Shown: piece after piece, positions 1-64,000 of the stretch
How the letters are laid out: each line of letters starts with the position of its first letter
Numbering within the stretch: position 1 is the first letter of the stretch
From: Candidatus Woesearchaeota archaeon
Lineage (GTDB): Archaea; Nanobdellota; Nanobdellia; Woesearchaeales; JABMPP01
Assembly (NCBI GenBank): GCA_018303405.1
Contig: JAGVYD010000017.1
Coordinates: 1-64,000 of the forward strand
Direction: 5' to 3'
Length of the DNA stretch: 64,000 nt
Translations under genes and position numbers: made by a program
The notes under the pieces: model-generated
What the model saw: the letters and a program-made list of their open reading frames with translations, nothing else
Database searches by the model: none
Told to the model about the DNA's origin: nothing

Positions 1-96
1 GGCCCCATATGAGCTTGAATTACAAAACGCCAAAAGAAGTTTGGGACGAATTATGTAAAGCAGTTTCGTGATGTAAACCAGTTTCGGGATAACAGA
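1..96 (+). mobile_element. Right end of an insertion sequence (probable IS481/IS3 type)
   Basis: The transposase tail is followed by TGTAAACCAGTTTCGGGATA at about 73-92, which has the look of a terminal inverted repeat. A related string (GTAAAGCAGTTTCGTGAT) overlaps the last transposase codons at 55-72. The matching left end is outside the window, so the boundary is approximate. Confidence 0.35.
3..71 (+). pseudogene. C-terminal end of an rve/DDE-type transposase, cut by window edge
   Basis: The frame opens at the window edge and ends at the TGA at 69-71, giving about 22 residues. It reads PHMSLNYKTPKEVWDEL near its end. This matches the usual C-terminus of IS481/IS3-type integrase-core transposases, where an R-P-H-x-S-L block is followed by T-P-x-E. 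The rest of the gene lies outside the window, so it cannot be judged intact or broken. The sequence just after the stop looks like an element end. Family assignment rests on one short motif, so it is moderate. Confidence 0.5.
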
Positions 97-140
97 GATA
101 CGAATACAAACTGACGGGATTTAACAATAAAATTATAATC

Positions 141-1046
141 TCAGTACCTCTCCGCTTTGTCATAACCAAGGACGAGGATATTTTTTCCAGAAACCCCTTT
201 TGCTATGTCCAAAGCTACAACTATTCCTGCCTTGCCGGATCTCCCCAAATCTTCCTGGTCAAAAACTCCTTTCTCCCAATCATCCACCAGGAATACCCTA
301 TCAATCAATTGATTGGCTTCCCTGATATGCGGGAAATCTATAACTTTCTCCAGCCCATCTTGGTTCATCAAGCCTGGAAATTCACTTTTCCCTGCTTTTC
401 TTGGTTTATAACCTACTATGATTGTGTCGGGATCATACTCCTTAAAGACCCTGCCGGGCCCGACAATGCTTGACCCATTTCCAATTCCCCCTACATACAC
501 ATCTACATCGATTTTTTTCAAAACTTCCTGGGCAATCTGTGACAAGGCTCCCAAGGTTACTTCGTTATTTGTTCCTTTTGGGCCCATGGAATGATTTAGA
601 AATTTTGCTCCATATTTTTTGATGTTATCTATGATTCTCTCTTTTGTAAACCCCTGTATATCTTCAATGGCCGGCGTCGGGAGAATAATCCCTCCTTGTG
701 CTTTGATTGCTTCTATCCTTCTCTGCTTGATGGGATCGTCTGGAATCATAACAAAGCAATTGTACCCGAGCTCTTTGCCTATGCCGGCAAATGAAACTCC
801 GGCTGTTCCAGAAGTTGTCTCTAGAACATTCATTCCGGGCTTTAACCCTTCAGTTTCCTCGAATGCTTTGAACAATGCCAGGTAGACTCTGTCATAATGG
901 CTGCCGAAGTGATTATCACATTCCCTCTTGATAAAAATAGAATTCCCATTCGGCACTTCCCCTGAATACTTAACCAAGGGAGTATTGCCTATTCTGGCTT
1001 CAAGTTCCGCATATTTTTTTATACGACTTTGTTTCATCTTAATCAC
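141..1046 (-). CDS. Cysteine synthase/CBS-family fold protein lacking the PLP lysine
   Basis: The 301-residue protein has the fold-type II PLP layout. It has GNTPLVK near residue 20, the substrate loop TSGTAG at about 78-83, a glycine-rich phosphate-binding loop GGIGNGSS in the second half, and a C-terminal SGKAG...ERY block. The lysine block, normally N-P-x-G-S-x-K-D-R, reads NHFGSHYDR at 45-53, so Tyr51 (codon 894-896) replaces the Schiff-base lysine. Normal family members (O-acetylserine sulfhydrylase, cystathionine beta-synthase) need that lysine. This copy may therefore be a pseudoenzyme or use PLP differently. It is divergent from a TrmB-type regulator 88 bases away, which may control it. 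Confidence 0.8.
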   Translation of the reverse strand: MIKMKQSRIKKYAELEARIGNTPLVKYSGEVPNGNSIFIKRECDNHFGSHYDRVYLALFKAFEETEGLKPGMNVLETTSGTAGVSFAGIGKELGYNCFVMIPDDPIKQRRIEAIKAQGGIILPTPAIEDIQGFTKERIIDNIKKYGAKFLNHSMGPKGTNNEVTLGALSQIAQEVLKKIDVDVYVGGIGNGSSIVGPGRVFKEYDPDTIIVGYKPRKAGKSEFPGLMNQDGLEKVIDFPHIREANQLIDRVFLVDDWEKGVFDQEDLGRSGKAGIVVALDIAKGVSGKNILVLGYDKAERY

Positions 1047-1134
1047 AATATAGTAGTAACATCTCTTATATTTATATTTATGTTGTCTTAAAATAAAACG
1101 ACAAGTTTATTTACCAGGACACATTTCACATCGA

Positions 1135-1830
1135 ATGCAAAGCGAAGAAATACTCCAGAACTTTGGACTGACTGAGGCAGAAGTCAAATTATACATTGCA
1201 TTGCTGAATCTTGCCGAAGGCACGGCAAACCAGCTGGCTGACCGCACGAACACCAATAGAACCTTTACCTATGACCGGCTTAAGAAACTCCTGGATTTGG
1301 GCATGGCCAGCTATGTAATTAAGGACAGCAAAAAATACTTCAAGCCTGCCGAGCCATCACACCTTCTTGCCATTCTAAAAGAAAGAGAGGAGCAGCTGAA
1401 GTCAATTTTGCCTGACCTCGAAAGACTGAAAAAGCCAATAAAAAAAGGACCCAAAGTCGAATTGTACTCCTCCAAAAAAGGCATTCGCACGGCATTGAAT
1501 CTAATCTTAAAGGAAAAAAAGGAAGTTTTGATTCATGGCTCAATTGCTCCTTTCATTGAAATTATGGAATCCTACTATGACATCTGGAATCAAAGGAGGC
1601 GCAAGGAAAAAATCATGATTAAGCTGCTGTCCAACGAGAATATTAGCGTGCCATACTCTGAATCTGACCTGCTGGGCGAGGATGGTAAATACAACACCAC
1701 CACTTTCACATTTGGAAACAACACCATAATCGCAATATGGGCAGATAATCCGGTTGCTATATTGATTGAAAGCGAGGAGATAGCCAAAGAAAATTCATTA
1801 TTTTTTACAGCATCTGGGACCGCGAAATAA
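1135..1830 (+). CDS. TrmB-family transcriptional regulator, N-terminal part (frameshifted)
   Basis: Residues 1-65 form the TrmB winged helix (FGLTEAEVKLYIALL, then a recognition helix around TNTNRTFTYDRLKKL). A short coiled linker follows, then a TrmB effector domain (VLIHGSIAPFIEIMESYYDIW...AILIESEEIAKENSLFF). In this frame the protein ends early at 1830. Moving back one base after the T6 run at 1801-1806 restores YSIWDREIKIYPGVEG and continues into the downstream ORF. The gene is thus either broken by a one-base deletion or read by -1 frameshifting on the T-run. It is divergent from the cysteine-synthase-like gene. TrmB proteins usually sense small ligands such as sugars; the ligand here is unknown. 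Confidence 0.8.
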   Translation: MQSEEILQNFGLTEAEVKLYIALLNLAEGTANQLADRTNTNRTFTYDRLKKLLDLGMASYVIKDSKKYFKPAEPSHLLAILKEREEQLKSILPDLERLKKPIKKGPKVELYSSKKGIRTALNLILKEKKEVLIHGSIAPFIEIMESYYDIWNQRRRKEKIMIKLLSNENISVPYSESDLLGEDGKYNTTTFTFGNNTIIAIWADNPVAILIESEEIAKENSLFFTASGTAK

Positions 1831-2249
1831 AGATCTACCCAGGCGTCGAAGGGATTCAGCGGGCATGGATGGAGCTTGTTGCGAAGGGGGCCAAAGAACT
1901 CGTTGGTTTTGGATTTTCATGGGATTTGGCCCAGATTTACGGGAGAGAGTTCAGCAATAAATGGCATAAGGAAAGAATGATAAACAAGATTCCGGCCAGG
2001 TTAGTGTCCTACAATGATGATAATTCGAAAAAATATTTTGACGTGAGGATGATGGAATGGCAGAATTTCAATATCCGGTTCCTGGATAGGGATTATTGCG
2101 GGCCTTCCTGTGTAACACTCTCTGATAACCTGATTGTTCAATTTTTATATACTGAAAAAAAGTTCAGGGTGATTGTAAGCAAGAATAAGGAAATGATTGC
2201 AGTTTATAAAAAACATTTTGAATCGCTTTGGCTGAAATCCGAACAGTGA
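1806..2249 (+). CDS. C-terminal part of the frameshifted TrmB-family regulator
   Basis: Read in the -1 frame from 1806, this segment continues the upstream gene without a stop to 2249. It encodes a second copy of the TrmB effector-type domain (ELVGFGFSWDLAQIYGREF...NLIVQFLYTEKKFRVIV...KKHFESLWLK). Both effector domains end in an aromatic-rich F-F/H-F...W motif, so the full product would be about 370 residues, a wHTH followed by two related domains. The first ATG in this frame (1869) falls inside the linker and has no clear ribosome-binding site, so it is probably not an independent gene. Confidence 0.65.
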   Translation, partial: YSIWDREIKIYPGVEGIQRAWMELVAKGAKELVGFGFSWDLAQIYGREFSNKWHKERMINKIPARLVSYNDDNSKKYFDVRMMEWQNFNIRFLDRDYCGPSCVTLSDNLIVQFLYTEKKFRVIVSKNKEMIAVYKKHFESLWLKSEQ

Positions 2250-2260
2250 ATGAATCAGGC

Positions 2261-2273
2261 AAAATTTATATAG
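2261..2273 (+). promoter_or_regulatory. TATA-type promoter of the 2305 wHTH gene
   Basis: AAAATTTATATAG lies 32-44 bases before the ATG at 2305. A GGTGA Shine-Dalgarno-like motif follows at 2294-2298. The pattern is a normal archaeal promoter with a short leader. Confidence 0.5.
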
Positions 2274-2304
2274 TGACGTCTATTCAAGAATCCGGTGACC
2301 AAAT

Positions 2305-2712
2305 ATGAGATACTCCTACCAGCGCATAACCATCATCAGAAGCCAGAAGCCAGAGCGTAATGATATCAATGCCGACCTGCAATGGCTTGGAGCGTCTCTT
2401 GGCCTGTTTGGCCTGAGGGACAAGGACAAGTCAATGTTCCGCGTTTTCCTGGAGCTGCTCAAGAATTCCAAAATCAAAAAGCCCCTGACAAGCGATGAGA
2501 TTGCAACAAAGCTGAAGCTCTCCCGCGGCACAGTCATGCACCATATGAACAAGCTTATAGAGTCAGGCATTGTGATGAATGAGAGGAACAAATATATCCT
2601 CAGGGAAGACACCCTTGAGCTTTTGGTCAACGACATTGAGAAGGATATGAAACGGACTTGCAATGAACTTAAGCAAATAGCGAAGGAAATTGATAAATGG
2701 TTCGAAATTTAA
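2305..2712 (+). CDS. Winged-helix (ArsR-like) DNA-binding protein
   Basis: The 135-residue protein carries a clear winged helix at about 60-105 (LTSDEIATKLKLSRGTVMHHMNKL, then a wing ending in NKYILRED). The basic, aromatic N-terminal extension (RYSYQRITIIRSQKPERND) has no known domain. The C-terminal helix (LLVNDIEKDMKRTCNELKQIAKEID) could mediate dimerisation. No metal-sensing cysteine cluster is visible, so it is not a classical metal-sensing ArsR. The last 29 bases of the coding region are duplicated 123 bases downstream, flanking a hairpin insert; the reading frame is not damaged. Target unknown. Confidence 0.75.
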   Translation: MRYSYQRITIIRSQKPERNDINADLQWLGASLGLFGLRDKDKSMFRVFLELLKNSKIKKPLTSDEIATKLKLSRGTVMHHMNKLIESGIVMNERNKYILREDTLELLVNDIEKDMKRTCNELKQIAKEIDKWFEI

Positions 2713-2831
2713 GTTATACATAATTTTATCTTTAGTTGCAGTTCGGGAGACCGAACGAAGTGAGCGTCTCCCCAGCTTCCGTGCGAGCCGAGGCCAGCTC
2801 TTGCGAAGGAAATTGATAAATGGTTCGAAAT
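2680..2831 (+). repeat. Hairpin insert between 29-bp direct repeats
   Basis: An exact 29-base direct repeat occurs at 2680-2708 (the end of the wHTH gene) and at 2803-2831. The roughly 94 bases between them contain two overlapping hairpins: GTTCGG/CCGAAC (2741-2746 with 2751-2756) and GGGAGAC/GTCTCCC (2745-2751 with 2766-2772). The two stems share bases, so only one can form at a time. The layout suggests a small element that duplicated the gene's 3' end when it inserted, leaving the gene intact. A poly-T/poly-A hairpin (CCTTTTTTC...AAAAGG) follows at about 2853-2870. Confidence 0.7.
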
Positions 2832-2966
2832 ATAGTGAGTTTTTGGTATTTACCCTTTTTTCAAAAAAGGATAAATTTAGTTGAAAATAATCCTTAATCT
2901 CTAAACTATCGCTTCACAATCGCTATGGAAAAATATATATAGGCTTTTACGTCTTGTCTGGCTACT

Positions 2967-3866
2967 GTGATTACCAAAAAAAGAGTGATACTGGCATCAT
3001 TGATTCTCATAGCTGTTCTAATGTCTGGCTGCATAAAGCTGACTATTAACCAGGTTATCAACGCAGACGGCTCATCTGAGGTGCAGGTGATCTATGACAT
3101 GTCTGCCCTATCTGCAATGGCCCAGGCATTTGCCAATGAGTCTGCTGATGGCGAGGATGCCTCTGATTCCAAGAGTGAGATGGAAGAATCATGTGCGGGA
3201 TTCTATAACTCCACAAGCCTTCAAAATCCCAGGTGCTCTGTGACAGATGACCTTAAGGTTGTAATGTCTGGCGAAACATCGCTTGATGGCAACCCGGCAT
3301 TCAAAGTTTCCAGGAGCATCCCTTATGTTACATATACATTTGACGCCAAGGCTGTCAATTCAATTTTGTCCGACGTGGGAGATGCCCAGGGGCAATCATT
3401 TGACACAGACCAATTGAAACAGGCTAAAGCTGCGGCTGGCGCAATGGGCATGTCCTTTACTTATGTTGTTCAAATGCCCGGGACGATTTACGAAGCTGAT
3501 GCCGGCACCATTGAAGAAGATAAAATCACAATTGACATATTCGACATGCTCGATTCGGAAAATGTTTACATAAAATCGCGCGAACTTAACCTGCTATGGG
3601 ACATCGGCCTTATTGTTATTGTAGTCATAACAGTTTTTTTGGTCATTCTTTTCCTTGGAAAAAGGGGAAATAAAATCCAGAGCAATGCTCAGGAGCAATA
3701 CCAGCAAGCTGCTTACCAATCCGACCCATACCGGCAGGACCAGGCAGGCCAGCAGCAATACCAGCAGCAATATCCGGCAGGCCAGCAGCAGTATCCGCAA
3801 CAGTATCCACCACAAGGCCAACAAGCGCAGAATCAGCAGCAATATGGGCGATACCCTCCGAGATAA
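2967..3866 (+). CDS. Membrane-anchored lipoprotein with Q/Y/P-rich cytoplasmic tail
   Basis: The 299-residue product starts at GTG 2967, with a TATA box (AAAATATATATAGG) at about 2930-2943. It has a signal peptide with a lipobox (VLMSGC, Cys22) and then an extracellular domain of about 190 residues whose opening (LTINQVINADGSSEVQVIYD) resembles LppM-like lipoprotein domains. A transmembrane helix lies at about 213-230 (IGLIVIVVITVFLVILFL), followed by a cytoplasmic tail of about 60 residues built from QQYQQ, QQYP and QYPPQ repeats. The low-complexity tail could mediate self-association. The function is unknown. Confidence 0.7.
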   Translation: MITKKRVILASLILIAVLMSGCIKLTINQVINADGSSEVQVIYDMSALSAMAQAFANESADGEDASDSKSEMEESCAGFYNSTSLQNPRCSVTDDLKVVMSGETSLDGNPAFKVSRSIPYVTYTFDAKAVNSILSDVGDAQGQSFDTDQLKQAKAAAGAMGMSFTYVVQMPGTIYEADAGTIEEDKITIDIFDMLDSENVYIKSRELNLLWDIGLIVIVVITVFLVILFLGKRGNKIQSNAQEQYQQAAYQSDPYRQDQAGQQQYQQQYPAGQQQYPQQYPPQGQQAQNQQQYGRYPPR

Positions 3867-3963
3867 TCATCCTCATAGTCCTTTTTTCTGTCGCACAATG
3901 CAGCCAGCCTTTTTTGCAAAAAGTCTGGGCCAAAAAACCCTGTTACTCATTTCTGTTAAACAT

Positions 3964-3975
3964 AAGCTTTTTAAG
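3964..3975 (+). promoter_or_regulatory. Likely promoter of the riboflavin operon
   Basis: AAGCTTTTTAAG is a TATA-like palindromic AT block. It lies 32-43 bases before the TTG at 4007, which itself has GGTGGG at 3998-4003. This favours a ribK start at 4007 over the upstream ATG at 3914, which would precede the promoter. Confidence 0.4.
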
Positions 3976-4006
3976 TAGCCAAAGTATCCGTAACCTCGGT
4001 GGGATA

Positions 4007-4639
4007 TTGGATGAACTGCTTTTATGCATTGCAAGGAATTCTGGCCGTGGCGAGCTGAAGACATCAACTGGCAGGCTTGCAGCTGAAATTGGGATATCCC
4101 AGCAAAGCATCTCCCGCAAGCTTCGAAGCCTTGAGCAAAAAGGCTTAATCCTCCGGGCTTCTGCTCCGTCAGGCATGACAATCAGCATTAAGGAAAAGGG
4201 CCTGCTGATGCTCAAGTCAGAATACATGCTCCTTAAGGGCATCTTTGAGTCAACCTCCAAAATCAATGGCAAAGTCACAAGCGGCATGGGCGAAGGGGGG
4301 TATTATGTGAAGATATATTCCGGCAAATTCAGGAAAATGCTTGGATTCGCCCCCTTTCCAGGCACCCTTAACATCAAGGTTGACCCGGCATCCAAGAAAG
4401 TCTTCCTTGCAGGGTCTGAGCAGATCACTATCCCGGAATTCAGGACAAAAACCCGCACATTTGGCGTAGTCCATTGCTACAAAGTAAGAATTGGCAAATC
4501 TGTAAAGGGCGCGCTGATTGCCCCGGTCCGGGCAAGGCATCCAGAGAACATAGCAGAGCTGATTGCTCCCATAAACCTGAGAAGGAAATTCTCGCTCATG
4601 GATGGCAGCGAAATTTCAGTTGAGAGGGATGGGCCATGA
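4007..4639 (+). CDS. ribK: CTP-dependent riboflavin kinase with N-terminal wHTH
   Basis: RibK makes FMN from riboflavin using CTP, the archaeal route. A winged helix comes first (LAAEIGISQQSISRKLRSLEQKG). The RibK barrel follows (GGYYVKIYSGKFRKMLGF, FPGTLNIKV, then VHCYKVRIGKSVKGALIAPVRARHP and the closing IAELIAPINLRRKF). The ORF could begin at ATG 3914, but a TATA-like box at 3964-3975 and GGTGGG before TTG 4007 make 4007 the better start. It is the first gene of the rib operon and overlaps ribC by ATGA. The wHTH fusion is known in euryarchaeal RibK and may let the protein regulate transcription of its own pathway. Confidence 0.85.
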   Translation: MDELLLCIARNSGRGELKTSTGRLAAEIGISQQSISRKLRSLEQKGLILRASAPSGMTISIKEKGLLMLKSEYMLLKGIFESTSKINGKVTSGMGEGGYYVKIYSGKFRKMLGFAPFPGTLNIKVDPASKKVFLAGSEQITIPEFRTKTRTFGVVHCYKVRIGKSVKGALIAPVRARHPENIAELIAPINLRRKFSLMDGSEISVERDGP

Positions 4640-5103
4640 AAATCGGGGTTGCTGATACGACATTTTCCAGGGTTGACATGTTCGCTTTTGTTGAGCAGGC
4701 ATTCAGCCAGGTGGGCAAGCGCATCATAATTGAGAGGTACACTGTTCCTGGCGTCAAGGATCTCCCATTGGCGTGCAAGCGCTTGCTCCAGCACCACAAT
4801 TGCGATATTGTTATGGCATTGGGCATGGTCGGGCCTGAGCCAATTGACAAGCAATGCAGCCATGAGGCATCTATGGCAATCCAGCAGGTGCAGCTGATGG
4901 CTGACAGGCACATACTTGAGGTTTTTGTGCACATGGATGAGGCAAAGGACGACAAAGACTTGCACAATCTGGCAAAAAACAGGGCATCGAAGCATGCACT
5001 GAATGCCATTGAGTTGCTAAAAGGAAAGACAGCCCTTAGCCCTTATGCAGGGACAGGCAGGCGACAGGGCAGGAATGATGCAGGGCAGGTGAAGAACAAA
5101 TGA
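4636..5103 (+). CDS. ribC: Archaeal-type riboflavin synthase
   Basis: The 155-residue protein matches the archaeal riboflavin synthase family, which resembles lumazine synthase and differs from bacterial RibE. It converts two 6,7-dimethyl-8-ribityllumazine molecules to riboflavin plus the pyrimidine. Visible family features are the start KIGVADTTFSRVDM, the block YTVPGVKDLPLACKRLL, the loop ALGMVGPEPIDKQCSHEAS and FVHMDEAKDDKDL. The start overlaps the ribK stop (ATGA) and the end overlaps the ribH start, so the genes are translationally coupled. The last 15 residues (GRRQGRNDAGQVKNK) are a basic tail. Confidence 0.9.
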   Translation: MKIGVADTTFSRVDMFAFVEQAFSQVGKRIIIERYTVPGVKDLPLACKRLLQHHNCDIVMALGMVGPEPIDKQCSHEASMAIQQVQLMADRHILEVFVHMDEAKDDKDLHNLAKNRASKHALNAIELLKGKTALSPYAGTGRRQGRNDAGQVKNK

Positions 5104-5513
5104 AACACAGAATTTCAATCATAGTCTCAGATTTTAACGGCAATATTACTTCAAAAATGCTCGCATATGCTGAGAAGACAGCAAAAAAACTTGGCTTGGA
5201 TATTACCAGCGTGGTACATGTCCCTGGCACATTCGAAATTCCTTTGGCATTGAAGCATGTTTTATCCAAAAAAAATATTGACGGCGCAGTTGTGCTCGGT
5301 GCAGTCAAGCAGGGAGATACCGGCCATGATGTTGTTGTGGCAGAGAATTGCGCAAGGCAGATCATGAAGCTGTCCCTGAAGCACAGCATACCCATTGGCC
5401 TAGGTGTCATAGGCCCAAAGGCAACGATTAAGCACGCCGAGGAAAGAGCCGAGGAATATTCTGTCAGGGCTGTTGAAACTGTTTCAAAAATGATAAATGT
5501 CATGAGGCAATGA
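5100..5513 (+). CDS. ribH: 6,7-dimethyl-8-ribityllumazine synthase
   Basis: RibH condenses the ribityl pyrimidine with dihydroxybutanone phosphate. The 137-residue product has the core motifs: the SDFNG ring-stacking loop near residue 12, VPGTFEIPLAL, the phosphate loop GAVKQGDTGHDVVVAENCARQ and IGLGVIGPKATIKHAEERA. The catalytic histidine is in DTGHD. It overlaps both neighbours by four bases. The length is typical for archaeal RibH. Confidence 0.93.
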   Translation: MKHRISIIVSDFNGNITSKMLAYAEKTAKKLGLDITSVVHVPGTFEIPLALKHVLSKKNIDGAVVLGAVKQGDTGHDVVVAENCARQIMKLSLKHSIPIGLGVIGPKATIKHAEERAEEYSVRAVETVSKMINVMRQ

Positions 5514-6157
5514 GCATGGAAAAAGGCAAGAAAGAAAGCGGGCATGGTATTTCATGCGAAATAGAAGTCAGACAGGAGGCAGAGGCCAGTCTCCCAACAG
5601 CTTTTGGCGATTTTAGAATTATCTATTTTTCCAACAGCCAGGATAAGAAAGACCATGTTGCATTGGTCAAGGGTAAAATCAAGGGGATGGAAAATGTCCT
5701 TGTTCGCGTGCATTCAAAGTGCCTTACCGGCGACTCTTTCGGCTCAATAAAATGTGACTGCCGTGCCCAGCTGGAAGGCGCAATGAAAAAAATCGAAGGT
5801 GAAGGCGCAGGGGCAATCATTTACCTTGACCAGGAAGGGAGGGGCATCGGCCTTATGAACAAAATAAAGGCATATGCGCTCCAGGATACGGGCCTGGACA
5901 CAGTTGAGGCAAACCTTAAGCTTGGACTGAAAGCTGATGAAAGAAATTTCCACATTGCTGCGCGGATTATAGAATCCTTGGGAGTTAAGAGCATAAGGCT
6001 TATGACAAACAATCCTGAAAAGCTGAAGAATCTTAAAATGTGCGGAATCAAGGTGATTGAACGGGTGCCGAGCATTACAAAACCAACAAGCCAAAACAAG
6101 GGCTATCTCAATACGAAAAAAGACAAGTTTGGGCACCTTATCAGTGACGCAATATGA
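5510..6157 (+). CDS. ribA: GTP cyclohydrolase II (bacterial type)
   Basis: RibA opens the guanine ring of GTP to give the first pyrimidine intermediate. The 215-residue protein has the zinc-binding block CLTGDSFGSIKCDCRAQ, the catalytic segment YLDQEGRGIGLMNKIKAYALQD, and the nucleotide-binding end LMTNNPEKLKNLKMCGIKVIERVP. Most archaea use GTP cyclohydrolase III plus a formamide hydrolase, so a bacterial-type RibA inside an operon with archaeal RibK and RibC is a hybrid pathway. There is no fused RibB (DHBP synthase) domain, and no ribB is visible in the window. Overlaps with neighbours are ATGA-type. Confidence 0.93.
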   Translation: MSMEKGKKESGHGISCEIEVRQEAEASLPTAFGDFRIIYFSNSQDKKDHVALVKGKIKGMENVLVRVHSKCLTGDSFGSIKCDCRAQLEGAMKKIEGEGAGAIIYLDQEGRGIGLMNKIKAYALQDTGLDTVEANLKLGLKADERNFHIAARIIESLGVKSIRLMTNNPEKLKNLKMCGIKVIERVPSITKPTSQNKGYLNTKKDKFGHLISDAI

Positions 6158-7227
6158 GAAAAAAAAATTCACCCATTTCCAAAAAGAAAGATGAATTCTA
6201 TATGGGGCTTGCAATTGACCTAGCCAAAAAGGCAAGGCCGAGCCCAAACCCAAGAGTGGGGGCAATCCTTGTTAAGAATGGAAAAATCATTGGGAAAGGC
6301 TATCATCGCAAGGCAGGGGAGCCCCACGCTGAAATTAACGCAATCAACAGTGCAAAAAGAAAACTTCCTGATCTCTCTGGCAGCACTTTGTACATAACAC
6401 TGGAGCCATGCTGCCATTATGGCAAGACACCACCATGCACCAATCGCATACTGGCTGAAAAAATTGGAAGGGTAGTCATTGGGGCAAAGGACCCGAACAG
6501 GCTTGTTGCCGGCAGGGGAATTTCAATCCTAAGGAAAAATGTTGCCAAAATAACCGCTGGAGTCCTGTCCGTATCAGCAACGGAAATAAATGACGGCTAC
6601 AATCATTTTATCACAACGGGCTGGCCCCTTGTTGTGCTTAAGGCAGCAATCTCGCTTGACGGAAAAATATCAGCTGAAAATCGCGATTCAAAGTGGATAT
6701 CAAACAGGAAGTCAAGACGGATTGTCCATGAAATGCGAAGCAAATATGATGCAATCCTGGTTGGCTCAGGAACAGTGCTCAAAGATAATCCAAGGCTGAC
6801 CAGCAGGATAAGGGGAGGCATTGACCCAATGAGGATAATCTTTGACTCAAAGCTGTCCCTGCCCCTGAATGCAAAGGTGCTGGCGGACAGGAATGCCATT
6901 ATCTTTACAACAGCAAAATGCAATAAGGCCAAGAAACTGCTCTTGGAGAAAAAAGGCTATGAAATCCAGGTTGCCGGAAATAGCCAGGTGGACCTGAAAA
7001 AAGCCCTGTCATTCTTGGGAAAAAGAGGCATAACAGGCATTCTTGTTGAAGGAGGGGCAAAAATTTATGGGTCATTTATCAATCAGAAGCTTGCTGACAA
7101 AGTTATCCTGTTCATTGCACCCAATGTAAGGGGCGGGCAGAATGCACCAGTTTTTCCGTCAATAAGCCTGAAAAATCCCACTTATACAAAAATTGATGAC
7201 AATGTCATGATTGAAGGGGATTTGTGA
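6154..7227 (+). CDS. ribD: Bifunctional riboflavin pyrimidine deaminase/reductase
   Basis: The 357-residue protein has an N-terminal cytidine-deaminase-fold domain with the zinc ligands HAE (in GEPHAEINAI) and PCCHYGKTPPC. A C-terminal reductase domain follows (LKAAISLDGKISAENRDSKWIS, VGSGTVLKDNPRLTSR, ILVEGGAKIYGSFI). It deaminates the RibA product and reduces its ribosyl chain. The fused bacterial order again differs from the archaeal pathway, in which the reductase usually stands alone and acts before deamination. It ends the operon, 20 bases before the converging accA-accD gene. Confidence 0.93.
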   Translation: MRKKNSPISKKKDEFYMGLAIDLAKKARPSPNPRVGAILVKNGKIIGKGYHRKAGEPHAEINAINSAKRKLPDLSGSTLYITLEPCCHYGKTPPCTNRILAEKIGRVVIGAKDPNRLVAGRGISILRKNVAKITAGVLSVSATEINDGYNHFITTGWPLVVLKAAISLDGKISAENRDSKWISNRKSRRIVHEMRSKYDAILVGSGTVLKDNPRLTSRIRGGIDPMRIIFDSKLSLPLNAKVLADRNAIIFTTAKCNKAKKLLLEKKGYEIQVAGNSQVDLKKALSFLGKRGITGILVEGGAKIYGSFINQKLADKVILFIAPNVRGGQNAPVFPSISLKNPTYTKIDDNVMIEGDL

Positions 7228-7248
7228 AAAAGTTTTCTGCAAGGGAAA

Positions 7249-9144
7249 TTATTGCCTTATCACAGGCATCCTTCCAGTATTTTTTCGTTGTGATGGATAC
7301 TTGTGGTTGTAGAAATATTCAACATGGAAGGACAGGACTTCCTTCACATCTTTTCTGTTGACCAGGTGGTGTATCCTTCCATTTTTGTAGAGCATGTCAG
7401 TTGTGATTGTGGCGGGATCAACCTCAATGCCTGCACCCATTGTTACTCTTGGCCCTGCGAAGGCAGCAAGACTTCCCTTTTCACCAATTATTATATCCCC
7501 CACAGAGGCATAGCTTGCATATGCCCCGCCTGTGCATGGGTCAGCCAGGACGCTAAGGTATGATATCCCTTTTTGCTTCAAAGGCAAAAGTGATGCAATC
7601 ATCTTTGCCATTTGTGCCAGGGCCATTGGCCCTTCATACATCCTTGCCCCTCCTGAAGAGGTCACTGATACCAAAGGCACGCGCTTTCTGTATGCCAGCT
7701 CGCTCGCACGCCTGAATTTCTCCCCAAACACGGCACCAAAGGAGCCCCCTATGAATTGTATGTCTGATATGGCAACAACCACTTCCCTGCCATCAATGGT
7801 GCCTGTTCCTGTTACCAGCGCTTCTTTTGAAAACGAATTTTCTTCAGCTTTTTTTAGCACGGATTTATATTTGTTGCCTGAATATCTTTTTGTATCCTTG
7901 ATATTATTTAAAGTCAGGTTTCGCTCAGTCTCAGCGAAACTGCCTTCATCCAGGATTTTCCTAATTTGTTCTTCCATTGCTAAATACTCCCCTTTTCCGC
8001 AAGTCGGGCAGGCATAGAAATTCTGAATCCATTTTTCATCGGAAATAGTCCCGCACCCGCCGGATGGGGGAAAAGTTGTTTTTTCCTCAGCTTCAACTCT
8101 TTCGCACATTACACCCAGGCCTTTTGTCCCTTTTTCTTTTCTCTTCTGAAATTCTTCTTTCGAGATTTTCAAATTAGCTTCATTCACGTCGACAAAAGTG
8201 AGGTCCTGCATATATTCCTTGGGTTCTCTTTTTCTAAATCTGGTCCAGAAATCGTGGAGGCTTCCAACCACACGACCCTCAAACTTGCCATAATCCATAA
8301 TCCGCCTGTACCTATCACGCACGATCTGGTCAATTTTCCTCCTAGTAAGGCCCCTTTCTCCTGTTTTGGAATCCTTGTAAGTCCATTCGCTTAAGGTTGC
8401 CGAAATTGCATCCCTAACTGTTTTTATAACTTCTCTATAACCTTTGTTTGCCCCATTCTTCGGCTCGGGAAGAATATAATCCACCATGCCAATCTCCTTA
8501 AGATGCTCGGCTTCCGGATGGAGCATATCAAGAGCTAATGGAATGAGCTCACTCATCGGAGTGCCTGCTGCCAGTTCCCTGTTCATAGTTATCCTTATGG
8601 CACTTTCAGGGGAAATAACCGATTCCATGGCATTTTCAAGCATGAATACCCTGTCGTGTCCTTGCATAGCCAGTGCTCCACCACTCCCACCAAAACCATG
8701 TATTACGGAAATCACAGGTGCTTTTATGTCGCAGTATCGCTTTATGCAATCTGCTATTAATAGTGCCTGCCCTCCTTTTTCAGCTTTCATTGATGCATCC
8801 GCTCCAACTGTGTCAATGAAAGTTATCACAGGCATCGCTGCTTTTTCCGCTTCATCCAAGCGTTGAAGGGCATAGGAATACCCAGCAGGGGTCATTGAAT
8901 ATAAAGACTCTGATGGGTTGACAGTATTCGGCCGCTCCTGGCCGAGAACCACGCATTCAATGCCATCTATTTTTCCTTTGGCAGCAATCAACGATGGATC
9001 AGGCGATTTGTAATACACCAGGCTATCCTTATCAAAAACACCATTAATCAAGATAGAGCTCGGAATTCTTTTCGGATCCCTCACTACTTTGAGCCTTGCT
9101 TCCAAATTAATTTGCTGATTTGAAGCTGGAACTTTCTTTATCAT
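7249..9144 (-). CDS. Fused acetyl-CoA carboxylase carboxyltransferase (AccA-AccD order)
   Basis: The 631-residue protein joins an AccA-like N-terminal half (crotonase fold, PVITFIDTVGADASMKAEKGGQ and the oxyanion segment HGFGGSGGALAMQG) to an AccD-like half. A zinc-ribbon remnant lies between them (GGCGTISDEKWIQNFYACPTCGKGEYL), then EEQIRKILDEGSFAE and the second crotonase domain (VTSSGGARMYEGPMALAQM, ADPCTGGAYASYA). The first ribbon half lacks a regular CxxC. Such an enzyme transfers a carboxyl group from carboxybiotin to acetyl-CoA or a related acyl-CoA. No biotin carboxylase or biotin carrier gene is in the window, so the partners must be elsewhere or the role differs. It converges with ribD. 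Confidence 0.85.
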   Translation of the reverse strand: MIKKVPASNQQINLEARLKVVRDPKRIPSSILINGVFDKDSLVYYKSPDPSLIAAKGKIDGIECVVLGQERPNTVNPSESLYSMTPAGYSYALQRLDEAEKAAMPVITFIDTVGADASMKAEKGGQALLIADCIKRYCDIKAPVISVIHGFGGSGGALAMQGHDRVFMLENAMESVISPESAIRITMNRELAAGTPMSELIPLALDMLHPEAEHLKEIGMVDYILPEPKNGANKGYREVIKTVRDAISATLSEWTYKDSKTGERGLTRRKIDQIVRDRYRRIMDYGKFEGRVVGSLHDFWTRFRKREPKEYMQDLTFVDVNEANLKISKEEFQKRKEKGTKGLGVMCERVEAEEKTTFPPSGGCGTISDEKWIQNFYACPTCGKGEYLAMEEQIRKILDEGSFAETERNLTLNNIKDTKRYSGNKYKSVLKKAEENSFSKEALVTGTGTIDGREVVVAISDIQFIGGSFGAVFGEKFRRASELAYRKRVPLVSVTSSGGARMYEGPMALAQMAKMIASLLPLKQKGISYLSVLADPCTGGAYASYASVGDIIIGEKGSLAAFAGPRVTMGAGIEVDPATITTDMLYKNGRIHHLVNRKDVKEVLSFHVEYFYNHKYPSQRKNTGRMPVIRQ

Positions 9145-9342
9145 TGTATCCCTTTGCAGCTCTCACTGTCAGCCACTTAATCCCCCTATGGCGTTCTTGT
9201 TTGCCATTTTAAAAAGCTTTGCGAACTAAACTATTCAAAAGTGGTAAATAGTTTTTGGCAAATGAGCATTTTCCGAGCAGAAATAAGAAATTAATTCTTA
9301 TAATCACCAACCTATATAAACACCTTATATCTCCAGAGAACA

Positions 9343-10104
9343 ATGCAAACCCTGTACATAATCGGAAGCGTCATTGCAGTGTCACTCATCTCAATTATTG
9401 TAATCCTCCCATTCATCCATAAATCAAAAATATCAGAAAAGCTTCTCCTCTTCCTGCTGAGCATTTCAATCGGCGTCCTGCTCAGCACTGTTGTGCTGGA
9501 TTTCCTCCCTGAGATTGTAGAGCACGGTTACAGCACAACCTCAGCATTGTACATCCTTTCTGGCTTTCTGCTAATGTTTCTGCTTGAAAAATTCGTGCAT
9601 TGGCATCACTCTCTCAAGAACGAGCAGTTTGAGGGAAAGCACAGCCATGCCTACAGCCTGGCGCCCATTAATCTCATTGGCGACGGGATCCACAACTTTA
9701 TTGACGGCATGGTCATTGCGGGCAGTTATTTTGTCAGCACAACAGTGGGCATTGCAGCCACTGTTTCCATCATATTCCACGAAATCCCGCAGGAAATCGG
9801 CGACTTTGGCGTGCTCTTGTACTCCGGCATGTCAAAGAAAAAGGCAGTGGTATTCAACCTGCTGTCAGCTGCCGCTGCCATTCTCGGCGCGATACTGGGA
9901 ATCTTCATAATTGGAACCATGGCCAGGTTTGAGTATTTCATAATCAGCTTTGCCGCAGGCAATTTCATTTATATCGCAGCCGCAAACTTGGTCCCGCAGT
10001 TGCACAGGAGATGCGAGCTTTGGGAAACATTGGAGCACATTTTTGCAATTTGCCTTGGCGTTGCTGTGACCTTGCTGATAACCCTCTATTTGCCAGGGCA
10101 TTGA
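9343..10104 (+). CDS. ZIP-family divalent metal transporter
   Basis: The 253-residue membrane protein shows ZIP features. Transmembrane helices lie from residue 3 onward, with a short histidine-containing loop (HWHHSLKNEQFEGKHSH). The metal-binding helix IV motif is LIGDGIHNFIDGMVIA and the helix V motif is IIFHEIPQEIGDFGVLLYSG. ZIP proteins usually bring zinc, iron or manganese into the cytoplasm. A TATA-like CCTTATATC lies about 20 bases before the ATG, so the transcript is likely leaderless. It is a single gene with no operon partner. Confidence 0.9.
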   Translation: MQTLYIIGSVIAVSLISIIVILPFIHKSKISEKLLLFLLSISIGVLLSTVVLDFLPEIVEHGYSTTSALYILSGFLLMFLLEKFVHWHHSLKNEQFEGKHSHAYSLAPINLIGDGIHNFIDGMVIAGSYFVSTTVGIAATVSIIFHEIPQEIGDFGVLLYSGMSKKKAVVFNLLSAAAAILGAILGIFIIGTMARFEYFIISFAAGNFIYIAAANLVPQLHRRCELWETLEHIFAICLGVAVTLLITLYLPGH

Positions 10105-10155
10105 GTGCGGTATTCAGCGCATGTGGCAGCAGCGGGCTGAAAACCCAAAAGGTAA

Positions 10156-10170
10156 ACATTTATATATCAA
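10156..10170 (+). promoter_or_regulatory. TATA box of the MNT/HEPN gene
   Basis: CATTTATATATCAAT lies about 40-50 bases before the ATG at 10209. It is the only strong TATA-like block between the ZIP gene and this gene. Confidence 0.45.
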
Positions 10171-10208
10171 TATGAATTCGGTTTGAATGAAAAAGAGATG
10201 AATTTTCT

Positions 10209-12092
10209 ATGCCAAAGGAGAACAAAAGCGCCAGCAAGCAGGACAGTTCAGTTCCAGAAGACCCGAGGCAAAAGGAATTCTTGGATTCCCTTCCAAAAGA
10301 GGCCAGGCAAAAGCTTGAGGACATCAAGAAAAAGCTTGAGCTGCTCAAGACCGAGGTTCTCAAGAAGTTTGACAAGTACATAGTGGGCGTTTCGCTTCTC
10401 CCGCCGCAGCAGAGCCAGGCGCCGCCTCCAAATGCAGAGCCCGGGGCAAATGCGCCACAGGTGCCGCCGCCGGATAATGAAAAAATCAATGTGCTGATAC
10501 TTATTGATGATTCTGACAGCCAAAGCATGTCAAAAGTCGAGCTCAAGACAAAGCTGACCCAAATCATCGAGAAGGCTGCGCAGGACATTGACCCGAATCT
10601 CAACCCAATGACAGTAATCCTCAGCGAGCTATGGCAGAACTGCTTCGACGGCAAGTTTGAGATGCTGCAGACAATTGCCCTTGGCGCGCCGATTTATGAT
10701 ACAGGCATGCTCTCTGCAATCAAGATAGCCGAAATCCACAAGACAATGGTCATCAAGAAGTTTGAGAAATACATTGTCAGCTACGTCCTGGCAGGCTCAC
10801 TGGTGCAGGGCAAGGCCACCAAGACAAGCGACATAGATGTCTGGATTGTCATTGATGACACCGACGTCAAGAAAATGACCAGGGCTGAGCTGAAGGACAA
10901 GCTGCGCGCAATCATAATTGGCATGGGCATGGAAGCAGGCGAGCTTACCGGCATCAGGAACAAGCTCAACATACAGGTTTACATCCTCACTGATTTCTGG
11001 GACAGCCTTAAAGAGGCAAATCCTATCATTTTCACATTGCTGAGGGATGGCGTCCCATTCTATGACCGCGGGATATTCATGCCATGGAAACAGCTGCTGA
11101 AAAGCGGCAAAATCAAGCCAAGCGCAGAGGCAATTGACATGTTCATGTCTTCAGGCGAGCAAATGCTCCGCAGGGTCGAGCTCAAGCTGAAGGAGATTGG
11201 TATGGAGGACATTTACTATGCAATCTTGACTCCTAGCCAGGCAGCATTGATGATGTATGGCATCCCTCCACCCGCGCCAAAGGAAACAGCTGACCTCTTG
11301 AGGCAGATTTTTGTTGAAAAGGAAAAGATGTTCCGCGCCGAGGATGTGAAAATCCTGGAAAATGTTGTTAAAATAAGGAAGGACATTGAGCATGGCACCA
11401 AGAAGGAGCTTTCAGGCAAGGAAGTCGACACTTTGCTCGGGGACGCCGATAAATTCCTCAAGGCAATCAAGAAGCTTTTTGCCCAAATTGAAGTCAAGCG
11501 GGAAGAGCAGGACGTTGCCACAATTTATGAGAACATGGTCACGGTTGTGCGCGACATATTGAGGCTGGAAAATGTCAGCAAGATGCCTGAGAACGAGATG
11601 ATAAGGATTTTCAACGAAGAGCTTGTTGTGCCCGGCAAGGTCCCGGCAAGGTACAAAAGGCTGCTGGAAACTGTTGTCAAGGCCAAAAAGGATTATGATA
11701 CGAACAGGCTGAGCAAGAACGAGGTGGAGGAGGTCAAGAAGATTTCGGGGGAGCTCTTCAAGTTCCTGGTTGAATACCTCCAGCGCAAGCGCGGCAGGGA
11801 GATTGAGCGCGCCAAAATCAGGGTCAAGCACGGCGACAAATATGGCGAGGTGCTTTTGCTGGATGACATCGCTTACATAATCCATGATATTGATAATGAG
11901 GACAGGAACATCTCCAAGGCCAGGCTGATGCCCTCAGGAAGATTGGGGCAGATAGAAGCCAGCAACCTCGAGGAGCTGGAGCGTGCAGTTGCCAAAGTGG
12001 TTATTCCACCAAAGGTTTTCATCAAGGAGCCCATTTTTGAGGATATGAAGGTCATATTTGGAAGGGATGTTGAAGTTCTGCTGAATTACTAG
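10209..12092 (+). CDS. Multidomain MNT nucleotidyltransferase-HEPN protein
   Basis: The 627-residue protein appears to hold two nucleotidyltransferase-fold and two HEPN-like units. Unit 1 (about 50-165) has only the VLILIDDSDS strand and a proline-rich insert in place of the catalytic loop. Unit 2 (about 180-300) keeps the Pol-beta signature (VLAGSLVQGKATKTSDIDVW). A HEPN-like helical domain follows with RKDIEHG, fitting the R-x4-H ribonuclease motif (about residue 395). A related helical repeat (VVKAKKDYDTN...KNEVEEVKKI) has lost it. In HEPN-MNT toxin-antitoxin pairs the MNT protein inactivates the HEPN ribonuclease; here both would be in one chain. The third MNT acidic residue is not obvious. 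The substrate is unknown. Confidence 0.65.
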   Translation: MPKENKSASKQDSSVPEDPRQKEFLDSLPKEARQKLEDIKKKLELLKTEVLKKFDKYIVGVSLLPPQQSQAPPPNAEPGANAPQVPPPDNEKINVLILIDDSDSQSMSKVELKTKLTQIIEKAAQDIDPNLNPMTVILSELWQNCFDGKFEMLQTIALGAPIYDTGMLSAIKIAEIHKTMVIKKFEKYIVSYVLAGSLVQGKATKTSDIDVWIVIDDTDVKKMTRAELKDKLRAIIIGMGMEAGELTGIRNKLNIQVYILTDFWDSLKEANPIIFTLLRDGVPFYDRGIFMPWKQLLKSGKIKPSAEAIDMFMSSGEQMLRRVELKLKEIGMEDIYYAILTPSQAALMMYGIPPPAPKETADLLRQIFVEKEKMFRAEDVKILENVVKIRKDIEHGTKKELSGKEVDTLLGDADKFLKAIKKLFAQIEVKREEQDVATIYENMVTVVRDILRLENVSKMPENEMIRIFNEELVVPGKVPARYKRLLETVVKAKKDYDTNRLSKNEVEEVKKISGELFKFLVEYLQRKRGREIERAKIRVKHGDKYGEVLLLDDIAYIIHDIDNEDRNISKARLMPSGRLGQIEASNLEELERAVAKVVIPPKVFIKEPIFEDMKVIFGRDVEVLLNY

Positions 12093-12167
12093 TTTCTTAA
12101 CTATGTTGACTATTACTACTTGCCAATGCAAACCTATTTAAAGTTATATCAATTCTCAGCTTTGCTA

Positions 12168-12187
12168 TTATCATACTTTATCATACT
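12168..12187 (+). promoter_or_regulatory. Tandem 10-bp repeat in the phosphofructokinase leader
   Basis: TTATCATACT occurs twice in tandem (12168-12177 and 12178-12187). It lies between a TATA-like block (CTATTTAAAG, about 12134-12143) and the start at 12211. Its place just downstream of the expected transcription start would suit a repressor operator. Confidence 0.35.
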
Positions 12188-12210
12188 TTTGATGTTTAGG
12201 GGGCGATAGC

Positions 12211-13512
12211 ATGAAAACGCTGGGTATGCTAACAAATGGCGGAGACACGCCGAGCTTGAATTCTGTTCTGGCAGCTATCAAAAAAGCAGCCCGTATGGAG
12301 GGCTTTGACAAGATCTGGGGCATAGAAGGGGGCTATCTTGGCCTTATTGAAGGTCGAATGAAAGACATAACAGAACGTGAGATTGAGCCTGCCCAGGGCG
12401 GCTCTATACTTTATTCTCTAAGGGACAGCCCCTTACCGCTGGAAATTCCGGTCGACCCCAAAGAAAAACAACTGTGGGAAGCAAAACTTCAAGGAGCAAT
12501 TAAAACAATCAAAGACAAGCATATCGATGTGCTTGTTGCAATAGGGGGCGACGGCACAATCGCAGCCACAAAAGCATCTGTGCCATACATCCATGAAGAG
12601 ACCAATTGTAAAGTGTATGCTTTTCCAAGGACAATTGATAATGATATTCGGACTTTTACATCCCAAAATTTCGAAAATGAGACCATAGAAACAGCAGTTG
12701 CTCCTGGTGCACCAACAGCAATGCTCAGGATTGTGGACTTGACGCATCGGCTCAAGACAACAGCTGAAACGAATAAGAGGGTTTTTACACTAGAGACAAT
12801 GGGCAGAGATGCTGGTTGGCTTGCACTCGCGGCATGTTATGGAGGGGCAGAATTTGTGATAGTCCCTGAGTTTGATGTTTCATCTGACGTGGAGAACCAA
12901 CTCTATGATCTTGTTGCTGAGATGTACAGGGAATCGCAAAGCTGCGTTGTCGCTGTTTCAGAAGGCACCAAATTTGATGGCGTGCAGCTCAAGAAGACTG
13001 CTTATGGAAAAAGAAAGCTGGGGGGAGTTGGCGACTTGATTTCACTGGGTGGTCCGGTGGATGATAAAAGAACAATTGATGGTATACAAGATGCATTGAA
13101 AAAACGGAATGTTGTTCAAATCAGTTATCCGAATGGCAGGCAAAACCAAGAGGAGTACCGCATAGTCAGAGCAGTTGACGTAAGATGCCAGCATGGAGAT
13201 TATTATCCAAGAATGGGCGGGCCGAGCCAGTATGACATGCGTTTGAGTGAAGTCCTTGGCGATAGGCTGAGAAAAATGCTCCATGACGGCAAAGCTGAGC
13301 ACATGCCTGTCCTGGCCAGGGTGGTTCCTTTCGAAGAACTAACAGTGGATGTAACATCTGATGTTCCATTCAGCAAGGTTGAGCAGATGCTGCTGCCTGT
13401 CAAAAGCTATTTTAACCCTGACCGTCTTACGGCGAATCTCGCATTTGCGGATTTCATGAACCAGATAATATCCGAGCAGGACAAGAAGCTTGTTTTTGGG
13501 AAGGCATATTAG
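12211..13512 (+). CDS. pfkA: 6-phosphofructokinase (PfkA family)
   Basis: The 433-residue protein has PFKA motifs in order: GMLTNGGDTPSLNSVL, the nucleotide site AIGGDGTIAAT, the catalytic segment PRTIDNDI (usually P-K-T-I-D-N-D, here Arg), ETMGRDAGWLA and PEFD. GGDG rather than GGDD favours ATP over pyrophosphate as phosphate donor. It would phosphorylate fructose 6-phosphate in glycolysis. The classical euryarchaeal enzyme is an unrelated ADP-dependent kinase, so this is the bacterial-like type often seen in DPANN genomes. An AGGGGGCGA motif precedes the ATG, and a tandem 10-bp repeat lies in the leader. Confidence 0.9.
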   Translation: MKTLGMLTNGGDTPSLNSVLAAIKKAARMEGFDKIWGIEGGYLGLIEGRMKDITEREIEPAQGGSILYSLRDSPLPLEIPVDPKEKQLWEAKLQGAIKTIKDKHIDVLVAIGGDGTIAATKASVPYIHEETNCKVYAFPRTIDNDIRTFTSQNFENETIETAVAPGAPTAMLRIVDLTHRLKTTAETNKRVFTLETMGRDAGWLALAACYGGAEFVIVPEFDVSSDVENQLYDLVAEMYRESQSCVVAVSEGTKFDGVQLKKTAYGKRKLGGVGDLISLGGPVDDKRTIDGIQDALKKRNVVQISYPNGRQNQEEYRIVRAVDVRCQHGDYYPRMGGPSQYDMRLSEVLGDRLRKMLHDGKAEHMPVLARVVPFEELTVDVTSDVPFSKVEQMLLPVKSYFNPDRLTANLAFADFMNQIISEQDKKLVFGKAY

Positions 13513-13620
13513 CCACCCAAATGTTTTATCATACTGAATTGCAGATTTAATGTTTTTCTATTTACCAATGGCAATTTTACATAGAAAAATATATATAACC
13601 TTATTCCAACATTTTGCTTT

Positions 13621-14154
13621 ATGTCAGTCACTGATAGCATTTGGGGCCCGGACAAGGAGCTTATTGTGAAATATGTGGGCATCCTGGACATGGATGGCCT
13701 ATACCGCACCCTATACAACTGGTTTGATGCACGGAAGCTCGAGTGGCATGAGCCTGTATTCAAGGACAAGCACCCGGTGCAGGGGGATGCCCAGGAAATC
13801 AAGATTTTCGCATACAGGAATGACACAGAGTTCATGCGTGTCAGGTATGGCATCTTTATCCACACCTGGGACCTTCAGCCAGTCACTGTTGTCAAGGAAG
13901 ACAAAAAAATAATGATGGAAAAAGGCAGGCTCAAGCTGACCATCCAGGTTGATTTTGAATATGACTATGAGAACAAGTGGGAATCAAGCCAGTTCCATGT
14001 AACCCTCCGGGATTTTTACATAAAATACATAACCTACAGAAAAATTCAGTCTTATGCGGACAAGATAGAGTATGAAGCCCACAACCTTCAGGAGACTATC
14101 AAGCAATGGCTGGACATGCAGGGCCGCGGAAACCAGTTTGCTGACATGTATTAG
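13621..14154 (+). CDS. Conserved DPANN-type protein, first of a tandem paralogue pair
   Basis: The 177-residue soluble protein has no recognised domain. It resembles the next gene product along its length. Shared features are an opening V-x-Y-x-G-x-x-D-x-x-x-L-Y-x-x-x-x-x-W/Y-F block, a central K-x-K-L-x-x-G strand region, a D-Y-E-x-x-W-E turn and a C-terminal helix ending in L-x-M-Q. A TATA box (AAAAATATATATAACC, about 13583-13598) lies about 25-35 bases upstream, so the mRNA is probably leaderless. The charged beta-alpha composition suggests a small-molecule or protein-binding fold, but the function is unknown. Confidence 0.6.
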   Translation: MSVTDSIWGPDKELIVKYVGILDMDGLYRTLYNWFDARKLEWHEPVFKDKHPVQGDAQEIKIFAYRNDTEFMRVRYGIFIHTWDLQPVTVVKEDKKIMMEKGRLKLTIQVDFEYDYENKWESSQFHVTLRDFYIKYITYRKIQSYADKIEYEAHNLQETIKQWLDMQGRGNQFADMY

Positions 14155-14204
14155 GAAAATAATATGCTAAGCCAAATTTACTGTGCCAAAAAGCGGTGCA
14201 ACTC

Positions 14205-14705
14205 ATGGTTGAGAGAAGAATAATCGTTGACAATCTAAAGGTGGAATATAATGGCTTATTTGATGCCACCGAGCTTTACAAGCTTATTGATTATTATTTC
14301 CGTGAGCGTGCCTACACCAAGCATGAGCTGAGGAATTACGAGCATGTTTACACTTCCGGCAAGCAGGTTGAAGTTCACATGGAGCCCTACAGAAAAATCA
14401 CTGATTACGCTAAATATGTCATAAAAGTGCTCATTACCATGAAGCATCTGAAAGAAGTGACTGTGGAAATTGACAAAAAGAAGGTCAAGCTGAACAAGGG
14501 TGAAGTGGAGGTTGAGTTTGACGGCTACCTTGAGCTGGATTATGAGCACAGGTGGGAGAAAAAGCCAATGTTCTACTTTCTCAGGGCAATATTTGACCAG
14601 TATGTGTACAAGATTCATACAGAAAGGTATGAGCAGGGGCTGGCACAGGAAGTGCACGACCTGCGAAGCCAGGTCAGGAAGTTCTTGAATATGCAGAAGC
14701 ATTGA
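14205..14705 (+). CDS. Conserved DPANN-type protein, second of a tandem paralogue pair
   Basis: This gene begins about 50 bases after its paralogue. Two starts are possible: GTG 14196 (adds MQL) or ATG 14205, which has GCGGTGC seven bases upstream and is preferred here. The product opens VERRIIVDNLKVEYNGLFDATELYKLIDYYF and ends VRKFLNMQKH, paralleling the upstream protein. It is probably co-transcribed and could form a heteromer with it. No catalytic motif is seen. Confidence 0.6.
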   Translation: MVERRIIVDNLKVEYNGLFDATELYKLIDYYFRERAYTKHELRNYEHVYTSGKQVEVHMEPYRKITDYAKYVIKVLITMKHLKEVTVEIDKKKVKLNKGEVEVEFDGYLELDYEHRWEKKPMFYFLRAIFDQYVYKIHTERYEQGLAQEVHDLRSQVRKFLNMQKH

Positions 14706-14883
14706 GACACCCTATTCTACAATTGGGTTGCAAAATTTGCAGGCGGGCTGGAGATTGAGCTTGAACAATAGCACGGCCAAGGCTATATCTTGTCCTCTGT
14801 TATTATTTTTTCTCCCATATAAACATTATAATAATATAACAATAAAAAAATAAAAAATTACAGAAAATAAAAACTTACAGACC

Positions 14884-15666
14884 TTAGCTGTAGCTTACAA
14901 GCTCCATTGCAGTTGAAACCTGCGCAGAAGTGTATGTCACCTTGATTGGCAATGGCACACCGCTTGAATACCAGTACATAACGCTCTCGAGCTGGTATTT
15001 CTCTGCGCTGAATGTCCCTGCCGGCACTGTCACGCTTTCGCTCCCAACAAACTGGAGCTGCGGCATGCTTGCATCAGGGCTTGAGACTGCATTCGGGCCT
15101 TCCTGTGGGCACTCTGCTTCCTGGTCAATATTCTGCCCCATGGCATTTATCGTAGTGGTTATTTTCAGGCACTTGTAATTTGCCTTGCTCAGCCAGGTGT
15201 TTGATGTAATTGTTGCTCCCTGGCTTTCGATATTGACAGATGTTTTCCATGCTGCCACACCATTGACCGGGTCAGATGTCACGCCATATTTCATGTTTGT
15301 GACAGTGTCAACCCCTCCTGCAGTTGAAGTAACCCTATACTCATAGTTCTTTAGCATGCCATAGTTGTAAAGCTTGTCCATGCCAAGGCTTTTGGCTGAT
15401 GCTTCCGCGGCCACATTTGGCATGGGCACGTCACCATCATTATCATCTTCCACTACCGTCTCTTCAGCATTCTCGCTGTCCAATGCAGGCATATTTGAAT
15501 CCACAGATGCATCACTGGCATCAGAATTGTCCTCTGCCTGTTCTCCTGCAGCATTATCATCAGCCTGCTGGCCGTTATTGCCAGTGTCTGCCGATGGCGT
15601 ATTGCACGCAGCAACAAAAATTGTCAGAACTGCTAAAACCAACAATATCTTCAAATAATCTCTCAT
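14884..15666 (-). CDS. Secreted lipoprotein with acidic low-complexity linker
   Basis: The signal peptide ends in a lipobox (TIFVAAC), so the mature protein should be lipid-anchored outside the cell. An acidic N/D/A/E-rich linker of about 60 residues follows. A C-terminal beta-rich domain of about 160 residues (MLKNYEYRVTSTAGGVDTVTNMKYG ... GTFSAEKYQLESVMYWYSSGVPLPIKV in short blocks) resembles LolA/DUF-type lipoprotein folds only in general pattern. GTG 15675 is an alternative start; ATG 15666 sits better after the GGGGGGTG at about 15673-15680. An 18-bp tandem repeat lies directly upstream. Confidence 0.65.
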   Translation of the reverse strand: MRDYLKILLVLAVLTIFVAACNTPSADTGNNGQQADDNAAGEQAEDNSDASDASVDSNMPALDSENAEETVVEDDNDGDVPMPNVAAEASAKSLGMDKLYNYGMLKNYEYRVTSTAGGVDTVTNMKYGVTSDPVNGVAAWKTSVNIESQGATITSNTWLSKANYKCLKITTTINAMGQNIDQEAECPQEGPNAVSSPDASMPQLQFVGSESVTVPAGTFSAEKYQLESVMYWYSSGVPLPIKVTYTSAQVSTAMELVSYS

Positions 15667-15677
15667 GTATCGCACCC

Positions 15678-15713
15678 CCCTACATAATCTATTATCCCTA
15701 CATAATCTATTAT
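15678..15713 (-). repeat. Tandem 18-bp repeat upstream of the lipoprotein gene
   Basis: CCCTACATAATCTATTAT occurs twice in perfect tandem (15678-15695 and 15696-15713), directly upstream of the lipoprotein start. This is the expected place of the initiator and operator region. No other copy was noticed in the window. Confidence 0.5.
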
Positions 15714-15746
15714 TAATGTTCTTTCGCTGTTCATTTATAAAGTTTA

Positions 15747-15871
15747 TGCGGGAGGAGGGATTTGAACCCCCGAACCCACTAAGGGACAGGATAACATAAA
15801 GGAAAAATCACAACATGTGCTGTGTGCCCCTCTTAAGTCCTGCACGTTTGGCCAGGCTTCGCTACTCCCGC
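15747..15871 (-). tRNA. tRNA-Leu (anticodon UAA) with 39-base intron
   Basis: On the minus strand the acceptor GCGGGAG pairs with CTCCCGC and the discriminator is A. The D arm has a normal CTGGC loop. The anticodon stem is CAGGA/TCCTG with anticodon TAA. A variable arm with a CCC/GGG stem and the T arm GGGGG-TTCAAAT-CCCTC complete a class II leucine tRNA. An insert of about 39 bases lies after position 37 (about 15793-15831), the usual archaeal splice site. CCA is not encoded. Confidence 0.9.
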
Positions 15872-15937
15872 AAAATCACAGAAAGGTAAAGACTATTTAA
15901 ACTTTTATCATTGAAAAATTAAGCGCGGAGAACTCAA

Positions 15938-16144
15938 TCACTTCTTGAATTTATACTCAAATATCTTCCTGGCCATTGGTTCCTTTTTCTTAATCTTGAA
16001 AAGGACCTGCTTGCTTTCCCTCAGCCTTTTCAGGCTATTGGTCACAGAGCCAATGGAAACCTTCAGCTTCTTTGCAATATCCTTTGAGCTGAACCACATT
16101 TTTTTATTTTTCTTCAAAAAATCATATACTTCCTGTTGTCCCAT
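15938..16144 (-). CDS. Small winged-helix DNA-binding protein
   Basis: The 68-residue protein is essentially one winged helix: EVYDFLKKNKKMWFSSKDIA, a recognition helix around VSIGSVTNSLKRLRES and a basic wing (LFKIKKKEP...FEYKFKK). A TATA-like block on this strand (about 16185-16195) sits between it and the neighbouring Tat-type gene. Its target is unknown; it could act as a small repressor or as part of a larger complex. Confidence 0.7.
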   Translation of the reverse strand: MGQQEVYDFLKKNKKMWFSSKDIAKKLKVSIGSVTNSLKRLRESKQVLFKIKKKEPMARKIFEYKFKK

Positions 16145-16210
16145 TATTCAATCAACCCCGCCAGTGTTATTTTGTTATCAAGATGTATATAAACCTTTGG
16201 TTTTGGCCGG

Positions 16211-16942
16211 CTAAGTCAGAAAAGTGCCCCACTTTGTCCTGTTGATTGTGGGCTCGGGCTCCTTGGGCCCGCCACCGTCTTTCTCGTCTGGCTGAGGCAA
16301 TGGAAAATGCCTGTGCAGGTACTCAAAGATTTTCTGCCCGAATGCATGCAGCTCCCTTGGGTCCAAATAGAGGGGATAGTCTGGGTCGATGACTGCGGGC
16401 TTTCGGCTCCATTGCGATATGGTTATTGAAAAATCAGAATAATAAATGCTGCGCATCCTCAAATCCGCGGCGTCTATATGGTAAGGCATCCCCATTGAGT
16501 CCAGCAGGCATTCGCCTTTCATCTTTTCCAGATCCATATGGAGATCAACTTTGTTGCCCTTCTCCGTTATTCCGGACAGCATCAGCTGTAACTTTTCGTC
16601 GATGGGCGAAGGCACATCCCCTCTGTTAAGTGTACGGTAAACCTTTGTAAAGCGGAAGAAAGCCGGCATTTCCTCCTTCACTGCCCTGTCTTTTATTTTT
16701 TCCACCATCGCATCATAGTCTAGGTGGGCCATCATGACAGCAGTATCAATCGAGCCAATAATCAGCTCCTTGTCGCTCCGTGGGGGCCATGAGTCTCTTT
16801 TTGCGAATCCAGCGCCTGCCAGCAGCGTTGTCCCTGCAGCATAGCCTGCCAGGAGAATGAGCCCGTTCCCTATGAATTTCCGCCTGCCATAGTCGGTAGA
16901 TTGCTGCTTCTGAGGCGTGATGTATCTCTGTTCTTCCCCCAT
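16211..16942 (-). CDS. Protein with a twin-arginine-like signal, unknown function
   Basis: The 243-residue protein has GRRKFIGNG at about residues 19-27, then a hydrophobic stretch (LILLAGYAAGTTLLAGAGFA). This is close to a Tat signal (S/T-R-R-x-F-L-K), though the consensus Ser/Thr is Gly. If exported by Tat it would be secreted folded, probably with a cofactor or membrane tether. The rest has no recognised domain. It includes YHIDAADLRMRSIYYSDFS, a proline-rich region and a short basic end. Confidence 0.55.
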   Translation of the reverse strand: MGEEQRYITPQKQQSTDYGRRKFIGNGLILLAGYAAGTTLLAGAGFAKRDSWPPRSDKELIIGSIDTAVMMAHLDYDAMVEKIKDRAVKEEMPAFFRFTKVYRTLNRGDVPSPIDEKLQLMLSGITEKGNKVDLHMDLEKMKGECLLDSMGMPYHIDAADLRMRSIYYSDFSITISQWSRKPAVIDPDYPLYLDPRELHAFGQKIFEYLHRHFPLPQPDEKDGGGPKEPEPTINRTKWGTFLT

Positions 16943-16980
16943 TGGTTTTAATCTGATGCATGTTGTTTATAAAGTTTTTA

Positions 16981-17142
16981 CCATCCTGGGCTTAGTAGAA
17001 AAGTTTACGTTTTGCCATCAATTCTGCGAGCATCTGGAAATAAGGCAGACAGCAGTTTTCGGAGTTCCAGGGAGAAAACTGCCCTCGCCGATGGCAAAAC
17101 CTGAGCCTTCAGGCGAAGTTTTCTACTAAGCTCCATCCTGGG
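16981..17142 (+). repeat. Nested-palindrome element, copy C, with 10-bp target-site duplication
   Basis: Three nested stems are perfect. The outer is CTTAGTAGAAAA/TTTTCTACTAAG (16991-17002 with 17119-17130). The middle is GTTTTGCCATC/GATGGCAAAAC (17009-17019 with 17090-17100). The inner is GCAGTTTTC/GAAAACTGC (17052-17060 with 17074-17082). Unpaired segments AATTCTGCGA and GGAGTTCCAGGG are shared with copy A. A GCC-TTCA-GGC mini-hairpin (17105-17114) lies inside the outer stem on the right. CCATCCTGGG flanks the element at 16981-16990 and 17133-17142. Confidence 0.75.
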
Positions 17143-17216
17143 GGAAGTCAACGTTCATTTTCAGTAACTTTATAAACAGTTTTTAGATTCTAAGAGCGGG
17201 CAAATAGTGTATTTAT

Positions 17217-17329
17217 GCCTCTGTAGCATAGATAGCTATCCTTTCTCTAGAGAAAGGATAGAACCCAAAGAGTCCTCCCCTTCGGGTCGAGGATTTGCTT
17301 TGCAAATCATAAACGCCTCTGTAGCATAG
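17217..17329 (+). repeat. Hairpin cluster between duplicated tRNA-Thr 5' ends
   Basis: The first 15 bases of the tRNA-Thr gene (GCCTCTGTAGCATAG) also occur at 17217-17231. Between the copies lie a 26-base perfect palindrome (CTATCCTTTCTCT at 17236-17248 with its complement to 17261), a TCCTC/GAGGA stem containing CCC-TTC-GGG (17273-17293), and a GATTTGC-TTT-GCAAATC hairpin (17292-17308). It may be an insertion into the tRNA gene that regenerated the 5' end, or a decayed tandem tRNA copy. Confidence 0.6.
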
Positions 17330-17404
17330 TAGCCATTGCGCGTCCTTGGTATTCAATTGAAGACAAATAGGACGAGGTCGAGGGTGCAACTCCCTCCAGA
17401 GGCT
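17315..17404 (+). tRNA. tRNA-Thr (anticodon GGU) with 17-base intron
   Basis: Acceptor GCCTCTG pairs perfectly with CAGAGGC (17397-17403), and the discriminator is U, as in archaeal tRNA-Thr. The anticodon stem is CGTCC/GGACG (17341-17345 with 17370-17374). The 24-base loop reads TTGGTA then 17 extra bases then A, giving anticodon GGT and an intron after position 37. T arm: GAGGG-TGCAACT-CCCTC. The elbow is unusual: the D loop lacks the GG pair (AGTAGCCAT) and position 55 of the T loop is G. A T9 run follows at 17414-17422. It could be functional with a non-standard elbow, or decaying. Confidence 0.75.
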
Positions 17405-17413
17405 TCATATCAA

Positions 17414-17422
17414 TTTTTTTTT
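17414..17422 (+). terminator. Oligo-T terminator after tRNA-Thr
   Basis: A T9 run begins 10 bases after the tRNA end, which is typical of archaeal intrinsic termination. No hairpin is needed. Confidence 0.5.
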
Positions 17423-17595
17423 AGGCATGGCGCCAGGACAATTCTTTTATAGCAAATCACTTTAATAATCGGAACTTTGTTCCTAACGAATAAGTGATTT
17501 GCTTATTAGGAAATAACCTTGCACTCATTTCAAAACATACAAACATTTGTCCGGATATCAAAAAAATTTAAATATATGGCAATGAAATTAATTCC

Positions 17596-18327
17596 ATGTC
17601 AGAAATCAAGACTGTTTTAATCAGTGGCGGCACAAGCGGCATGGGCAGGGCCTGTGTTTTTAAGTTTCTGGAAGCCGGGCATAATGTGGCTACATTTGCA
17701 AGGTCCGGGGACAGCTGCAAAGCACTGGAAAAAGAGCTTGGCGGAAAATTTCCGCAGGCCTCATACCTTGTCCTGCAGGGTGACGTGACTGATGAGGCTA
17801 GTGTGGCAATCATTGTCCAGAAAACTGTAAAGAAATTTGGCGCAATCGACATTCTTGTCAACAATGCAGGGCGGGGCCTGTTTGAGACTATTGACACCAT
17901 CAAGCCCGGGGATTATTTAAATCTTCTAAATGTCAACCTTATTGGCGTGGCCCTGCTAAGCAAGCACGCTGTTCAATCCATGAAAAAGAAAAAAACAGGG
18001 CACATCATAAACATCGCATCGATTTCAGGAAAGGAGTCCGGGCCAGGCCGTGAGTTTTACAGCGCATCCAAATATGGGGTAATGGGCTTCTCTGAAGGAT
18101 TGAGGAAAGAACTTAATGACTTTGAAATCAAGGTCACCACAATATGCCCCGGAATGGTCAAAACTGGCTTTTTCAGCCAGCATGAACTGCGGAGGAGAAA
18201 AACCGCAAACAAGGGCAAGCTTCCGCTTATGCTTCGGCCAGAGGAAATTGCCTCGGCAATATACTTCATTGCCTCTCAGCCAGGGCATGTCGCAATTACT
18301 GACATCACAATACTGCCATTTGGATGA
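17596..18327 (+). CDS. Short-chain dehydrogenase/reductase (SDR)
   Basis: The 243-residue classical SDR has the cofactor loop ISGGTSGMGRACV near residue 10, the NNAG motif (ILVNNAGRG), the catalytic Ser in IASISGKESG and Y-x-x-x-K in FYSASKYGVMGF. Late motifs ICPGMVKTGFF and RPEEIASAIYFIASQP are also present. The first loop and the absence of an acidic residue at the end of the second strand (FARSG) suggest NADP(H) preference; the substrate is unknown. A TATA-like AAAATTTAAATATA at about 17565-17578 gives a leaderless start. Confidence 0.9.
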   Translation: MSEIKTVLISGGTSGMGRACVFKFLEAGHNVATFARSGDSCKALEKELGGKFPQASYLVLQGDVTDEASVAIIVQKTVKKFGAIDILVNNAGRGLFETIDTIKPGDYLNLLNVNLIGVALLSKHAVQSMKKKKTGHIINIASISGKESGPGREFYSASKYGVMGFSEGLRKELNDFEIKVTTICPGMVKTGFFSQHELRRRKTANKGKLPLMLRPEEIASAIYFIASQPGHVAITDITILPFG

Positions 18328-18404
18328 CAGGCTGGGCATTTTTGAGTGCAGTCCATCATATGCCGCTCCATTTTAGACAAAATCCAAGCCCTTCATCTAC
18401 CAAA

Positions 18405-18413
18405 AAATATATA
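18405..18413 (+). promoter_or_regulatory. TATA box setting the start of the 18438 gene
   Basis: AAATATATA lies 25-33 bases before ATG 18438. This supports that start over the upstream TTG/ATG-like codons that overlap the SDR gene. Confidence 0.5.
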
Positions 18414-18437
18414 ATCCGCTTTAGAAACAATTGCTCC

Positions 18438-19817
18438 ATGGCTACAAATGCAGTGCAGCGAAGGGCTTTGCACATGAGGGCAGCAAAGCTTTTCAGGATT
18501 TATGATGTTCTCAGGGCGGAAAAGGCAAAATTGAACAGCATCGCAGCAAGGCTGCTGCCCCATGCAGAAGAGCTGGCCAATAGTGTTGACACCGGCGATA
18601 TAGCCTCCAGGCTCACCTTCCTGAATGTCAGTGCAGTTGAGCTCGAACTCCTTACAAATGCCATACAGCATGAAATTGCATTCTGGAAAATCGTCAAGGC
18701 AGATATCGATGCCCTTGTGCAGGACAGGAAACAGTTCAGTGGCCTGTCAGGCTCCGGCGCAGAGGCAAATGCGGGCATCCTGCGGACAGTGATGCTCAAC
18801 ATCGACAAGCTTCACAAGATGCTCAATGCATCGTTCAACAAGCCGCGCAACAACCTGCTCGCAATTCTTGAAAAACAGCTGATTGCTGCTGAACGGCATC
18901 GCTGGCAGGACTACCAGGAATACTACAGGCGTGAGCAAAACCTGTTCCGGGATTTCACCTTAATGCGGGATGATGTCGAGAAGCTCAAGGGGATTCTCCC
19001 AGACTATGCAGTCAAACTCTCAAGGCAGGCAATGGCAAAGCGCGCTGGCATGATTACCGGTGTAATGGTCGTTGTTCTGCTTGCCAACTCAATAATTGGC
19101 GGTTATTTCTCTAACAAAGGCATCTTCCCTGGCGATGATAAAGGCCAGGTTGTCCAGGTCATTCAGGGCGGTGAGAGAATCCACATCCCAAATAATCTGG
19201 ATATCGACAATCAGGCAACGCTGGTTGAAATTGGCGCAATCATGTCAGGGGTGAAGTTTGACTATGATTTCAAGGGGATAAAGGCAGTGGGCGATAGGGA
19301 TATCGAAATTGACAAAGGATATTTCGGCGACTATGAATACAAAACCGCGCACGCATCAGCAATTGACTCGGCGCATATCCCTGCCTTAATCAGAAAAATT
19401 GGCTCAGCAAAATTAATGGGCACTGAGGTTGACTGGCTTGGCAGCAAATTCAAGGGGATAATGGGCACTTATCAGGATGAAACGCTGAGGATATGGCATG
19501 ATGGCTGGAGAAGCTATTTTGTCGAGACATGGAAAGGCGGCAAAAAGGCATCATTCCTGGAGATTTTTGTCATCGGCGGGAAAGTGGGCATAGTCAAGCT
19601 TCTGAAAAATGATGGCTCCGGGTATTATGTGATCCGCGGCACAACAGCCAGGGCTTTGGAGCACAATGGCGGCGGCATGTACCGTGAGCGTGACCAGGGA
19701 TTGGGCAGCAAATGGAAAAGCCCCTTCATCCAGGGCATTGACACGGATTCAAACGGAAGCGACATCATAAGCCAGGCCGAGCATATTGTATCGATTTGCT
19801 CGAACCTCCTCAAATAA
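18438..19817 (+). CDS. Large membrane-anchored protein, unknown function
   Basis: The product is 459 residues from ATG 18438, chosen from the TATA position; a longer reading frame opens at 18324. The N-terminal 200 residues are helical and charged (coiled-coil-like, with LNSIAARLLPHAEELANSV and MLNIDKLHKMLNASF). A single transmembrane helix follows (MITGVMVVVLLANSIIGGYF). The C-terminal 240-residue domain (SGVKFDYDFKGIKAVGDRDIEI ... WHDGWRSYFVETWKGGKK) has no recognised fold. A cytoplasmic coiled coil with an external domain is the likely topology. No homologue is recognised. Confidence 0.6.
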   Translation: MATNAVQRRALHMRAAKLFRIYDVLRAEKAKLNSIAARLLPHAEELANSVDTGDIASRLTFLNVSAVELELLTNAIQHEIAFWKIVKADIDALVQDRKQFSGLSGSGAEANAGILRTVMLNIDKLHKMLNASFNKPRNNLLAILEKQLIAAERHRWQDYQEYYRREQNLFRDFTLMRDDVEKLKGILPDYAVKLSRQAMAKRAGMITGVMVVVLLANSIIGGYFSNKGIFPGDDKGQVVQVIQGGERIHIPNNLDIDNQATLVEIGAIMSGVKFDYDFKGIKAVGDRDIEIDKGYFGDYEYKTAHASAIDSAHIPALIRKIGSAKLMGTEVDWLGSKFKGIMGTYQDETLRIWHDGWRSYFVETWKGGKKASFLEIFVIGGKVGIVKLLKNDGSGYYVIRGTTARALEHNGGGMYRERDQGLGSKWKSPFIQGIDTDSNGSDIISQAEHIVSICSNLLK

Positions 19818-19820
19818 TTT

Positions 19821-20001
19821 CTATTCGCCGGCTTTGCTCGAAAAGTCAGTTTGGGCATCAATTTTGCGAAGCCCATTTCCAGAGGGATTATGCATTTTTC
19901 GGGGTTGCAGAGGAGAAAAATGCAATTCGAGAGAAGCTGCAATGCTGAGCGGATGCCCAAACCGGGCCGAAAGGCGGGTTTTCGGGCAAACCCTATTGGC
20001 C
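19821..20001 (+). repeat. Nested-palindrome element, copy A, with imperfect target-site duplication
   Basis: Outer stem TTTGCTCGAAAA with TTTTCGGGCAAA (19833-19844 with 19979-19990; the single non-Watson-Crick position is G-U in plus-strand RNA). Middle stem GTTTGGGCATC/GATGCCCAAAC (19849-19859 with 19952-19962). Inner stem TGCATTTTTC/GAAAAATGCA (19891-19900 with 19915-19924). The unpaired AATTTTGCGA and GGGGTTGCAGAG segments match copy C. A GCC-GAAA-GGC mini-hairpin lies at 19966-19975. CTATTCGCC (19821-19829) and CTATTGGCC (19993-20001) flank it. Confidence 0.75.
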
Positions 20002-20052
20002 TCGCATCACCAAGCGAAAATTTAATTTACTTTAAAATACAAATCCCTGCTC

Positions 20053-20739
20053 ATGGAGGAGACCGTGCCCAAAGCTGATGGCCTGCAGAGAAAAAAAAGG
20101 CGCAAATCAGTAATTGCCTCTGCTGCACTTGCATTGATGCTCTATATCATCATCTTTGTGATGAAATTTCCTTACAAGACAATCTCCACCCCTGTTTTTG
20201 ACAACCAATCTTACATTGAATCGAAGCAGCAGGAGGAAGAATGCATCACCCGGCCATACAGGTTTGAGGACGCCTTTATCACAAATTCGCCATGGAAGAA
20301 AAACGGAACCAGCCTAACGCCAACGCTGATGCTGAAAAACCTCGAGGGCACAGCAGGAAAATTCACAGTGCAGATTGCCTTTTTCAATAGGGATACTTAC
20401 CCGTGGAGTTCGGTAAATGGAGGGAACCCCAATGCAAAAGTGGAAAAGGCTGACATCTACAGCGGCAAAGTCGAAGTCACAATCCCAGCTGGTGTTATAG
20501 AGGAAATTGAAATCATGACAGATATGCATAATGACACTGACAATTTCTGGGCAGAGGACATTATTACCCCTCCTTACCTGACTGAGTGCCTATCTACCAC
20601 TCATTACATCAACCAGACAAGGGCACAAAAAGTGCAAACCTCATGGGCAAAAACAAGAATCAGGGCAACAATCTGGCAGATGGCAACAGGAACTTATGAG
20701 GAGCCAGGAATTGATGAATTTACTTATTTGCAGACCTGA
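20053..20739 (+). CDS. Single-pass membrane protein, unknown function
   Basis: The 228-residue protein has a short basic N-terminus (LQRKKRRKS) and one transmembrane helix at about 19-38 (VIASAALALMLYIIIFVM). An external beta-rich domain of about 185 residues follows (LTPTLMLKNLEGTAGKFTVQIAFFNRD ... YSGKVEVTIPAGVIEEIEI), in which the pattern of strands and the phrase on filling out a missing force resemble Ig-like or FxLYD-type domains. Two cysteines (ECITRP and TECLSTT) could form a disulfide. It lies just after palindromic element copy A. Confidence 0.55.
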   Translation: MEETVPKADGLQRKKRRKSVIASAALALMLYIIIFVMKFPYKTISTPVFDNQSYIESKQQEEECITRPYRFEDAFITNSPWKKNGTSLTPTLMLKNLEGTAGKFTVQIAFFNRDTYPWSSVNGGNPNAKVEKADIYSGKVEVTIPAGVIEEIEIMTDMHNDTDNFWAEDIITPPYLTECLSTTHYINQTRAQKVQTSWAKTRIRATIWQMATGTYEEPGIDEFTYLQT

Positions 20740-20742
20740 TGA

Positions 20743-21342
20743 CTATCCAAACATCCCTTTCCTTATCATGTCATTCAATGGCTTTCTCTGGCTCGGTATC
20801 TCCCTGACCCTGTCCTTTTCCTCAAGCATGTCCTTACTGCCTTTTTTTCCGATAACAATCATGCATTCTATATTGTAAACGTCAGGAATATTCAGCTCCG
20901 ACATGGCCCTGTCCCTGTCAAAGCCGCCGATTGGATGCGCAATAAAGCCCCTTCTTGTCCCCTCAAGCAGAAGATTCTCACTCGCGAGGCCTGTGTCAAA
21001 GCTGTGGGTCCTGATGGGTTTCTCACCATTGTCCGAAATCTTCCTCGACAGCACAATTACGAGCACAGCAGCCCTTTTTGCCCATCGTTGGTTTCCCTCA
21101 CTCAACAACCCGAAATAAATTGGCCACTCACCTGAATTATTTTTTGCATAAAGAAATAGCCATTCCTGGTTGTTTGAAGAGGAAGGGGCCCATCTCGCTG
21201 CCTCAAATAGGGGCATGAGATCATCATCTGTCATTTCCTCGCCGCTCAGTGCCCTTGAAGACCACCTATTCAGGATAATCGGGTGTATCTCATAGCCTGG
21301 TTTTCTGTTTTCCCTGACTTCATCACTCAGCGCATCTTTCAT
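20743..21342 (-). CDS. Nitroreductase-family FMN-dependent oxidoreductase
   Basis: The 199-residue protein has the nitroreductase start (ILNRWSSRALSGEEMTDDDL), the flavin-binding stretch FEAARWAPSSSNNQEW, the central helix SFDTGLASENLLLEGTRRGF and the C-terminal SQRKPLNDM. Such enzymes use FMN and NAD(P)H to reduce quinones, nitro compounds or enones. A second family member is encoded at 50487-51164. The rib operon and ribL in the window would supply its flavin. Confidence 0.85.
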   Translation of the reverse strand: MKDALSDEVRENRKPGYEIHPIILNRWSSRALSGEEMTDDDLMPLFEAARWAPSSSNNQEWLFLYAKNNSGEWPIYFGLLSEGNQRWAKRAAVLVIVLSRKISDNGEKPIRTHSFDTGLASENLLLEGTRRGFIAHPIGGFDRDRAMSELNIPDVYNIECMIVIGKKGSKDMLEEKDRVREIPSQRKPLNDMIRKGMFG

Positions 21343-21438
21343 TTTGCCAATGGAAATCGCGGCAAGCTAACTATATTAACCTATCCTTTGGCTATTATAC
21401 ACTTATTTGTATTGCGCATGTTTCCAGAAATCCTATAA

Positions 21439-21846
21439 TCACACAGCCTTTATCCTGACATTCAGCCGTGCGCCTTTTTTCAGGTTTTCTATTAATCTCC
21501 TGTTTATCATTGCAGCAGGCTTGTCGCACCTTATCCCGAATGTCCTTTCTGAGGAAAATTCTCCTATCCTCATCACAATCTCATCCCTGTGGCCAAATTT
21601 TGCGTTTATCCTGCCGTGCACAGAATCTCTTGCATCCCCTGCTTCCAGATTCATCTCAAAATTCCCGGAATTCCTGGCAATGTCAGCCAGGTCACCAGCG
21701 TTAAAGTCGCAGCCAACTCCAAGTATGCAGTCCCCTTTCACAGAAAGCTCGGTGTCTTTTGTAAATTCAAGGGAATTCCCGTGGGTCGCCAGTACATTGG
21801 CATGGCCGCTGCAGGCAAAGCTTATCTCCTTTGGCATTTTCCGCAT
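21439..21846 (-). CDS. DUF371-family protein
   Basis: The 135-residue product has the DUF371 hallmark near its start (ISFACSGHANVLATHGNSLEFTKD) and the block GDCILGVGCDFNAGDLA, ending in a basic strand (KKGARLNVRIKAV). DUF371 occurs in archaea and eukaryotes; its biochemical role is not established to my knowledge. It overlaps the small upstream coiled-coil gene by one base and lies in a run elp3 - small gene - DUF371 on the same strand, which hints at a link with translation or tRNA modification. Confidence 0.8.
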   Translation of the reverse strand: MRKMPKEISFACSGHANVLATHGNSLEFTKDTELSVKGDCILGVGCDFNAGDLADIARNSGNFEMNLEAGDARDSVHGRINAKFGHRDEIVMRIGEFSSERTFGIRCDKPAAMINRRLIENLKKGARLNVRIKAV

Positions 21847-22055
21847 TATTTCTTCATCTTGCCTTCCAAGGATTTGCCTGTTGCCTGGGTTGTCTTTATT
21901 TCAACGCCCAGATCCTTGAGGCCTTTGAGGTGCATTCTCATTAGCTGCTCAACTATGTTGAGAATCTTTAACATCTCTTCCCTTTCCTTGGCCAGGGTTG
22001 ACAATGCGCCCTTGTGAAATCCAATCTGCTCGTCCGTGTTTGTTTTTCCAGTCAT
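21846..22055 (-). CDS. Small helical protein between elp3 and DUF371
   Basis: The 69-residue protein is predicted to be mostly one long amphipathic helix (LSTLAKEREEMLKILNIVEQLMRM), with a flexible polar tail rich in Thr/Lys/Gln. The stop overlaps the DUF371 start, so the two are translationally coupled. No known domain. Confidence 0.6.
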   Translation of the reverse strand: MTGKTNTDEQIGFHKGALSTLAKEREEMLKILNIVEQLMRMHLKGLKDLGVEIKTTQATGKSLEGKMKK

Positions 22056-22086
22056 TTTTTCACCTCAAACTGCAATCAAAATCCTC

Positions 22087-23952
22087 TCATATTAATTTCT
22101 TTGCCATGTAGGGGCCTTCCCTTTCATAGCCAAGCCTTTTGTAATACTCCCTGACGCCGACTCCGGAAATTACCAGCATTTTCTTGCCGTCATAATCCTC
22201 AGCTGCCAGCCTTTCGGCTTCGGCAAGGAGGGACTTTCCAATGCCCCTGTGCTGTGCAGCTGCCTTGTCTTTTTTCTGAAGGTTAACAGCCGGGCCGTAC
22301 ACATGCAATTCCCTGATGCCAAGCGTGTTCCCGTCAATTTCCGGCCGGTGCGGCATGCCTGGCTTTCTCATCCTGGCAAAGCCAATCAACAGGTCATTTT
22401 TTGTGTCTTCGCATGAAATGAACAACTCTTTTCCACCAGAAGAATCATATTCCTGTTTTTTTATTTCGACATTGTCCCAGCTGATTTCCTTGCTCCTCGG
22501 CTCCCTGCATCTTGCGCACCTGCATTTGACATTTTTTTCTTCCATTTTCCGTTCAACATACTGCCTTAAATTCGTCCGGTCAACCCCTGATTCAGTCATG
22601 AAAGTCGGGATATCCCTCTGCACCCTCATTATCCTTAGCCATTCTGGCACATCCCTTTTGAACTCTGCAATTATCTCAGCGCTTTGCTCCGTTGTCGGGG
22701 GCAGGTACTCACCTTTTTTCCATTGCTCAAACAATGGTGTCCCTCTCATAACCATGCAGGGGTATATCTTGATTGCATCAGGCATGAAGTCAGGGTTTTT
22801 CACAATCTGCCCGAGCGACTCCAAATCCTGCTCAAGGGTTACGCCAGGCAATCCCGGCATCATGTGGTATCCAACCTTCAGGAAGCTGTCCTTCAGCTTG
22901 CGCGTTGCACTGATGCTGTCCTCGACAGTGTGCATCCTTTTAATCCGGTCGAGCACCTCACTGTAGACTGTCTGGACGCCAATCTCCACTCTTGTGGCGC
23001 CAAGCTTGAGCATCATGTCAATCTGCGGCTCATTGGCCCAGTCAGGCCTGGTCTCGAAGCATAATGCCACCAGGCGCATCTTGGCCTTTTCATTTCTCAG
23101 CTGCTCTGATTCCAGGCCAACATCAGCAGGGCTGTTTTTCAGCAGAAGCAATTGCTCCTGTATTGCAGTTGTCCTGTTTTCATCTGCAAGATTGCCAGGC
23201 AGCTTGAAGAACTCATTGAATTTTTCTAAATCCATGTACTCATTGCCCGGCCCTTCAAAAAACTTGTCTGACAGGTCATTCAGGGCTTTATAGCTGTACT
23301 TGATAAATTCCTCCTGGTAGCCTATTGGAAAGCTGGTATAGGTCCCTCCCATGATTATCATTTCGATTTTATCAGGGACCTTGTTCATTGCAAGGTACTG
23401 CTCAACCCTGTTTGATGTCTGGAGATACGGATCATAGCTGTTCCTGATTGCGCGCCTGGTTGCCGGCTCTTTCCCGGTGTATGCCTGCGGAACGCTGCCA
23501 AAAACACTGCCTGGCCCGCCCGGGCAGTAAGAGCATTTCCCGTGCCTGCATGCTATCGGCCTTGGCATAATCGCAATAGTTGCCACGCCGGAAATTGTCC
23601 TTGTTGGCTTTATTGTCAGGAGTTCCTTGAGCTCCTGCCGCTCATCATTTGTCGCAAAGGACGCAATGTCAATATTCCGCGGGATGCTTTTCAATCCTGC
23701 CCTCTTTACAAGGGACATCTTAATCCTGTTGAATCCTGCCTGGTCTGCAACATTCTGCTGCCTGACTTCGTCTATGATTTTCCTGCAGATTTCCCCGTAC
23801 GCTGCCCGGCCCGGCAGTTCATTTTTTGCCATGGCATCCATATGCTCTGGAAACCACGTGCCTATAAAAAAATATCCTTTCCAATCAGGGCGGCACATAA
23901 CCCTCGGCACATAACCCGCAATTATTTTGCCAATCTTTTTATACTCCGGCAT
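22087..23952 (-). CDS. elp3: Elp3 tRNA U34 carboxymethyl/acetyl-transferase
   Basis: The 621-residue protein has a radical-SAM domain with the cluster motif CRHGKCSYCPGG at about residues 135-147 and the conserved GSVPQAYTGKEPATRRA. Later come FPIGYQEEF, VEIGVQTVYSEVLDRIKRMH and KVGYHMMPGLPG. A zinc-type Cys cluster (CRCARCREPR) and a C-terminal GNAT domain (KAAAQHRGIGKSLLAEAERLA, ISGVGVREYYKRLGYE) complete it. Elp3 modifies wobble uridine 34 using acetyl-CoA. It is slightly longer than many archaeal homologues. It is divergently arranged with the response-regulator gene, 23 bases apart. Confidence 0.93.
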   Translation of the reverse strand: MPEYKKIGKIIAGYVPRVMCRPDWKGYFFIGTWFPEHMDAMAKNELPGRAAYGEICRKIIDEVRQQNVADQAGFNRIKMSLVKRAGLKSIPRNIDIASFATNDERQELKELLTIKPTRTISGVATIAIMPRPIACRHGKCSYCPGGPGSVFGSVPQAYTGKEPATRRAIRNSYDPYLQTSNRVEQYLAMNKVPDKIEMIIMGGTYTSFPIGYQEEFIKYSYKALNDLSDKFFEGPGNEYMDLEKFNEFFKLPGNLADENRTTAIQEQLLLLKNSPADVGLESEQLRNEKAKMRLVALCFETRPDWANEPQIDMMLKLGATRVEIGVQTVYSEVLDRIKRMHTVEDSISATRKLKDSFLKVGYHMMPGLPGVTLEQDLESLGQIVKNPDFMPDAIKIYPCMVMRGTPLFEQWKKGEYLPPTTEQSAEIIAEFKRDVPEWLRIMRVQRDIPTFMTESGVDRTNLRQYVERKMEEKNVKCRCARCREPRSKEISWDNVEIKKQEYDSSGGKELFISCEDTKNDLLIGFARMRKPGMPHRPEIDGNTLGIRELHVYGPAVNLQKKDKAAAQHRGIGKSLLAEAERLAAEDYDGKKMLVISGVGVREYYKRLGYEREGPYMAKKLI

Positions 23953-23975
23953 GGTCAGGGAGTTGAGGTGGGATT

Positions 23976-24341
23976 ATGCCAAAAAGGGTCTTGATAATTG
24001 AGGATGAACCGAACATTGCAGAGGCTGAAAGGCTTGTGCTGGAGTCAGACTATGAAGTGCACGTTGCTCCGGACGGGGATATGGGTCTGGAAATGGCCAA
24101 GAAGCTCCAGCCTGACTTGATTGTCCTCGACCTTATGCTGCCAAACCGCGGCGGGTATGATGTCAGCTTTAACATCCGGCAGCACAACAAGCTGAAGGAT
24201 ACAAAAATCATCATGGTCACAGCCCTTAATCAGCCTATTGACAGGAAGAAAGGCGAGATGGTTGGCACGGACATCTACATGACCAAGCCATTTGAGCCTG
24301 ACGACTTGATGAACAATGTGAAAAGGCTTCTCCGTGACTGA
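23976..24341 (+). CDS. Single-domain response regulator (CheY-like receiver)
   Basis: The 121-residue receiver has the acidic pocket IIEDEPN (residues 7-13), the phosphoryl-accepting Asp in LIVLDLMLP, the switch Thr in VTALN and Lys in MTKPFEP. No output domain follows, so it likely acts by protein-protein contact. It is 45 bases upstream of a histidine kinase gene and is its probable partner. Two-component systems are uncommon in DPANN archaea. Confidence 0.9.
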   Translation: MPKRVLIIEDEPNIAEAERLVLESDYEVHVAPDGDMGLEMAKKLQPDLIVLDLMLPNRGGYDVSFNIRQHNKLKDTKIIMVTALNQPIDRKKGEMVGTDIYMTKPFEPDDLMNNVKRLLRD

Positions 24342-24386
24342 TAACTGCGGCAGGAGAAATATTTTTATCACAGGGGATTGATTACA

Positions 24387-25880
24387 ATGGAGCAATATGT
24401 CTCATTATTCTCATCAGACCTGTGGCACAGCTTTTTCTACTTTCTTGGCACTTACCAGGGCGCATTTTACAGGAGCTCAATAGAGCTTGTAATCTCAATT
24501 CTGCTCTCATATATGGTAATCTCGGAATACACAAAAACGCAAATCAATGAAAGGAAGCGTGAGCTGAAATACCTGAGCATAGCCTTTGTAAGCCTGCTGA
24601 TAAACAGCCTCCTTGAAGTCTCAATTTATGCAACGGTGTTGTTTGGCGGGTTTTCCATCGGCACCATCAGCTTTTTTTGGCCTGTCCTGGACAGGTTTCT
24701 CGACCTGATTACGCTGGTGCTGCTGGTCAATGCCTTTATTTTCCCGGCGTTCAAGACCCGGCTTCTCAGGTTCAAGGTTGATTACCGTGCGCAGCTTGTT
24801 GCCATAGCTGTTATTTCACTTTTGATCGAAGCTTTTTGGCTGGGAAGCAGGAGCATTCAAAATTATGTCTTTTTTTGGGGGAATTATATCCACCACCTGC
24901 TCACATTCTCCATAATAGTCTATGCCATCGTGGAGCTTTTGCGCTATCCAGACGAGGATTTTCGCTACAGCGGAAGCATCTATGCCGCGTTCCTTCTCTA
25001 CCTTGTCGTGCCTGTTGCCGAATTTATCAACATTTTTTTCTATGGCAACAGCTCGATCCGGCTCAGGCTTTTTGTCCAGCCATTCCCTATTTTTGCCATC
25101 CTGCTCTTGACAAGGGTCACTTTCCTGAAGCTGGTGGACAAGGCATACCTTCGCGAGAGGCTCACAAAAGCAGAGCGCAAATACAAGATTGAGCGGGAAC
25201 TTGGCAGGATGAAGGATGAATTTGTGTCAGTTGTCAGCCACGAGCTGAGGACGCCATTGACATCGATCAAATTGTACCTCTCCCTCCTGAAAAGCGGAAA
25301 GTTTGGCGAGACAAATGAGCAGCAAAAAAATGCCGTAAGGATAGTCGAGTCAGAATCGGACCGGCTTTCAAGCCTGATCAATGACCTTCTCAGCCTTTCC
25401 AAGCTTGAGTCAGGCAAGGAGCATCTGAAAATCAGGGAATTTGACCTCAACGAGCTGAAAAAGCCTATTTACTACGCGGGCGCAGAGGGAAAGGAAATTG
25501 AAGTTGCATTCTCAATCCCTGAAAATTTCAAGGTCAATGCCGATCCAAGCAAAATTACACAGGTGTTTGTAAACCTCATGGGCAATGCAATTAAATTCAC
25601 AGATAACAAAGGCAAAATAAAAGTGACAGCTGAAAAAAGAAAGGGCGAATGGGCACTCTCAATCAAGGATTCGGGCAGGGGCATCCCCCACAAGGACATA
25701 CCAAAGCTATTTGACAAATTCTACCAGTCGGAAAGCCATATGACGCGCACAAAGGGCGGCACAGGCCTTGGCCTGGCCATAGTCAAGAAAATTATCGACC
25801 TTCACAAGGGCAAGGTTGAGGTCGCATCGTCTGAAGGCAAGGGCAGCACATTCACTGTCATTGTCCCTTATAAAATTTGA
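24387..25880 (+). CDS. Membrane sensor histidine kinase
   Basis: The product is 497 residues from ATG 24387; TTG 24378 is an alternative, but a TATA-like AAATATTTTTATC at about 24357-24369 favours the ATG. About seven hydrophobic segments fill the N-terminal half and resemble a 7TM sensory module. The kinase core has the H-box (DEFVSVVSHELRTPLTSIKLY), the N-box (NLMGNAIKFTDN), the G1 box (KDSGRGIPHKDIPKLFDKFYQ) and the G2 box (KGGTGLGLAIVKKI). It would autophosphorylate on His and pass phosphate to the adjacent receiver protein. The sensed signal is unknown. Confidence 0.9.
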   Translation: MEQYVSLFSSDLWHSFFYFLGTYQGAFYRSSIELVISILLSYMVISEYTKTQINERKRELKYLSIAFVSLLINSLLEVSIYATVLFGGFSIGTISFFWPVLDRFLDLITLVLLVNAFIFPAFKTRLLRFKVDYRAQLVAIAVISLLIEAFWLGSRSIQNYVFFWGNYIHHLLTFSIIVYAIVELLRYPDEDFRYSGSIYAAFLLYLVVPVAEFINIFFYGNSSIRLRLFVQPFPIFAILLLTRVTFLKLVDKAYLRERLTKAERKYKIERELGRMKDEFVSVVSHELRTPLTSIKLYLSLLKSGKFGETNEQQKNAVRIVESESDRLSSLINDLLSLSKLESGKEHLKIREFDLNELKKPIYYAGAEGKEIEVAFSIPENFKVNADPSKITQVFVNLMGNAIKFTDNKGKIKVTAEKRKGEWALSIKDSGRGIPHKDIPKLFDKFYQSESHMTRTKGGTGLGLAIVKKIIDLHKGKVEVASSEGKGSTFTVIVPYKI

Positions 25881-25967
25881 CGCAGGCCATCTGGTTATCG
25901 CTAAATAATCACTTTCTAGTAACAAATTGAGCAAAGCTTTTTAAAGCCAAATTCATGACAAAAAGCC

Positions 25968-27788
25968 ATGTCACTCATAGATGTAAGAACGAGCCGCGAT
26001 ATAGGCTACAGGAACGAAGTACCTTATGCGAGCGATCTAAGTTACCCGATTCCCTACATTTTCAAGAACGGGCGGAATACCGGAATGATTGATTTCTCAC
26101 AGCCTGATATCCTGGATGACATTTTAACATATGAATCAGCGCCTGTTTCGGAAAAATTCCTGAGCAACTTTCTTGCTGATGTTGACAGGACAGTAACCAC
26201 TTTCCATTCTTATGTGCACTCACTCTCCCAGGATCAGCAGGCTGCCGTGAATTGGGCACTTAATGTGGCGTATAACACGCACCAGAGCGAGCCAAGGCAA
26301 ACGGGAATGTCATACATGTTCCACATCCTAAACGTTATGAATATCTCGGCCAGGCATAACCTTAGCTATCTCGACATGATTTCAGCCCTGCTCCATGACA
26401 CCCCTGAAAAATTAAGCGATGAGGATTTTGCACGCAGATGGGGAACTGATTTTAAGCCAAAGGTGAAAACTGTTGTGCAGGAGATCAGGACTGATCCTGA
26501 TAGCATCAAAAGCCTTGAGCCAACATTCCTGGTAGCCCTGCGAAATCAGCTTTTCCGCTCATATGAGCATTTAAGCTCTGTTGAACATGGAAACTACAGG
26601 AAATTAATCAATGATTATACGAACATTAGAGAAAAGCAGCTTAGGCCAGCCATGGGCAATGAGCCTGAGGCAATCAAGGAAATGTATGGGAAAATAAACT
26701 CTGAGATAAACCAGGGCCTGGAGGCTGTTCTGGTAACTGGCATCAGGCGTGACCTTACACAGCAATACCTCGACAAATTGCAGGAGTCAATGGACAGCTT
26801 TTTAGTCAGGAATGTTGCAACAGGCCAATTCAAGGGTCTGGAAGCAATTGACTACAGCATGAGGCAAATCACAAACCTGAGCAGGCTTAAAATCCTGGAT
26901 TCAAGCTACGCCGGGCATATTTTTGGAATAGCCCCCTACACAGTGCGGCCTGGCATAAATCACAGGGATGGCAGGGACTATCTTTCTGACCACGAAACAC
27001 GGCTGCACATCCTGGTTGCAGACATAAATTCAGGAATCCTGAAATTTGGGGACCGCAGGCACAACATCTCGGACATGTACAGCTATGCGAATTACCTTAG
27101 CCGCGCGGACCAGCAGCAGACCCTTGATCTGATGCAGCAAAGGCAGGAAACTTCCCAGGACAGGCACAAAAGAATGAAGGAGAGAATTGATTCCATAGAC
27201 AAAAGGCGGAGCCCCCAGAGCAAGAACAGCATGGATAGCAATTTCAGGCTGGTCGAAATGTGGAAGGGATTGTTCGCAGGCAACCACCTGATTGAGGCAA
27301 GGCAGCACATTGAGGCCAGCGATTCAGGGCTTTACCAACATCCACTTGTGGCTCAATCATTGGAAGCTAGGCGCGTGGCTGAGTCGGAACTGATGCAGGA
27401 AATAGCGCGCCAGGCTCACCTCCAGCAAAGGCACTTAATAATAAACAGCAAGGATATAACCAGGGACTTCGTGGAGATGCAGGAACGGAAAATAGCTGAA
27501 TTTGAGAGGGATGGCCTACTTTACACAATCACTGAAACCCTATCTGATATGGACCAGCAGGCAAAGTACGGTGCGCTCGCAAGCATGTTTTTCAGGACTT
27601 TTGTCCCAATCATGAGAAAGGATGAAAAACAGGAAGAGAAATTCAAGAATGACAGGCTGACACAAATGATAGCCAGCATAGTTTTTAAGCGCCACGCTGA
27701 TAAATTTGCAAGCGATCCCAATTTCCATTATCGTGGAAGCGAAAGCCTGATGAGGCCATTCTTTGACATGGCACAGCATATGGACTGA
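25968..27788 (+). CDS. RelA/SpoT-type HD-domain protein (predicted (p)ppGpp hydrolase-like)
   Basis: The 606-residue protein carries the metal-binding residues of the RSH/Mesh1 HD domain. These are YNTHQSEPRQTGMSYMFHIL (the A-H-x-x-Q-x-R-x-x-G...H pattern), ALLHDTPEKLS (HD pair) and KFGDRRHNISDM, which parallels K-L-A-D-R-L-H-N. About 200 extra residues separate the HD pair from the last Asp. A long helical C-terminal region (residues 390-606) has no recognised domain. RSH enzymes make or degrade (p)ppGpp in bacteria; a hydrolase role in this archaeon is inference. A TATA-like AGCTTTTTAAAG lies about 25 bases upstream. The next gene may encode a diverged synthetase-like partner. Confidence 0.65.
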   Translation: MSLIDVRTSRDIGYRNEVPYASDLSYPIPYIFKNGRNTGMIDFSQPDILDDILTYESAPVSEKFLSNFLADVDRTVTTFHSYVHSLSQDQQAAVNWALNVAYNTHQSEPRQTGMSYMFHILNVMNISARHNLSYLDMISALLHDTPEKLSDEDFARRWGTDFKPKVKTVVQEIRTDPDSIKSLEPTFLVALRNQLFRSYEHLSSVEHGNYRKLINDYTNIREKQLRPAMGNEPEAIKEMYGKINSEINQGLEAVLVTGIRRDLTQQYLDKLQESMDSFLVRNVATGQFKGLEAIDYSMRQITNLSRLKILDSSYAGHIFGIAPYTVRPGINHRDGRDYLSDHETRLHILVADINSGILKFGDRRHNISDMYSYANYLSRADQQQTLDLMQQRQETSQDRHKRMKERIDSIDKRRSPQSKNSMDSNFRLVEMWKGLFAGNHLIEARQHIEASDSGLYQHPLVAQSLEARRVAESELMQEIARQAHLQQRHLIINSKDITRDFVEMQERKIAEFERDGLLYTITETLSDMDQQAKYGALASMFFRTFVPIMRKDEKQEEKFKNDRLTQMIASIVFKRHADKFASDPNFHYRGSESLMRPFFDMAQHMD

Positions 27789-27822
27789 TCCCCTGCAAAA
27801 ATTTCCAAGTTAATGATCAAAA

Positions 27823-29127
27823 ATGGCAGTCGACCTAAGAAAGCTGCAGAATGCGGCGAAGAACAGGAATCCAGAAGACTTGTTGATATCCCATTATGCG
27901 CTGATAATTGCAAATCCATATAATTTGATTGCGCCATCCGGAAAAATCGCATATTCCTATAGAAATGAAATTAAGCAAAGATGGGCTGAGAAAATCATAA
28001 TCCTATCCCAATATCTCAGGAGGCTTCATGGGGAGATTGTGGAACAATTATCTGCAGGCGAAGAAGCATACAGGGGAATGCCGATAAACAGTGAGTTCGA
28101 CCTAATGACCAACATGATGCAAAACAGGTCTGACGAGGCAGTAGATGCATCCAAAAAAATGTGGGAAAAGCATATCGAGCCTCTCATCCCCCTGCGGGAA
28201 AGAAAAACCGGAAACATCAATTATGACAGGCTTTACGATAAATTGCTTGGCATCCTCAAGCAGGATTATTCATTGAATGATTTGCAGAAGGCCCGCAGGG
28301 AATTCACCTTAATGGCAAGCCTTTGGAGAAAAACTGTTGATAAGAACTGGAGCAAGGGAGAATCCTATGAAAAATGGAACCGGGAATTCAATGGCTATAG
28401 GGATGCAGGCGCTCCTGAATCAGTTTTGTTCGTTCGCAAAAATAGGAACCGTTCATTCCCCATCCTGGCAGAATACATCAGGCTCAAGTCCCGGGAAAGC
28501 ACTTTGAAAAAAGTTCTTTCCAGAATATATACAGCCATGCACGCAGCCGGTTACAGGGGGGAGGACACGACTTTTGATCCAGCAGTATTTGCGCAAGAAT
28601 ATAAAATCCACAGGGACACTTTTGGAATTTTGGTTGTTCAGCCCGATGAGGCAGAACAGTTAGTCTCAAAATTTGAAAAAAGGGTGGTGAAGCTTGATAT
28701 GGATCAGCGATACAGGCGCTGGGACAAGCTCGATTTCGAAACTGGCAAGATTGGCGGGGAGGCACGAGGAGGGTATAAAGAATACTTTGTCAGGGTAAAT
28801 AAGAAATTTGGAGGCCTGCAAGGCAGGGAAAAAAAGATAGTCCGGGACGAGGCAATCCAGGTCCAATTTTATCCTTATATCAGGTGGTGGCTGAATAATT
28901 TCCTGAGGACTGAAGACACCCATAAAACCTATAAGCAAATCCAGGCCAACACAGTGGATGAAGCTGTGCAGGACGATGACTGGTTAAGTGAATCACAGGA
29001 TGGCCTGGAAGAAATGCTGGCAGATGTGCAAAAAATAATCAGGGAATCAGTGCCTCTTGGCTCCCCGCTTTTGCACGCATTTTCGTCCTGTGTTGGAGCC
29101 GGCCCAGAGGCATCAAAACACAAATAG
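27823..29127 (+). CDS. Unknown protein, possibly a diverged RSH synthetase-like fold
   Basis: The 434-residue protein follows the HD-domain gene by 34 bases and is probably co-transcribed. Residues about 215-365 show a faint RelA/SpoT synthetase pattern: IRLKSRESTLKKVLSRI, then HRDTFGILVVQPDEAEQLV, then YKEYFVRVNKKFGGLQ and EAIQVQFYPYIRW. These parallel the R-x-K...S-I, D-x-x-G-x-R, K-D-Y-I-x-x-P-K-x-x-G-Y and E-x-Q-I-R-T blocks. Several catalytic residues are missing, so activity is doubtful. The remaining N- and C-terminal helices have no recognised domain. The link to RSH is inference from weak similarity and position. Confidence 0.4.
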   Translation: MAVDLRKLQNAAKNRNPEDLLISHYALIIANPYNLIAPSGKIAYSYRNEIKQRWAEKIIILSQYLRRLHGEIVEQLSAGEEAYRGMPINSEFDLMTNMMQNRSDEAVDASKKMWEKHIEPLIPLRERKTGNINYDRLYDKLLGILKQDYSLNDLQKARREFTLMASLWRKTVDKNWSKGESYEKWNREFNGYRDAGAPESVLFVRKNRNRSFPILAEYIRLKSRESTLKKVLSRIYTAMHAAGYRGEDTTFDPAVFAQEYKIHRDTFGILVVQPDEAEQLVSKFEKRVVKLDMDQRYRRWDKLDFETGKIGGEARGGYKEYFVRVNKKFGGLQGREKKIVRDEAIQVQFYPYIRWWLNNFLRTEDTHKTYKQIQANTVDEAVQDDDWLSESQDGLEEMLADVQKIIRESVPLGSPLLHAFSSCVGAGPEASKHK

Positions 29128-29163
29128 AATTTAATCCTGAATTTCAATCAGTCGTTGCTAATA

Positions 29164-29628
29164 TCAGTCGCTGCTAGTCACCCTTCTCGCCTTTGGCACA
29201 TAATTGAGGATTTTGTCGCCCATTGACTTGCCACAGCCAAGAAAATCCCTTCCATGCCTGACCAGGACAAACCCCTTGCTTTCCAATTGGATATCGAGGT
29301 CAAGGCCCCTGAGCCATTTTCTGGCCTCCTCATCATCCAGGTCAACAACATCTTTTTTTGAAAGCGGCCCGGCCAGCTGGCTTCCTTCGATTGACAGCCT
29401 TAACTGGTTGCCTTTCAGGATTTCCCCAAAATACATGCCAACAGAATTAATTTTCAGCTTGTCCAGGTCCAGGTTAAAGACATCGCGGCTTGTCACATAT
29501 ATCCTGTCCTGGGTATTCATCAGGTAAACATACTGGATGGGCATGTCTGCATCCCATTGTTCCTTTATCAAACCCAGTATATCCTCTGTTTCCTTCTTGT
29601 TTAGGATTTTTAATTTTTCCATTTTCAA
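29164..29628 (-). CDS. PUA-domain RNA-binding protein
   Basis: The 154-residue protein ends with a PUA-like domain (WLRGLDLDIQLESKGFVLVRHGRDFLGCGKSMGD in parts, then ILNYVPKARRV), the pattern seen at the C-terminus of RsmF/NOL1-type RNA methyltransferases. The N-terminal half (ILNKKETEDILGLIKEQW, IYVTSRDVFNLDLDKL) matches the companion pre-PUA fold. No catalytic domain is present, so it is likely an RNA-binding factor for rRNA or tRNA. It is 20 bases downstream of the aIF5B gene on the same strand. Confidence 0.75.
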   Translation of the reverse strand: MKMEKLKILNKKETEDILGLIKEQWDADMPIQYVYLMNTQDRIYVTSRDVFNLDLDKLKINSVGMYFGEILKGNQLRLSIEGSQLAGPLSKKDVVDLDDEEARKWLRGLDLDIQLESKGFVLVRHGRDFLGCGKSMGDKILNYVPKARRVTSSD

Positions 29629-29648
29629 AAAAGAGGCCTAACCTTTCC

Positions 29649-31418
29649 TTAAACGCCCCATATCGGATTTTCCTTTCTCATGATGCCGGCAATCTCCTTC
29701 AATGTTTCCATCTCATCTTTGGAAAGGTATTTTTTCAGCTCTTTTAGTTTCCTGAAATCTGCTTCCGGGATTGCGCTGTAAAGGATGTCCCCCTCAACTA
29801 TCTGCCTCCCCACGGTCACACCATCCATTGAAACCGCCATCTGCTTCCCCTTCTCAGCCTGGCTTACGGTCTCTTTTTCATGCTGGATGCTCCTGGCGGA
29901 TGTCAATGCATGGCCATTTTTCATCAATGGCATGTCTGATTTGAGCGTGCCTGACAGGACCTCAATCCCCAAGATTGCCGGATTGCTTTGCCTGAAGACG
30001 TAATTTCTCATCAGCTCAATCTTGCACGGCCTAGTCAGGAGGTCAACTGCGCTGGCCTCTATCCTCCTGGCTTCATCGATTTTCCATTTTTCAAAATCCT
30101 CAATGAGCTTGTAAATTATGTTGTTCGTGAAAATCTTCACTTTTTGCAGCTGGACTACATCCGGCGGCACCACAACATTGAATCCCAATATCACAGAGTC
30201 CAGCGGGTTTTCGTCATAATTGCTTTCAGCATCTGAAATGTCCTTTTTTGAGATGTTGCCGACAGCTGCCTTGCGCAGTGGAATCTTCCTGTCCCTCAGC
30301 ATGTTCAATAAGGCTTCAAGGCTTCCAAGGGTGTCAGCCTTGACAATAATCCCATTCTTGTCTGTCTCGAGTATGACTTCCTTGACCTCTTTTTGCACTG
30401 CTTCTTTGGCTGCTTCAAGAGTCTCTTCAGTTGCTGCTCTCAGTGGCATTCCTGCAACCGCATTTTCAACGTCCGGCGCAGAGAGCCTGACTGCAGATGC
30501 TGCCTTGCTTTCCTTCACGGAATGGAATTTGCTCTTTGCATCCCTTGTCTCAGAGAGGGGAGCTGGCTCAAATATTGCCCTGACTTTAGTTACAATTGGC
30601 TTTTCCATGTCGCCAATCACTATGATGTCACCTGCTTTCAGGATTCCGTCATAAATAATGAGGTCAATGCATGTGCCCATGCCTTTTATGTTTTTGATTT
30701 CAAGGATTGTGCCCTTAGCAGGGCCCGCCACATCCAATCTAAGGTTGTTTTCCAGGAATTTCTGTGCCAGGCCCGCAATGACCATAAGCGTTTCCTGTAT
30801 CCCTATCCCCATTTTTGCGGAAATCGGCACAATTGCTATCTGCTTTGTGTAGTCGCTTACCCTGTCAAAGCGTTCGGAATTAAATCCGTGCTCAAAAAGC
30901 TTGCCCACTGTCTCATAGAGCTTTCTGTCAAGGGTTTGCTGGGCATTTTCATTCTGTGCTTTCAGCGCATCCAAAAAGCAAATATCATTCTCCTTAGCAA
31001 CCCATCCCGGTATAAGGTCTAATTTATTTGCGGCAACCACAAATGGCACCCTGAACTGCTTCAGCATCTCTATGGCCTCTATTGTCTGCGGCTTGAAGCC
31101 TTCATTTATGTCAACAACAAGGACAGCAATGTCAGCAAGGGTACCTCCCCTTTTTCTCAAGCTTGAGAATGCCGCATGGCCAGGGGTGTCTATGAATAAT
31201 AAGCCCTGGATTGTTATTTTCATGTTCATCCGTTCCACCAGCGGACCGCAAATCTGCCTGACCGTGCTGATGGGTATGAGGGAGGCGCCTATTGCCTGCG
31301 TGATCTGGCCGGGTTCAGTGTCAACAATGGAACTCCCTCTAATCTTATCAAGAAAGGTGCTTTTTCCGTGGTCTACATGTCCCACTACTGTGCAAATAGG
31401 GCTCCGGATATTCTGCAT
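29649..31418 (-). CDS. infB: Archaeal translation initiation factor aIF5B
   Basis: The 589-residue GTPase has the G1 motif GHVDHGKSTFLD, switch II DTPGHAAF, NKLD and SAK motifs, and then the domain II-IV architecture of aIF5B (PAKGTILEIKNIKGMGTCIDLIIYDG, then VKADTLGSLEALLNML). It promotes subunit joining at start-codon selection. No N-terminal extension or intein is present. The gene is the first of a small operon with the PUA protein. Confidence 0.95.
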   Translation of the reverse strand: MQNIRSPICTVVGHVDHGKSTFLDKIRGSSIVDTEPGQITQAIGASLIPISTVRQICGPLVERMNMKITIQGLLFIDTPGHAAFSSLRKRGGTLADIAVLVVDINEGFKPQTIEAIEMLKQFRVPFVVAANKLDLIPGWVAKENDICFLDALKAQNENAQQTLDRKLYETVGKLFEHGFNSERFDRVSDYTKQIAIVPISAKMGIGIQETLMVIAGLAQKFLENNLRLDVAGPAKGTILEIKNIKGMGTCIDLIIYDGILKAGDIIVIGDMEKPIVTKVRAIFEPAPLSETRDAKSKFHSVKESKAASAVRLSAPDVENAVAGMPLRAATEETLEAAKEAVQKEVKEVILETDKNGIIVKADTLGSLEALLNMLRDRKIPLRKAAVGNISKKDISDAESNYDENPLDSVILGFNVVVPPDVVQLQKVKIFTNNIIYKLIEDFEKWKIDEARRIEASAVDLLTRPCKIELMRNYVFRQSNPAILGIEVLSGTLKSDMPLMKNGHALTSARSIQHEKETVSQAEKGKQMAVSMDGVTVGRQIVEGDILYSAIPEADFRKLKELKKYLSKDEMETLKEIAGIMRKENPIWGV

Positions 31419-31546
31419 AAAACATCAATACAGGGAATGCTGCGCCATCTTTTAAATGTTTCCGAATAATAAGCCCTGCCAGGAATTAATGGCGGGCTGC
31501 CTACTCGCTGCGATAGCTTTATAACTCCATATTTAATCAGGCAGCC

Positions 31547-32707
31547 ATGCTGTCAATCATCAAGGAAGGAAAAGCAGTTCTAAAAGTCCCCACAGGCGAA
31601 AAGATTTCAAGCAGCCTGGCGGTATTTTACAATCCTGTCATGAAATTCAACAGGGACATTTCTGTTCTGCTGCTGCAATGCCTTGGAAGGAAGAACCTCT
31701 CATTTGCTGATATTCTTTCTGCAAGCGGTGCCCGGGGAATAAGGCTTGCTCTTGAGCTTAAGAAAGGCATTATTGGAACCATGGTCTTGAATGACCAGAG
31801 CAAAAAGGCCTTTGGAAATATCAGGCAAAACCTAAGTCTTAATGGGCTGGGAAAGGACAGGCGGATTGCTGTAAAAAACATGGACGCCAATGAATTGCTG
31901 CAGGATTCTTCAGGATTTGATGTGATTGACATTGACCCATTCGGCAGCCCTAATTTTTTTTTGTGGAATTCACTGAAAAAAATAAAGCGGAATGGCATCC
32001 TTGCAGTAACAGCCACTGATACTGGCGCATTGGCAGGTGCATTCCCTGAAGCAGGCATCAGGAAGTACTGGGCCATTCCGCTCAAGAATGAGTTTATGCA
32101 CGAAACTGGATTGAGGATTCTTGCAAGAAAGGTGCAGCTGGTCGCATCCCAGCTTGACAGGGCTGCTGTTCCAATCCTTTCTTTTTACAGGGACCATTAT
32201 TACCGGATTATTTTCAGGATAGAGCACGGTGCCAGGAAGGCAGATAAGGCAATGCGCGGGTATAAATGCATTTTGTATTGCAGAAATTGCACAAGCAGGT
32301 GGGTAATAAATGAAATGTCCCCTGCAAAAACAGGTAATATTGGCAAGGATTCAAAATGCTGCAAGGACCCCAAATTCGAAAAGGCAGGGCCGATGTGGTG
32401 CAATGCCATGGGAGACCCGGGCCTGGCTGATAAGATGGCTGCCAAATCTGCAAATGAAAAAGACAGGAAATTCCTGTCTGTCCTTGCTTCCGAATATAAA
32501 TCAGGGATAGTTGGGTTCTATGACATCCACAGGATTTGCAAAATAAGCCATCTTGAGATTCCGCGAAAGGAAGATTTGCGCAATGCTTTAATAAAACAGG
32601 GAAACCAGTCAGTGGCAACCCATGTCTCAGGAACAGCGATAAAAACTGATGCCAGCCTTCATAGCATTATAAGAACAATTAGGTCTTTGAACAGGAAAAA
32701 GAAATAA
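31547..32707 (+). CDS. trm1: tRNA (guanine26-N2)-dimethyltransferase Trm1
   Basis: The 386-residue protein has Trm1 features: an N-terminal GKAVLKVPTG and VFYNPVMKFNRDIS, the SAM-binding stretch ADILSASGARGIRLALE, the catalytic DIDPFGSPNFF, and the block VTATDTGALAGAFPEAG. The C-terminal zinc region has YCRNCTSRW, CCKDPKFEKAGPMWCN. It dimethylates G26 of tRNAs. A TATA-like GCTTTATAAC lies about 30 bases upstream. Confidence 0.95.
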   Translation: MLSIIKEGKAVLKVPTGEKISSSLAVFYNPVMKFNRDISVLLLQCLGRKNLSFADILSASGARGIRLALELKKGIIGTMVLNDQSKKAFGNIRQNLSLNGLGKDRRIAVKNMDANELLQDSSGFDVIDIDPFGSPNFFLWNSLKKIKRNGILAVTATDTGALAGAFPEAGIRKYWAIPLKNEFMHETGLRILARKVQLVASQLDRAAVPILSFYRDHYYRIIFRIEHGARKADKAMRGYKCILYCRNCTSRWVINEMSPAKTGNIGKDSKCCKDPKFEKAGPMWCNAMGDPGLADKMAAKSANEKDRKFLSVLASEYKSGIVGFYDIHRICKISHLEIPRKEDLRNALIKQGNQSVATHVSGTAIKTDASLHSIIRTIRSLNRKKK

Positions 32708-32727
32708 TGGAAAAATTACCGGATTAA

Positions 32728-33003
32728 TTATCCGATTGTCCTTCTGACATCAGTCACTTCAACAGAATTTACCCCTTCGATGCCAGCTACACTTTCCTCA
32801 AGAGAGTCAGTCGCACCTTTGCTTTCATCCATTACAAAAATGAGGTTTATGGCCTTGAGGCCAAATGCTATTGGCACAACCTCAACTTTGCCGACTTTGC
32901 CGCCAAATTTGGAAATTTCTTCAGAAGCTTTATTTTCAATAAATTTGAGGTCTGTATCCGGGCTGACCGGCATGATTTTCAGGGTTACTACTACTGTTGC
33001 CAT
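32728..33003 (-). CDS. ef1b: Elongation factor 1-beta (aEF1B)
   Basis: The 91-residue protein matches archaeal aEF1B: VVTLKIMPVSPDTDLKFIENKA, VEVVPIAFGLKAINLIFVMDE and the acidic end SLEESVAGIEGVNSVEVTDVRR. It is the GDP/GTP exchange factor for EF1A. It follows a small zinc-ribbon gene by eight bases on the same strand, a pairing common in archaea. Confidence 0.95.
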   Translation of the reverse strand: MATVVVTLKIMPVSPDTDLKFIENKASEEISKFGGKVGKVEVVPIAFGLKAINLIFVMDESKGATDSLEESVAGIEGVNSVEVTDVRRTIG

Positions 33004-33011
33004 TTTTCTGT

Positions 33012-33182
33012 CTAGTTTGGCCCCTCAAATCCGCACTGTGGGCATTTGTATTTTGCTGCTATTACCCTGGCATGCCTTGACCGCACTATCCTGTGCTTCC
33101 CGCATGAAGGGCAGTCAAATTGGGACACACCCTCAGTATTAGTCACTTTTTTCTTGGTTGAAATGCAGACAATGTCTTCCAT
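33012..33182 (-). CDS. Small two-CxxC zinc-ribbon protein upstream of aEF1B
   Basis: The 56-residue protein has the zinc ligands CPSCGKH and CPQCGFEG with a basic stretch between them (RIVRSRHARVIAAKYK). This is the archaeal zinc-finger family (DUF1610-type) usually encoded next to EF1B and thought to bind RNA. A perfect Shine-Dalgarno AGGAGGT (33190-33196, minus strand) precedes ATG 33182. It is short and was read directly from the sequence. Confidence 0.88.
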   Translation of the reverse strand: MEDIVCISTKKKVTNTEGVSQFDCPSCGKHRIVRSRHARVIAAKYKCPQCGFEGPN

Positions 33183-33349
33183 ATTGCTAACCTCCTAGCT
33201 GAATTCAGATTTTTGCAGCCGCTTAAAAAGCTTGTGATTTTATTCATATACCTCCAATATTGGCTTAAAATGGATTAATTATTCCAGAGTTACAATAAAA
33301 GTATATATAATGCAAAGGTAATTTTGAAGTAAAAGGGGAGTGATATATA

Positions 33350-35488
33350 TTGAAAGCTAGAAGGCAGTCAAAACAAAGTTCTACAAAGAGGCTTTCAGGT
33401 GCCAAGGCCAACAAGGGCGCAAAAGTAAAGTCCGGGCCAAATAAAACTGCTAAAAGCCCTGCTTCCAGCGCAAAACAAAATAAGGGTTCAAAATCTTTTG
33501 CTAAAATCTCCAAAAGCGCGCGGGCTTCCCCTCAAAACTTGTCTGCAATGGATGAGGATATGGAATTGCAGTCCCTTGAGAATGAGCTTAGCGCTGAGCT
33601 GCCGGATATCCCTGATTTTGGTGGTGCCGGCAAATTCGAGGATTCCCAATCGGATTTGGAGCTTCCAAAGCCCCCGAGCCTTGATGAGGCAAAGCAGCCT
33701 TCTTTATCTTTGCCCAAGGCGCCAAAAAAACCCGGATTCTTTGCACGCCTGTTTGCAGCAAAGCCAAGGGAAGTCAGGCCGGATGAGCTCGATGAAATGG
33801 AAAGGTCGCTGGAAGAGGCTGAAATCACGGACATCCCGCTTCCTCCAATCAAAATTGAGAAGGACGATATCACCAAATCCGAAATCCCAAAATCCGGCAT
33901 CTCAAAAATAACAGCGCATGAACTGGGATTTGTTCCATCAGCTGAAACCAAATCAACTATCATGGCCAAGGCTGTCTCTCCTGTTTCTGGGGATTCAGTC
34001 TTTCCTGAAAAGTCATCGGACAAAAAGATGCAAGCCAAAATGGGGCAGCCAGCCAAGAAAGGAAAGGTCAAGGCAGGAAAGGCAAAGACGGAACTGGAAT
34101 TTGAGGAGTCACAGCTGGATGGCGAGTTGCCCGCGCCTCCTGAATCAGGCATGCCATCTCCTCCTGCTGAATCAGCACCCACTCCACAGAAGCCAAAAGT
34201 GAGCTTTTTCTCCCTGTTCAGGAAAAAGCCAAAAATTGAGACGCAAACTGCCACTTCCATGGATACGATAATGCTTCCACCTATGGCTATTGAACCCGAT
34301 ACACTACCGGAATCTGCCCCGCAACCAATGCTTTCAGGCAAGGATGAAAAGAAAAAATCCAAGCTAAAAGGCAAGGAGAAAAAGGCGGGAAAGGATAGCC
34401 AAAAGGATAGCCAGCCTGTTTTATCTCTCCCTGAAGAATCTGCTGATGCCAAAGCAAAGTTGGCCTCTGCACCAGACATGGCAATGCAGAGCCGCATAGA
34501 TGATTTGCACCACGCCAAGAAAAAAATGGAGATGGAAATCCAGGAGCATTCCGCTCATTTGGAAGCCCTGCATGTCCAGAAAAAGAACAAGCAAAGGGAA
34601 ATTGATGAAAAGCACAAGGAGCTTGTCAAGAAGGAAATAGAAGTTGCTGAGCGTGAAAGGCTGATTCAGGAAAAACAGCAGCAGCATGCTGACCTGCATG
34701 AAGACCTTCAGAAAAAACTGCTTCAGCAGGGCATCATGGAGGGCAGTATCAAGAATTATGACACGGAAATGAAGCGCATGGAAGAGCAGCTTGACAAGCT
34801 TGCCGCAACACGTGAGCAGCTCAAGGACGAAAACCAGCGCCTCAGGACCGACCTGAATGAAAAAGAACGCGAGCTGAACAACAAGGAAAGGATAATCCTC
34901 GAGGACTCAAAGAAACTCGAAAAGGCTGGCAAAGACCTGGAGAGGAGCAAGAAGGAGCATGTGGAAATGCACGAGCTTCTCACCAGGCGACAAATGGAAT
35001 TCGAAACAAAGGCCAAGCTTCTTGAGGACTTCGAGAAAAAGAGAAAAACAGCCGAGACAGAAATTGGCAGGCTGAAAATTCAGAAGGAAAAGCTGGACAT
35101 GGAACTGCTTGAGACAAATGAATACATGGCCAAGAAAATTGCAGAGAAGCAGGCAGGCGAAAATGAGGCAAAAGGCATTCGAAAGGAGCTTGATTCGCTC
35201 AAAAGGCAGCTGCAGAATAATAGGGATGAAATTAAGTCCTCAGAATCAGAGCTAAAGGCAGTGAAATCAGAGCTTAAGAAAAAACAGGAGCAGCTATCCA
35301 AGCTTGAGAAGAAGATTGCCAAGAAAACTCCAAAGGAGACAACAGACCCTGCGGCAAGAAACATCCTTCAGATAATGGATGACCTGCTAGGCAAGCTGCC
35401 AGAGCCAGTCATAGATGAATTTGCAAAATCATCGGAATTTGAGAATTACGAAAAAATCATGTCAAGGTACGGCCTTGGAAAACAATAG
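33350..35488 (+). CDS. Large coiled-coil protein with basic N-terminus and FFxLF motifs (1)
   Basis: The 712-residue product starts at TTG 33350. Residues 1-65 are Lys/Ser/Ala-rich and could bind nucleic acid or acidic surfaces. Residues 65-370 are acidic, Pro/Leu-rich and disordered, with two short basic-aromatic motifs (KKPGFFARLFAAKP and KVSFFSLFRKKPK). From about residue 380 a long coiled coil runs nearly to the end (MEMEIQEHSAHLEALHV ... ELKKKQEQLSKLEKK), finishing with a small helical domain (ARNILQIMDDLLGKLPEPVIDEF). It resembles the next gene in layout. It may be a scaffold or filament protein; function unknown. Confidence 0.6.
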   Translation: MKARRQSKQSSTKRLSGAKANKGAKVKSGPNKTAKSPASSAKQNKGSKSFAKISKSARASPQNLSAMDEDMELQSLENELSAELPDIPDFGGAGKFEDSQSDLELPKPPSLDEAKQPSLSLPKAPKKPGFFARLFAAKPREVRPDELDEMERSLEEAEITDIPLPPIKIEKDDITKSEIPKSGISKITAHELGFVPSAETKSTIMAKAVSPVSGDSVFPEKSSDKKMQAKMGQPAKKGKVKAGKAKTELEFEESQLDGELPAPPESGMPSPPAESAPTPQKPKVSFFSLFRKKPKIETQTATSMDTIMLPPMAIEPDTLPESAPQPMLSGKDEKKKSKLKGKEKKAGKDSQKDSQPVLSLPEESADAKAKLASAPDMAMQSRIDDLHHAKKKMEMEIQEHSAHLEALHVQKKNKQREIDEKHKELVKKEIEVAERERLIQEKQQQHADLHEDLQKKLLQQGIMEGSIKNYDTEMKRMEEQLDKLAATREQLKDENQRLRTDLNEKERELNNKERIILEDSKKLEKAGKDLERSKKEHVEMHELLTRRQMEFETKAKLLEDFEKKRKTAETEIGRLKIQKEKLDMELLETNEYMAKKIAEKQAGENEAKGIRKELDSLKRQLQNNRDEIKSSESELKAVKSELKKKQEQLSKLEKKIAKKTPKETTDPAARNILQIMDDLLGKLPEPVIDEFAKSSEFENYEKIMSRYGLGKQ

Positions 35489-35553
35489 TGGGATAACAAA
35501 TAGTTGGATAACGGGCAAATTACCTGTGAAATCCACAAGGGAGTCATGATAAT

Positions 35554-37791
35554 ATGGGTCTTCTGGCACAGGCGCGGAAAAAGAGAGAGATGCAGTCTGC
35601 AGTAGCTGAAGCTACCATTGAGCCTCCGGAAATGGTGCCGGACCTTGATGCCAATATGCCCTCTTCCATACCTGCATCAGAAGAGGAAATGCACCGAGCG
35701 GAAAGCAGTGTTGACTTTGCCGAGCCAGAGCCAAAACAATTCGGACCAATGCCTTCCAGTGACCAGGATATTGAACTGCCACCTTTGCCAGAGCCTCCAA
35801 TACCATTGCCTGAATCAAAAGCCAAGAAAAAAGGAGGCGGATTTTTTGGATTATTTGCCAGGAAAAAGGAGCCCAAGCCAGCAGAGCCAGAGATTATGCC
35901 TGAAATGGCTGAACAGCTGCAGGCCAAAGAGGAATACCAGTTTGCGCCTTCTGAAACAGGCGCATTGGATGCGGCTTCTGCACAGGCTGAGCTTGAGAGG
36001 CAGCTGAAGGCTGACGAGGAGCAGTTAGGCGTTGAAATGCCTGCTGAACTGCCTGCTGAAATGCAAAACGTGCAGCCTGCTCTGCCTGAGCCACCTGAAG
36101 AGCTCATACCGGAGCCAATGATAGAACACCCAGAAGACATGTCAGCATTTGAGTCCGGATTTGGGTCTGAGCAGCCAGGCAAGGAATTTGTGCAGCCAAC
36201 TGTTGATATCAAAAAAGATGCAGGCAAGAAAAGCCTTTTTGATATTTTCCGCAAGAAAAAGAAAGAAGAGCCCGCGGCTGCCGAGGAAAAAATTGAGTTG
36301 CCATCCCTGCCTGCAGAGGAGCCATCAAAGCCCGCGCTACCTCCATTGCCGGATGTCAATCTGCCTGAGCCGCCTTCCTTTGACCACTTTGATAGCTTGT
36401 CATGGACTTCAGATTCCTGGAAGCCAGAGGCAGAGGTCCCTGAAAAATCTGAGCCTGCTTCTCTATCAGGAATTTCTGCGCAAGTGCCGGGCAAAGAGGC
36501 AGTGTTGGGAATTGCGGCCAAGGCAACTGCAACCGGAAAGAAATCATTACCACCTGTGCCTTCTATGCCTGCAGCATGGACCCCGGATGCTGAAGCGCCA
36601 TCTCTTGCAGAGCCGGAAATAATGGAAGCGCCAGAGGAAGAGCAAGCCACCAGGCCAGCACGGCCCAGCAAGGCAGTCATGAAGCTTGTTGAAAAGCGCG
36701 AAAAGGTGCAGAAAGATGTCCTGACCATGAGAAAAGAGCTCACGCAGCTTGAGAAAGAGCACTCGCAAAAAATGAGAATGATGCAGGACAATGAGAGAAT
36801 CCTGGACCAGAAGGAGAAAATCATAGACCAAAAAATGAAACAGCTTGAGGACCTGAAGCTTGGCATTGAAGCCTTGCGCAATGAAATCAGCACCAAGTCT
36901 GAAAAAATGGAGAAGCTCAAGGCGCTCGCGGACCAGACATTCGCAGACCGGAAAGCCCTGGAAAGCAGGATGCAGGACCTCACTTCAAGGGAGTCAATGA
37001 TTCTTGATAAGGAAAAAAAGGCAGAAGACAGGCATGCCCAGGCTTCTGCAAAAGAAGACCATCTTTCAGAAAGGGAAGCCAGGATATCAGCAGTCGAGCG
37101 GGAAGTGGCAGTGCGGGAAAGGGAAGTTGTCCGCAAAGAAGGCGAGCTTGCCATGCTGAGCAAAAAGCTGTCAGACAAGGAAAAGAAGATAGCCGAGACT
37201 GAGGCAATGCTTGCCGACAGGGATTCCAAGGTCAGGCAAAAGGAGGATAAGCTGCATCGGGAATACAAAGAGCTTGAAGATGGCGAATTCAAGGAATATA
37301 TTGATGAAATACTCAAGGAAATCAGTGCTGAGACTGCTAAGGTAAGGCATCCGGTTTATGAGGCAAAGCTTGATGAAATCAGGCCTGAGCTTGTGACTTA
37401 CATACAAAAGCACATCAAGAAGGGCTTTAGGGAGGACAGGATTATGAATGCCTTGATTGGTGCAGGCTGGAAGGATCGTGAGGTCAAGGCAGCAATGAAT
37501 GAGGTGCTTGGCAAGTACACCAAGGACACAGGCAAAGCTAGACAATTGCCACCTGTGTTGCCGAGCGAAAATCAGGAAGCAGTTGCTGCCGCAAACTTGG
37601 GTCAGCTTACCGATATAATCACCCAGGTCAAGAAAATGATTAAGGAAAAGAAAATAAGCGAAGCCCAGAGAATGCTGCTGCAGGCCAAAAGCACATATGA
37701 TTCTTTGCGCATAGATGACCACAGGAAGGAATTGCTCAGGTTTGAATTGCAGGACCTTAAGACAGACATTGACTTAGCCCTGCTTGGCTAG
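35554..37791 (+). CDS. Large coiled-coil protein with FFxLF motifs and C-terminal helical domain (2)
   Basis: The 745-residue protein follows its neighbour by 66 bases. An acidic Pro/Glu-rich disordered region (about 1-370) again holds two basic-aromatic motifs (GGFFGLFARKKEP and KSLFDIFRKKKKEEP). A coiled coil covers about 375-590 (KREKVQKDVLTMRKELTQLEKE ... VVRKEGELAMLSKKL). A C-terminal domain (ELVTYIQKHIKKGFREDRIM, ALIGAGWKDREVKAAM) looks like a UBA-type helical fold, followed by a helix pair. The spacing between motifs and coil mirrors the upstream protein, so the two likely work together. They could bind membranes through the aromatic motifs. Confidence 0.6.
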   Translation: MGLLAQARKKREMQSAVAEATIEPPEMVPDLDANMPSSIPASEEEMHRAESSVDFAEPEPKQFGPMPSSDQDIELPPLPEPPIPLPESKAKKKGGGFFGLFARKKEPKPAEPEIMPEMAEQLQAKEEYQFAPSETGALDAASAQAELERQLKADEEQLGVEMPAELPAEMQNVQPALPEPPEELIPEPMIEHPEDMSAFESGFGSEQPGKEFVQPTVDIKKDAGKKSLFDIFRKKKKEEPAAAEEKIELPSLPAEEPSKPALPPLPDVNLPEPPSFDHFDSLSWTSDSWKPEAEVPEKSEPASLSGISAQVPGKEAVLGIAAKATATGKKSLPPVPSMPAAWTPDAEAPSLAEPEIMEAPEEEQATRPARPSKAVMKLVEKREKVQKDVLTMRKELTQLEKEHSQKMRMMQDNERILDQKEKIIDQKMKQLEDLKLGIEALRNEISTKSEKMEKLKALADQTFADRKALESRMQDLTSRESMILDKEKKAEDRHAQASAKEDHLSEREARISAVEREVAVREREVVRKEGELAMLSKKLSDKEKKIAETEAMLADRDSKVRQKEDKLHREYKELEDGEFKEYIDEILKEISAETAKVRHPVYEAKLDEIRPELVTYIQKHIKKGFREDRIMNALIGAGWKDREVKAAMNEVLGKYTKDTGKARQLPPVLPSENQEAVAAANLGQLTDIITQVKKMIKEKKISEAQRMLLQAKSTYDSLRIDDHRKELLRFELQDLKTDIDLALLG

Positions 37792-38296
37792 CCTTAAGTT
37801 CTATTAGCTGCAAGTTCTAGGACGATTATATCACAGATTATATCGCTTATCAACTACCTTAGACTGTTAATATTGCCTCATTGCTGCAGTTCTGCATTGC
37901 TGTAAATCGCTATATAGATTCATATCCTATCTCTTTAGAGATTCGGCATTCCCTTTTACCCCTAGTCCCATATCTTTGGCTATACTCAGATTGCTAGCCA
38001 TGACATATCATAATAAGAAAAAAAAAGAAAAAAGTGTGAACATCATAGGACGCACACACCAAATAACTGATAGCCTAAACCAGTTCTTTGACCGGTTATA
38101 AGTAGAAAAAGCAATTTTGTTTATAAATATACTTGTTAATTAAAAAAATTAAAGCTTTACGGCCGAATTTAAAACTTTATAAAGCTCTATTACAGCTTAT
38201 TTTATAATAAAAACAGTTATAGCTCCTTATTTTTTCAATATTTACTGCCTGGCCGAACAAACATTTAAATAGCGTATTCCACAGCTATAATGAATA
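37792..38296 (+). other. 500-base AT-rich intergenic region
   Basis: No convincing ORF is seen. It holds a purine run (AAGAAAAAAAAAGAAAAAAG, about 38016-38034), AT-rich direct words (ATATCACAGATTATATCGC) and a TATA box (ACATTTAAATAG, about 38261-38272) for the gene at 38297. No tRNA or clear hairpin with a long stem was found, but a small RNA cannot be excluded. Confidence 0.5.
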
Positions 38297-39112
38297 ATGA
38301 ATTTCTCATTATCAATGGGCAAGGGGAGATTTTACGCTTCAATAGGCTTAGCAGTCGCTATAACGCTGTTTTTTATTCTGCCTTCCATGGCAGCAACAAT
38401 TAAGGGCATAGCGTATGACACAGAGCTAAGGCCCCTAAAGGATGTTATTATTGAAATCAATACAACACCTTTGCAAAGGTATGTTGCCAGGGATGGCACT
38501 TTCCTTTTCAGCCTTCCCCTGGGCATATATAATATTTCAGCTTATTTTGAAGGCCAGACAGACACATTTGTCGCGCATGAAATTATCAGGGTGGATGAGA
38601 ATGGCCGTTACCTGCGGGACTTATTCCTGAAGCCCTTGCCGCGAAAAGGCAATGCAAGTGAAATGCCTCCGGCAGAGCCTAAAACATTCTTTGATGTTTA
38701 CAAGCTGTATTTCATGTATGGCGGCGGAATCCTGCTTGGCCTGGCAATCATCGGAATCAGCTATTTGCTGATAACACGGTCCTCCAGGCAGCGCCAAGTT
38801 TCCCAGGCCGAGCCGCATAAAAAGCCAGACTCACAACCATCCCCTGATGGCATGACAAAAGGCAGTGATGCAAACGATGCTGAAAAAATCCCTAAGCAAT
38901 CATCGCCTGCCATCCCTGTGCCGGAGAAAGTTGACATAGATGAGCTGTTAAAGCTCATCAAGAACAATGGGGGCAGGATGACCCAGAAGGATATAAGGAA
39001 GGAAATCCCGCTTTCCGAAGCCAAAATCAGCCTCATGGTATCTGAGCTGGAGGAGCGTGGCGATGTCAAGAAGATTAAAAAAGGCCGGGGAAATATCATC
39101 ATCATAAAATAA
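38297..39112 (+). CDS. Membrane-bound winged-helix regulator with external beta domain
   Basis: The 271-residue protein has an N-terminal signal or anchor, then a carboxypeptidase-regulatory-like (transthyretin-type) external domain (GIAYDTELRPLKDVIIEINT ... ARDGTFLFSLPLGIYNISAYF). A transmembrane helix follows at about 140-160 (MYGGGILLGLAIIGISYLLI). After a disordered linker, the C-terminus is a winged helix (ELLKLIKNNGGRMTQKDIRKEIPLSEAKISLMVSEL in parts, then RGDVKKIKKGRGNIIII). The layout suggests a one-component membrane sensor that contacts DNA. The TATA box at 38261-38272 is about 25-35 bases upstream. The ligand is unknown. Confidence 0.65.
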   Translation: MNFSLSMGKGRFYASIGLAVAITLFFILPSMAATIKGIAYDTELRPLKDVIIEINTTPLQRYVARDGTFLFSLPLGIYNISAYFEGQTDTFVAHEIIRVDENGRYLRDLFLKPLPRKGNASEMPPAEPKTFFDVYKLYFMYGGGILLGLAIIGISYLLITRSSRQRQVSQAEPHKKPDSQPSPDGMTKGSDANDAEKIPKQSSPAIPVPEKVDIDELLKLIKNNGGRMTQKDIRKEIPLSEAKISLMVSELEERGDVKKIKKGRGNIIIIK

Positions 39113-39230
39113 TAATCCTTATAAAGAGCACCATCTAAAATCACACTCTTTTCAAAAGGAAATCCATAAAATCCATTAACTGAACTTAATCAATTAACTG
39201 AACTAAAATTTGTAATCGGGGGATTGAAAC

Positions 39231-40514
39231 TTGTCATCTGAAAGGCAGCGCAGCCTGCTTATTTTGGGAGTGGACCCGGGCACTACCCTCGGGTTTGCAG
39301 TTTTAAATCTGGAAGGCAGATGCATTAAGGTAGGCTCTGCCAAGGATTTCGGGCTTCCAAGGCTTGTCCTTGATGTCATCCAGCTTGGCCGGATAGTTGT
39401 GGTTGCAACTGATAAAAAGAAAACGCCCCTGTCAGTAGCCAAAGTGGCGGCCAGCCTTGGCGCCAGGGTAATCTGCCCGGCTTATGATCTCTCCTTGGAG
39501 GAAAAAAGGCAGCTTCTGGATGATTACAGGCAATCTGATGAATCAATCCATGCGGCCAATGCGCACCAAAAAGACGCCTTGGCTTCTGCGCTCCATGCAT
39601 TCAAGCAGGTCAGAAATTCCCTTGCCAAGATAGATGTTTTTGTAAAGGAATACAGCGAAGACCGCCTTGCGGTCAGATTACGGGAAAGCATTCTTAAAAA
39701 TTCAAATCTCAGCTACCATAGCACCGCAGAAAGCATTATTGCGCAGGATTTCGCGGCCAAGGGCACAACCAGCAATACTGAATCGGGGCTCATCAAAAAT
39801 GCAGACCCTGGTTTTGAAAATGCGGATGTTAAGGATATTGCCGGCAAGCTGGAATTTGCCAGGCAAAAAATACAAAGGCTCAGGCAGGAAATTTCTCTTC
39901 TCATCAAATCAAATAAGGGTCTGAGGCAAAGCCTTGAACAGCAAGGGCTTAAGCTCGCCAAGTATCAGCAGGAACCGCTTATTTCTGGCTTTAAGGATGG
40001 TGATAAAAAGCGCCATTTCCACAATGCCCAAATTCAAAAAATCCAAATGGTGTTAAAATTCCGGGAAAACAGGATAAGGCAGCTGGAAAAAAGCCTGGCC
40101 CTGCAAAAAGACCATCTTCAGCAGCAGGCAAGAACAGCGGAAAAGTTCACTGATTTTTTGGCCTCCATGCATGGGAAAATCCTGGTCAAGAGAGTCAGGA
40201 GCCTTGGCCTGGCAGAGCTCAGTGAAACAATAGCTAAACTTAAAATCGGGGAAAATGATTATATCCTGCTTGATTCAGCAGACTCCATGAGCCAAAAGTC
40301 GCTTGACCTATTATCCGGAAAAATCAGGGGGATTATAAGCGATTCAGGCAATAAGGCTCTCCGCGAAAAATTCACCCTCATCCCGCGCAACAAGATTTCA
40401 TTGCATGTTTTGGGCGATTTTGCCCTGGCCGATGCCAAGCAGCTTGAGTCCCTGGCAGTCCGGGAGGACTTAATTGACAGGCTGGTTGATGAATATCGGA
40501 AGGATAGGAAGTAA
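39231..40514 (+). CDS. DUF460-family RNase H-fold protein
   Basis: The 427-residue protein starts at TTG 39231 with GGGGGA upstream. The N-terminus is a DUF460/RuvC-like fold (LILGVDPGTTLGFAVLNLEG, VVVATDKKKTPLSVAKVAASLGARV, HQKDALASALHAFKQV). A coiled coil follows (about 205-310), then a small C-terminal domain (KIGENDYILLDSADSMSQKSLDLL ... RGIISDSGNKALREKF in parts). Archaeal DUF460 proteins are widespread; the acidic residues of the fold (Asp in VDPGTT and Asp in HQKDA) are present, so nuclease activity is possible but unproven. Confidence 0.75.
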   Translation: MSSERQRSLLILGVDPGTTLGFAVLNLEGRCIKVGSAKDFGLPRLVLDVIQLGRIVVVATDKKKTPLSVAKVAASLGARVICPAYDLSLEEKRQLLDDYRQSDESIHAANAHQKDALASALHAFKQVRNSLAKIDVFVKEYSEDRLAVRLRESILKNSNLSYHSTAESIIAQDFAAKGTTSNTESGLIKNADPGFENADVKDIAGKLEFARQKIQRLRQEISLLIKSNKGLRQSLEQQGLKLAKYQQEPLISGFKDGDKKRHFHNAQIQKIQMVLKFRENRIRQLEKSLALQKDHLQQQARTAEKFTDFLASMHGKILVKRVRSLGLAELSETIAKLKIGENDYILLDSADSMSQKSLDLLSGKIRGIISDSGNKALREKFTLIPRNKISLHVLGDFALADAKQLESLAVREDLIDRLVDEYRKDRK

Positions 40515-40581
40515 AACTGGGCCAGAGATCAATCCTTAGACTATTTTATATTTATATATAGCAAAAATATCAGATAACAAA

Positions 40582-41262
40582 TTATACAATATATACTCCA
40601 TTGTGCATTACAATAGTAACATTCTGGCCAGGCTCCAATCCAAAATTTTCCGCTTTGGCATTCTCAACACCTACACTTTGGTAGGTTTCCGGATGCAGGA
40701 CTTCCACTCTTGGCCTTACTGTAGTAACCTTTGTCTTATGCTTTTCAAGCTTGACCATTTCCAGCCCTTTTGCATTCAGCGTGACTTTTGCGCCAGTTCC
40801 CAGGTTGATTCCTATGATTGTCTTGCCAACGACGTTGATTTTGACAACTTTGTTCTCAACAAGCACAACATCATTCTTGCCAGCAAGCGGTGCCTCATAA
40901 TAAACAGTAATCCTGTAAACATCCTTGCTTCGCTGCCTGTTCCTTGTATGGATCCTTGTGCTTACTTTCAGCTTTCCGCCAAACTTCTGCTTAAGTTTTT
41001 TCCCCAGGTTCTGCAGGAAATGCTGGGATGAGACATACACATCAATCCCATTTTTTGCCCTAATCTTCTTTGTTATGTAAACATCCCCTTTGGCCTCCAT
41101 CTCTTGCAGTATAAAACCAATTATCTCATCATTGGGGTTTCTCAGCTGCAAGATGCCTTCGTAATACTGCGAACTGCGGAAAATCCTGTTTTCCATAAGG
41201 TCGGCCGACATGCGCTTTTCAAATGCGCCACAGGATATAAACCTTGCTGTCCAGCATTTCAA
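40582..41262 (-). CDS. nmd3: NMD3-like ribosome-assembly protein, N-terminal zinc region apparently broken
   Basis: The protein matches archaeal NMD3, a 50S-assembly and export-related factor: SSQYYEGILQLRNP, AKNGIDVYVSSQHFLQNLGKKLKQKFGG, STRIHTRNRQRSKDVYRITVYYE, and the C-terminal eIF5A-like domain. It is 226 residues from TTG 41262, shorter than typical members because the N-terminal two-zinc-finger region is missing. Upstream on the same strand, residues reading MFVFCPEIWMQRAGKTFLAGL lie in another frame. This suggests a frameshifted or decayed start rather than a clean short form. Confidence 0.75.
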   Translation of the reverse strand: MKCWTARFISCGAFEKRMSADLMENRIFRSSQYYEGILQLRNPNDEIIGFILQEMEAKGDVYITKKIRAKNGIDVYVSSQHFLQNLGKKLKQKFGGKLKVSTRIHTRNRQRSKDVYRITVYYEAPLAGKNDVVLVENKVVKINVVGKTIIGINLGTGAKVTLNAKGLEMVKLEKHKTKVTTVRPRVEVLHPETYQSVGVENAKAENFGLEPGQNVTIVMHNGVYIV

Positions 41263-41361
41263 TGCGGTTCAAGCCTGCCAAAAATGTCTTACCTGCCCTT
41301 TGCATCCATATCTCAGGGCAAAAAACAAACATTTTTAATGGGGCTATTTTAACATTCGCAC

Positions 41362-42111
41362 ATGGATAAGCAACAAGGCGAGAAACCGGCCGAACCAGAA
41401 AGCAAGCCGGCTATTCAGGCAAACCTGGCCTCACGCAAACTGAAGCTATACTGGAAAAAATTCTGGCATTTTATATGGGAAGATGAATCCCTGTTGAGCT
41501 GGCTGGCCAATGTGGCGCTGGCATTTATCTTAATCAAGTTCATAGTCTATCCAGGGTTTGGCCTGGTTTTGCAGACAACCCACCCTGTTGTTGCTGTAAT
41601 GTCTTCTTCCATGGAGCATGGTGGGGAATTCGACCTGTGGTGGGAAAAGGACATGGCCATCTGCGGGCAGAGAAAGCCATGCGCCCAGCGTGATTTTTAT
41701 GCTGGCTATAACATCAGCACATCGATGTTTCAGGGATTTAAATTCCGCAATGGATTTGATACTGGGGACATCATGGTCATCAGGGGCACCAATCCAGAGG
41801 ATTTTAAGGTTGGCGATGTCATGGTTTACTGGGGCGGCACTGAAACCATCCCCATAATCCACAGGGTAATCTCGATCACCGAGGAGAATGGCAGGCTTTA
41901 TTTCCGCACAAAAGGCGACAATAATGCAGGCTTGAACAACAATGAGGTCAAAATCGACAGCAAGCTCATAGTGGGCAAGGCCTTGTTCAGGGTACCCTAC
42001 CTCGGCTGGGTGAAAATAGGCTTTGTCAACACGGTTGCCAAAATTGGCGACTGCTTTAGGAACGGATTTACAGGGGTGAACGGATGTTTTGCAAGAAATG
42101 CGGCGGCCTGA
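41362..42111 (+). CDS. Archaeal (SEC11-type) signal peptidase I
   Basis: The 249-residue protein has one N-terminal transmembrane helix (LSWLANVALAFILIKFIVYP), the catalytic Ser in VVAVMSSSMEHG, the catalytic His in IPIIHRVISI and Asp in RTKGDNNAGL. A larger-than-usual insert (EFDLWWEKDMAICGQRKPCAQ...) sits between the Ser and His blocks. It would cleave signal peptides of the many secreted proteins in the window. The last 28 bases overlap the TFS gene. Confidence 0.88.
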   Translation: MDKQQGEKPAEPESKPAIQANLASRKLKLYWKKFWHFIWEDESLLSWLANVALAFILIKFIVYPGFGLVLQTTHPVVAVMSSSMEHGGEFDLWWEKDMAICGQRKPCAQRDFYAGYNISTSMFQGFKFRNGFDTGDIMVIRGTNPEDFKVGDVMVYWGGTETIPIIHRVISITEENGRLYFRTKGDNNAGLNNNEVKIDSKLIVGKALFRVPYLGWVKIGFVNTVAKIGDCFRNGFTGVNGCFARNAAA

Positions 42112-42398
42112 TGCTGCCAAGCAAGTCAAAGAAGGGACTGGCCTGCGCTTCATGCGGCCATTCTGACAAGAACTCAGAGACAAATGTCAGGATCAGCGAA
42201 AAAGGCAACCACAGCAAGGCAATTGAGGTAATTGAAAAAAGCGAGACAGAAATGCTGCCAAAAATTCGCGCGACCTGCAATAAATGCAAAAACGAAGAGG
42301 CTTTTTACTGGCATGTTCAAACAAGGGCTGCAGACGAGCCTGAAACCAGGTTTAACAGGTGCACAAAATGCGGCCATACCTGGAGGAGCTATGGTTGA
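42084..42398 (+). CDS. tfs: Transcription factor S (TFS/RpoM-like)
   Basis: The 104-residue protein has an N-terminal zinc ribbon (MFCKKCGGLMLPSKSKKGLACASCGHSD) and a C-terminal ribbon (CNKCKNEEAFYWHVQTRAADEPETRF, CTKCGHTWRSYG). The DE pair in RAADEPE is the catalytic acidic tip that stimulates RNA cleavage by stalled RNA polymerase. It overlaps the signal-peptidase gene and the next small gene, forming a tight operon. Confidence 0.93.
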   Translation: MFCKKCGGLMLPSKSKKGLACASCGHSDKNSETNVRISEKGNHSKAIEVIEKSETEMLPKIRATCNKCKNEEAFYWHVQTRAADEPETRFNRCTKCGHTWRSYG

Positions 42399-42669
42399 TT
42401 CCCCAATCAACAATAAAGGCAGCCACAATATCAATGACAATAGCAGCAACAGGGGGGAAAAGACAGGCATTGAAAGCCTGGGCAATACCCTGAATGACCT
42501 CGAAAAGCTCAGGGAATACTACACCGATGAGCTCAAGAGAAAAGATGCAATAATCGACGGCCTTCTCAAGGAGCGCGAGGTGCTTCTCAGGACAGCCATG
42601 AAACAGGCTGAAAAAAGCATTTCTTCCAAGTCAAGCATTTCTGTAAAAAAGCATTTCCATCATCCTTGA
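42391..42669 (+). CDS. Small coiled-coil protein downstream of TFS
   Basis: The start ATG 42391 has GGAGGAG just upstream and overlaps the tfs stop, so it is coupled. The 92-residue product has an N/S-rich polar start and a helical segment (LNDLEKLREYYTDELKRKDAII ... KEREVLLRTAMKQAEKS in parts) likely to be a coiled coil, ending in KKHFHHP. A longer frame (42232) inside tfs has no start evidence. Unknown function. Confidence 0.6.
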   Translation: MVDSPINNKGSHNINDNSSNRGEKTGIESLGNTLNDLEKLREYYTDELKRKDAIIDGLLKEREVLLRTAMKQAEKSISSKSSISVKKHFHHP

Positions 42670-42741
42670 TGGGGTCGCTATCACTATCCTTGGGCTTTAA
42701 CTCGCGCATTTTAAATTCGTGGCCATTTTTGCAGCGGCTTT

Positions 42742-42830
42742 ATTTTTCCTCCTCTGCAGCCCCAAAAATGCTTAACCACTCCCTGAATGAGCTTCGCAAA
42801 ATTGATGCCCAAACTAATTTTTCGGGCAAA
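42742..42830 (-). repeat. Nested-palindrome element, decayed copy B (minus strand)
   Basis: Read on the minus strand, the copy begins with TTTGCCCGAAAA (42819-42830) and continues GTTTGGGCATC (42804-42814), AATTTTGCGAAGC and then GCATTTTTGGGGCTGCAGAGGAGG. These are nearly identical to copy A up to the inner loop. The right halves of the middle and outer stems were not found, so this is a truncated or decayed copy. It fills the gap between the coiled-coil gene and 42887. Confidence 0.6.
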
Positions 42831-42886
42831 GCCCGTCTTTTGGCAAAATATTTAAACAACAGCCAAATTATCAGGTCAGTGATACA

Positions 42887-43666
42887 ATGGGCATGGCTGG
42901 ACTTGTTTTTGGGATTGTCATTGTCGGTGTGCTGGTTGCATGCTGTTTTATCTATATCAGGAGAAAACTTCTCGCCTATATCGCGGCAAATGCCGTGATA
43001 TTTGTCGCAATAGCCCTTCTCGCTTTCCTCGTGTTCAGGGACCTGAGCGATCTGCAGGAGAAATTTCCGGTTGAGCAAAAGCTGTTCCTTCCAATGCACA
43101 ATGACGAATATTGCGGCGCATTCACTGCGCGAAGCCTTGACGAATCCATTGTTTACCTTGGCGAGCAGGAGCTGTCTGCATTGCAGGGCAAAATAACTGC
43201 AAATGGGGTTGGCTCACTTGGCTCAGAATATTATAAAGTCATCCTTATAAAATCCGATGCCCTTGCAGGGACAGGCTCATTTGTCACCGAGGATATTGCC
43301 CTTACAGAATCCGAGGCATTCTCAATCCTTGACAGCCCGTCGCCAATTTCAACTTATGTGGAATTGTATCTTGGAAAAGAATTTGGCCAGGATTATGACG
43401 CGCAGCTGGCAGGAAATATTGAATCAGAAATACACGAAATCTACCCGAATGGATGTGCATTCAAAGGCGCGATTTTCAGGGCAATGTTCGGCTCGGCCAT
43501 GCAGAGCCACGGGGGAATCTACCTTGTCACTGAATACAAAAAAGGAAATATCCAGTTTTATCCAGAGACCATATCATTTTCCCTGATAAGGCTTATACCG
43601 ACGAAAATATTCATCCCATTGGCACGCTCCCTGGTTGAGGATGCTGGCATGGAGCCAATACAGTAG
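42887..43666 (+). CDS. Two-TM membrane protein, unknown function
   Basis: The 259-residue protein has two N-terminal transmembrane helices (LVFGIVIVGVLVACCFIYI and IAANAVIFVAIALLAFLVF), then an external domain of about 210 residues with ELSALQGKITANGVGSLGSEYY and acidic loops, and a C-terminal basic-aromatic segment. TATA: AAAATATTTAAAC at about 42843-42855. No known family. Confidence 0.55.
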   Translation: MGMAGLVFGIVIVGVLVACCFIYIRRKLLAYIAANAVIFVAIALLAFLVFRDLSDLQEKFPVEQKLFLPMHNDEYCGAFTARSLDESIVYLGEQELSALQGKITANGVGSLGSEYYKVILIKSDALAGTGSFVTEDIALTESEAFSILDSPSPISTYVELYLGKEFGQDYDAQLAGNIESEIHEIYPNGCAFKGAIFRAMFGSAMQSHGGIYLVTEYKKGNIQFYPETISFSLIRLIPTKIFIPLARSLVEDAGMEPIQ

Positions 43667-43757
43667 GATTTCTCCAGGCAACCAAATTGCTGATTATCCA
43701 CTGGACACAGGACATTCGGGCGACGGATTTAAATCCCACTCATTTTCTGATTAAGCC

Positions 43758-44549
43758 ATGATCAGGCGAAGCTTCATTTTTCTGGACAGAATCAGCGCCA
43801 AGACTGAAAAAAATTTGTGGAACCAGGGAATTAAGGGCTGGCAGGACTTCCTGGGCGCTGGCTATATCCAGGGCCTGTCAATGCCGAGAAAAAAGCACTA
43901 TGACCGGTTTCTCCTGGAAGCCCAAAAAAGGCTTTACAATTTTGATTCAGCATTTTTCAAGGGAAAGCTGCCTTCTTCTGAAACATGGCGGCTTTATGAT
44001 TTTTTCAAGGACCAGGCCGCATTCCTGGACATTGAGACAAGCGGGCTTGAAGAGAATTCCTATATAACGATGATCGGGATTTTCGACGGGATAGAGTGCA
44101 AGCCGTTCATCAGGGGCATTAACCTGGATGCGGTTTCTCTCGCAAAAGAGCTTTCAAAATACAAGCTTCTTGTCACCTTCAACGGTTCGACTTTTGACCT
44201 GCCAATAATCAGCAAAAAGCTTCCAGGGGCGCTGCCTGATGTTCCCCACATTGACTTGAGGCATGCATGCGCAAAGGTGGGGCTGAAAGGCGGCCTAAAA
44301 TCCATAGAGCGCGAGCTTGGAATCAGGAGAAGCAATCCAATCATCGAGAGAATGTATGGCGGGGATGCAATCACAATGTGGAGAATGTTCAGGGGCAGCG
44401 GCGACGAGCACTACCTGCGGCTCCTGGTGGAATACAATGAGGAGGACTGCATCAACATGAAAAGCATTGCAAACAAGGTCTATGAAAGGCTCTGCCAGGC
44501 AACAATCAAGCGCATGGAAAAAGAAAATTATAATGGGGAGCATAAATAA
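43758..44549 (+). CDS. DEDD-type RNase H-fold exonuclease (YprB-like)
   Basis: The 263-residue protein has the DEDD exonuclease motifs: FLDIETSGL (DE pair), VTFNGSTFDLPII (D), and EYNEEDCINM (D). These match the RNase_H_2/YprB family of 3'-5' exonucleases, which also occurs in archaeal DNA-repair and RNA-processing settings. A short N-terminal helical region (about 1-95) precedes the core. A TATA-like GGATTTAAATCC lies at about 43724-43735. Confidence 0.8.
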   Translation: MIRRSFIFLDRISAKTEKNLWNQGIKGWQDFLGAGYIQGLSMPRKKHYDRFLLEAQKRLYNFDSAFFKGKLPSSETWRLYDFFKDQAAFLDIETSGLEENSYITMIGIFDGIECKPFIRGINLDAVSLAKELSKYKLLVTFNGSTFDLPIISKKLPGALPDVPHIDLRHACAKVGLKGGLKSIERELGIRRSNPIIERMYGGDAITMWRMFRGSGDEHYLRLLVEYNEEDCINMKSIANKVYERLCQATIKRMEKENYNGEHK

Positions 44550-44591
44550 TTAATAATCATAACAAGAGCTTTATGCTCCCCCGTATATACT

Positions 44592-44629
44592 GGAGAACCT
44601 TATAATAATATTGGAAACTTAGGTTCTCC
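44592..44629 (+). terminator. Hairpin between convergent nuclease and ribL genes
   Basis: GGAGAACCT (44592-44600) pairs exactly with AGGTTCTCC (44621-44629) around a 20-base AT-rich loop. It sits between two converging genes and could stop transcription from both sides or protect 3' ends. Confidence 0.45.
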
Positions 44630-44667
44630 ATTATAGAATGGATTTTTGTCTTTTCCCCTATCAAATC

Positions 44668-45084
44668 TCAATCCGTTATTTTAGAGCTTTTGTACACATC
44701 TTCCTTGTGCGGCCCAATCTTCACTATCTTTGCAGTCAAGCTTCTTTTTATGAGCTCATCTTGCAGCCCATTCGCAATGTAGGACTCCTGGTCATAGCCA
44801 AGGCATATTATATCAGGATGATGTTCTTCAATGACCTTGTAAGGGTCATCCAAATTTCCAAGCACAGCCTTGTCTACAATGGGATTTTTGGAAACGCCCA
44901 AAAGCCTTTCATTCTCGTCGTGCTTTGGCATTTTGCCTTTTACTTTCCTAACTGTCTCATCCCTTCCAACAACAACTATGAGGAAGTTTCCCAGCTTCTT
45001 TGCCTGCTCAAAAAGATAAAAATGGCCGGGATGCAGTATGTCGAATGTGCCGAATACCATCACTCTGATAATCTCATTTTCCAT
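44668..45084 (-). CDS. ribL: FAD synthase (RibL, cytidylyltransferase family)
   Basis: RibL adenylylates FMN to FAD, completing the pathway begun in the rib operon. Motifs: VMVFGTFDILHPGHFYLFEQAK (HxGH nucleotide site), VVVGRDETV, and NERLLGVSKNPIVDKA. The start is placed at ATG 45084 because the symmetric TATA block at 45105-45115 lies about 25 bases upstream; upstream ATG 45093 or a longer start at 45129 would run into the promoter. It diverges from the prepilin peptidase gene. Confidence 0.85.
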   Translation of the reverse strand: MENEIIRVMVFGTFDILHPGHFYLFEQAKKLGNFLIVVVGRDETVRKVKGKMPKHDENERLLGVSKNPIVDKAVLGNLDDPYKVIEEHHPDIICLGYDQESYIANGLQDELIKRSLTAKIVKIGPHKEDVYKSSKITD

Positions 45085-45104
45085 GTGTATCATGCAACAA
45101 AAAA

Positions 45105-45115
45105 CATTTAAATAG
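45105..45115. promoter_or_regulatory. Shared symmetric TATA block for divergent ribL and peptidase genes
   Basis: CATTTAAATAG contains the palindrome ATTTAAAT. It lies about 21-30 bases from both the ribL start (45084, minus) and the peptidase start (45136, plus), so one AT block may serve both leaderless transcripts. Confidence 0.4.
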
Positions 45116-45135
45116 CTTTGGCATTTCAATGCAGC

Positions 45136-46002
45136 ATGGTTGTCGAGCTGATTTATGCACTGGTTTTTCTGGCCTTGGCGGCGGCATCAGTTACAGATAT
45201 GCGTACCCGGGAAGTGCCGGACTGGCTCAGCTATGCCCTTATTGCAGCTGGCATAGGGATAAGATGCATTGATTCTCTCATAACACTGAGCTGGCAGCCG
45301 ATTATTGAAGGCCTTTTTGGCTTTGGTGCCATGCTTGCCCTCTCCATGGGAATGTTCTATTCAGGCCAATGGGGCGGAGGGGATACAAAACTGCTTATTG
45401 GAATAGGGGCCATGCTCGGCTTAAAGCTGGATTTCAGCTCAACATTGGTCAGCTTCCTCATAAATCTTGTAATTTTCGGTGCCCTTTACAGCATGGCTTT
45501 CAGCACAATCCTCGTGGCAAGGCACTGGAAAAAATTTCGAATGGAGTTTTCAAAACTTCTGCACAACCATTCTTACGCCCTCATCAGAAAAATGACAACA
45601 ATTTTGCTTGCTGTCCTGCTTGTCGCCATTATTTTCATCAATGATTCCCTTTTCAGGCTGCTGATCCTTTTGCTGATGACGCTGACATTTGCGAGCTACT
45701 ATATTTGGGTCGGTGTCAAGTCAATTGAACTGTCCTGCATGCACAAACTGGTTGACCCTGAAAAACTCACAGAGGGCGACTGGATTGTGAACGACGTAAA
45801 AGTCGATGGGAAATACATCTGCGGCCCAAAAGATCTCGGAATTGAAATGCAGCAAATAAAGAAACTCATTGCCCTTAAGAAGCGGGGCAAGATAAGAAAA
45901 GTGCTCATGAAGGAGGGCATACCATTTGTCCCGAGTTTCCTGCTCGCATTTGCAGTCACAATCTTCCTGGGCAATATTTTCATCTGGCTTTCCTTATTCT
46001 GA
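45136..46002 (+). CDS. Prepilin peptidase (A24 family, FlaK/PibD-like)
   Basis: The 288-residue protein has multiple transmembrane helices and the aspartic protease motifs: an Asp in TDMRTREVPDWL and the G-x-G-D block in YSGQWGGGDTKLLIG. These enzymes process type IV pilin-like and archaellin signal peptides. The start ATG 45136 fits the TATA block at 45105-45115; the longer frame (45118) begins at a TTG. A C-terminal cytoplasmic region (VDPEKLTEGDWIVNDVKVDG ... KKRGKIRKVLMKEGIPF in parts) is an extension also seen in archaeal members. Confidence 0.85.
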   Translation: MVVELIYALVFLALAAASVTDMRTREVPDWLSYALIAAGIGIRCIDSLITLSWQPIIEGLFGFGAMLALSMGMFYSGQWGGGDTKLLIGIGAMLGLKLDFSSTLVSFLINLVIFGALYSMAFSTILVARHWKKFRMEFSKLLHNHSYALIRKMTTILLAVLLVAIIFINDSLFRLLILLLMTLTFASYYIWVGVKSIELSCMHKLVDPEKLTEGDWIVNDVKVDGKYICGPKDLGIEMQQIKKLIALKKRGKIRKVLMKEGIPFVPSFLLAFAVTIFLGNIFIWLSLF

Positions 46003-46118
46003 ATTCACTTATTTTGAATTCCCTTTGCTCCAGATTTTTGCCTTTCGCCATAATGCACATTTTTTCCCATTTTGAGGATAAACCTGAAAAATTTTGAGCG
46101 ATATTGCCAAAGCATTGC

Positions 46119-46150
46119 GCTGCCGGCAGAATATCTCCGGATATTGCCGG
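46119..46150. repeat. Strong hairpin before the 46186 gene
   Basis: CCGGCAGAATATC pairs with GATATTGCCGG (one bulged G), around the loop TCCG. It lies in the 180-base gap after the prepilin peptidase gene. The neighbouring GATATTGCC word also occurs at about 46102-46110. Confidence 0.45.
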
Positions 46151-46185
46151 GCAAGTGAAATAAACAATTGCATTTTTATCCCCTT

Positions 46186-46713
46186 ATGGAAAATTCCAAG
46201 GCAAAACCCTATATAACAGGAGCAATGCTGGGCGCAGCCGGCTACTTCATTTTATCCAATTTTCCCGTCAATAGCCAGCAATTTGTCGCAACGCAGAATA
46301 ATCCAGCCAATTTAAGCGCCAGCCTCGAAAGTTTCAGGCATGAAACCCTGCAGGCAGTTGAGCAAAGGCTTGAACAGGAAAGGATAAGGGAATACATAAG
46401 CTCGCTTGAACAAAGAATTGCCGAGCAGAATACACCTGTCATCCCCCCTTACCAAAATTCAGGCTATGGCTATTCCACGCCATTAAATGCGGCACAGATA
46501 GAGTCCCCGCCCCAAGCCGCAGAATCCTATGCGCCCAGCCTGGAGAATGGCCAGTCATCTTATCCGACTCATGACATTTATTTTTCCTGGCAAAGGGCAG
46601 ACAACGGGGTTGCGCGCACCCGCAGCAGCTACCAAATCAGCCTGAACACAGGAAAGATTACCGAGAACATCAGGAATTTTGGCACATGGTTCAAGGGATT
46701 GTTTGAGAGATAG
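46186..46713 (+). CDS. Secreted or membrane-anchored protein, unknown function
   Basis: The product is about 175 residues from ATG 46186. It has one N-terminal hydrophobic segment (YITGAMLGAAGYFILSNF), a short helical coil (SFRHETLQAVEQRLEQERIREYI), a Q/N/P/Y-rich linker and a C-terminal amphipathic helix (IRNFGTWFKGLFER). No recognised domain. It precedes the EamA transporter gene. Confidence 0.55.
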   Translation: MENSKAKPYITGAMLGAAGYFILSNFPVNSQQFVATQNNPANLSASLESFRHETLQAVEQRLEQERIREYISSLEQRIAEQNTPVIPPYQNSGYGYSTPLNAAQIESPPQAAESYAPSLENGQSSYPTHDIYFSWQRADNGVARTRSSYQISLNTGKITENIRNFGTWFKGLFER

Positions 46714-46773
46714 TTTAGCATGGGACAAGACGATGGCAAGCTTTATAATGCAGCCACCTATGGTTTGCCCAGC

Positions 46774-47631
46774 ATGAACAAATATTACATTTATGCAATG
46801 GCAGCCCCATTAATCTGGGGCACAATGGGCATTTTTGTGCGAATGGTCAACCTGCCAGGCCATGCCGTTTATTTCTTTGTTGCACTTATTATGCTGGTGA
46901 TCATGACCGCATGGCTTATAGCCGAGGGCAAATTGCTTCCATTTTTCAAAAAGAAAAATCTCAGGCTTCCATTATCTATGGGATTTTTCGCGCTTATGAC
47001 CAACATCACCTATTTTTGGGCGTTCAATCTGACCACAATCGCATCAGCAACCTTGGTGCACTATATCGCACCTGTGCTGGTCATGCTTTTTGCGCCGTTA
47101 ATCCTGCATGAAACAGTAGGAAAAAAGACGTGGCTGCCTTTGGGGCTCGGCCTGGCCGGGCTGTCTATCATGTTGCAGCCTGGCTCTGCCACAATTCCAA
47201 GTGGGCAAATCCTCGGCTTTATTCTTGCATTTGTATCTGCAATTACATATGCATTGACAACTATTTACAACCGCTTGACACTGCATGCAGGATTCGAATG
47301 GAAAGAATTGGTATTTTCCCAGATGTTTGTTTCAGTTGTTTTGCTCCTGCCTTTCATCCTCTATTCGCCGCCAACTCTAACCTCAAGTATGATTTTCCCC
47401 ATTCTCACAATGAGCATGGTTCATCAGGGCATTGCGGTTATTTTCATTCTCAAGGCACTTGACAAAATCAAGGCTCAGACAGTCGCAATAATATCCTATC
47501 TTGAGCCTCTGTCAGCAGTGATTTTTGCAGGATTGTTCCTGGGCGAAGTTCCAGCAACCTATGTTTTCATTGGCGGGGCTGTAATATTGGCTTCCAGCTA
47601 TATTTCTGTAAGAAGCGCAAGCTCGTCATAA
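46774..47631 (+). CDS. EamA/DMT-family transporter
   Basis: The protein has about ten transmembrane helices in two EamA repeats (AAPLIWGTMGIFVRMVNLPG ... LVHYIAPVLVMLFAPLILHE; then LSAITYALTTIYNRLTLHAG-like and AIISYLEPLSAVIFAGLFLGEV). The start is placed at ATG 46774 because CTTTATAAT at about 46740-46748 is a TATA box 26-34 bases upstream; a longer frame begins at 46720. DMT exporters move amino acids, nucleosides or small metabolites; the substrate is unknown. Confidence 0.85.
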   Translation: MNKYYIYAMAAPLIWGTMGIFVRMVNLPGHAVYFFVALIMLVIMTAWLIAEGKLLPFFKKKNLRLPLSMGFFALMTNITYFWAFNLTTIASATLVHYIAPVLVMLFAPLILHETVGKKTWLPLGLGLAGLSIMLQPGSATIPSGQILGFILAFVSAITYALTTIYNRLTLHAGFEWKELVFSQMFVSVVLLLPFILYSPPTLTSSMIFPILTMSMVHQGIAVIFILKALDKIKAQTVAIISYLEPLSAVIFAGLFLGEVPATYVFIGGAVILASSYISVRSASSS

Positions 47632-47809
47632 AATGCAATCGTTATTTCAGAAGCCGAGCTTTCCGCTGGCTTTTGGCTTGCGGGCAGACAATCAGCAAGA
47701 ATTATTTTACATATAACAGAATTATTGCTTTTTAACTAATTTGGTAATGACTTTATAGAGGCGGAAACAGTAAACTTTAAATATTACTTTGTATATCCTA
47801 AGTATTACG

Positions 47810-48064
47810 ATGGAAGCAATAACCATAAAGATGGAAAACGCAATATTGGATGAGATAGACCAAAAGCTGGAAGAGCACAGGTATAGTACCAGAACTGAGT
47901 TCATCAGGGACGCGATAAGGGAAAAACTCTCAGATTTAGACAAAGAAAAAATACTTAGGAATTTGTCCATGCTAAAGGGCTCATCCAAGAGAAAAACAAG
48001 TGATGCCAAATTGCATTCTGTGAGGGACAAAGCCTTTGCACTCCTCGAAAAGAAGTTTAAATGA
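47810..48064 (+). CDS. Ribbon-helix-helix DNA-binding protein (antitoxin-like)
   Basis: The 84-residue protein opens with an RHH strand and helices (AITIKMENAILDEIDQKLEEHRYSTRTEFIRDAIREKL in parts). The C-terminus (SSKRKTSDAKLHSVRDKAFALL) is basic and helical. RHH proteins of this size are often antitoxins. The TATA box CTTTAAATATT (about 47775-47785) is 25-35 bases before ATG 47810. It converges with a broken PIN-domain gene, overlapping by a few bases. Confidence 0.7.
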   Translation: MEAITIKMENAILDEIDQKLEEHRYSTRTEFIRDAIREKLSDLDKEKILRNLSMLKGSSKRKTSDAKLHSVRDKAFALLEKKFK

Positions 48065-48472
48065 GGTCCTGAGGTCTTTTCGGCTTGGAGATGTCGGACA
48101 ATTTCTTAAAATGCTTATCCAACGTCACCAACACAGCCTTGTTGTCTCTTGCAAGAACGGCATGCAGAGCATCGGCTTTCGGCACTTTCCTCTTCGATGA
48201 CAAATCTTTCGCTTTTCCAGTTTGTTTTTCTGTTGATTCCACAAAACCAGCGCTGGCTTTATTTTCCGAAACATTTTTTCAATTTCTTCCGGAGTGTAGC
48301 CGACAGAGCCTATCTCCAGCAATACAATGTCAGAATAAACTACCTTGTCATCATCCTCCACAAATTTGTTCAGCAAGGCATGCGCCCAGTCTCCTTTGGG
48401 CATATTGGGCTCGTTCCTGTTCTCAAAGAAGTCCAGCCATATTGATGTGTCAAGATAATATCTTTCTGCCAT
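48057..48472 (-). pseudogene. PIN-domain ribonuclease, frameshifted
   Basis: Frame 1 from ATG 48472 encodes a PIN start (RYYLDTSIWLDFFENRNEPN) and IVLLEIGS. After about 48243-48246, a T4 run on the minus strand, the match moves to another frame encoding VPKADALHAVLARDN and LVTLDKHFKKLSD. Together these supply the four acidic PIN residues, so one T is probably missing. As written the gene cannot make a full PIN protein except by frameshifting. It converges with the RHH gene and may be a dead VapC-like toxin. Confidence 0.7.
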
Positions 48473-48473
48473 A

Positions 48474-48779
48474 TCAAATGCAAAGCATAACCATTAATAA
48501 ATATGATGAAATCAACTCATTGAGCATTTCCCGGCACCTGAACAATTCTAGCTCGTTAAAGACTTTTCTCTGCGCATCTTCGCTCCAGATGGCGTCGCAT
48601 TTTACAGCCAGTGCGCATGCAAGGATGGGCGCGTCCTTGATATCAATATCCTTCATTATGTCAATTGCTTCCTCCATCTTGCCCTTAACCTCATTCTCCG
48701 GCATAATGGTGATGTTTTCCATGACGAGTGCAATCAGCAGCTCCATCTCATCTTTCGACAAGCCACCTGGTCGATTTAG
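48474..48779 (-). pseudogene. Truncated second PIN-domain gene
   Basis: Only the C-terminal half of a PIN domain is seen (LSKDEMELLIALVMENITIM, IDIKDAPILACALAVKCDAIWSEDAQRKV, then LELFRCREML). The open frame upstream reads through a poly-T terminator (GDFFFFF), so the real N-terminus is missing. It ends one base before the neighbouring PIN gene start. Likely a remnant of a VapC-like gene. Confidence 0.6.
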
Positions 48780-48802
48780 AAAACTATTCCCTTTCTCATA
48801 AT

Positions 48803-48835
48803 TAAAAAAGAAAAAAAAGTCCCCTGTTCGGGGAC
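48803..48835 (-). terminator. Hairpin-plus-T-run terminator after ftsZ
   Basis: On the minus strand GTCCCC-gaaca-GGGGAC (48835-48819) is followed by T8, C, T6 (48818-48804). This is a bacterial-type intrinsic terminator layout downstream of ftsZ. Confidence 0.65.
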
Positions 48836-48951
48836 CCAAAGTCCGCCTTCATTGTATATTTTCGTTGGGGGGGTGATATAAAATGAAGGCAAGAAACCGC
48901 ACCTCAAAGACTAAAGGGGTGAGCGTGAAAATTGTTTCTGCCCGGACATAC

Positions 48952-50037
48952 TCATTGGACAATCTCTATGCCCAATTCGTCATCCATCACCTCGGTTACA
49001 GGCGCCCTTGCAGCCGCCTTTTTCCTGCTGTCAGCTTTTCCGAGTATCCACGGAGATTTGACGCCAGTCACGATTGTCATGACTGTTATCCTGCCTTTCA
49101 TCTCCTCATTGACCCTGGCTCCCCAGATGACATTTGCATCGTCGTCCAGGTTCTCTGTGACCAGCTCTCCAATCTGGTTGATGTCGTCGAGGGTCATGTC
49201 CGGCCCGCCTTCCACATGGATCAAGGCTCCTGTTGCTCCCTCATAATTTATGTCGAGCAAAGGGTTCGCGAGTGCGCCTTTGACTGCTTCTTCAACCCTG
49301 TTGTTTGTGTCGGATGCTCCGACGCCTATGGCAGCGACGCCGCCGTTGGTCATAATCGCTTTGACATCCGCGTAGTCCAGGTTCACAAGGCTTGGCAAGG
49401 CGATTGTTTCCACAATCCCTCTTATCATCGTCGCTATCAATTCATTGGCCACTGCAAAAGCCTGTCGAATTGGCAAGTTGCCTGCAATCTGTACCAGCCT
49501 GTTGTTGTCAATGACTATTACTGTGTCTGAAACCTGTCGTAGTTGCTGCAAGCCAAACTCTGCCTTGTCTACCCTTGCCCTCTCAATTTTGAAGGGCATT
49601 GTCACTGTTCCAATCACTATTGCTCCTGCATCCCTGGCAACGCCTGCCACTATCGGGGCAGAGCCTGTTCCGGTGCCTCCTCCCATGCCGGCGCACACGA
49701 ACACCATGTCAGAACCCTTGAGCGCTTCCTTTATCTCCTGGAGAGACTCTTTGGCAGCTTCCATGCCTTTTTCTGGAAATCCGCCGCATCCAAGGCCACG
49801 GGTGACCTCTTTCCCCAGCAAGAATTTTCTATCAGCTTCACTGATATTGATATGCTGTTGATCAGTATTGCACGCTATTATCTCAGCCCCCTTCACACCT
49901 TTGGTGTAAAGCCAGCTGACCATGTTATTGCCTGCTCCACCACAGCCGATAACCTTTATGTTGGCCTGCCCAACATCCAAATTGTCGCTTTTGCTGTTGC
50001 TTCCTGTCTTTAATGCGTTTTCAACGACGAAGTCCAT
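48952..50037 (-). CDS. ftsZ: Cell-division GTPase FtsZ
   Basis: The 361-residue protein has the GTP-binding loop VCAGMGGGTGTGSAPIVAG, the synergy loop region with NLDYADVKAIM, and the T7-associated block GVAAIGVGASD. A short unstructured linker ends in DDELGIEIVQ, an archaeal-type tail that would bind membrane or partner proteins. A strong Shine-Dalgarno GGAGGGTGA (50041-50049) precedes ATG 50037, and an intrinsic terminator follows the gene. Confidence 0.95.
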   Translation of the reverse strand: MDFVVENALKTGSNSKSDNLDVGQANIKVIGCGGAGNNMVSWLYTKGVKGAEIIACNTDQQHINISEADRKFLLGKEVTRGLGCGGFPEKGMEAAKESLQEIKEALKGSDMVFVCAGMGGGTGTGSAPIVAGVARDAGAIVIGTVTMPFKIERARVDKAEFGLQQLRQVSDTVIVIDNNRLVQIAGNLPIRQAFAVANELIATMIRGIVETIALPSLVNLDYADVKAIMTNGGVAAIGVGASDTNNRVEEAVKGALANPLLDINYEGATGALIHVEGGPDMTLDDINQIGELVTENLDDDANVIWGARVNEEMKGRITVMTIVTGVKSPWILGKADSRKKAAARAPVTEVMDDELGIEIVQ

Positions 50038-50486
50038 CTTTCACCCTCCTTTCTCCCTTTAGTCTTTTATATACAGTGGAATATATATTTTGCAAAATAT
50101 GTATCCCACTACGAAAATGCTTTTATATGTTCATAGCTGTATACCTTTTTAGAAAAAGCTACACTCTTGCGCCAACAAGGGATGTTACTGCTTTGACACG
50201 AAAAATCTGACTAACTTGGGTCGAAATACACACACAAAATTTCGATTTCAAACACACGCCAACTTCCGGTTTTCGCCAAAAAACTGGAAAGTTACTTATT
50301 TTCTTGTGGTTTCTTATATATAAAGATTTTCTATTTATAAACTATATATTCTAGAATATAGAATTTCGTATATTAAGCTGGAAAGTGGTAAATTGGTTAT
50401 ACTAATCAGAATTGAGTATATTTAGAATTTAATGTTGCACAGATGCCTTGAAAAAAGGAGCGCGATGTCCGCCTTTTTCATTATCT
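50038..50486. promoter_or_regulatory. AT-rich region upstream of ftsZ with several palindromes
   Basis: The region between ftsZ and the nitroreductase gene is AT-rich and holds palindromes: ATATTTTGCAAAATAT within an imperfect 34-base dyad (about 50076-50109), TATATTCTAGAATATA (about 50345-50360), and a CTTCCGGTTTT/AAAACTGGAAAG hairpin (about 50261-50295). A TATA-like TGTATATAAAAGAC (about 50062-50075, minus) lies before ftsZ. These could be operators for division control or origin-type structures. Confidence 0.4.
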
Positions 50487-51164
50487 TCACTCTTTTTTAC
50501 TCCGCAATTTGTCAAAAATATCCTTTGAAGCGCCTTCCCATTTCCCGATTCTTTTTTGCATTTTCTTCGCCTGCCTTTTCAATTTGTTCTCGACGCTCCA
50601 GGCATGCTCCTTCAGCACCCATTTTGGATCCTTTATCTTGGCATCCCATCCTTCAATGTGCACTATGTCATACAGCCTGTATTTGTCCTGGCTTTCCGGG
50701 GTTTCAGCTGCATAGCCCAATGCAATAACAGCCTGTGGCCTGATATATTCCGGAATTCCGCAAGTCTTTCTCAGCATATCCTCGTCAAAGCTTCCAACCC
50801 AGCAGCTCCCCAAATCCTGGGCGTGCGCCGCAAGAAGCATATTCTGCGCAGCAGCAGCGCAGTTTTGGATGGAATAAAACCTTTCTCCCCTCTCGCCGTA
50901 GAACTGCCTTGTTTTCTGCACTTCACATACGATGACTATGTGCACAGGCGCATCCTGCATCCAGTACTGCTCCAGGCACGCCTCGGCAATTGCCTTTCTT
51001 TTTTCCTCGTCCAGCACAACAATGAATTTCCAATTTTGCAGGTTGCCTGAGGAAGGCGCATTCAGGCCTGCCTCAAGGACTATGCCAACCTTGTCCCATT
51101 CGACTTCCTTGTCCAAATATTTCCTCACAGAACGCCTGGTCATGATATTTTCGATTGCATCCAT
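50487..51164 (-). CDS. Nitroreductase-family FMN-dependent oxidoreductase
   Basis: The 225-residue protein has ENIMTRRSVRKYLDKEVEW, the flavin-binding AGLNAPSSGNLQNWKFIVV, NMLLAAHAQDLGSCWVGSF and the C-terminal PQAVIALGYAAETPE. It differs from the 20743 paralogue by a longer basic coiled C-terminus (VENKLKRQAKKMQKRIGKW). The substrate is unknown. Confidence 0.85.
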   Translation of the reverse strand: MDAIENIMTRRSVRKYLDKEVEWDKVGIVLEAGLNAPSSGNLQNWKFIVVLDEEKRKAIAEACLEQYWMQDAPVHIVIVCEVQKTRQFYGERGERFYSIQNCAAAAQNMLLAAHAQDLGSCWVGSFDEDMLRKTCGIPEYIRPQAVIALGYAAETPESQDKYRLYDIVHIEGWDAKIKDPKWVLKEHAWSVENKLKRQAKKMQKRIGKWEGASKDIFDKLRSKKE

Positions 51165-51246
51165 TTTGAATAGACCTCTTTTGAATATGCCTCTCTTATT
51201 GCAAAAAGCTTTTAATACCTACCAATATAAATAACTAACGTTCAAG

Positions 51247-52995
51247 ATGAAATATTCGCAACTAGTTGAAATCTATGAAAGCCTTGAGGCGACCAGCAAG
51301 CGCCTGGAAAAAACCTATTACATTGCCAAGCTGCTGGGCGAAACAGACCGCGATATGCTCCCCAAGATTGTCCTTCTCCTGCAGGGCAAAATCTATCCTT
51401 CCTGGGATGAGCGGAAAATTGGCGTCGCGTCCAGGCTTGTAATAAAAGCGTTAGGCCTTGCAGTTGGCCTCGAAGCCGATAAAATAGAAAGCGAATGGAA
51501 AAAGACTGGCGACCTCGGCAAGGTTGCAGAGGCTTTGGTAGGCAGGAAAAAGCAGGCAACATTGTCGTCAATGGACATCACGGTGCAAAAAGTGTTTTCC
51601 AACCTGAGAAAGCTGGCAGAGCTTGAAGGCCAGGGCACAGTGCAGAAAAAAATGCAGCTTATTGCAGAGCTCCTGACTTCAGCAACCCCTAAGGAGGCAA
51701 AATACATTGTCAGGACCATCCTGGAGGAACTCAGGGTCGGGGTTGGCGAAGGCTCCATTCGCGACGCGATAATCTGGGACCACTTTGGGGATATTGAAAA
51801 AATCAAGGAGACAAAGGAAGGCGAGCTCAAGGGGGATTACAGGAAATTCCTTGAAAAAGTCCAGGAAGCGTTTGACCTGACAAATGATTTCGGGATAGTC
51901 GCGCAGGCTGCCAGGCAGGGCGAAAAGGAGCTGGAAAATATCCGGCTGGAAGTCAACCGCCCGATAAAAGTCATGCTTGCTCAGAAGGTTGATGACGTTG
52001 ACGAGGCATTTGAGCGCGTTGGAAAGCCGTGCGCAATCGAGTGCAAGTATGACGGGTTCAGGATGCAGGTCCATGGCAGGGACGGGAAAGTCATGATATT
52101 CACCCGCAGGCTTGAGGATGTCACTGCCCAATTCCCGGAGGTTGCCGAATTTTTCAGGAAAAATATCAGGGCAAGGGAATTCATCCTTGACGGCGAAGCC
52201 GTTGGATTCGACCCGAAGACCAAAAAATACCTTCCTTTCCAGAAAGTCAGCCAGAGGATCAGGCGCAAGTATGACATTGACAAATTGGCCAGCCAGTTCC
52301 CTATTGAGCTGAATATTTTTGACATTGTCTACTGCGACGGCAAAAATCTTCTCAGGCAGGATTTTTCCGAGAGAAGGAAAATCCTCAGGAAAATACTGCG
52401 CGAGGAAAAATGGAAGGCGGTTCTTGCCGAGCAGCTTGTAACAGACAGCAAGGCCAAGGCGCAGGAATTCTATGAGCGCACGCTAAAGCAGGGCATGGAA
52501 GGCGTCATGTTCAAGAAGCTGGATGCGCCATACAAGCCGGGCTCACGGGTCGGCCACATGGTCAAGCTCAAGCCTGTCATGGAAAGCCTTGACGTTGTTA
52601 TCGTCGGCGCTGAATGGGGGGAGGGCAAGCGCGCAACCTGGCTGACAAGCTATGCGATTGCGGTCAGGGATGAGGAGGGCAACCTGCTCGAAATCGGCAA
52701 GGTGAGCACAGGGCTGAAAGAGCTTGAAGGCGAGGACGGCACAACCTTTTCTGAAATGACAGTGATGCTGAAGCCGCTCATAACAGCTGAAAAGCGAAAG
52801 CAGGTTACTGTCAAGCCAAAAATTGTAATTGAAGTCAACTATGAGGAAATCCAGAAAAGCCCTACCTATTCATCGGGATTTGCACTCAGGTTCCCGAGGT
52901 TTGTCAGGCTCAGGACAGAGGAAAAATCAGCAGAGGATGCAAGCGACATTAATTTTGTCGAGGATTTGTATTACGGGCAGAAGAAGTCAAAATAA
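51247..52995 (+). CDS. lig: ATP-dependent DNA ligase
   Basis: The 582-residue protein has the archaeal ligase layout: an N-terminal DNA-binding helical domain (about 1-210), the adenylation domain with the nucleotidyl-lysine motif ECKYDGFRMQVH, and motifs REFILDGEAVGF, FDIVYCDGKNL and EGVMFKKLDAPYKPGSR. The OB domain with AEWGEGKRATWLTSYAIAV and the KVSTGLKELEGEDGTTFS segment follows. It joins Okazaki fragments. A TATA-like ATATAAATA lies about 15-25 bases before the ATG. The 3' end flows into a structured region. Confidence 0.95.
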   Translation: MKYSQLVEIYESLEATSKRLEKTYYIAKLLGETDRDMLPKIVLLLQGKIYPSWDERKIGVASRLVIKALGLAVGLEADKIESEWKKTGDLGKVAEALVGRKKQATLSSMDITVQKVFSNLRKLAELEGQGTVQKKMQLIAELLTSATPKEAKYIVRTILEELRVGVGEGSIRDAIIWDHFGDIEKIKETKEGELKGDYRKFLEKVQEAFDLTNDFGIVAQAARQGEKELENIRLEVNRPIKVMLAQKVDDVDEAFERVGKPCAIECKYDGFRMQVHGRDGKVMIFTRRLEDVTAQFPEVAEFFRKNIRAREFILDGEAVGFDPKTKKYLPFQKVSQRIRRKYDIDKLASQFPIELNIFDIVYCDGKNLLRQDFSERRKILRKILREEKWKAVLAEQLVTDSKAKAQEFYERTLKQGMEGVMFKKLDAPYKPGSRVGHMVKLKPVMESLDVVIVGAEWGEGKRATWLTSYAIAVRDEEGNLLEIGKVSTGLKELEGEDGTTFSEMTVMLKPLITAEKRKQVTVKPKIVIEVNYEEIQKSPTYSSGFALRFPRFVRLRTEEKSAEDASDINFVEDLYYGQKKSK

Positions 52996-52999
52996 AATG

Positions 53000-53196
53000 T
53001 CAGAATTTTCCATCCAGTCTGTGACTGATGGCAAGCTTTGCTTGCATTTTCTCCCACTTGGCTGGAAAATTCTGAGCATGATGGAAATCTTCGATTTCCA
53101 GCATCCTGAAAATGCGAACATTTTCATGATGCTCAAGAACTACGGGTCTGTGGAACTAAACATGACATTCCACCAGTCTCTGACCTGTGGTTCTTG
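53000..53196 (+). ncRNA. Highly structured RNA candidate in the lig 3' region
   Basis: In order: a 13-bp perfect stem (53000-53012 with 53063-53075) enclosing GCAAGC-TTT-GCTTGC; then a junction GAGCAT/ATGCTC (53074-53079 with 53129-53134) holding TGGAAATC-TTC-GATTTCCA and TGAAAATG-CGAA-CATTTTCA; then a 15-bp stem (53134-53148 with 53182-53196) with two positions that pair only as G-U in plus-strand RNA, enclosing GTGGAA/TTCCAC. The G-U pairs point to plus-strand RNA. It may be a lig 3'-UTR structure, an independent sRNA or a processing signal. Confidence 0.55.
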
Positions 53197-53234
53197 ACAA
53201 CTGCTTAAAGATAAAGGCTCATTTCTGGCGGTGC

Positions 53235-54137
53235 TCATCTGACATAAACAGTATTTTCTGCCCGGGCTTCCCTGGTGTCCTTTGCAATCCGGCGCATGCG
53301 CTCAGGCAGAACAATTTCCATTAATCCTGGGTCAGAAATTTCCTTCGGGTATCCTTCCACCACTTTTGGGCCAACAGCAATCATCATGCCGTCTTTCTTG
53401 AGAAGCTTGCTTGCCTCATGCACGTTTGCAAGCATATTTTCCTGTTTCCATGGCTCTCCCGGCCCGAGAATCCAGGGAGATATCACAATATGGAATGAAT
53501 CCGGCACCATGCCGTACCACTCATTTGCAAGCGAGTCCTTTTTGGGCATTGCATCTGGCACGCTTGCCATTATCCTGGGTTCCCCCATCTCGCGGCTGTG
53601 CACAACATGCTCAAGCCTGCCTGGCCTGGCAATGACATACATCCCATCAGCCTCTTTGAATCCTGCAAGGGAAATATCCTTGTTGGTTCCAACTACAACT
53701 GAATCCAGGCCATAACGCTGTGACAAGTGCTGCTTGATTCCGCTGATTAATTTGCCATCACCAGCATTGATCACTGCAATCATGACTGCTTTTTGCTCAG
53801 GCTTCCTTGCTGCAAATTTCTGCTGGAGTTCCTTGAGCCTGCTATCGAACATCACATCCATGCCTGTGTATCCAAGAAAATCTTCCAGTCCCTTGAAAGA
53901 CTGGCCATCTCTCTTCTTATGCTCGGCCGGGCTATAATCCATGTGCACATAATTGTCCCCCTGCCTAAAGCCGCTCCTGCTAGCACCGATGATAAGGCTC
54001 AGATAAGCCAGTGCACGGTAATAATCAGATGCCCTCAAGAAATCACGCCTGACAAGGGAATGCAAATCAAAAAGCCTGAGGCTCCTGTTGATAACAGATC
54101 CAGCATAATCATGAGGTCCAACCAAAGTAACTGTCAT
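53235..54137 (-). CDS. Unknown protein, possibly methyltransferase-like fold
   Basis: The 300-residue protein opens TVTLVGPHDYAGSVINRSLRL and has a central dinucleotide-fold-like stretch (AVMIAVINAGDGKLISGIKQHLSQRYGLDSVVVGTNKD in parts) and a late block FHIVISPWILGPGEPWKQENMLANVHEASKLLKKDGMMIAV (in parts). The last resembles the C-terminal half of Rossmann-type methyltransferases, but the SAM-binding G-x-G motif is not clear. The role is unknown. Confidence 0.5.
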   Translation of the reverse strand: MTVTLVGPHDYAGSVINRSLRLFDLHSLVRRDFLRASDYYRALAYLSLIIGASRSGFRQGDNYVHMDYSPAEHKKRDGQSFKGLEDFLGYTGMDVMFDSRLKELQQKFAARKPEQKAVMIAVINAGDGKLISGIKQHLSQRYGLDSVVVGTNKDISLAGFKEADGMYVIARPGRLEHVVHSREMGEPRIMASVPDAMPKKDSLANEWYGMVPDSFHIVISPWILGPGEPWKQENMLANVHEASKLLKKDGMMIAVGPKVVEGYPKEISDPGLMEIVLPERMRRIAKDTREARAENTVYVR

Positions 54138-54263
54138 TTTGTCCCCTGCGCAGGCCCTTGCTTATATAAATCTTGGCGGGCCGCATGGATTGGCCATATG
54201 GATTAGTGAAATGAAAATAAAACCGGATTATAAAATGAATGAATAGCTTATATTTTTTATGGC

Positions 54264-54914
54264 TTATGCGGCGCCATCAATTTTCTTGTTCAGGCTTATC
54301 ATCCTTTTCCGCAATTTCTTAAGCCTGTCTTCCATTTCCAGGTTCTGCTTTTTCAGGCTTTTCATCTTTCTCGCGAACAATGACTTAAGCTTTCTTGTTG
54401 ATTCGTCATTGGCTTTTGAAAGTGCGCTCGCAGCCCTTAGCTTCTTTGACTGTGTATTGGATTTGCCCTGCAGCCTCTTTGCAGCCTTTTGCTGTGCTGA
54501 GACTTTCTTGCTCAGCTCCCTGTTTTTTTTGGAGCTTGCTTCTGCAGCTGACGCAAGCTCTGCATTGGAATTTTGGAGCTTCTGCATTTTTCCATTTAAT
54601 GTTCCGACATCGCCTGACAATGAGACAACAGTGGCGCCAATCTCGAGCTGGCTGTTCTTGCTTTCAAGGCTGTCTTTTTCCAGCGTAGAAATATTATCCT
54701 TCAGTGCAATGATGCCCTTGCTCAATGCCTGGAAATTCTCATTTGCCGTCCTGAGGTCATTTCTCAGGGCCATATTGTCGCTATTCAGCTGATTGATGCT
54801 TTCCTTTAATGCATCGATGTAATCCCTCACAGAGCTAAAGTCAGCCTTCACTTTAATAAAAGCGTCCTTTGTTGCTTCCTCATGAACGAAAAGTCTTGTT
54901 CTTAGCCCAACCAT
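54264..54914 (-). CDS. Coiled-coil protein, unknown function
   Basis: The product is 216 residues from ATG 54914, with GGGGTGTGA upstream. Almost the whole length is predicted coiled coil (SSVRDYIDALKESINQLNSDNMALRNDLRTANENF ... KKNRELSKKVSAQQKAAKRLQ in parts). The C-terminal third is strongly basic. A longer upstream frame (54971) runs through the promoter region and is unlikely. It could be a DNA-organising or cytoskeletal protein. Confidence 0.6.
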   Translation of the reverse strand: MVGLRTRLFVHEEATKDAFIKVKADFSSVRDYIDALKESINQLNSDNMALRNDLRTANENFQALSKGIIALKDNISTLEKDSLESKNSQLEIGATVVSLSGDVGTLNGKMQKLQNSNAELASAAEASSKKNRELSKKVSAQQKAAKRLQGKSNTQSKKLRAASALSKANDESTRKLKSLFARKMKSLKKQNLEMEDRLKKLRKRMISLNKKIDGAA

Positions 54915-55109
54915 TTTTTCACACCCCTTATCATGAACATGATTAAATATACTACTCTTTGATAATAACACTACTCATATTTAAATATATCGTTTAATAC
55001 ACTACACATATACTATTATTATTTAATTTCATATATGAAAATTGTATCGAACAAGGCATGCCTTGCGCACAGCTAATTTTGCCAATTGTATCTTCATAAC
55101 CAACCTGCA

Positions 55110-56348
55110 TTACATTCTCTTGCGCGCCAAAGTCAGTTTCCTGTTGATTGTCCTGTCCCTGTTCACGTATTTTCGCAAAACCCTGATAAGAGTGGTGGCA
55201 CGGCTCGGTCCCAGGTTCTCAATAACCTGCTGGAAGTTATCATTGATATAGGCAACAGCAGCATCAGCCCCGGGATCCTCAGCAAAAGTTGTTTTTTTTG
55301 CATCGTAAAGCTGGGCGTATTGGGCAGCTGCCTTGCTCGGTTTGGCTGTTTCATAATGGCCCACATACAAATATACTGCCTGTGCCAATACTGTTGCACC
55401 TTCGCGAGTCAGGCCCAGTGCAGATCTTTGCATTTCCTCCCTGAGGTATTGGAGGTGGTCACCAACTTTCCTATGTTCTTCTGATAATCTCTCACTGCGC
55501 CTGACACCTGTTCCTGGCATGAACTTGCCCGTTCTCTTATTTTTGGAAACATAAGAGTAGTCTCTCTTGACAGTTTTTAGTTTTGGCCCATGCTCAATTG
55601 CTATATCAACCCCGTGCCTTGTGTCTTCCAGATGCTTTAGCGAGCCTGTTTTTGGGCCAACAACCAGGGCCACCATCTCATCATAATTGAGCATTTTTTG
55701 GGTAATATCCACTGTTAACCCATGGTCAATCCCGCTTATTTGCGTTATCCTCATTATCCCTTCCCCTCTATAATCCCCCCCAAAAAATTCATGATAATTT
55801 GGCAGTATAATCCTCAGTTTGGGAATCCTGCGGTCAATGTACAAATCAATCATTCCCTTTAGGCTCTGGCCAGGGCTTAACACACCCTGAACCATATTCT
55901 GCGTTTGCTGTGGGGCATCTTCAAGAAAATCCATGACATAATAAGATAATTTCGAGACCCTGTCATTCAAGTTTCTCGGCAAAAAGCCCATTGCATCTAT
56001 TGCCTTGGCCCCTGTGCCTGATATGAGTTTCTGAAGCTCTTTCCTGGATAGCTTGAAGTCATTTTCCTGGAATTTTTCCCCCTTTTCTCTCAATCTTTGG
56101 AAGAGCGGGCTATCATGGAAGGGCAGCATATACAGAATTGGGTCTCCATCATCATTAAGCGCATAAACAGGCGTATGGCCAGAATAGAAAAATGCAGTGG
56201 ATAGGACATCATCTTTCTTATATTCCCTTTTAATCAGGTGCCTGATTGTGTCAGGCGTGCCGAGGATGTAGCCGTCACTTGGCAAACTTTGGACGATCTG
56301 CACCAGTGACCCTTCAGTTGGAACTGCATTGCTTTGCAATTTTCTCAT
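55110..56348 (-). CDS. Conserved DPANN-type protein, unknown function
   Basis: The 412-residue protein has no recognised domain. It is mixed alpha/beta in its first 270 residues (DGYILGTPDTIRHLIKREY, TAFFYSGHTPVYALNDDGDP, IPKLRIILPNYHEFFGGDYRGEGIMRITQISGIDHG in parts) and then helical and basic (RRSERLSEEHRKVGDHLQYL ... VLRKYVNRDRTINRKLTLARKRM in parts). No signal peptide or transmembrane helix is seen, so it should be cytoplasmic. Confidence 0.5.
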   Translation of the reverse strand: MRKLQSNAVPTEGSLVQIVQSLPSDGYILGTPDTIRHLIKREYKKDDVLSTAFFYSGHTPVYALNDDGDPILYMLPFHDSPLFQRLREKGEKFQENDFKLSRKELQKLISGTGAKAIDAMGFLPRNLNDRVSKLSYYVMDFLEDAPQQTQNMVQGVLSPGQSLKGMIDLYIDRRIPKLRIILPNYHEFFGGDYRGEGIMRITQISGIDHGLTVDITQKMLNYDEMVALVVGPKTGSLKHLEDTRHGVDIAIEHGPKLKTVKRDYSYVSKNKRTGKFMPGTGVRRSERLSEEHRKVGDHLQYLREEMQRSALGLTREGATVLAQAVYLYVGHYETAKPSKAAAQYAQLYDAKKTTFAEDPGADAAVAYINDNFQQVIENLGPSRATTLIRVLRKYVNRDRTINRKLTLARKRM

Positions 56349-56463
56349 AATCTTTTTGAAATGATTGATATTTTAAAAGTCTTGGTATTATTTACTACTT
56401 AGCAATAACCAAAATTCAGAGGTGCCCGCAACAATTATAAATCTGAACATGATGACCAACTTC

Positions 56464-56772
56464 ATGGATAAAGAAATCGACAGGATGCTTGGCCAATATG
56501 CAAACTTCCTCGACATTGGCTCGCCAGAGTCCAGTTTCAAGCAGGTTGCCAAAGGCCTGCAAATTGTGCGCGAGTTTGCCAGGCAGGTCGGGAATGAGGA
56601 ATTGGTGAAAAGGTCAGAGCATTACTTAAGGAGATATTTTTCCATTCTGGAGCATTCAAAGCATTTCAGGGAGCATGAGCTGAACCACACCTTCCCTCAC
56701 GGGGCTGACCTTGAAGTTTATGTTGATCAGTGCCATGCAGAGTACATGGGGAAGGAAAAAGGAAAGACTTAG
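56464..56772 (+). CDS. Small helical protein, unknown function
   Basis: The product is 102 residues from ATG 56464, chosen because AATTATAA at about 56433-56440 is a TATA-like box 24-31 bases upstream; a longer frame begins at 56422. It is mostly helical (KEIDRMLGQYANFLDIGSPE, FKQVAKGLQIVREFARQVG, VKRSEHYLRRYFSILEHSKH), with a His-rich end (FREHELNHTFPHG). Unknown function. Confidence 0.5.
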   Translation: MDKEIDRMLGQYANFLDIGSPESSFKQVAKGLQIVREFARQVGNEELVKRSEHYLRRYFSILEHSKHFREHELNHTFPHGADLEVYVDQCHAEYMGKEKGKT

Positions 56773-56832
56773 AGGCACGGCAATGTATGGAATATTAAAG
56801 CGGAATTGGCCCTTTCTTTTGACTTTATTTTC

Positions 56833-57678
56833 CTAGGAAAACAAACCACTAAGCCAGTCAACAAATTTGCCCCACCACGACTTATTTTCTATGGCCGCAT
56901 CTTGTTGCGCGGCAGTATCGGTAGCCTGTTCCGGCCCAGCTTCATCTGCGGATTCCTCCACAGAAACATTTTCGGCAATTATTATTGCAGCTTCGCGCCT
57001 GCAGCTGCCATTGAAGCAGCCGAACTCGCATTCGACATATGCAACATCAAGGGATGCTTTTGTGGGGCAGAAAAATTCCTTTACTGTGAAATTATCAGCG
57101 CATTCATCATTATAGCTTACAGACTGTATTGAAGTCAGCGCCACTGCTGTGAAATTCACATTTCCAAATGTGAAGTAATTTGTGCCGTCAGTGTCGCGGC
57201 ATAAATGCGTGCCTTCTCCGGTTTCATCTGGTGATGCCACGCCTCCATTATCATTATCATCAACACTATCTTCACTGGGAAAAAGCAATTCCCGCATGTC
57301 AATGCCCTCGATTTCACTGCTGGCAACTATTAAGGGCTTGATTCCCTTGTAGGCAAGGAGATAGTCTCCCATGTCATCAACATAACCCCTTTCATCGGGG
57401 GAAGACATGCCTCCGATGATTATCATGGCCTTGCCCTGATAGATAAAAACAGTCACCCCATTGTCAAAATCAGGCTGCTCCATCTCGCTCAGCAAGGCGA
57501 CGCCATAATCATTCGCAGTGATGTTTTCCAGCTCAAGAACAACAGAAGTGAGAATCACGACATCAGTCGCCGGCGACTGGTCATCTGTAATGAAATAATA
57601 TTTTGCCGCAGCCAAATTTGCAAGCAGGAAACAGAATAAAATTAAGAGCAAGATTCTGGTTGCATAATCCTTTTCCAT
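56833..57678 (-). CDS. Secreted Cys-rich surface protein
   Basis: The 281-residue protein has a signal peptide (ILLLILFCFLLANLAAA) and an S-layer-like N-terminal domain (TDVVILTSVVLELENITAND ... VTVFIYQGKAMIIIGGMSS in parts). A six-Cys module follows (CRDTDGTNYFTFGNV, DECADNFTVKEFFCPTK, VECEFGCFNGSC) that is common in secreted archaeal proteins. An acidic linker and a C-terminal amphipathic or membrane segment (WWGKFVDWLSGLFS) end it. It is probably cell-surface. Confidence 0.65.
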   Translation of the reverse strand: MEKDYATRILLLILFCFLLANLAAAKYYFITDDQSPATDVVILTSVVLELENITANDYGVALLSEMEQPDFDNGVTVFIYQGKAMIIIGGMSSPDERGYVDDMGDYLLAYKGIKPLIVASSEIEGIDMRELLFPSEDSVDDNDNGGVASPDETGEGTHLCRDTDGTNYFTFGNVNFTAVALTSIQSVSYNDECADNFTVKEFFCPTKASLDVAYVECEFGCFNGSCRREAAIIIAENVSVEESADEAGPEQATDTAAQQDAAIENKSWWGKFVDWLSGLFS

Positions 57679-57732
57679 AACGGAATCCAGAAACTCCGGA
57701 AGATATATGTTTTACGGTTGAAGATTGAAGCA

Positions 57733-58037
57733 TCAATGTATGCTATCATATTCCCATGACTTGGCCACTTCCATGAACCTGCTAATGAATTCATCCCTTG
57801 CATGCCTGAATTGCGGCAGGTTGTCCATATCAACTGGCACCCTGGCAATGGTTCCAATTGCAGGTCAAATGTAAAATCAGGCAGAGTTCCTGTGCTGCTG
57901 TCATAAGCCGGCATGACAAGCTCAGTTTTCACAATTGGCAAACCAGTTATTGATGACAAGAAATTGATTTTCTGCTTTAGTCGTGCTTCAAGGCCCGGAT
58001 TTACCAACAAATCTGCCATGCATCTGTTCAGTTGCAT
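57733..58037 (-). pseudogene. Small protein gene with a frameshift
   Basis: Frame 1 from ATG 58037 reads MQLNRCMADLLVNPGLEARLKQ and DSSTGTLPDFTFDL. Near 57862 the similarity-like continuation moves to another frame (AIGTIARVPVDMDNLPQFRHARDEF, ending at a stop at 57733-57735). A single missing base would join them. The intact product would be about 100 residues with no recognised domain. Confidence 0.4.
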
Positions 58038-58200
58038 TAAATTATAAACCTTTGCTTTCTATAATTACTAATAAGTAGTCAATACGCCCCCGCTGGGAAG
58101 AAAGCGAAAAGTATAACTCCCGTCCAATTTTTTTGCTTTTAGAAAAACAATTTCCGTCGAGAATTCAACAATGAACTCTGATATTTAATTCTTTTCTTTC

Positions 58201-58228
58201 TCCGAGTTCCTCTTTTCTATTTTCATAA
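58201..58228 (+). promoter_or_regulatory. Promoter module of the element, copy 1
   Basis: TCCGAGTT at -41 and TTTCATAA at -21 from ATG 58242. The same two blocks occur at the same distances before ATG 59481 (59440 and 59460). The match with identical spacing suggests both genes are controlled together. Confidence 0.55.
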
Positions 58229-58241
58229 ACCTTAGTCTTGT

Positions 58242-58373
58242 ATGAAATGCAAGCTCTGTGGCCAGAAACTCTGCAAGGATGAAGAGTTCTTCTGCTCAAC
58301 TTGCAGAAAATTCCTGAATTGGAAATACAAGGATGAAATCCTTGAGAGAATAAAGCATCAGGATGACAAATAA
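58242..58373 (+). CDS. Small zinc-ribbon protein in T4SS-like locus
   Basis: The 43-residue protein has CKLCGQKLC and CSTC (two CxxC pairs, Cys3/6/18/21), followed by a basic-acidic helix (FLNWKYKDEILERIKHQDDK). It is 36 bases upstream of the VirB2-like gene and probably co-transcribed. It could be a regulator or adaptor of the element. Confidence 0.65.
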   Translation: MKCKLCGQKLCKDEEFFCSTCRKFLNWKYKDEILERIKHQDDK

Positions 58374-58409
58374 TCACTCCCATCCATCAAAACCTCCGGA
58401 GGTGTCTTT

Positions 58410-58730
58410 ATGAAATGGGAAATAATATTGATTTTGCTTTTGGCTTCAATGCCATTGGTAAGTGCAGTTGAATTCAACCAAAGCATAAGCGACCAGGACA
58501 AGGCAACATTTGACCAGATTTTAAGCCCGGTCATGAAAATATACAATCTGGTCAAGTATGCAGCAACAGTTGTGGCGGTTATTATCCTGCTGTTTGCAGG
58601 GGTAAATTACATGACATCTGGCGATGACCCGAAGAAAAGAGAACAGTCCAAGAGCATGGTCATGTATGTTGTCATTGGCTTGATTGTGATATGGGCTGCG
58701 CCACTGGTTGTGAATTTTATTGTTGGATAG
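58410..58730 (+). CDS. TrbC/VirB2-like pilin protein
   Basis: The 106-residue protein has a signal peptide (IILILLLASMPLVSAV) and two transmembrane helices (YAATVVAVIILLFAGVNYM and VMYVVIGLIVIWAAPLVVNFIV) around a short charged loop (TSGDDPKKREQSKSM). This is the layout of TrbC/VirB2 pilins of type IV secretion systems, including archaeal versions. A GGAGGTG motif precedes the ATG. Confidence 0.75.
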   Translation: MKWEIILILLLASMPLVSAVEFNQSISDQDKATFDQILSPVMKIYNLVKYAATVVAVIILLFAGVNYMTSGDDPKKREQSKSMVMYVVIGLIVIWAAPLVVNFIVG

Positions 58731-58751
58731 AATTTATTTTTTATTTCTTAT

Positions 58752-59363
58752 TTATCCATCTAACTCTTTGTCCCAATCTTTCTCTCCCCAGCCATCCTTT
58801 ATGAAAGGAATTTTACGTTTTTTGAGTTCTGATTCAACTTGTTGCATAACAGCATTTCGCCATTTGATAGCATCCTCACCAAAGGCGTCTTCAATCAACT
58901 TCTTCTCATTAACGACTACTGCCAAACAGTTTTGTGAAGTCAAAATTCCAGTATCTTCGATAAAAGCTTCATAAGCAAAATTCTGGAAATCAGGTTTGAT
59001 TACTTTCCAATGTGGCGGAAAAACAAAACAGAAGTCATAAGCTATATGGCAACCTATTGGCAATGCCGCTGTTCCTGTAATTATCTGAATTCTTTCTTCT
59101 GTAGATAAAGTACCTATTCTAACTGCCCTTTCTTCTTTGTTACTCCACTCTTCTTTATCTGTGTTATAAACCCAGACCGAATTGGTAAATAAATATTTAT
59201 TTCTGTTTTGAACATATGGAATCTGGAACCATTCTGGATTTATGTTTTTTTCTTTCAAAGTGCCTTGTGACCAGAGACCATTCTCAAGTATGCTTATTAT
59301 ATTTGACACATCCGTACCATGTACGATGAATGGTTTCACGTTCACTAATTTTTCCTGTATCAC
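58752..59363 (-). CDS. Unknown protein with ADP-ribosyltransferase-like opening
   Basis: The 203-residue product starts at GTG 59363. VHGTDVSNIISILENGLWS near the N-terminus resembles the H-x-T...N/L-x-x-I-x-x-x-G-L block of DarT/ART-type toxins. Later parts (FPPHWKVIKPDFQNFAYEAFIED) are not diagnostic. It is embedded, opposite strand, between the VirB2-like and surface-protein genes, so it may be cargo. Family call is weak. Confidence 0.35.
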   Translation of the reverse strand: MIQEKLVNVKPFIVHGTDVSNIISILENGLWSQGTLKEKNINPEWFQIPYVQNRNKYLFTNSVWVYNTDKEEWSNKEERAVRIGTLSTEERIQIITGTAALPIGCHIAYDFCFVFPPHWKVIKPDFQNFAYEAFIEDTGILTSQNCLAVVVNEKKLIEDAFGEDAIKWRNAVMQQVESELKKRKIPFIKDGWGEKDWDKELDG

Positions 59364-59439
59364 TTTTCAAACACATAATCCGTAAACAAGTTTAATATAA
59401 ATAGCTTTTGGCGGAGCAATTTACTGCTTAGTTTAATTC

Positions 59440-59467
59440 TCCGAGTTTCCCATTAATAGTTTCATAA
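59440..59467 (+). promoter_or_regulatory. Promoter module of the element, copy 2
   Basis: TCCGAGTT at -41 and TTTCATAA at -21 from ATG 59481. It matches copy 1 (58201-58228) in both blocks and in spacing. Confidence 0.55.
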
Positions 59468-59480
59468 CCCTATCTATCTC

Positions 59481-60851
59481 ATGCCTAAAACTATTTTCCT
59501 TCTTATGATATCCATATTTGCTGTAGTCCCTTATATCTTGGCTTTTGACTGCGCCACTGTCAGCTTTCAAAATCAACCACAATGTCTTCAAATACAATCT
59601 ACAGTCTTGAATGAAACCGTCAAAAACTCCATTCTCTCAAATCTTGATTATTTGAGCAAGTACAACCCAGATCACGTCTATGTATACAATCACAATATTG
59701 GTATTTTGGTTAGTAATACACCCAATAATATCACTAAACTAGAAAGCTTATTCATCAAGAACGCTTGGCTAAGCAACCTGACTGTAATGCCATCTGTTCT
59801 ATATAGAGAAACTCTTTATGTCCCGGACAATACACAGCTGTTAAACGGATATGGCTATGATATTGAAATTCCAGGCAATTATCTAAGTCCAGGCTATCCA
59901 AAAGTAAGCGATGGAGATTGCAGACGTGATTTCTCTCTTGAACAAAATACATCGCAAAATGCAGTCAGTGTAAATGGCATCTTACAAAACTATGGCAAAC
60001 TTGTCAACCTAACAATCCTGTCAAACTCAACTATAAAATCAGATTTTTCCATTTATGTTGCAATGGGCATTGACCACTATTCTTGGCAACAGACAGAATG
60101 TCTGGAATGGGATGGCGATAATTGCGTAAAATACCTCTATGAATGCCTTTTCAATTACCATGAAACTCAGACAGATAGCCTTGAAATATCAGACTCCATA
60201 AATGTAAGTCATTATACCAATAACCTTAATGCAGGGCTTGAACAAATTGACCAATATTCCAATACAAGCAAATTCAGCCTTAATCTAAGCAATTCTTTTG
60301 AAGCTGTTTTCCCAAACTCAGAATTCAAGTTTTACAAATACATTTACAGCATTGTTCACAGCAAAGAGCCTTATTATTTTTACACGCTTAAGGCTAAGGA
60401 TTATAACCAATCAAGTTACCAAAATGCGTTTTTATCAGACGGCTACTTATACATTCAAGATGGCCAAGATGCAAGCATCCATACTTTTGACTTCTTTTCT
60501 GAGATAAATACGACTTTATCCGGAAATTTCAGCAAGATTAATCTTCGCATTGAGACTGACAAGCTGAAATATGATGCAAATGAAACAGTTCTTGTAAGGA
60601 TTTTTCCTTCAGATATTCCTGTAAGTGTTAAATATGGCAACTATACAATAATCGGCAAAAACAATGTCAGCTTTCAGGCTTTGCCATACCAAAACAGAAT
60701 AACAGCTCAGTATGGCTTATTTTCCACAGAAACATATGTTCATGTCAATGACGAAGACAGACTAAACATTCTCCTCAATCTTTCAGCATTAGGTCTGCTA
60801 AATTATCTTTTTTACGGATTTTTATCAAAATCCTGGCCAGGTGCATTATAA
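59481..60851 (+). CDS. Secreted, glycosylation-rich, membrane-anchored protein in T4SS-like locus
   Basis: The 456-residue protein has a signal peptide (IFLLMISIFAVVPYILA), a long external domain rich in N-x-S/T sequons and beta-forming residues, cysteine pairs (DCATVSFQNQPQC, ECLEWDGDNC) and a C-terminal hydrophobic segment (LLNLSALGLLNYLFYGFL). Its codon use is more AT-rich than the left part of the window. It overlaps the VirB6-like gene by one base (TAATG). It may act at the cell surface in contact or DNA transfer. Confidence 0.65.
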   Translation: MPKTIFLLMISIFAVVPYILAFDCATVSFQNQPQCLQIQSTVLNETVKNSILSNLDYLSKYNPDHVYVYNHNIGILVSNTPNNITKLESLFIKNAWLSNLTVMPSVLYRETLYVPDNTQLLNGYGYDIEIPGNYLSPGYPKVSDGDCRRDFSLEQNTSQNAVSVNGILQNYGKLVNLTILSNSTIKSDFSIYVAMGIDHYSWQQTECLEWDGDNCVKYLYECLFNYHETQTDSLEISDSINVSHYTNNLNAGLEQIDQYSNTSKFSLNLSNSFEAVFPNSEFKFYKYIYSIVHSKEPYYFYTLKAKDYNQSSYQNAFLSDGYLYIQDGQDASIHTFDFFSEINTTLSGNFSKINLRIETDKLKYDANETVLVRIFPSDIPVSVKYGNYTIIGKNNVSFQALPYQNRITAQYGLFSTETYVHVNDEDRLNILLNLSALGLLNYLFYGFLSKSWPGAL

Positions 60852-61654
60852 TGGCTGATGACTGTGGCCTGCTTAATCTAGCCACATGCCTGCCTCAAAA
60901 GCTATTTGATTTCTTTTTAGGCATTTTTAATGCCCCTTTGCAGCCTCTCCTAAGCTTTACAAAGACGCTATTAACCAGTCCTATTGACCTTGGCCTGTTT
61001 GCGTCATTGTGGGGGATAATGATTTACATCATTTCCCTGTTTTATGGCCTGTTATTGCTGTATTCCGGCTTTAATTTCATGATTTCCGGCTATGATGTTG
61101 TAAAAAGGGAGAAAGCGAAGGAATGGCTCAGGAACATTTTCATAATGATTGTATTGGTGCAAGCATCATATTTCATTTATGGCTTGATTTTGGACATTAA
61201 CAGTTTATTGACAATAGGGATTATTAATTTGATTGACAATGACTTTTTTCTTCTTTCTGCTGACAATATTGTGAATATTGGCTTGCAGTTCCTTTTTGCA
61301 ATATTCTATGTGCTGGCCTTACTTATGGCTGTCATAATCCTTATGATAAGGTATGTGGTTGTTGCTGTTGGAGTGGTATTTGTACCTTTGGCCATTTTCC
61401 TATATTTTATCCCACCTTTGAAAGAATATGGCAAGCTGATAATGAATTATTTGGGGGTTTGTATATTTTTGACCTTTTTTGACGCTGTGATATTGCTAGC
61501 CTGCTCCAAGCTGATTGATGTCGGAATATTTGACAATTTCAAGATATTGGTTATGATAACTGCTTTTTCTATTGTGAATTTGTTGATGGGATATTTGATG
61601 GTGTTTACACTGGTGAATACGGGATTGAAATCCTCGGGGAAAATACTAGGGTGA
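60851..61654 (+). CDS. TrbL/VirB6-like polytopic membrane protein
   Basis: The 267-residue protein has about six transmembrane helices. The block GLLLLYSGFNFMISGYDVVKREKAKEWLRNIFIMIV resembles TrbL/VirB6-type inner-membrane channel components of type IV secretion. The KREKAKEW loop parallels the KKREQSKSM loop of the VirB2-like protein. No VirB4/VirD4 ATPase is in the window. Start overlaps the upstream stop. Confidence 0.65.
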   Translation: MADDCGLLNLATCLPQKLFDFFLGIFNAPLQPLLSFTKTLLTSPIDLGLFASLWGIMIYIISLFYGLLLLYSGFNFMISGYDVVKREKAKEWLRNIFIMIVLVQASYFIYGLILDINSLLTIGIINLIDNDFFLLSADNIVNIGLQFLFAIFYVLALLMAVIILMIRYVVVAVGVVFVPLAIFLYFIPPLKEYGKLIMNYLGVCIFLTFFDAVILLACSKLIDVGIFDNFKILVMITAFSIVNLLMGYLMVFTLVNTGLKSSGKILG

Positions 61655-61670
61655 TAAAGGAAGGAGTAAA

Positions 61671-61712
61671 GTGGCTAGGGTAAGCAATAATAAATTTGTC
61701 CATTTAAAATGA
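61671..61712 (+). pseudogene. Short ORF with strong RBS after the VirB6-like gene
   Basis: GGAAGGAG lies just before GTG 61671, and the frame ends after 13 codons (MARVSNNKFVHLK). Good translation signals with an early stop suggest the beginning of a gene that was cut by the arrangement downstream. Confidence 0.3.
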
Positions 61713-61718
61713 TTCATA

Positions 61719-62009
61719 TTATATTTGTCCAAGGAGCTTGATTAAAATTTCATCGCTCTGAATATTTAACTTTTCAAGTTTTTGTATCTTCACCAACCTC
61801 TTATTCATCTTCTCTTCAGGTGTAAGAAAAAGTGTTGGCTCAAGAGCGCCTATTTTCTTCTTGAAATTATTTAGCACCAATTCTTTGTCTTTTTTTTCCA
61901 ACTTTGCAAACTCTTTTTTTGCTTCTAGTTGTTCTTTTAATTTTTGGAAAAGCAACGCTTTTCTTTTTCCAATTTCTACGAGGATTTCATTGTTTATTTC
62001 CTGTTTCAT
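61719..62009 (-). CDS. Small coiled-coil protein, third gene of the opposite operon
   Basis: The 96-residue protein is Lys/Glu-rich and helical (KRKALLFQKLKEQLEAKKEFAKLEKKDKELV in parts), then ILIKLLGQI. Its start overlaps the stop of the neighbouring gene (ATGA). No known domain. Confidence 0.55.
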   Translation of the reverse strand: MKQEINNEILVEIGKRKALLFQKLKEQLEAKKEFAKLEKKDKELVLNNFKKKIGALEPTLFLTPEEKMNKRLVKIQKLEKLNIQSDEILIKLLGQI

Positions 62010-62542
62010 GCTTCTGCACCTTTATCTATTGTGTATGATGCCAGTTCATTTAAGCTTTCCTGACTAGCATATTTAATGGTATTTCGAACCATTTCAGATG
62101 CCAAATCTCTTGCCTCGGGTGATACCGTTTTAACTGTATCAGAAGCTGCTTTATCTGTTTCTGAATCAACAATGTTTCCCACAACATGCTTGATACCTTC
62201 CTTAGATGCCGCCTTTACGCCTGCTTCAACTTTATTGATTTTTTCTTTTTTAACAGCTTTTTGCACTTCCTTAATAGATTTCCCCATTTTATAGAGTTTG
62301 TATGCAGCTATAACCCCTGGAGCTGCGGCAGGAAATGCCGCACATAGGGCACCGACAATAGCTCCTTCAATGATACCTCTCCCCACGCGTGCTATTATTT
62401 CAGAAACCTTGTTTTTTGGTTTGCTGTCTTTTTGGCCCTGGCTCGAACCAGACAATGTACTCTGGCTATACATCGGTTTGTTACGTCTTTTGAATGCCTG
62501 AAATTCCCTGCTTCCACCACCACTTGCATGGTTTATGCCCAT
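62006..62542 (-). CDS. Ala/Gly-rich helical protein, second gene of the opposite operon
   Basis: The 178-residue protein has a polar N-terminus (NHASGGGSREFQAFKRRNKP), a Gly/Ala-rich hydrophobic stretch (GRGIIEGAIVGALCAAFPAA) that could insert in a membrane as a glycine-zipper, and a charged helical C-terminus. Four bases separate it from the upstream gene. Unknown function. Confidence 0.5.
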   Translation of the reverse strand: MGINHASGGGSREFQAFKRRNKPMYSQSTLSGSSQGQKDSKPKNKVSEIIARVGRGIIEGAIVGALCAAFPAAAPGVIAAYKLYKMGKSIKEVQKAVKKEKINKVEAGVKAASKEGIKHVVGNIVDSETDKAASDTVKTVSPEARDLASEMVRNTIKYASQESLNELASYTIDKGAEA

Positions 62543-62546
62543 TTTC

Positions 62547-63449
62547 TTATCCTCTAACGAAATTTTTCAAAGTGAAATTGGTTTTAGGTTGCCCATTTTG
62601 AAACTGTAGTAACGTGGTTTGATCCATGCTGCCCGATGCAGCCTCTTTTATGAAATCATAATTATGCTTTATCGCGTCTATGATAGTCATCTCCTTTTTG
62701 TTGTAGGCAATTTTGTGGTAACCGCTGCCGATATCATTTTTGACAAGTATTCTTCCGTATGTGTAGCCCAAGACATAAGGAGTCATGCCAGCAAAATAAT
62801 CCGCGTGTCGAAACCTTGCAAAAAGTCTTGGTGAGCTAAATCCTACAAGTGTTAATTCATTGCAATGTTTTTTCATCATTCCAGTTATAGCTTGCAATTC
62901 CTTCAACTCATCAGCCGAGCCAGAAACATAATTGCCGCAATGGAAAGCAAAATTTTTGTGACCACAAAGAGACGCAAAGCGAGAGCATAATCGGAAACTT
63001 TCCATGTCGTATCCCTTAATTAGTGGAGTGATGGTGATGTTTGCCGGCAGACCGACTAAACTCAACATTGTTTCCAAATGTGCTTGTAGTTTGTTATTTG
63101 TGAAAGTATGATTATACTCTCTATCTAAATCTTTGTATGTATATGTGTCTAGGCCTATGAAATCCCTGACGCCTGTTAATTTTACAAGGCGGAGAACCAT
63201 GTCCCTTGCATTGTTGTGATAAATTTTATCACATTCATCATCCTCCATAATCAGATGCAATTTAATCTTCCCGGAATATCCAAGCATTTTGTGAAGGCTA
63301 TAACCACATTTTTGCAGTTTTCCCCTGGTTTTAGGGGATGAAAGAATATCATATGCCGGTACAATAATAGAATGAGGATTCAACTTTGCTAGTAACTCAT
63401 TCACAAAAGGACAATTCAAGCGAATAATAAGGGTGTATTTTTCTATCAT
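62547..63449 (-). CDS. Unknown protein, possibly TIM-barrel; first gene of the opposite operon
   Basis: The 300-residue protein shows repeated beta-alpha units (TIKLHLIMEDDECDK-like, FIGLDTYTYKD, ITPLIKGYDMESFRLCSRF, NFAFHCGNYVSGSADEL, LTLVGFSSPRLFARF) that suggest a TIM-barrel. It loosely recalls tRNA-guanine transglycosylase-type DpdA proteins of mobile elements, but no catalytic motif was confirmed. A TATA-like TATTTAAATG (63471-63480) precedes it by about 25 bases. Confidence 0.4.
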   Translation of the reverse strand: MIEKYTLIIRLNCPFVNELLAKLNPHSIIVPAYDILSSPKTRGKLQKCGYSLHKMLGYSGKIKLHLIMEDDECDKIYHNNARDMVLRLVKLTGVRDFIGLDTYTYKDLDREYNHTFTNNKLQAHLETMLSLVGLPANITITPLIKGYDMESFRLCSRFASLCGHKNFAFHCGNYVSGSADELKELQAITGMMKKHCNELTLVGFSSPRLFARFRHADYFAGMTPYVLGYTYGRILVKNDIGSGYHKIAYNKKEMTIIDAIKHNYDFIKEAASGSMDQTTLLQFQNGQPKTNFTLKNFVRG

Positions 63450-63542
63450 GCGCCGTTTGAGGATTAGCTTCTATTTAAATGTTATGCTTTTTGATGGGCT
63501 TTCACATCAATGCCTTATACCAAAATTTAATATTTACACAAA

Positions 63543-63553
63543 ATTTATATATA
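63543..63553 (+). promoter_or_regulatory. TATA box of the terminal wHTH gene
   Basis: ATTTATATATA lies about 50-60 bases before ATG 63603; GAGGTGGT at 63591-63598 is the ribosome-binding site. Confidence 0.45.
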
Positions 63554-63602
63554 CTAAAGCTGTGAGAAATGACAGGTACAAGGGTTACAGAGGTGGTATT
63601 GA

Positions 63603-64000
63603 ATGGTTGAGGAAAGTCCGATACAAAAACTTGAAAAAGCATTAATTGGTAGCGCAAATGGAATGACTATACAACAGATTATCGACATAAGTGGTTTGGC
63701 TAGAGGTACCGTAAAAACCTATCTTGAAGAATTGAAAAGAATGGGAAGAGTGCATGAACAGGAGTATGGTTCGAACACTAAAGTATTTTTTCTGAATGGT
63801 AAGGGAGAATTTCAGCAAAATGTGCAAATGCATAGCGGAGTCTTGTTTATTGATGTTTTGACAGATCCATGGAAGCAACCATTTATCAGAGTAAAATATA
63901 GAAATAAACAAAAAGATGTCGGGGCAATTTTCCTGAATGCAGAAGATTCTGTTGATAAATTGATAAATGCCCTACAAAAAGCAAAGCCACAACTAAAGAG
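63603..64000 (+). CDS. Winged-helix regulator, cut by the window edge
   Basis: At least 132 residues are visible, opening VEESPIQKLEKALIGSANGMT and a winged helix (QQIIDISGLARGTVKTYLEEL, then RMGRVHEQEYGSNTKVFFLNG). The rest is acidic-basic mixed. The reading frame is open to the end of the window. It lies just after the opposite-strand operon and may regulate the element. Confidence 0.7.
   Translation, partial: MVEESPIQKLEKALIGSANGMTIQQIIDISGLARGTVKTYLEELKRMGRVHEQEYGSNTKVFFLNGKGEFQQNVQMHSGVLFIDVLTDPWKQPFIRVKYRNKQKDVGAIFLNAEDSVDKLINALQKAKPQLK

Follow-up and report, generated by a model that had tools for sequence, protein, structure and literature searches.

A folded, non-coding element family inserted upstream of core promoters in an archaeal order

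Prokaryotic MITEs such as Correia, QMITE2 and the Sulfolobus MITEs are short, non-coding, intergenic and foldable elements moved in trans by ISs (PMC10969869). A different group of mobile elements, comprising TnGBS, ISLre2 and ISKra4 (p-MULT 3 and part of p-MULT 4), inserts 15-17 bases upstream of the -35 box, leaving the promoter spared (PMC3942029), and members of the IS903 group of the IS5 family generate 9-bp duplications (table in PMC3281130). Among archaeal ISs, ISH6 (p-MULT 2) has been proposed to favour AT-rich, possibly promoter DNA (PMC3942029), a likeness to the family described here.

This family shares with prokaryotic MITEs its short length, lack of coding capacity, inverted terminal repeats, intergenic location and ability to fold, QMITE2 having direct repeats of 7-9 bp (PMC10969869). 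It differs from them in a core fold compensated over more than 30 genera and in its fixed distance from the core promoter; no mention of TATA was found in the text of the MITE review (PMC10969869). With TnGBS, ISLre2 and ISKra4 it shares insertion at a short, constant spacing from the core promoter, on its upstream side (here 15 bases to the TATA box), and it satisfies this criterion. However, those elements are associated with bacterial sigma-A promoters, Mutator-type transposases and a fixed orientation, whereas the archaeal element is associated with BRE/TATA promoters and an IS5-type partner and has no clear orientation preference; neither of the p-MULT 3 criteria of a Mutator-superfamily transposase and a fixed orientation is met. 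The likeness of the partner ISs to the IS5 family and its IS903 group (PMC3281130) lies in an IS5-type DDE transposase, a length of about 0.9-1.05 kb and, for one of them (L242), a 9-bp duplication, in contrast to which the partner transposases fall below the transpos_IS5_2 cut-off, and no description of BRE/TATA targeting by IS5 was found in the literature searched. ISH6 duplicates the AT-rich motif AANATNTT itself, whereas the TATA box of the archaeal hairpin element sits outside the duplication (PMC3942029). No archaeal transposon family with a constant spacing to the BRE/TATA core promoter was found in the literature searched, and the present one appears to be the first.

Copies, spread and core fold of the element

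The window, i.e. the whole stretch of 64,000 nucleotides analysed, contains two copies and a third, decayed one, all recovered by the covariance model (Table 1). The original prediction, made from these letters alone, had described a mobile element that was new, dispersed and non-coding, showed target duplications and had its fold under selection; this interpretation is supported. Its outer, middle and inner stems, the right-hand GCC-NNNN-GGC mini-hairpin and the conserved AATTYTGCGA and GGNGTTNCAG segments were all found in place, and the flanking repeats it reported are real, but they are target duplications of 9 bp rather than 10. The right-hand loop of copy C bears an internal deletion relative to other subfamily C copies.

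Table 1. Positions of the element copies, their parts and neighbouring promoter motifs in the window
Feature	Coordinates	Strand	Remarks
Copy C, whole element	16990..17132	+	subfamily C, 143 bp; covariance model 100.5 bits (match span 16989-17132)
Copy C outer stem / terminal inverted repeat, left arm GCTTAGTAGAAAAG	16990..17003	+	partner 17119-17131
Copy C outer stem, right arm TTTTCTACTAAGC	17119..17131	+	sequence
Copy C middle stem, left arm GTTTTGCCATC	17009..17019	+	partner GATGGCAAAAC at 17090-17100
Copy C conserved segment AATTCTGCGA	17020..17029	+	CGA(G) = left half of tandem G-A motif
Copy C inner hairpin GCAGTTTTC - GGAGTTCCAGGGA - GAAAACTGC	17052..17082	+	sequence
Copy C mini-hairpin GCC-TTCA-GGC	17105..17114	+	sequence
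Copy C 9-bp target duplication, left CCATCCTGG	16981..16989	.	final G countable as element's first base
Copy C 9-bp target duplication, right CCATCCTGG	17133..17141	.	sequence
TATA box TTTATAAA of gene 16211-16942(-)	16966..16973	-	15 bases from copy C end; 31 bases before ATG
BRE-like AAAAAC, between copy C target duplication and TATA box	16974..16979	-	sequence; family logo AA 0.83
Copy A, whole element	19830..19993	+	subfamily A, 164 bp; covariance model 178.6 bits
Copy A middle stem	19849-19859/19952-19962	+	
Copy A inner hairpin	19892-19923	+	
Copy A mini-hairpin GCC-GAAA-GGC	19966-19975	+	
Copy A target duplication, left CTATTCGCC	19821..19829	.	sequence
Copy A target duplication, right CTATTGGCC	19993..20001	.	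first base common with element end
Nearest TATA-like TTTAATTT to copy A	20021..20028	+	~27 bases from element end; before ORF 20053-20739
Decayed copy, subfamily A, 3'-truncated	42744..42833	-	covariance model 32.9 bits (match span 42693-42833)
TATA-like TTTAAACA near decayed copy	42851..42858	+	17 bases past copy end; before ORF 42887-43666

The covariance-model search proposed with the prediction assigned the window copies to a family of about 53 copies in the 1.6-Mb archaeal genome, forming at least three subfamilies, and returned matches in 45 other genomes, bringing the genomes with structure-aware matches to 46 among 353 from this order. In this order-wide search at most eight candidates were scored per genome, with the first covariance model used throughout, and remote family members were probably undercounted. 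The family totals well over 100 copies in the 46 genomes, those outside the window having been studied from the sequence stretches around the matches. In genome G130, near-identical copies are located at the ends of contigs. No element was found in viral contigs, plasmids or named genomes; two pattern matches in genome contigs were discarded, one after reading it revealed no element (L067), the other taken as chance and left unread (L068).

Elements are mostly about 145-165 bp long (up to about 300 bp with apical-loop inserts), have terminal inverted repeats beginning with GGC and lack any ORF, and their core plan is constant over more than 30 genera despite dozens of different terminal repeats. 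The family meets the MITE criteria of being short, multi-copy and non-coding (53 places), of having terminal inverted repeats (outer helix 95.8% paired across 90 matches), and of having a target duplication of fixed length together with empty sites. Duplications matching at eight or more of the nine positions flank 33 of 43 copies in the window's genome and, in other genomes, 51 of 80, with little sequence preference. Empty sites were found at three loci in sister species (G163 versus the copy in G147, the best case, with 95% flank identity, and several species versus the copies in G148 and G152), and the empty-site species already carry the promoter. Together with the duplications, they bear out the predicted mobility.

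The prediction would have failed had there been no further copies or had the stem changes not been compensatory, and it survived on both counts. Two-sided changes occur in 19 of 45 pairs among 31 copies, as against 11.4 in shuffles and five or fewer when partners are slid by 1-3 columns, and in 44 of 45 pairs in the order-wide alignment of 90 matches. Because the copies share descent, pair counts and binomial figures overstate independence, and the slide controls and the off-offset bins (see below) are safer. Any transposon bounded by terminal inverted repeats should show compensation in its outermost stem, and hence only the inner helices support a selected fold. Here the helix at columns 48-50/265-267, adjoining the G-A mismatches, covaries and is paired in 99.6% of cells, and the tandem G-A mismatches themselves are retained, 82 of the 90 matches having a Y-G-A-R motif on each side. 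A kink-turn reading of this motif is not claimed, as the bulge does not adjoin the G-A pairs. Single-copy folding against shuffles gave z = -4.65 for copy C, -2.0 for copy A and -0.58 for the decayed copy; given these mostly modest scores, folding energy is weak evidence and the alignment is the strong one. As far as sequence comparison can show, the core fold is maintained by compensating changes across the whole archaeal order. Whether it acts as RNA or as single-stranded DNA remains open, and its maintenance poses the question of what selects structure in a gene-less element.

Insertion upstream of core promoters

The most informative property of the family, its TATA-spaced insertion, had been missed by the original prediction, as had the IS5-family partner. 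Of 131 copies, 105 have a TATA box beginning at an offset of 13-17 bases from the end of the element, against an intergenic background of about 12%; the mode is 15, with 59 of the 105 at exactly this offset and the other bins sparsely filled. The excess is seen both in the window's own genome (38 of 43 copies versus 9.9% of intergenic positions) and in other genomes (64 of 80 versus 11.8%). The remaining 26 copies, including copy A, an exception to the 15-base rule, have no good TATA box at the expected offset. The 9-bp duplication adjoins the BRE, whose adenines stand out in the logo at positions 12-13 (0.83 each) and were not used in site choice, and the downstream genes have a leaderless-type spacing, TATA-to-start distances clustering at 29-31 bases. 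Orientation relative to the promoter is not fixed (17 L and 24 R in the window's genome, 39 L and 25 R in others). The aligned sites thus indicate insertion in either orientation, with the BRE directly following the duplication and the TATA box starting about 15 bases from the element end.

Insertion upstream of promoters lets an element spread while genes and core promoters stay intact. Archaeal TBP and TFB are homologues of the eukaryotic factors guiding Ty3, and the family could thus provide a simple system for direct tests of tethering to the transcription machinery. With well over 100 copies in 46 genomes, insertion sites alone could help to map promoters in uncultured archaea.

Mobilisation and alternative explanations

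We consider it likely that the family consists of non-autonomous, MITE-like DNA transposons that target promoters and depend in trans on IS5-family enzymes for their movement, although no transposition has been observed. Under the inferred mechanism, an IS5-family DDE transposase would mobilise the element through its inverted repeats and cleave the target with a 9-bp stagger at the upstream boundary of the BRE. The promoter would be chosen either by a transposase tethered to or steered by TFB/TBP, or by direct reading of BRE/TATA DNA; which of the two is recognised remains open. Insertion would spare the core promoter and displace only upstream DNA, by about 170 bp, and the cost to the host should therefore be small. 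With less certainty, the folded core may act in cis as a substrate required for efficient mobilisation, either as one folded strand of DNA or as a structure bound by protein; its retention in either orientation to neighbouring genes suggests that the host does not need it.

A likely mobiliser is a 904-bp IS with an IS5-type transposase located in another genome than the window's (L242:1467-2370). It has an inverted repeat GGCTCTGTCCTGAATCT of the GGCTCTGTCC type, the latter being the 10-base sequence with which the elements most often begin (18 of 131), a duplication GGTTTTATG matching at 9/9 positions and a TATA box at offset 15, and it lies upstream of a carA-like gene; its transposase reading frame is interrupted by in-frame stops. 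A second IS (L245, 944 bp, with an IS5-like ORF) also has a TATA box at offset 15 and an 8-bp duplication with a one-base shift, and a third (L238) has no duplication. All three transposases match PF01609 (DDE_Tnp_1) above cut-off, meeting the IS5-type criterion, and their best NCBIfam match is transpos_IS5_2, below cut-off (135, 96 and 76 versus 140). Likeness between ISs and elements is limited to the inverted repeat, and no IS carries the core. The IS903 end, GGCTTTGTTGAA, is similar, and is offered as a lead only.

The covarying core is not explained by IS5 mobilisation in trans alone, since MITEs need no conserved internal fold. Tentatively, the core might be an independent order-wide satellite (structured single-strand DNA or RNA) with ends acquired from many IS5-type transposons, and its safe-harbour strategy would be TBP/TFB-tethered transposition, comparable in archaea to Ty3/Tf1 targeting in yeast; we regard this as conceivable rather than probable.

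It is doubtful that another transposase family moves the elements and that IS5 copies with similar repeats are coincidental passengers. This would accommodate the absence of any PF01609 protein from the window's genome at the threshold used and from 15 of 25 other element-bearing genomes, as well as the finding of the TATA spacing in only two IS copies, but L242 unites an inverted repeat of the same type with the same duplication length and target spacing. No autonomous copy with the same ends was identified among the BLAST or end-pattern matches in the window's genome, whose copies may be immobile now, or the assembly, which is 95% complete, may lack their transposase. Two other mobilisers were rejected: IS256/Mutator is essentially absent (no PF00872 in the own genome, and one short and some sub-threshold matches in 20 element-bearing genomes), and IS1595, present in 7 of 338 genomes of which only one (G210) bears elements, does not follow their distribution.

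We find it unlikely that the element is a structured non-coding RNA, acting in trans or in cis, whose fold is under selection and whose dispersal by transposition is incidental. The inner-helix compensation and the tandem Y-G-A-R motifs are compatible with an RNA, as are the GNRA-like mini-hairpin loops of subfamily A, the excess of G-U over A-C among paired cells (73:34 and 53:14) and, under RNA parameters, the better folding of the + strand (84 of 130 copies). However, the + strand is favoured no less often under DNA parameters (91 of 130), and the wide alignment contains only 73 G-U pairs among 3461 (about 2%), a low share for RNA helices. No TATA box was noticed inside the element, and Rfam 15 gave no element match at the gathering score in the window, nor at E<=1 for five element loci. 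There is no orientation preference relative to neighbouring genes either (28 copies against 27 when the upstream gene points at the element), and a cis-RNA role in the transcript of the upstream gene was rejected for this lack of bias.

An ordinary MITE, whose stems would be no more than long inverted repeats, partly degenerate and kept complementary by palindrome correction or by recognition by the transposase, with an inner fold devoid of its own function, seems rather improbable. The terminal repeats of all transposons change together, and the elements resemble MITEs in being short, non-coding and intergenic with target duplications (PMC10969869); nevertheless, palindrome correction would erase the asymmetric loops and G-A mismatches, both retained beside a covarying helix, and a single core plan persists in all these genera with their many terminal repeats. 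Random insertion, with survival only just upstream of promoters in a gene-dense genome, is very hard to sustain: the copies examined lie in intergenic gaps, and selection against gene damage could enrich gaps containing promoters, but it would not yield a spacing peak one to three bases wide when only about 10-12% of intergenic positions have a TATA box at 13-17 and other bins hold few copies.

The housekeeping promoters parted from their upstream DNA by insertions include those of ribosomal protein L11, aIF2-beta and the carA-like gene.

A family of small elements with a covarying core

A training set of 31 copies in three subfamilies was used to build a covariance model, R1, with 164 positions and 45 pairs. 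In the window's genome of 1.6 Mb it found 53 places that do not overlap, some of them partial and several additional subfamilies included, and BLAST searches with copies C and A as queries recovered additional full copies elsewhere in this genome. The three copies originally predicted in the window all proved to be members of this one family. Element ends are of the types GGCYTTGYCCGAAAA (subfamily A), GGCKCTGYCCAGA (B) and GGCTTAGYAGAAAAG (C); the small size of the elements excludes transposase coding, and no Rfam match was obtained for them. Among related genomes, R1 matched 46 of 353 from the same order, in 33 of 220 genera (E <= 0.001), nearly always over the full model length, and the 11 matching genomes in a class-wide sample of 378 all belonged to that order. 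The family and genus of the window's genome had no other member among the relatives, and queries with copy A or core patterns yielded no element from viral contigs, plasmids or named genomes.

Standard pairs occupied 96.5% of the cells in the 31-copy alignment, where two-sided changes affected 19 pairs; shuffled alignments gave 11.4 and slid ones 3-5. The compensating stem changes of the original prediction were upheld over 90 order-wide matches, with two-sided changes in 44 of the 45 pairs and 939 doubly changed cells; shuffling left 254 such cells and sliding no more than 178. This alignment was fitted to the structure, but its slid and shuffled versions score far lower. Two-sided changes are expected in the outer helix, which is the terminal inverted repeat; the middle helix, the inner helix and the one beyond a G-A motif, with 99.6% pairing, are not terminal, and a tandem Y-G-A-R / Y-G-A-R mismatch lies between covarying helices in 82 of the 90 matches. 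Since G-U is more frequent than A-C in paired cells and the plus strand folds slightly better than the minus strand, the fold seems to belong to one of the two strands. G-U makes up only about 2% of pairs, which we read as a hint of a fold in DNA. Most simply, the core fold would be a cis-acting DNA structure for mobilisation, although this is inferred and an RNA role is not excluded.

In some B and C copies the apical loop is enlarged by a two-hairpin insert, about 55 nt long or longer, different in sequence between the two subfamilies but with its plan kept. Inserts of about 35-140 nt with further hairpins (L065, L064, L007-L011, L184, L159, L109, L112, L181) occur in unrelated subfamilies and genomes, yet at the same loop position. 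In two copies (L054, on G000:C21, and L006) one terminal repeat is missing, seemingly through a deletion later than the insertion, and L054 still has a 9-bp duplication on both sides; on G000:C3, two copies adjoin, which looks like the insertion of one element beside or into the other. Rfam also identified two tRNA genes in the window that ARAGORN missed, whose lengths suggest introns in both.

Locations of the copies and other features (offset, bases from element end to start of TATA box)
Feature	Location	Strand	Length	TATA offset
Copy C	window 16989-17132			15, to TATA of gene 16211-16942 (-)
Copy A	window 19830-19993			exception; nearest TATA-like sequence about 27 bases away
Decayed copy	window about 42744-42833	-		about 17
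tRNA gene	window 17315-17404	+	90 nt	
tRNA gene	window 15747-15871	-	125 nt	
C-type copy adjoining end of A-type fragment	G000:C3 32263-32494 (L003, L059)			
Copy with apical-loop insert	L065:219-523			
Copy with TGTAYGTAATAAG end type	L099:624-780			
IS of G277	L242:1467-2370		904 bp	15

Fixed target geometry at promoters

In most copies a TATA box begins at a distance of about 15 bases from one of the two element ends. A match to TTTAWAWA at no fewer than 7 of 8 positions, at offsets 13-17, was present for 38 of the 43 copies in the window's genome (9.9% of intergenic control positions) and for 64 of the 80 in other genomes (controls, 11.8%). Overall, 105 of 131 copies satisfied this criterion, 98 of them on one side only, and few copies fell in other offset bins. 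Aligned on the element end, the sequence logo displays almost no preference within the 9-bp duplication; positions 12 and 13, where the BRE adenines are expected, are adenine (0.83 each), and TTTAWAWA begins at position 16. The targeted promoters are real, since the distance from TATA start to start codon is often 29-31 bases, as in leaderless archaeal genes. Judging from their translations, the genes behind these promoters include those for ribosomal protein L11 (L115) and aIF2-beta (L104) and one resembling asparagine synthase (L148). No clear preference in orientation was detected (17 L / 24 R in the window's genome, 39 L / 25 R in others).

The target-site duplications originally proposed were confirmed as 9-bp repeats: 33 of the 43 curated copies in the window's genome, and 51 of 80 from other genomes, have flanks that agree at no fewer than 8 of the 9 positions, where chance would give about 0.3% per copy with the shifts used allowed. 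Empty sites, also sought on the original prediction, were present in sister species for elements of three genomes. In one of these species, G163, the 600 bp corresponding to the G147 locus are 94-95% identical and lack the 162-bp element, and the sequence duplicated in G147 occurs there once; for the elements of G148 and G152, empty sites occur in at least three species each. BRE and TATA are already present in the empty sites, and thus the promoter is older than the insertion.

Four elements (L099, L110, L114, L181) combine the same core with a different end type (TGTAYGTAATAAG). Three of them have TATA offsets of 12-13, apparently shorter than is usual in the family, which suggests that another IS supplies ends of this type.

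Candidate mobiliser and known systems

No DDE_Tnp_1 protein was found in the window's genome; 10 of 25 other element-bearing genomes, G277 among them, have one. A scan of transposase loci for GG..CC ends and duplications gave a single match, the IS of G277 (L242), with perfect 17-bp ends GGCTCTGTCCTGAATCT and a perfect 9-bp duplication GGTTTTATG, upstream of a gene with carA-like translation. The transposase of this IS, interrupted by stop codons, is of IS5-like type (PF01609; NCBIfam transpos_IS5_2 below cut-off). Another IS5-like element, L245 of G132 (944 bp, ends GGCGCATCCGGAA), has a TATA box at offset 15, and its duplication is 8 bp long and displaced by one; the third, L238 of G174, has ends similar to those of subfamily C, and neither duplication nor TATA. 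The IS copies and the elements have only their ends in common, not the core, the commonest element end being GGCTCTGTCC (18 of 131). IS256 and IS1595 do not fit as mobilisers. In G146 (C8, C25, C37, C48; L190-L193), a short ORF that occurs several times, in part at the ends of contigs, matches Transposase_mut weakly and is probably an unrelated multicopy element.

The structure, duplications, empty sites and fixed target geometry are established, as is the existence of an IS with the element's end type and target geometry; that an IS5-family transposase acts in trans on the elements is inferred. Also inferred is the choice of target, either through bound TBP/TFB or through the BRE/TATA DNA directly. 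Cutting takes place at the BRE's upstream edge, a site of TFB contact with DNA, which is compatible with tethering or steric steering but proves neither.

Sigma-A promoters are the targets, in bacteria, of TnGBS, ISLre2 and some of the ISKra4 elements. These have Mutator-type transposases and insert upstream of the promoter, mostly in one orientation; for TnGBS and its related ISs the insertion point lies 15-17 bases upstream of the -35 region (PMC3942029). The archaeal elements work in like manner but are not members of this group, differing in transposase family, promoter and the lack of a fixed orientation. Archaeal ISH6 has been suggested to favour AT-rich promoter DNA (PMC3942029), but there the AT motif itself is duplicated. 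TATA is unmentioned in a review of prokaryotic MITEs (PMC10969869), and no promoter-targeting archaeal transposon was found in the open-access literature, an absence that is not proof.

Near-identical copies with the end GGCTTCATCCATTTAATG lie at contig ends in G130 (C4, C5, C6, C31, C42; L178, L258-L260), which suggests recent activity and amplification and makes this genome a good place to seek an active transposase.
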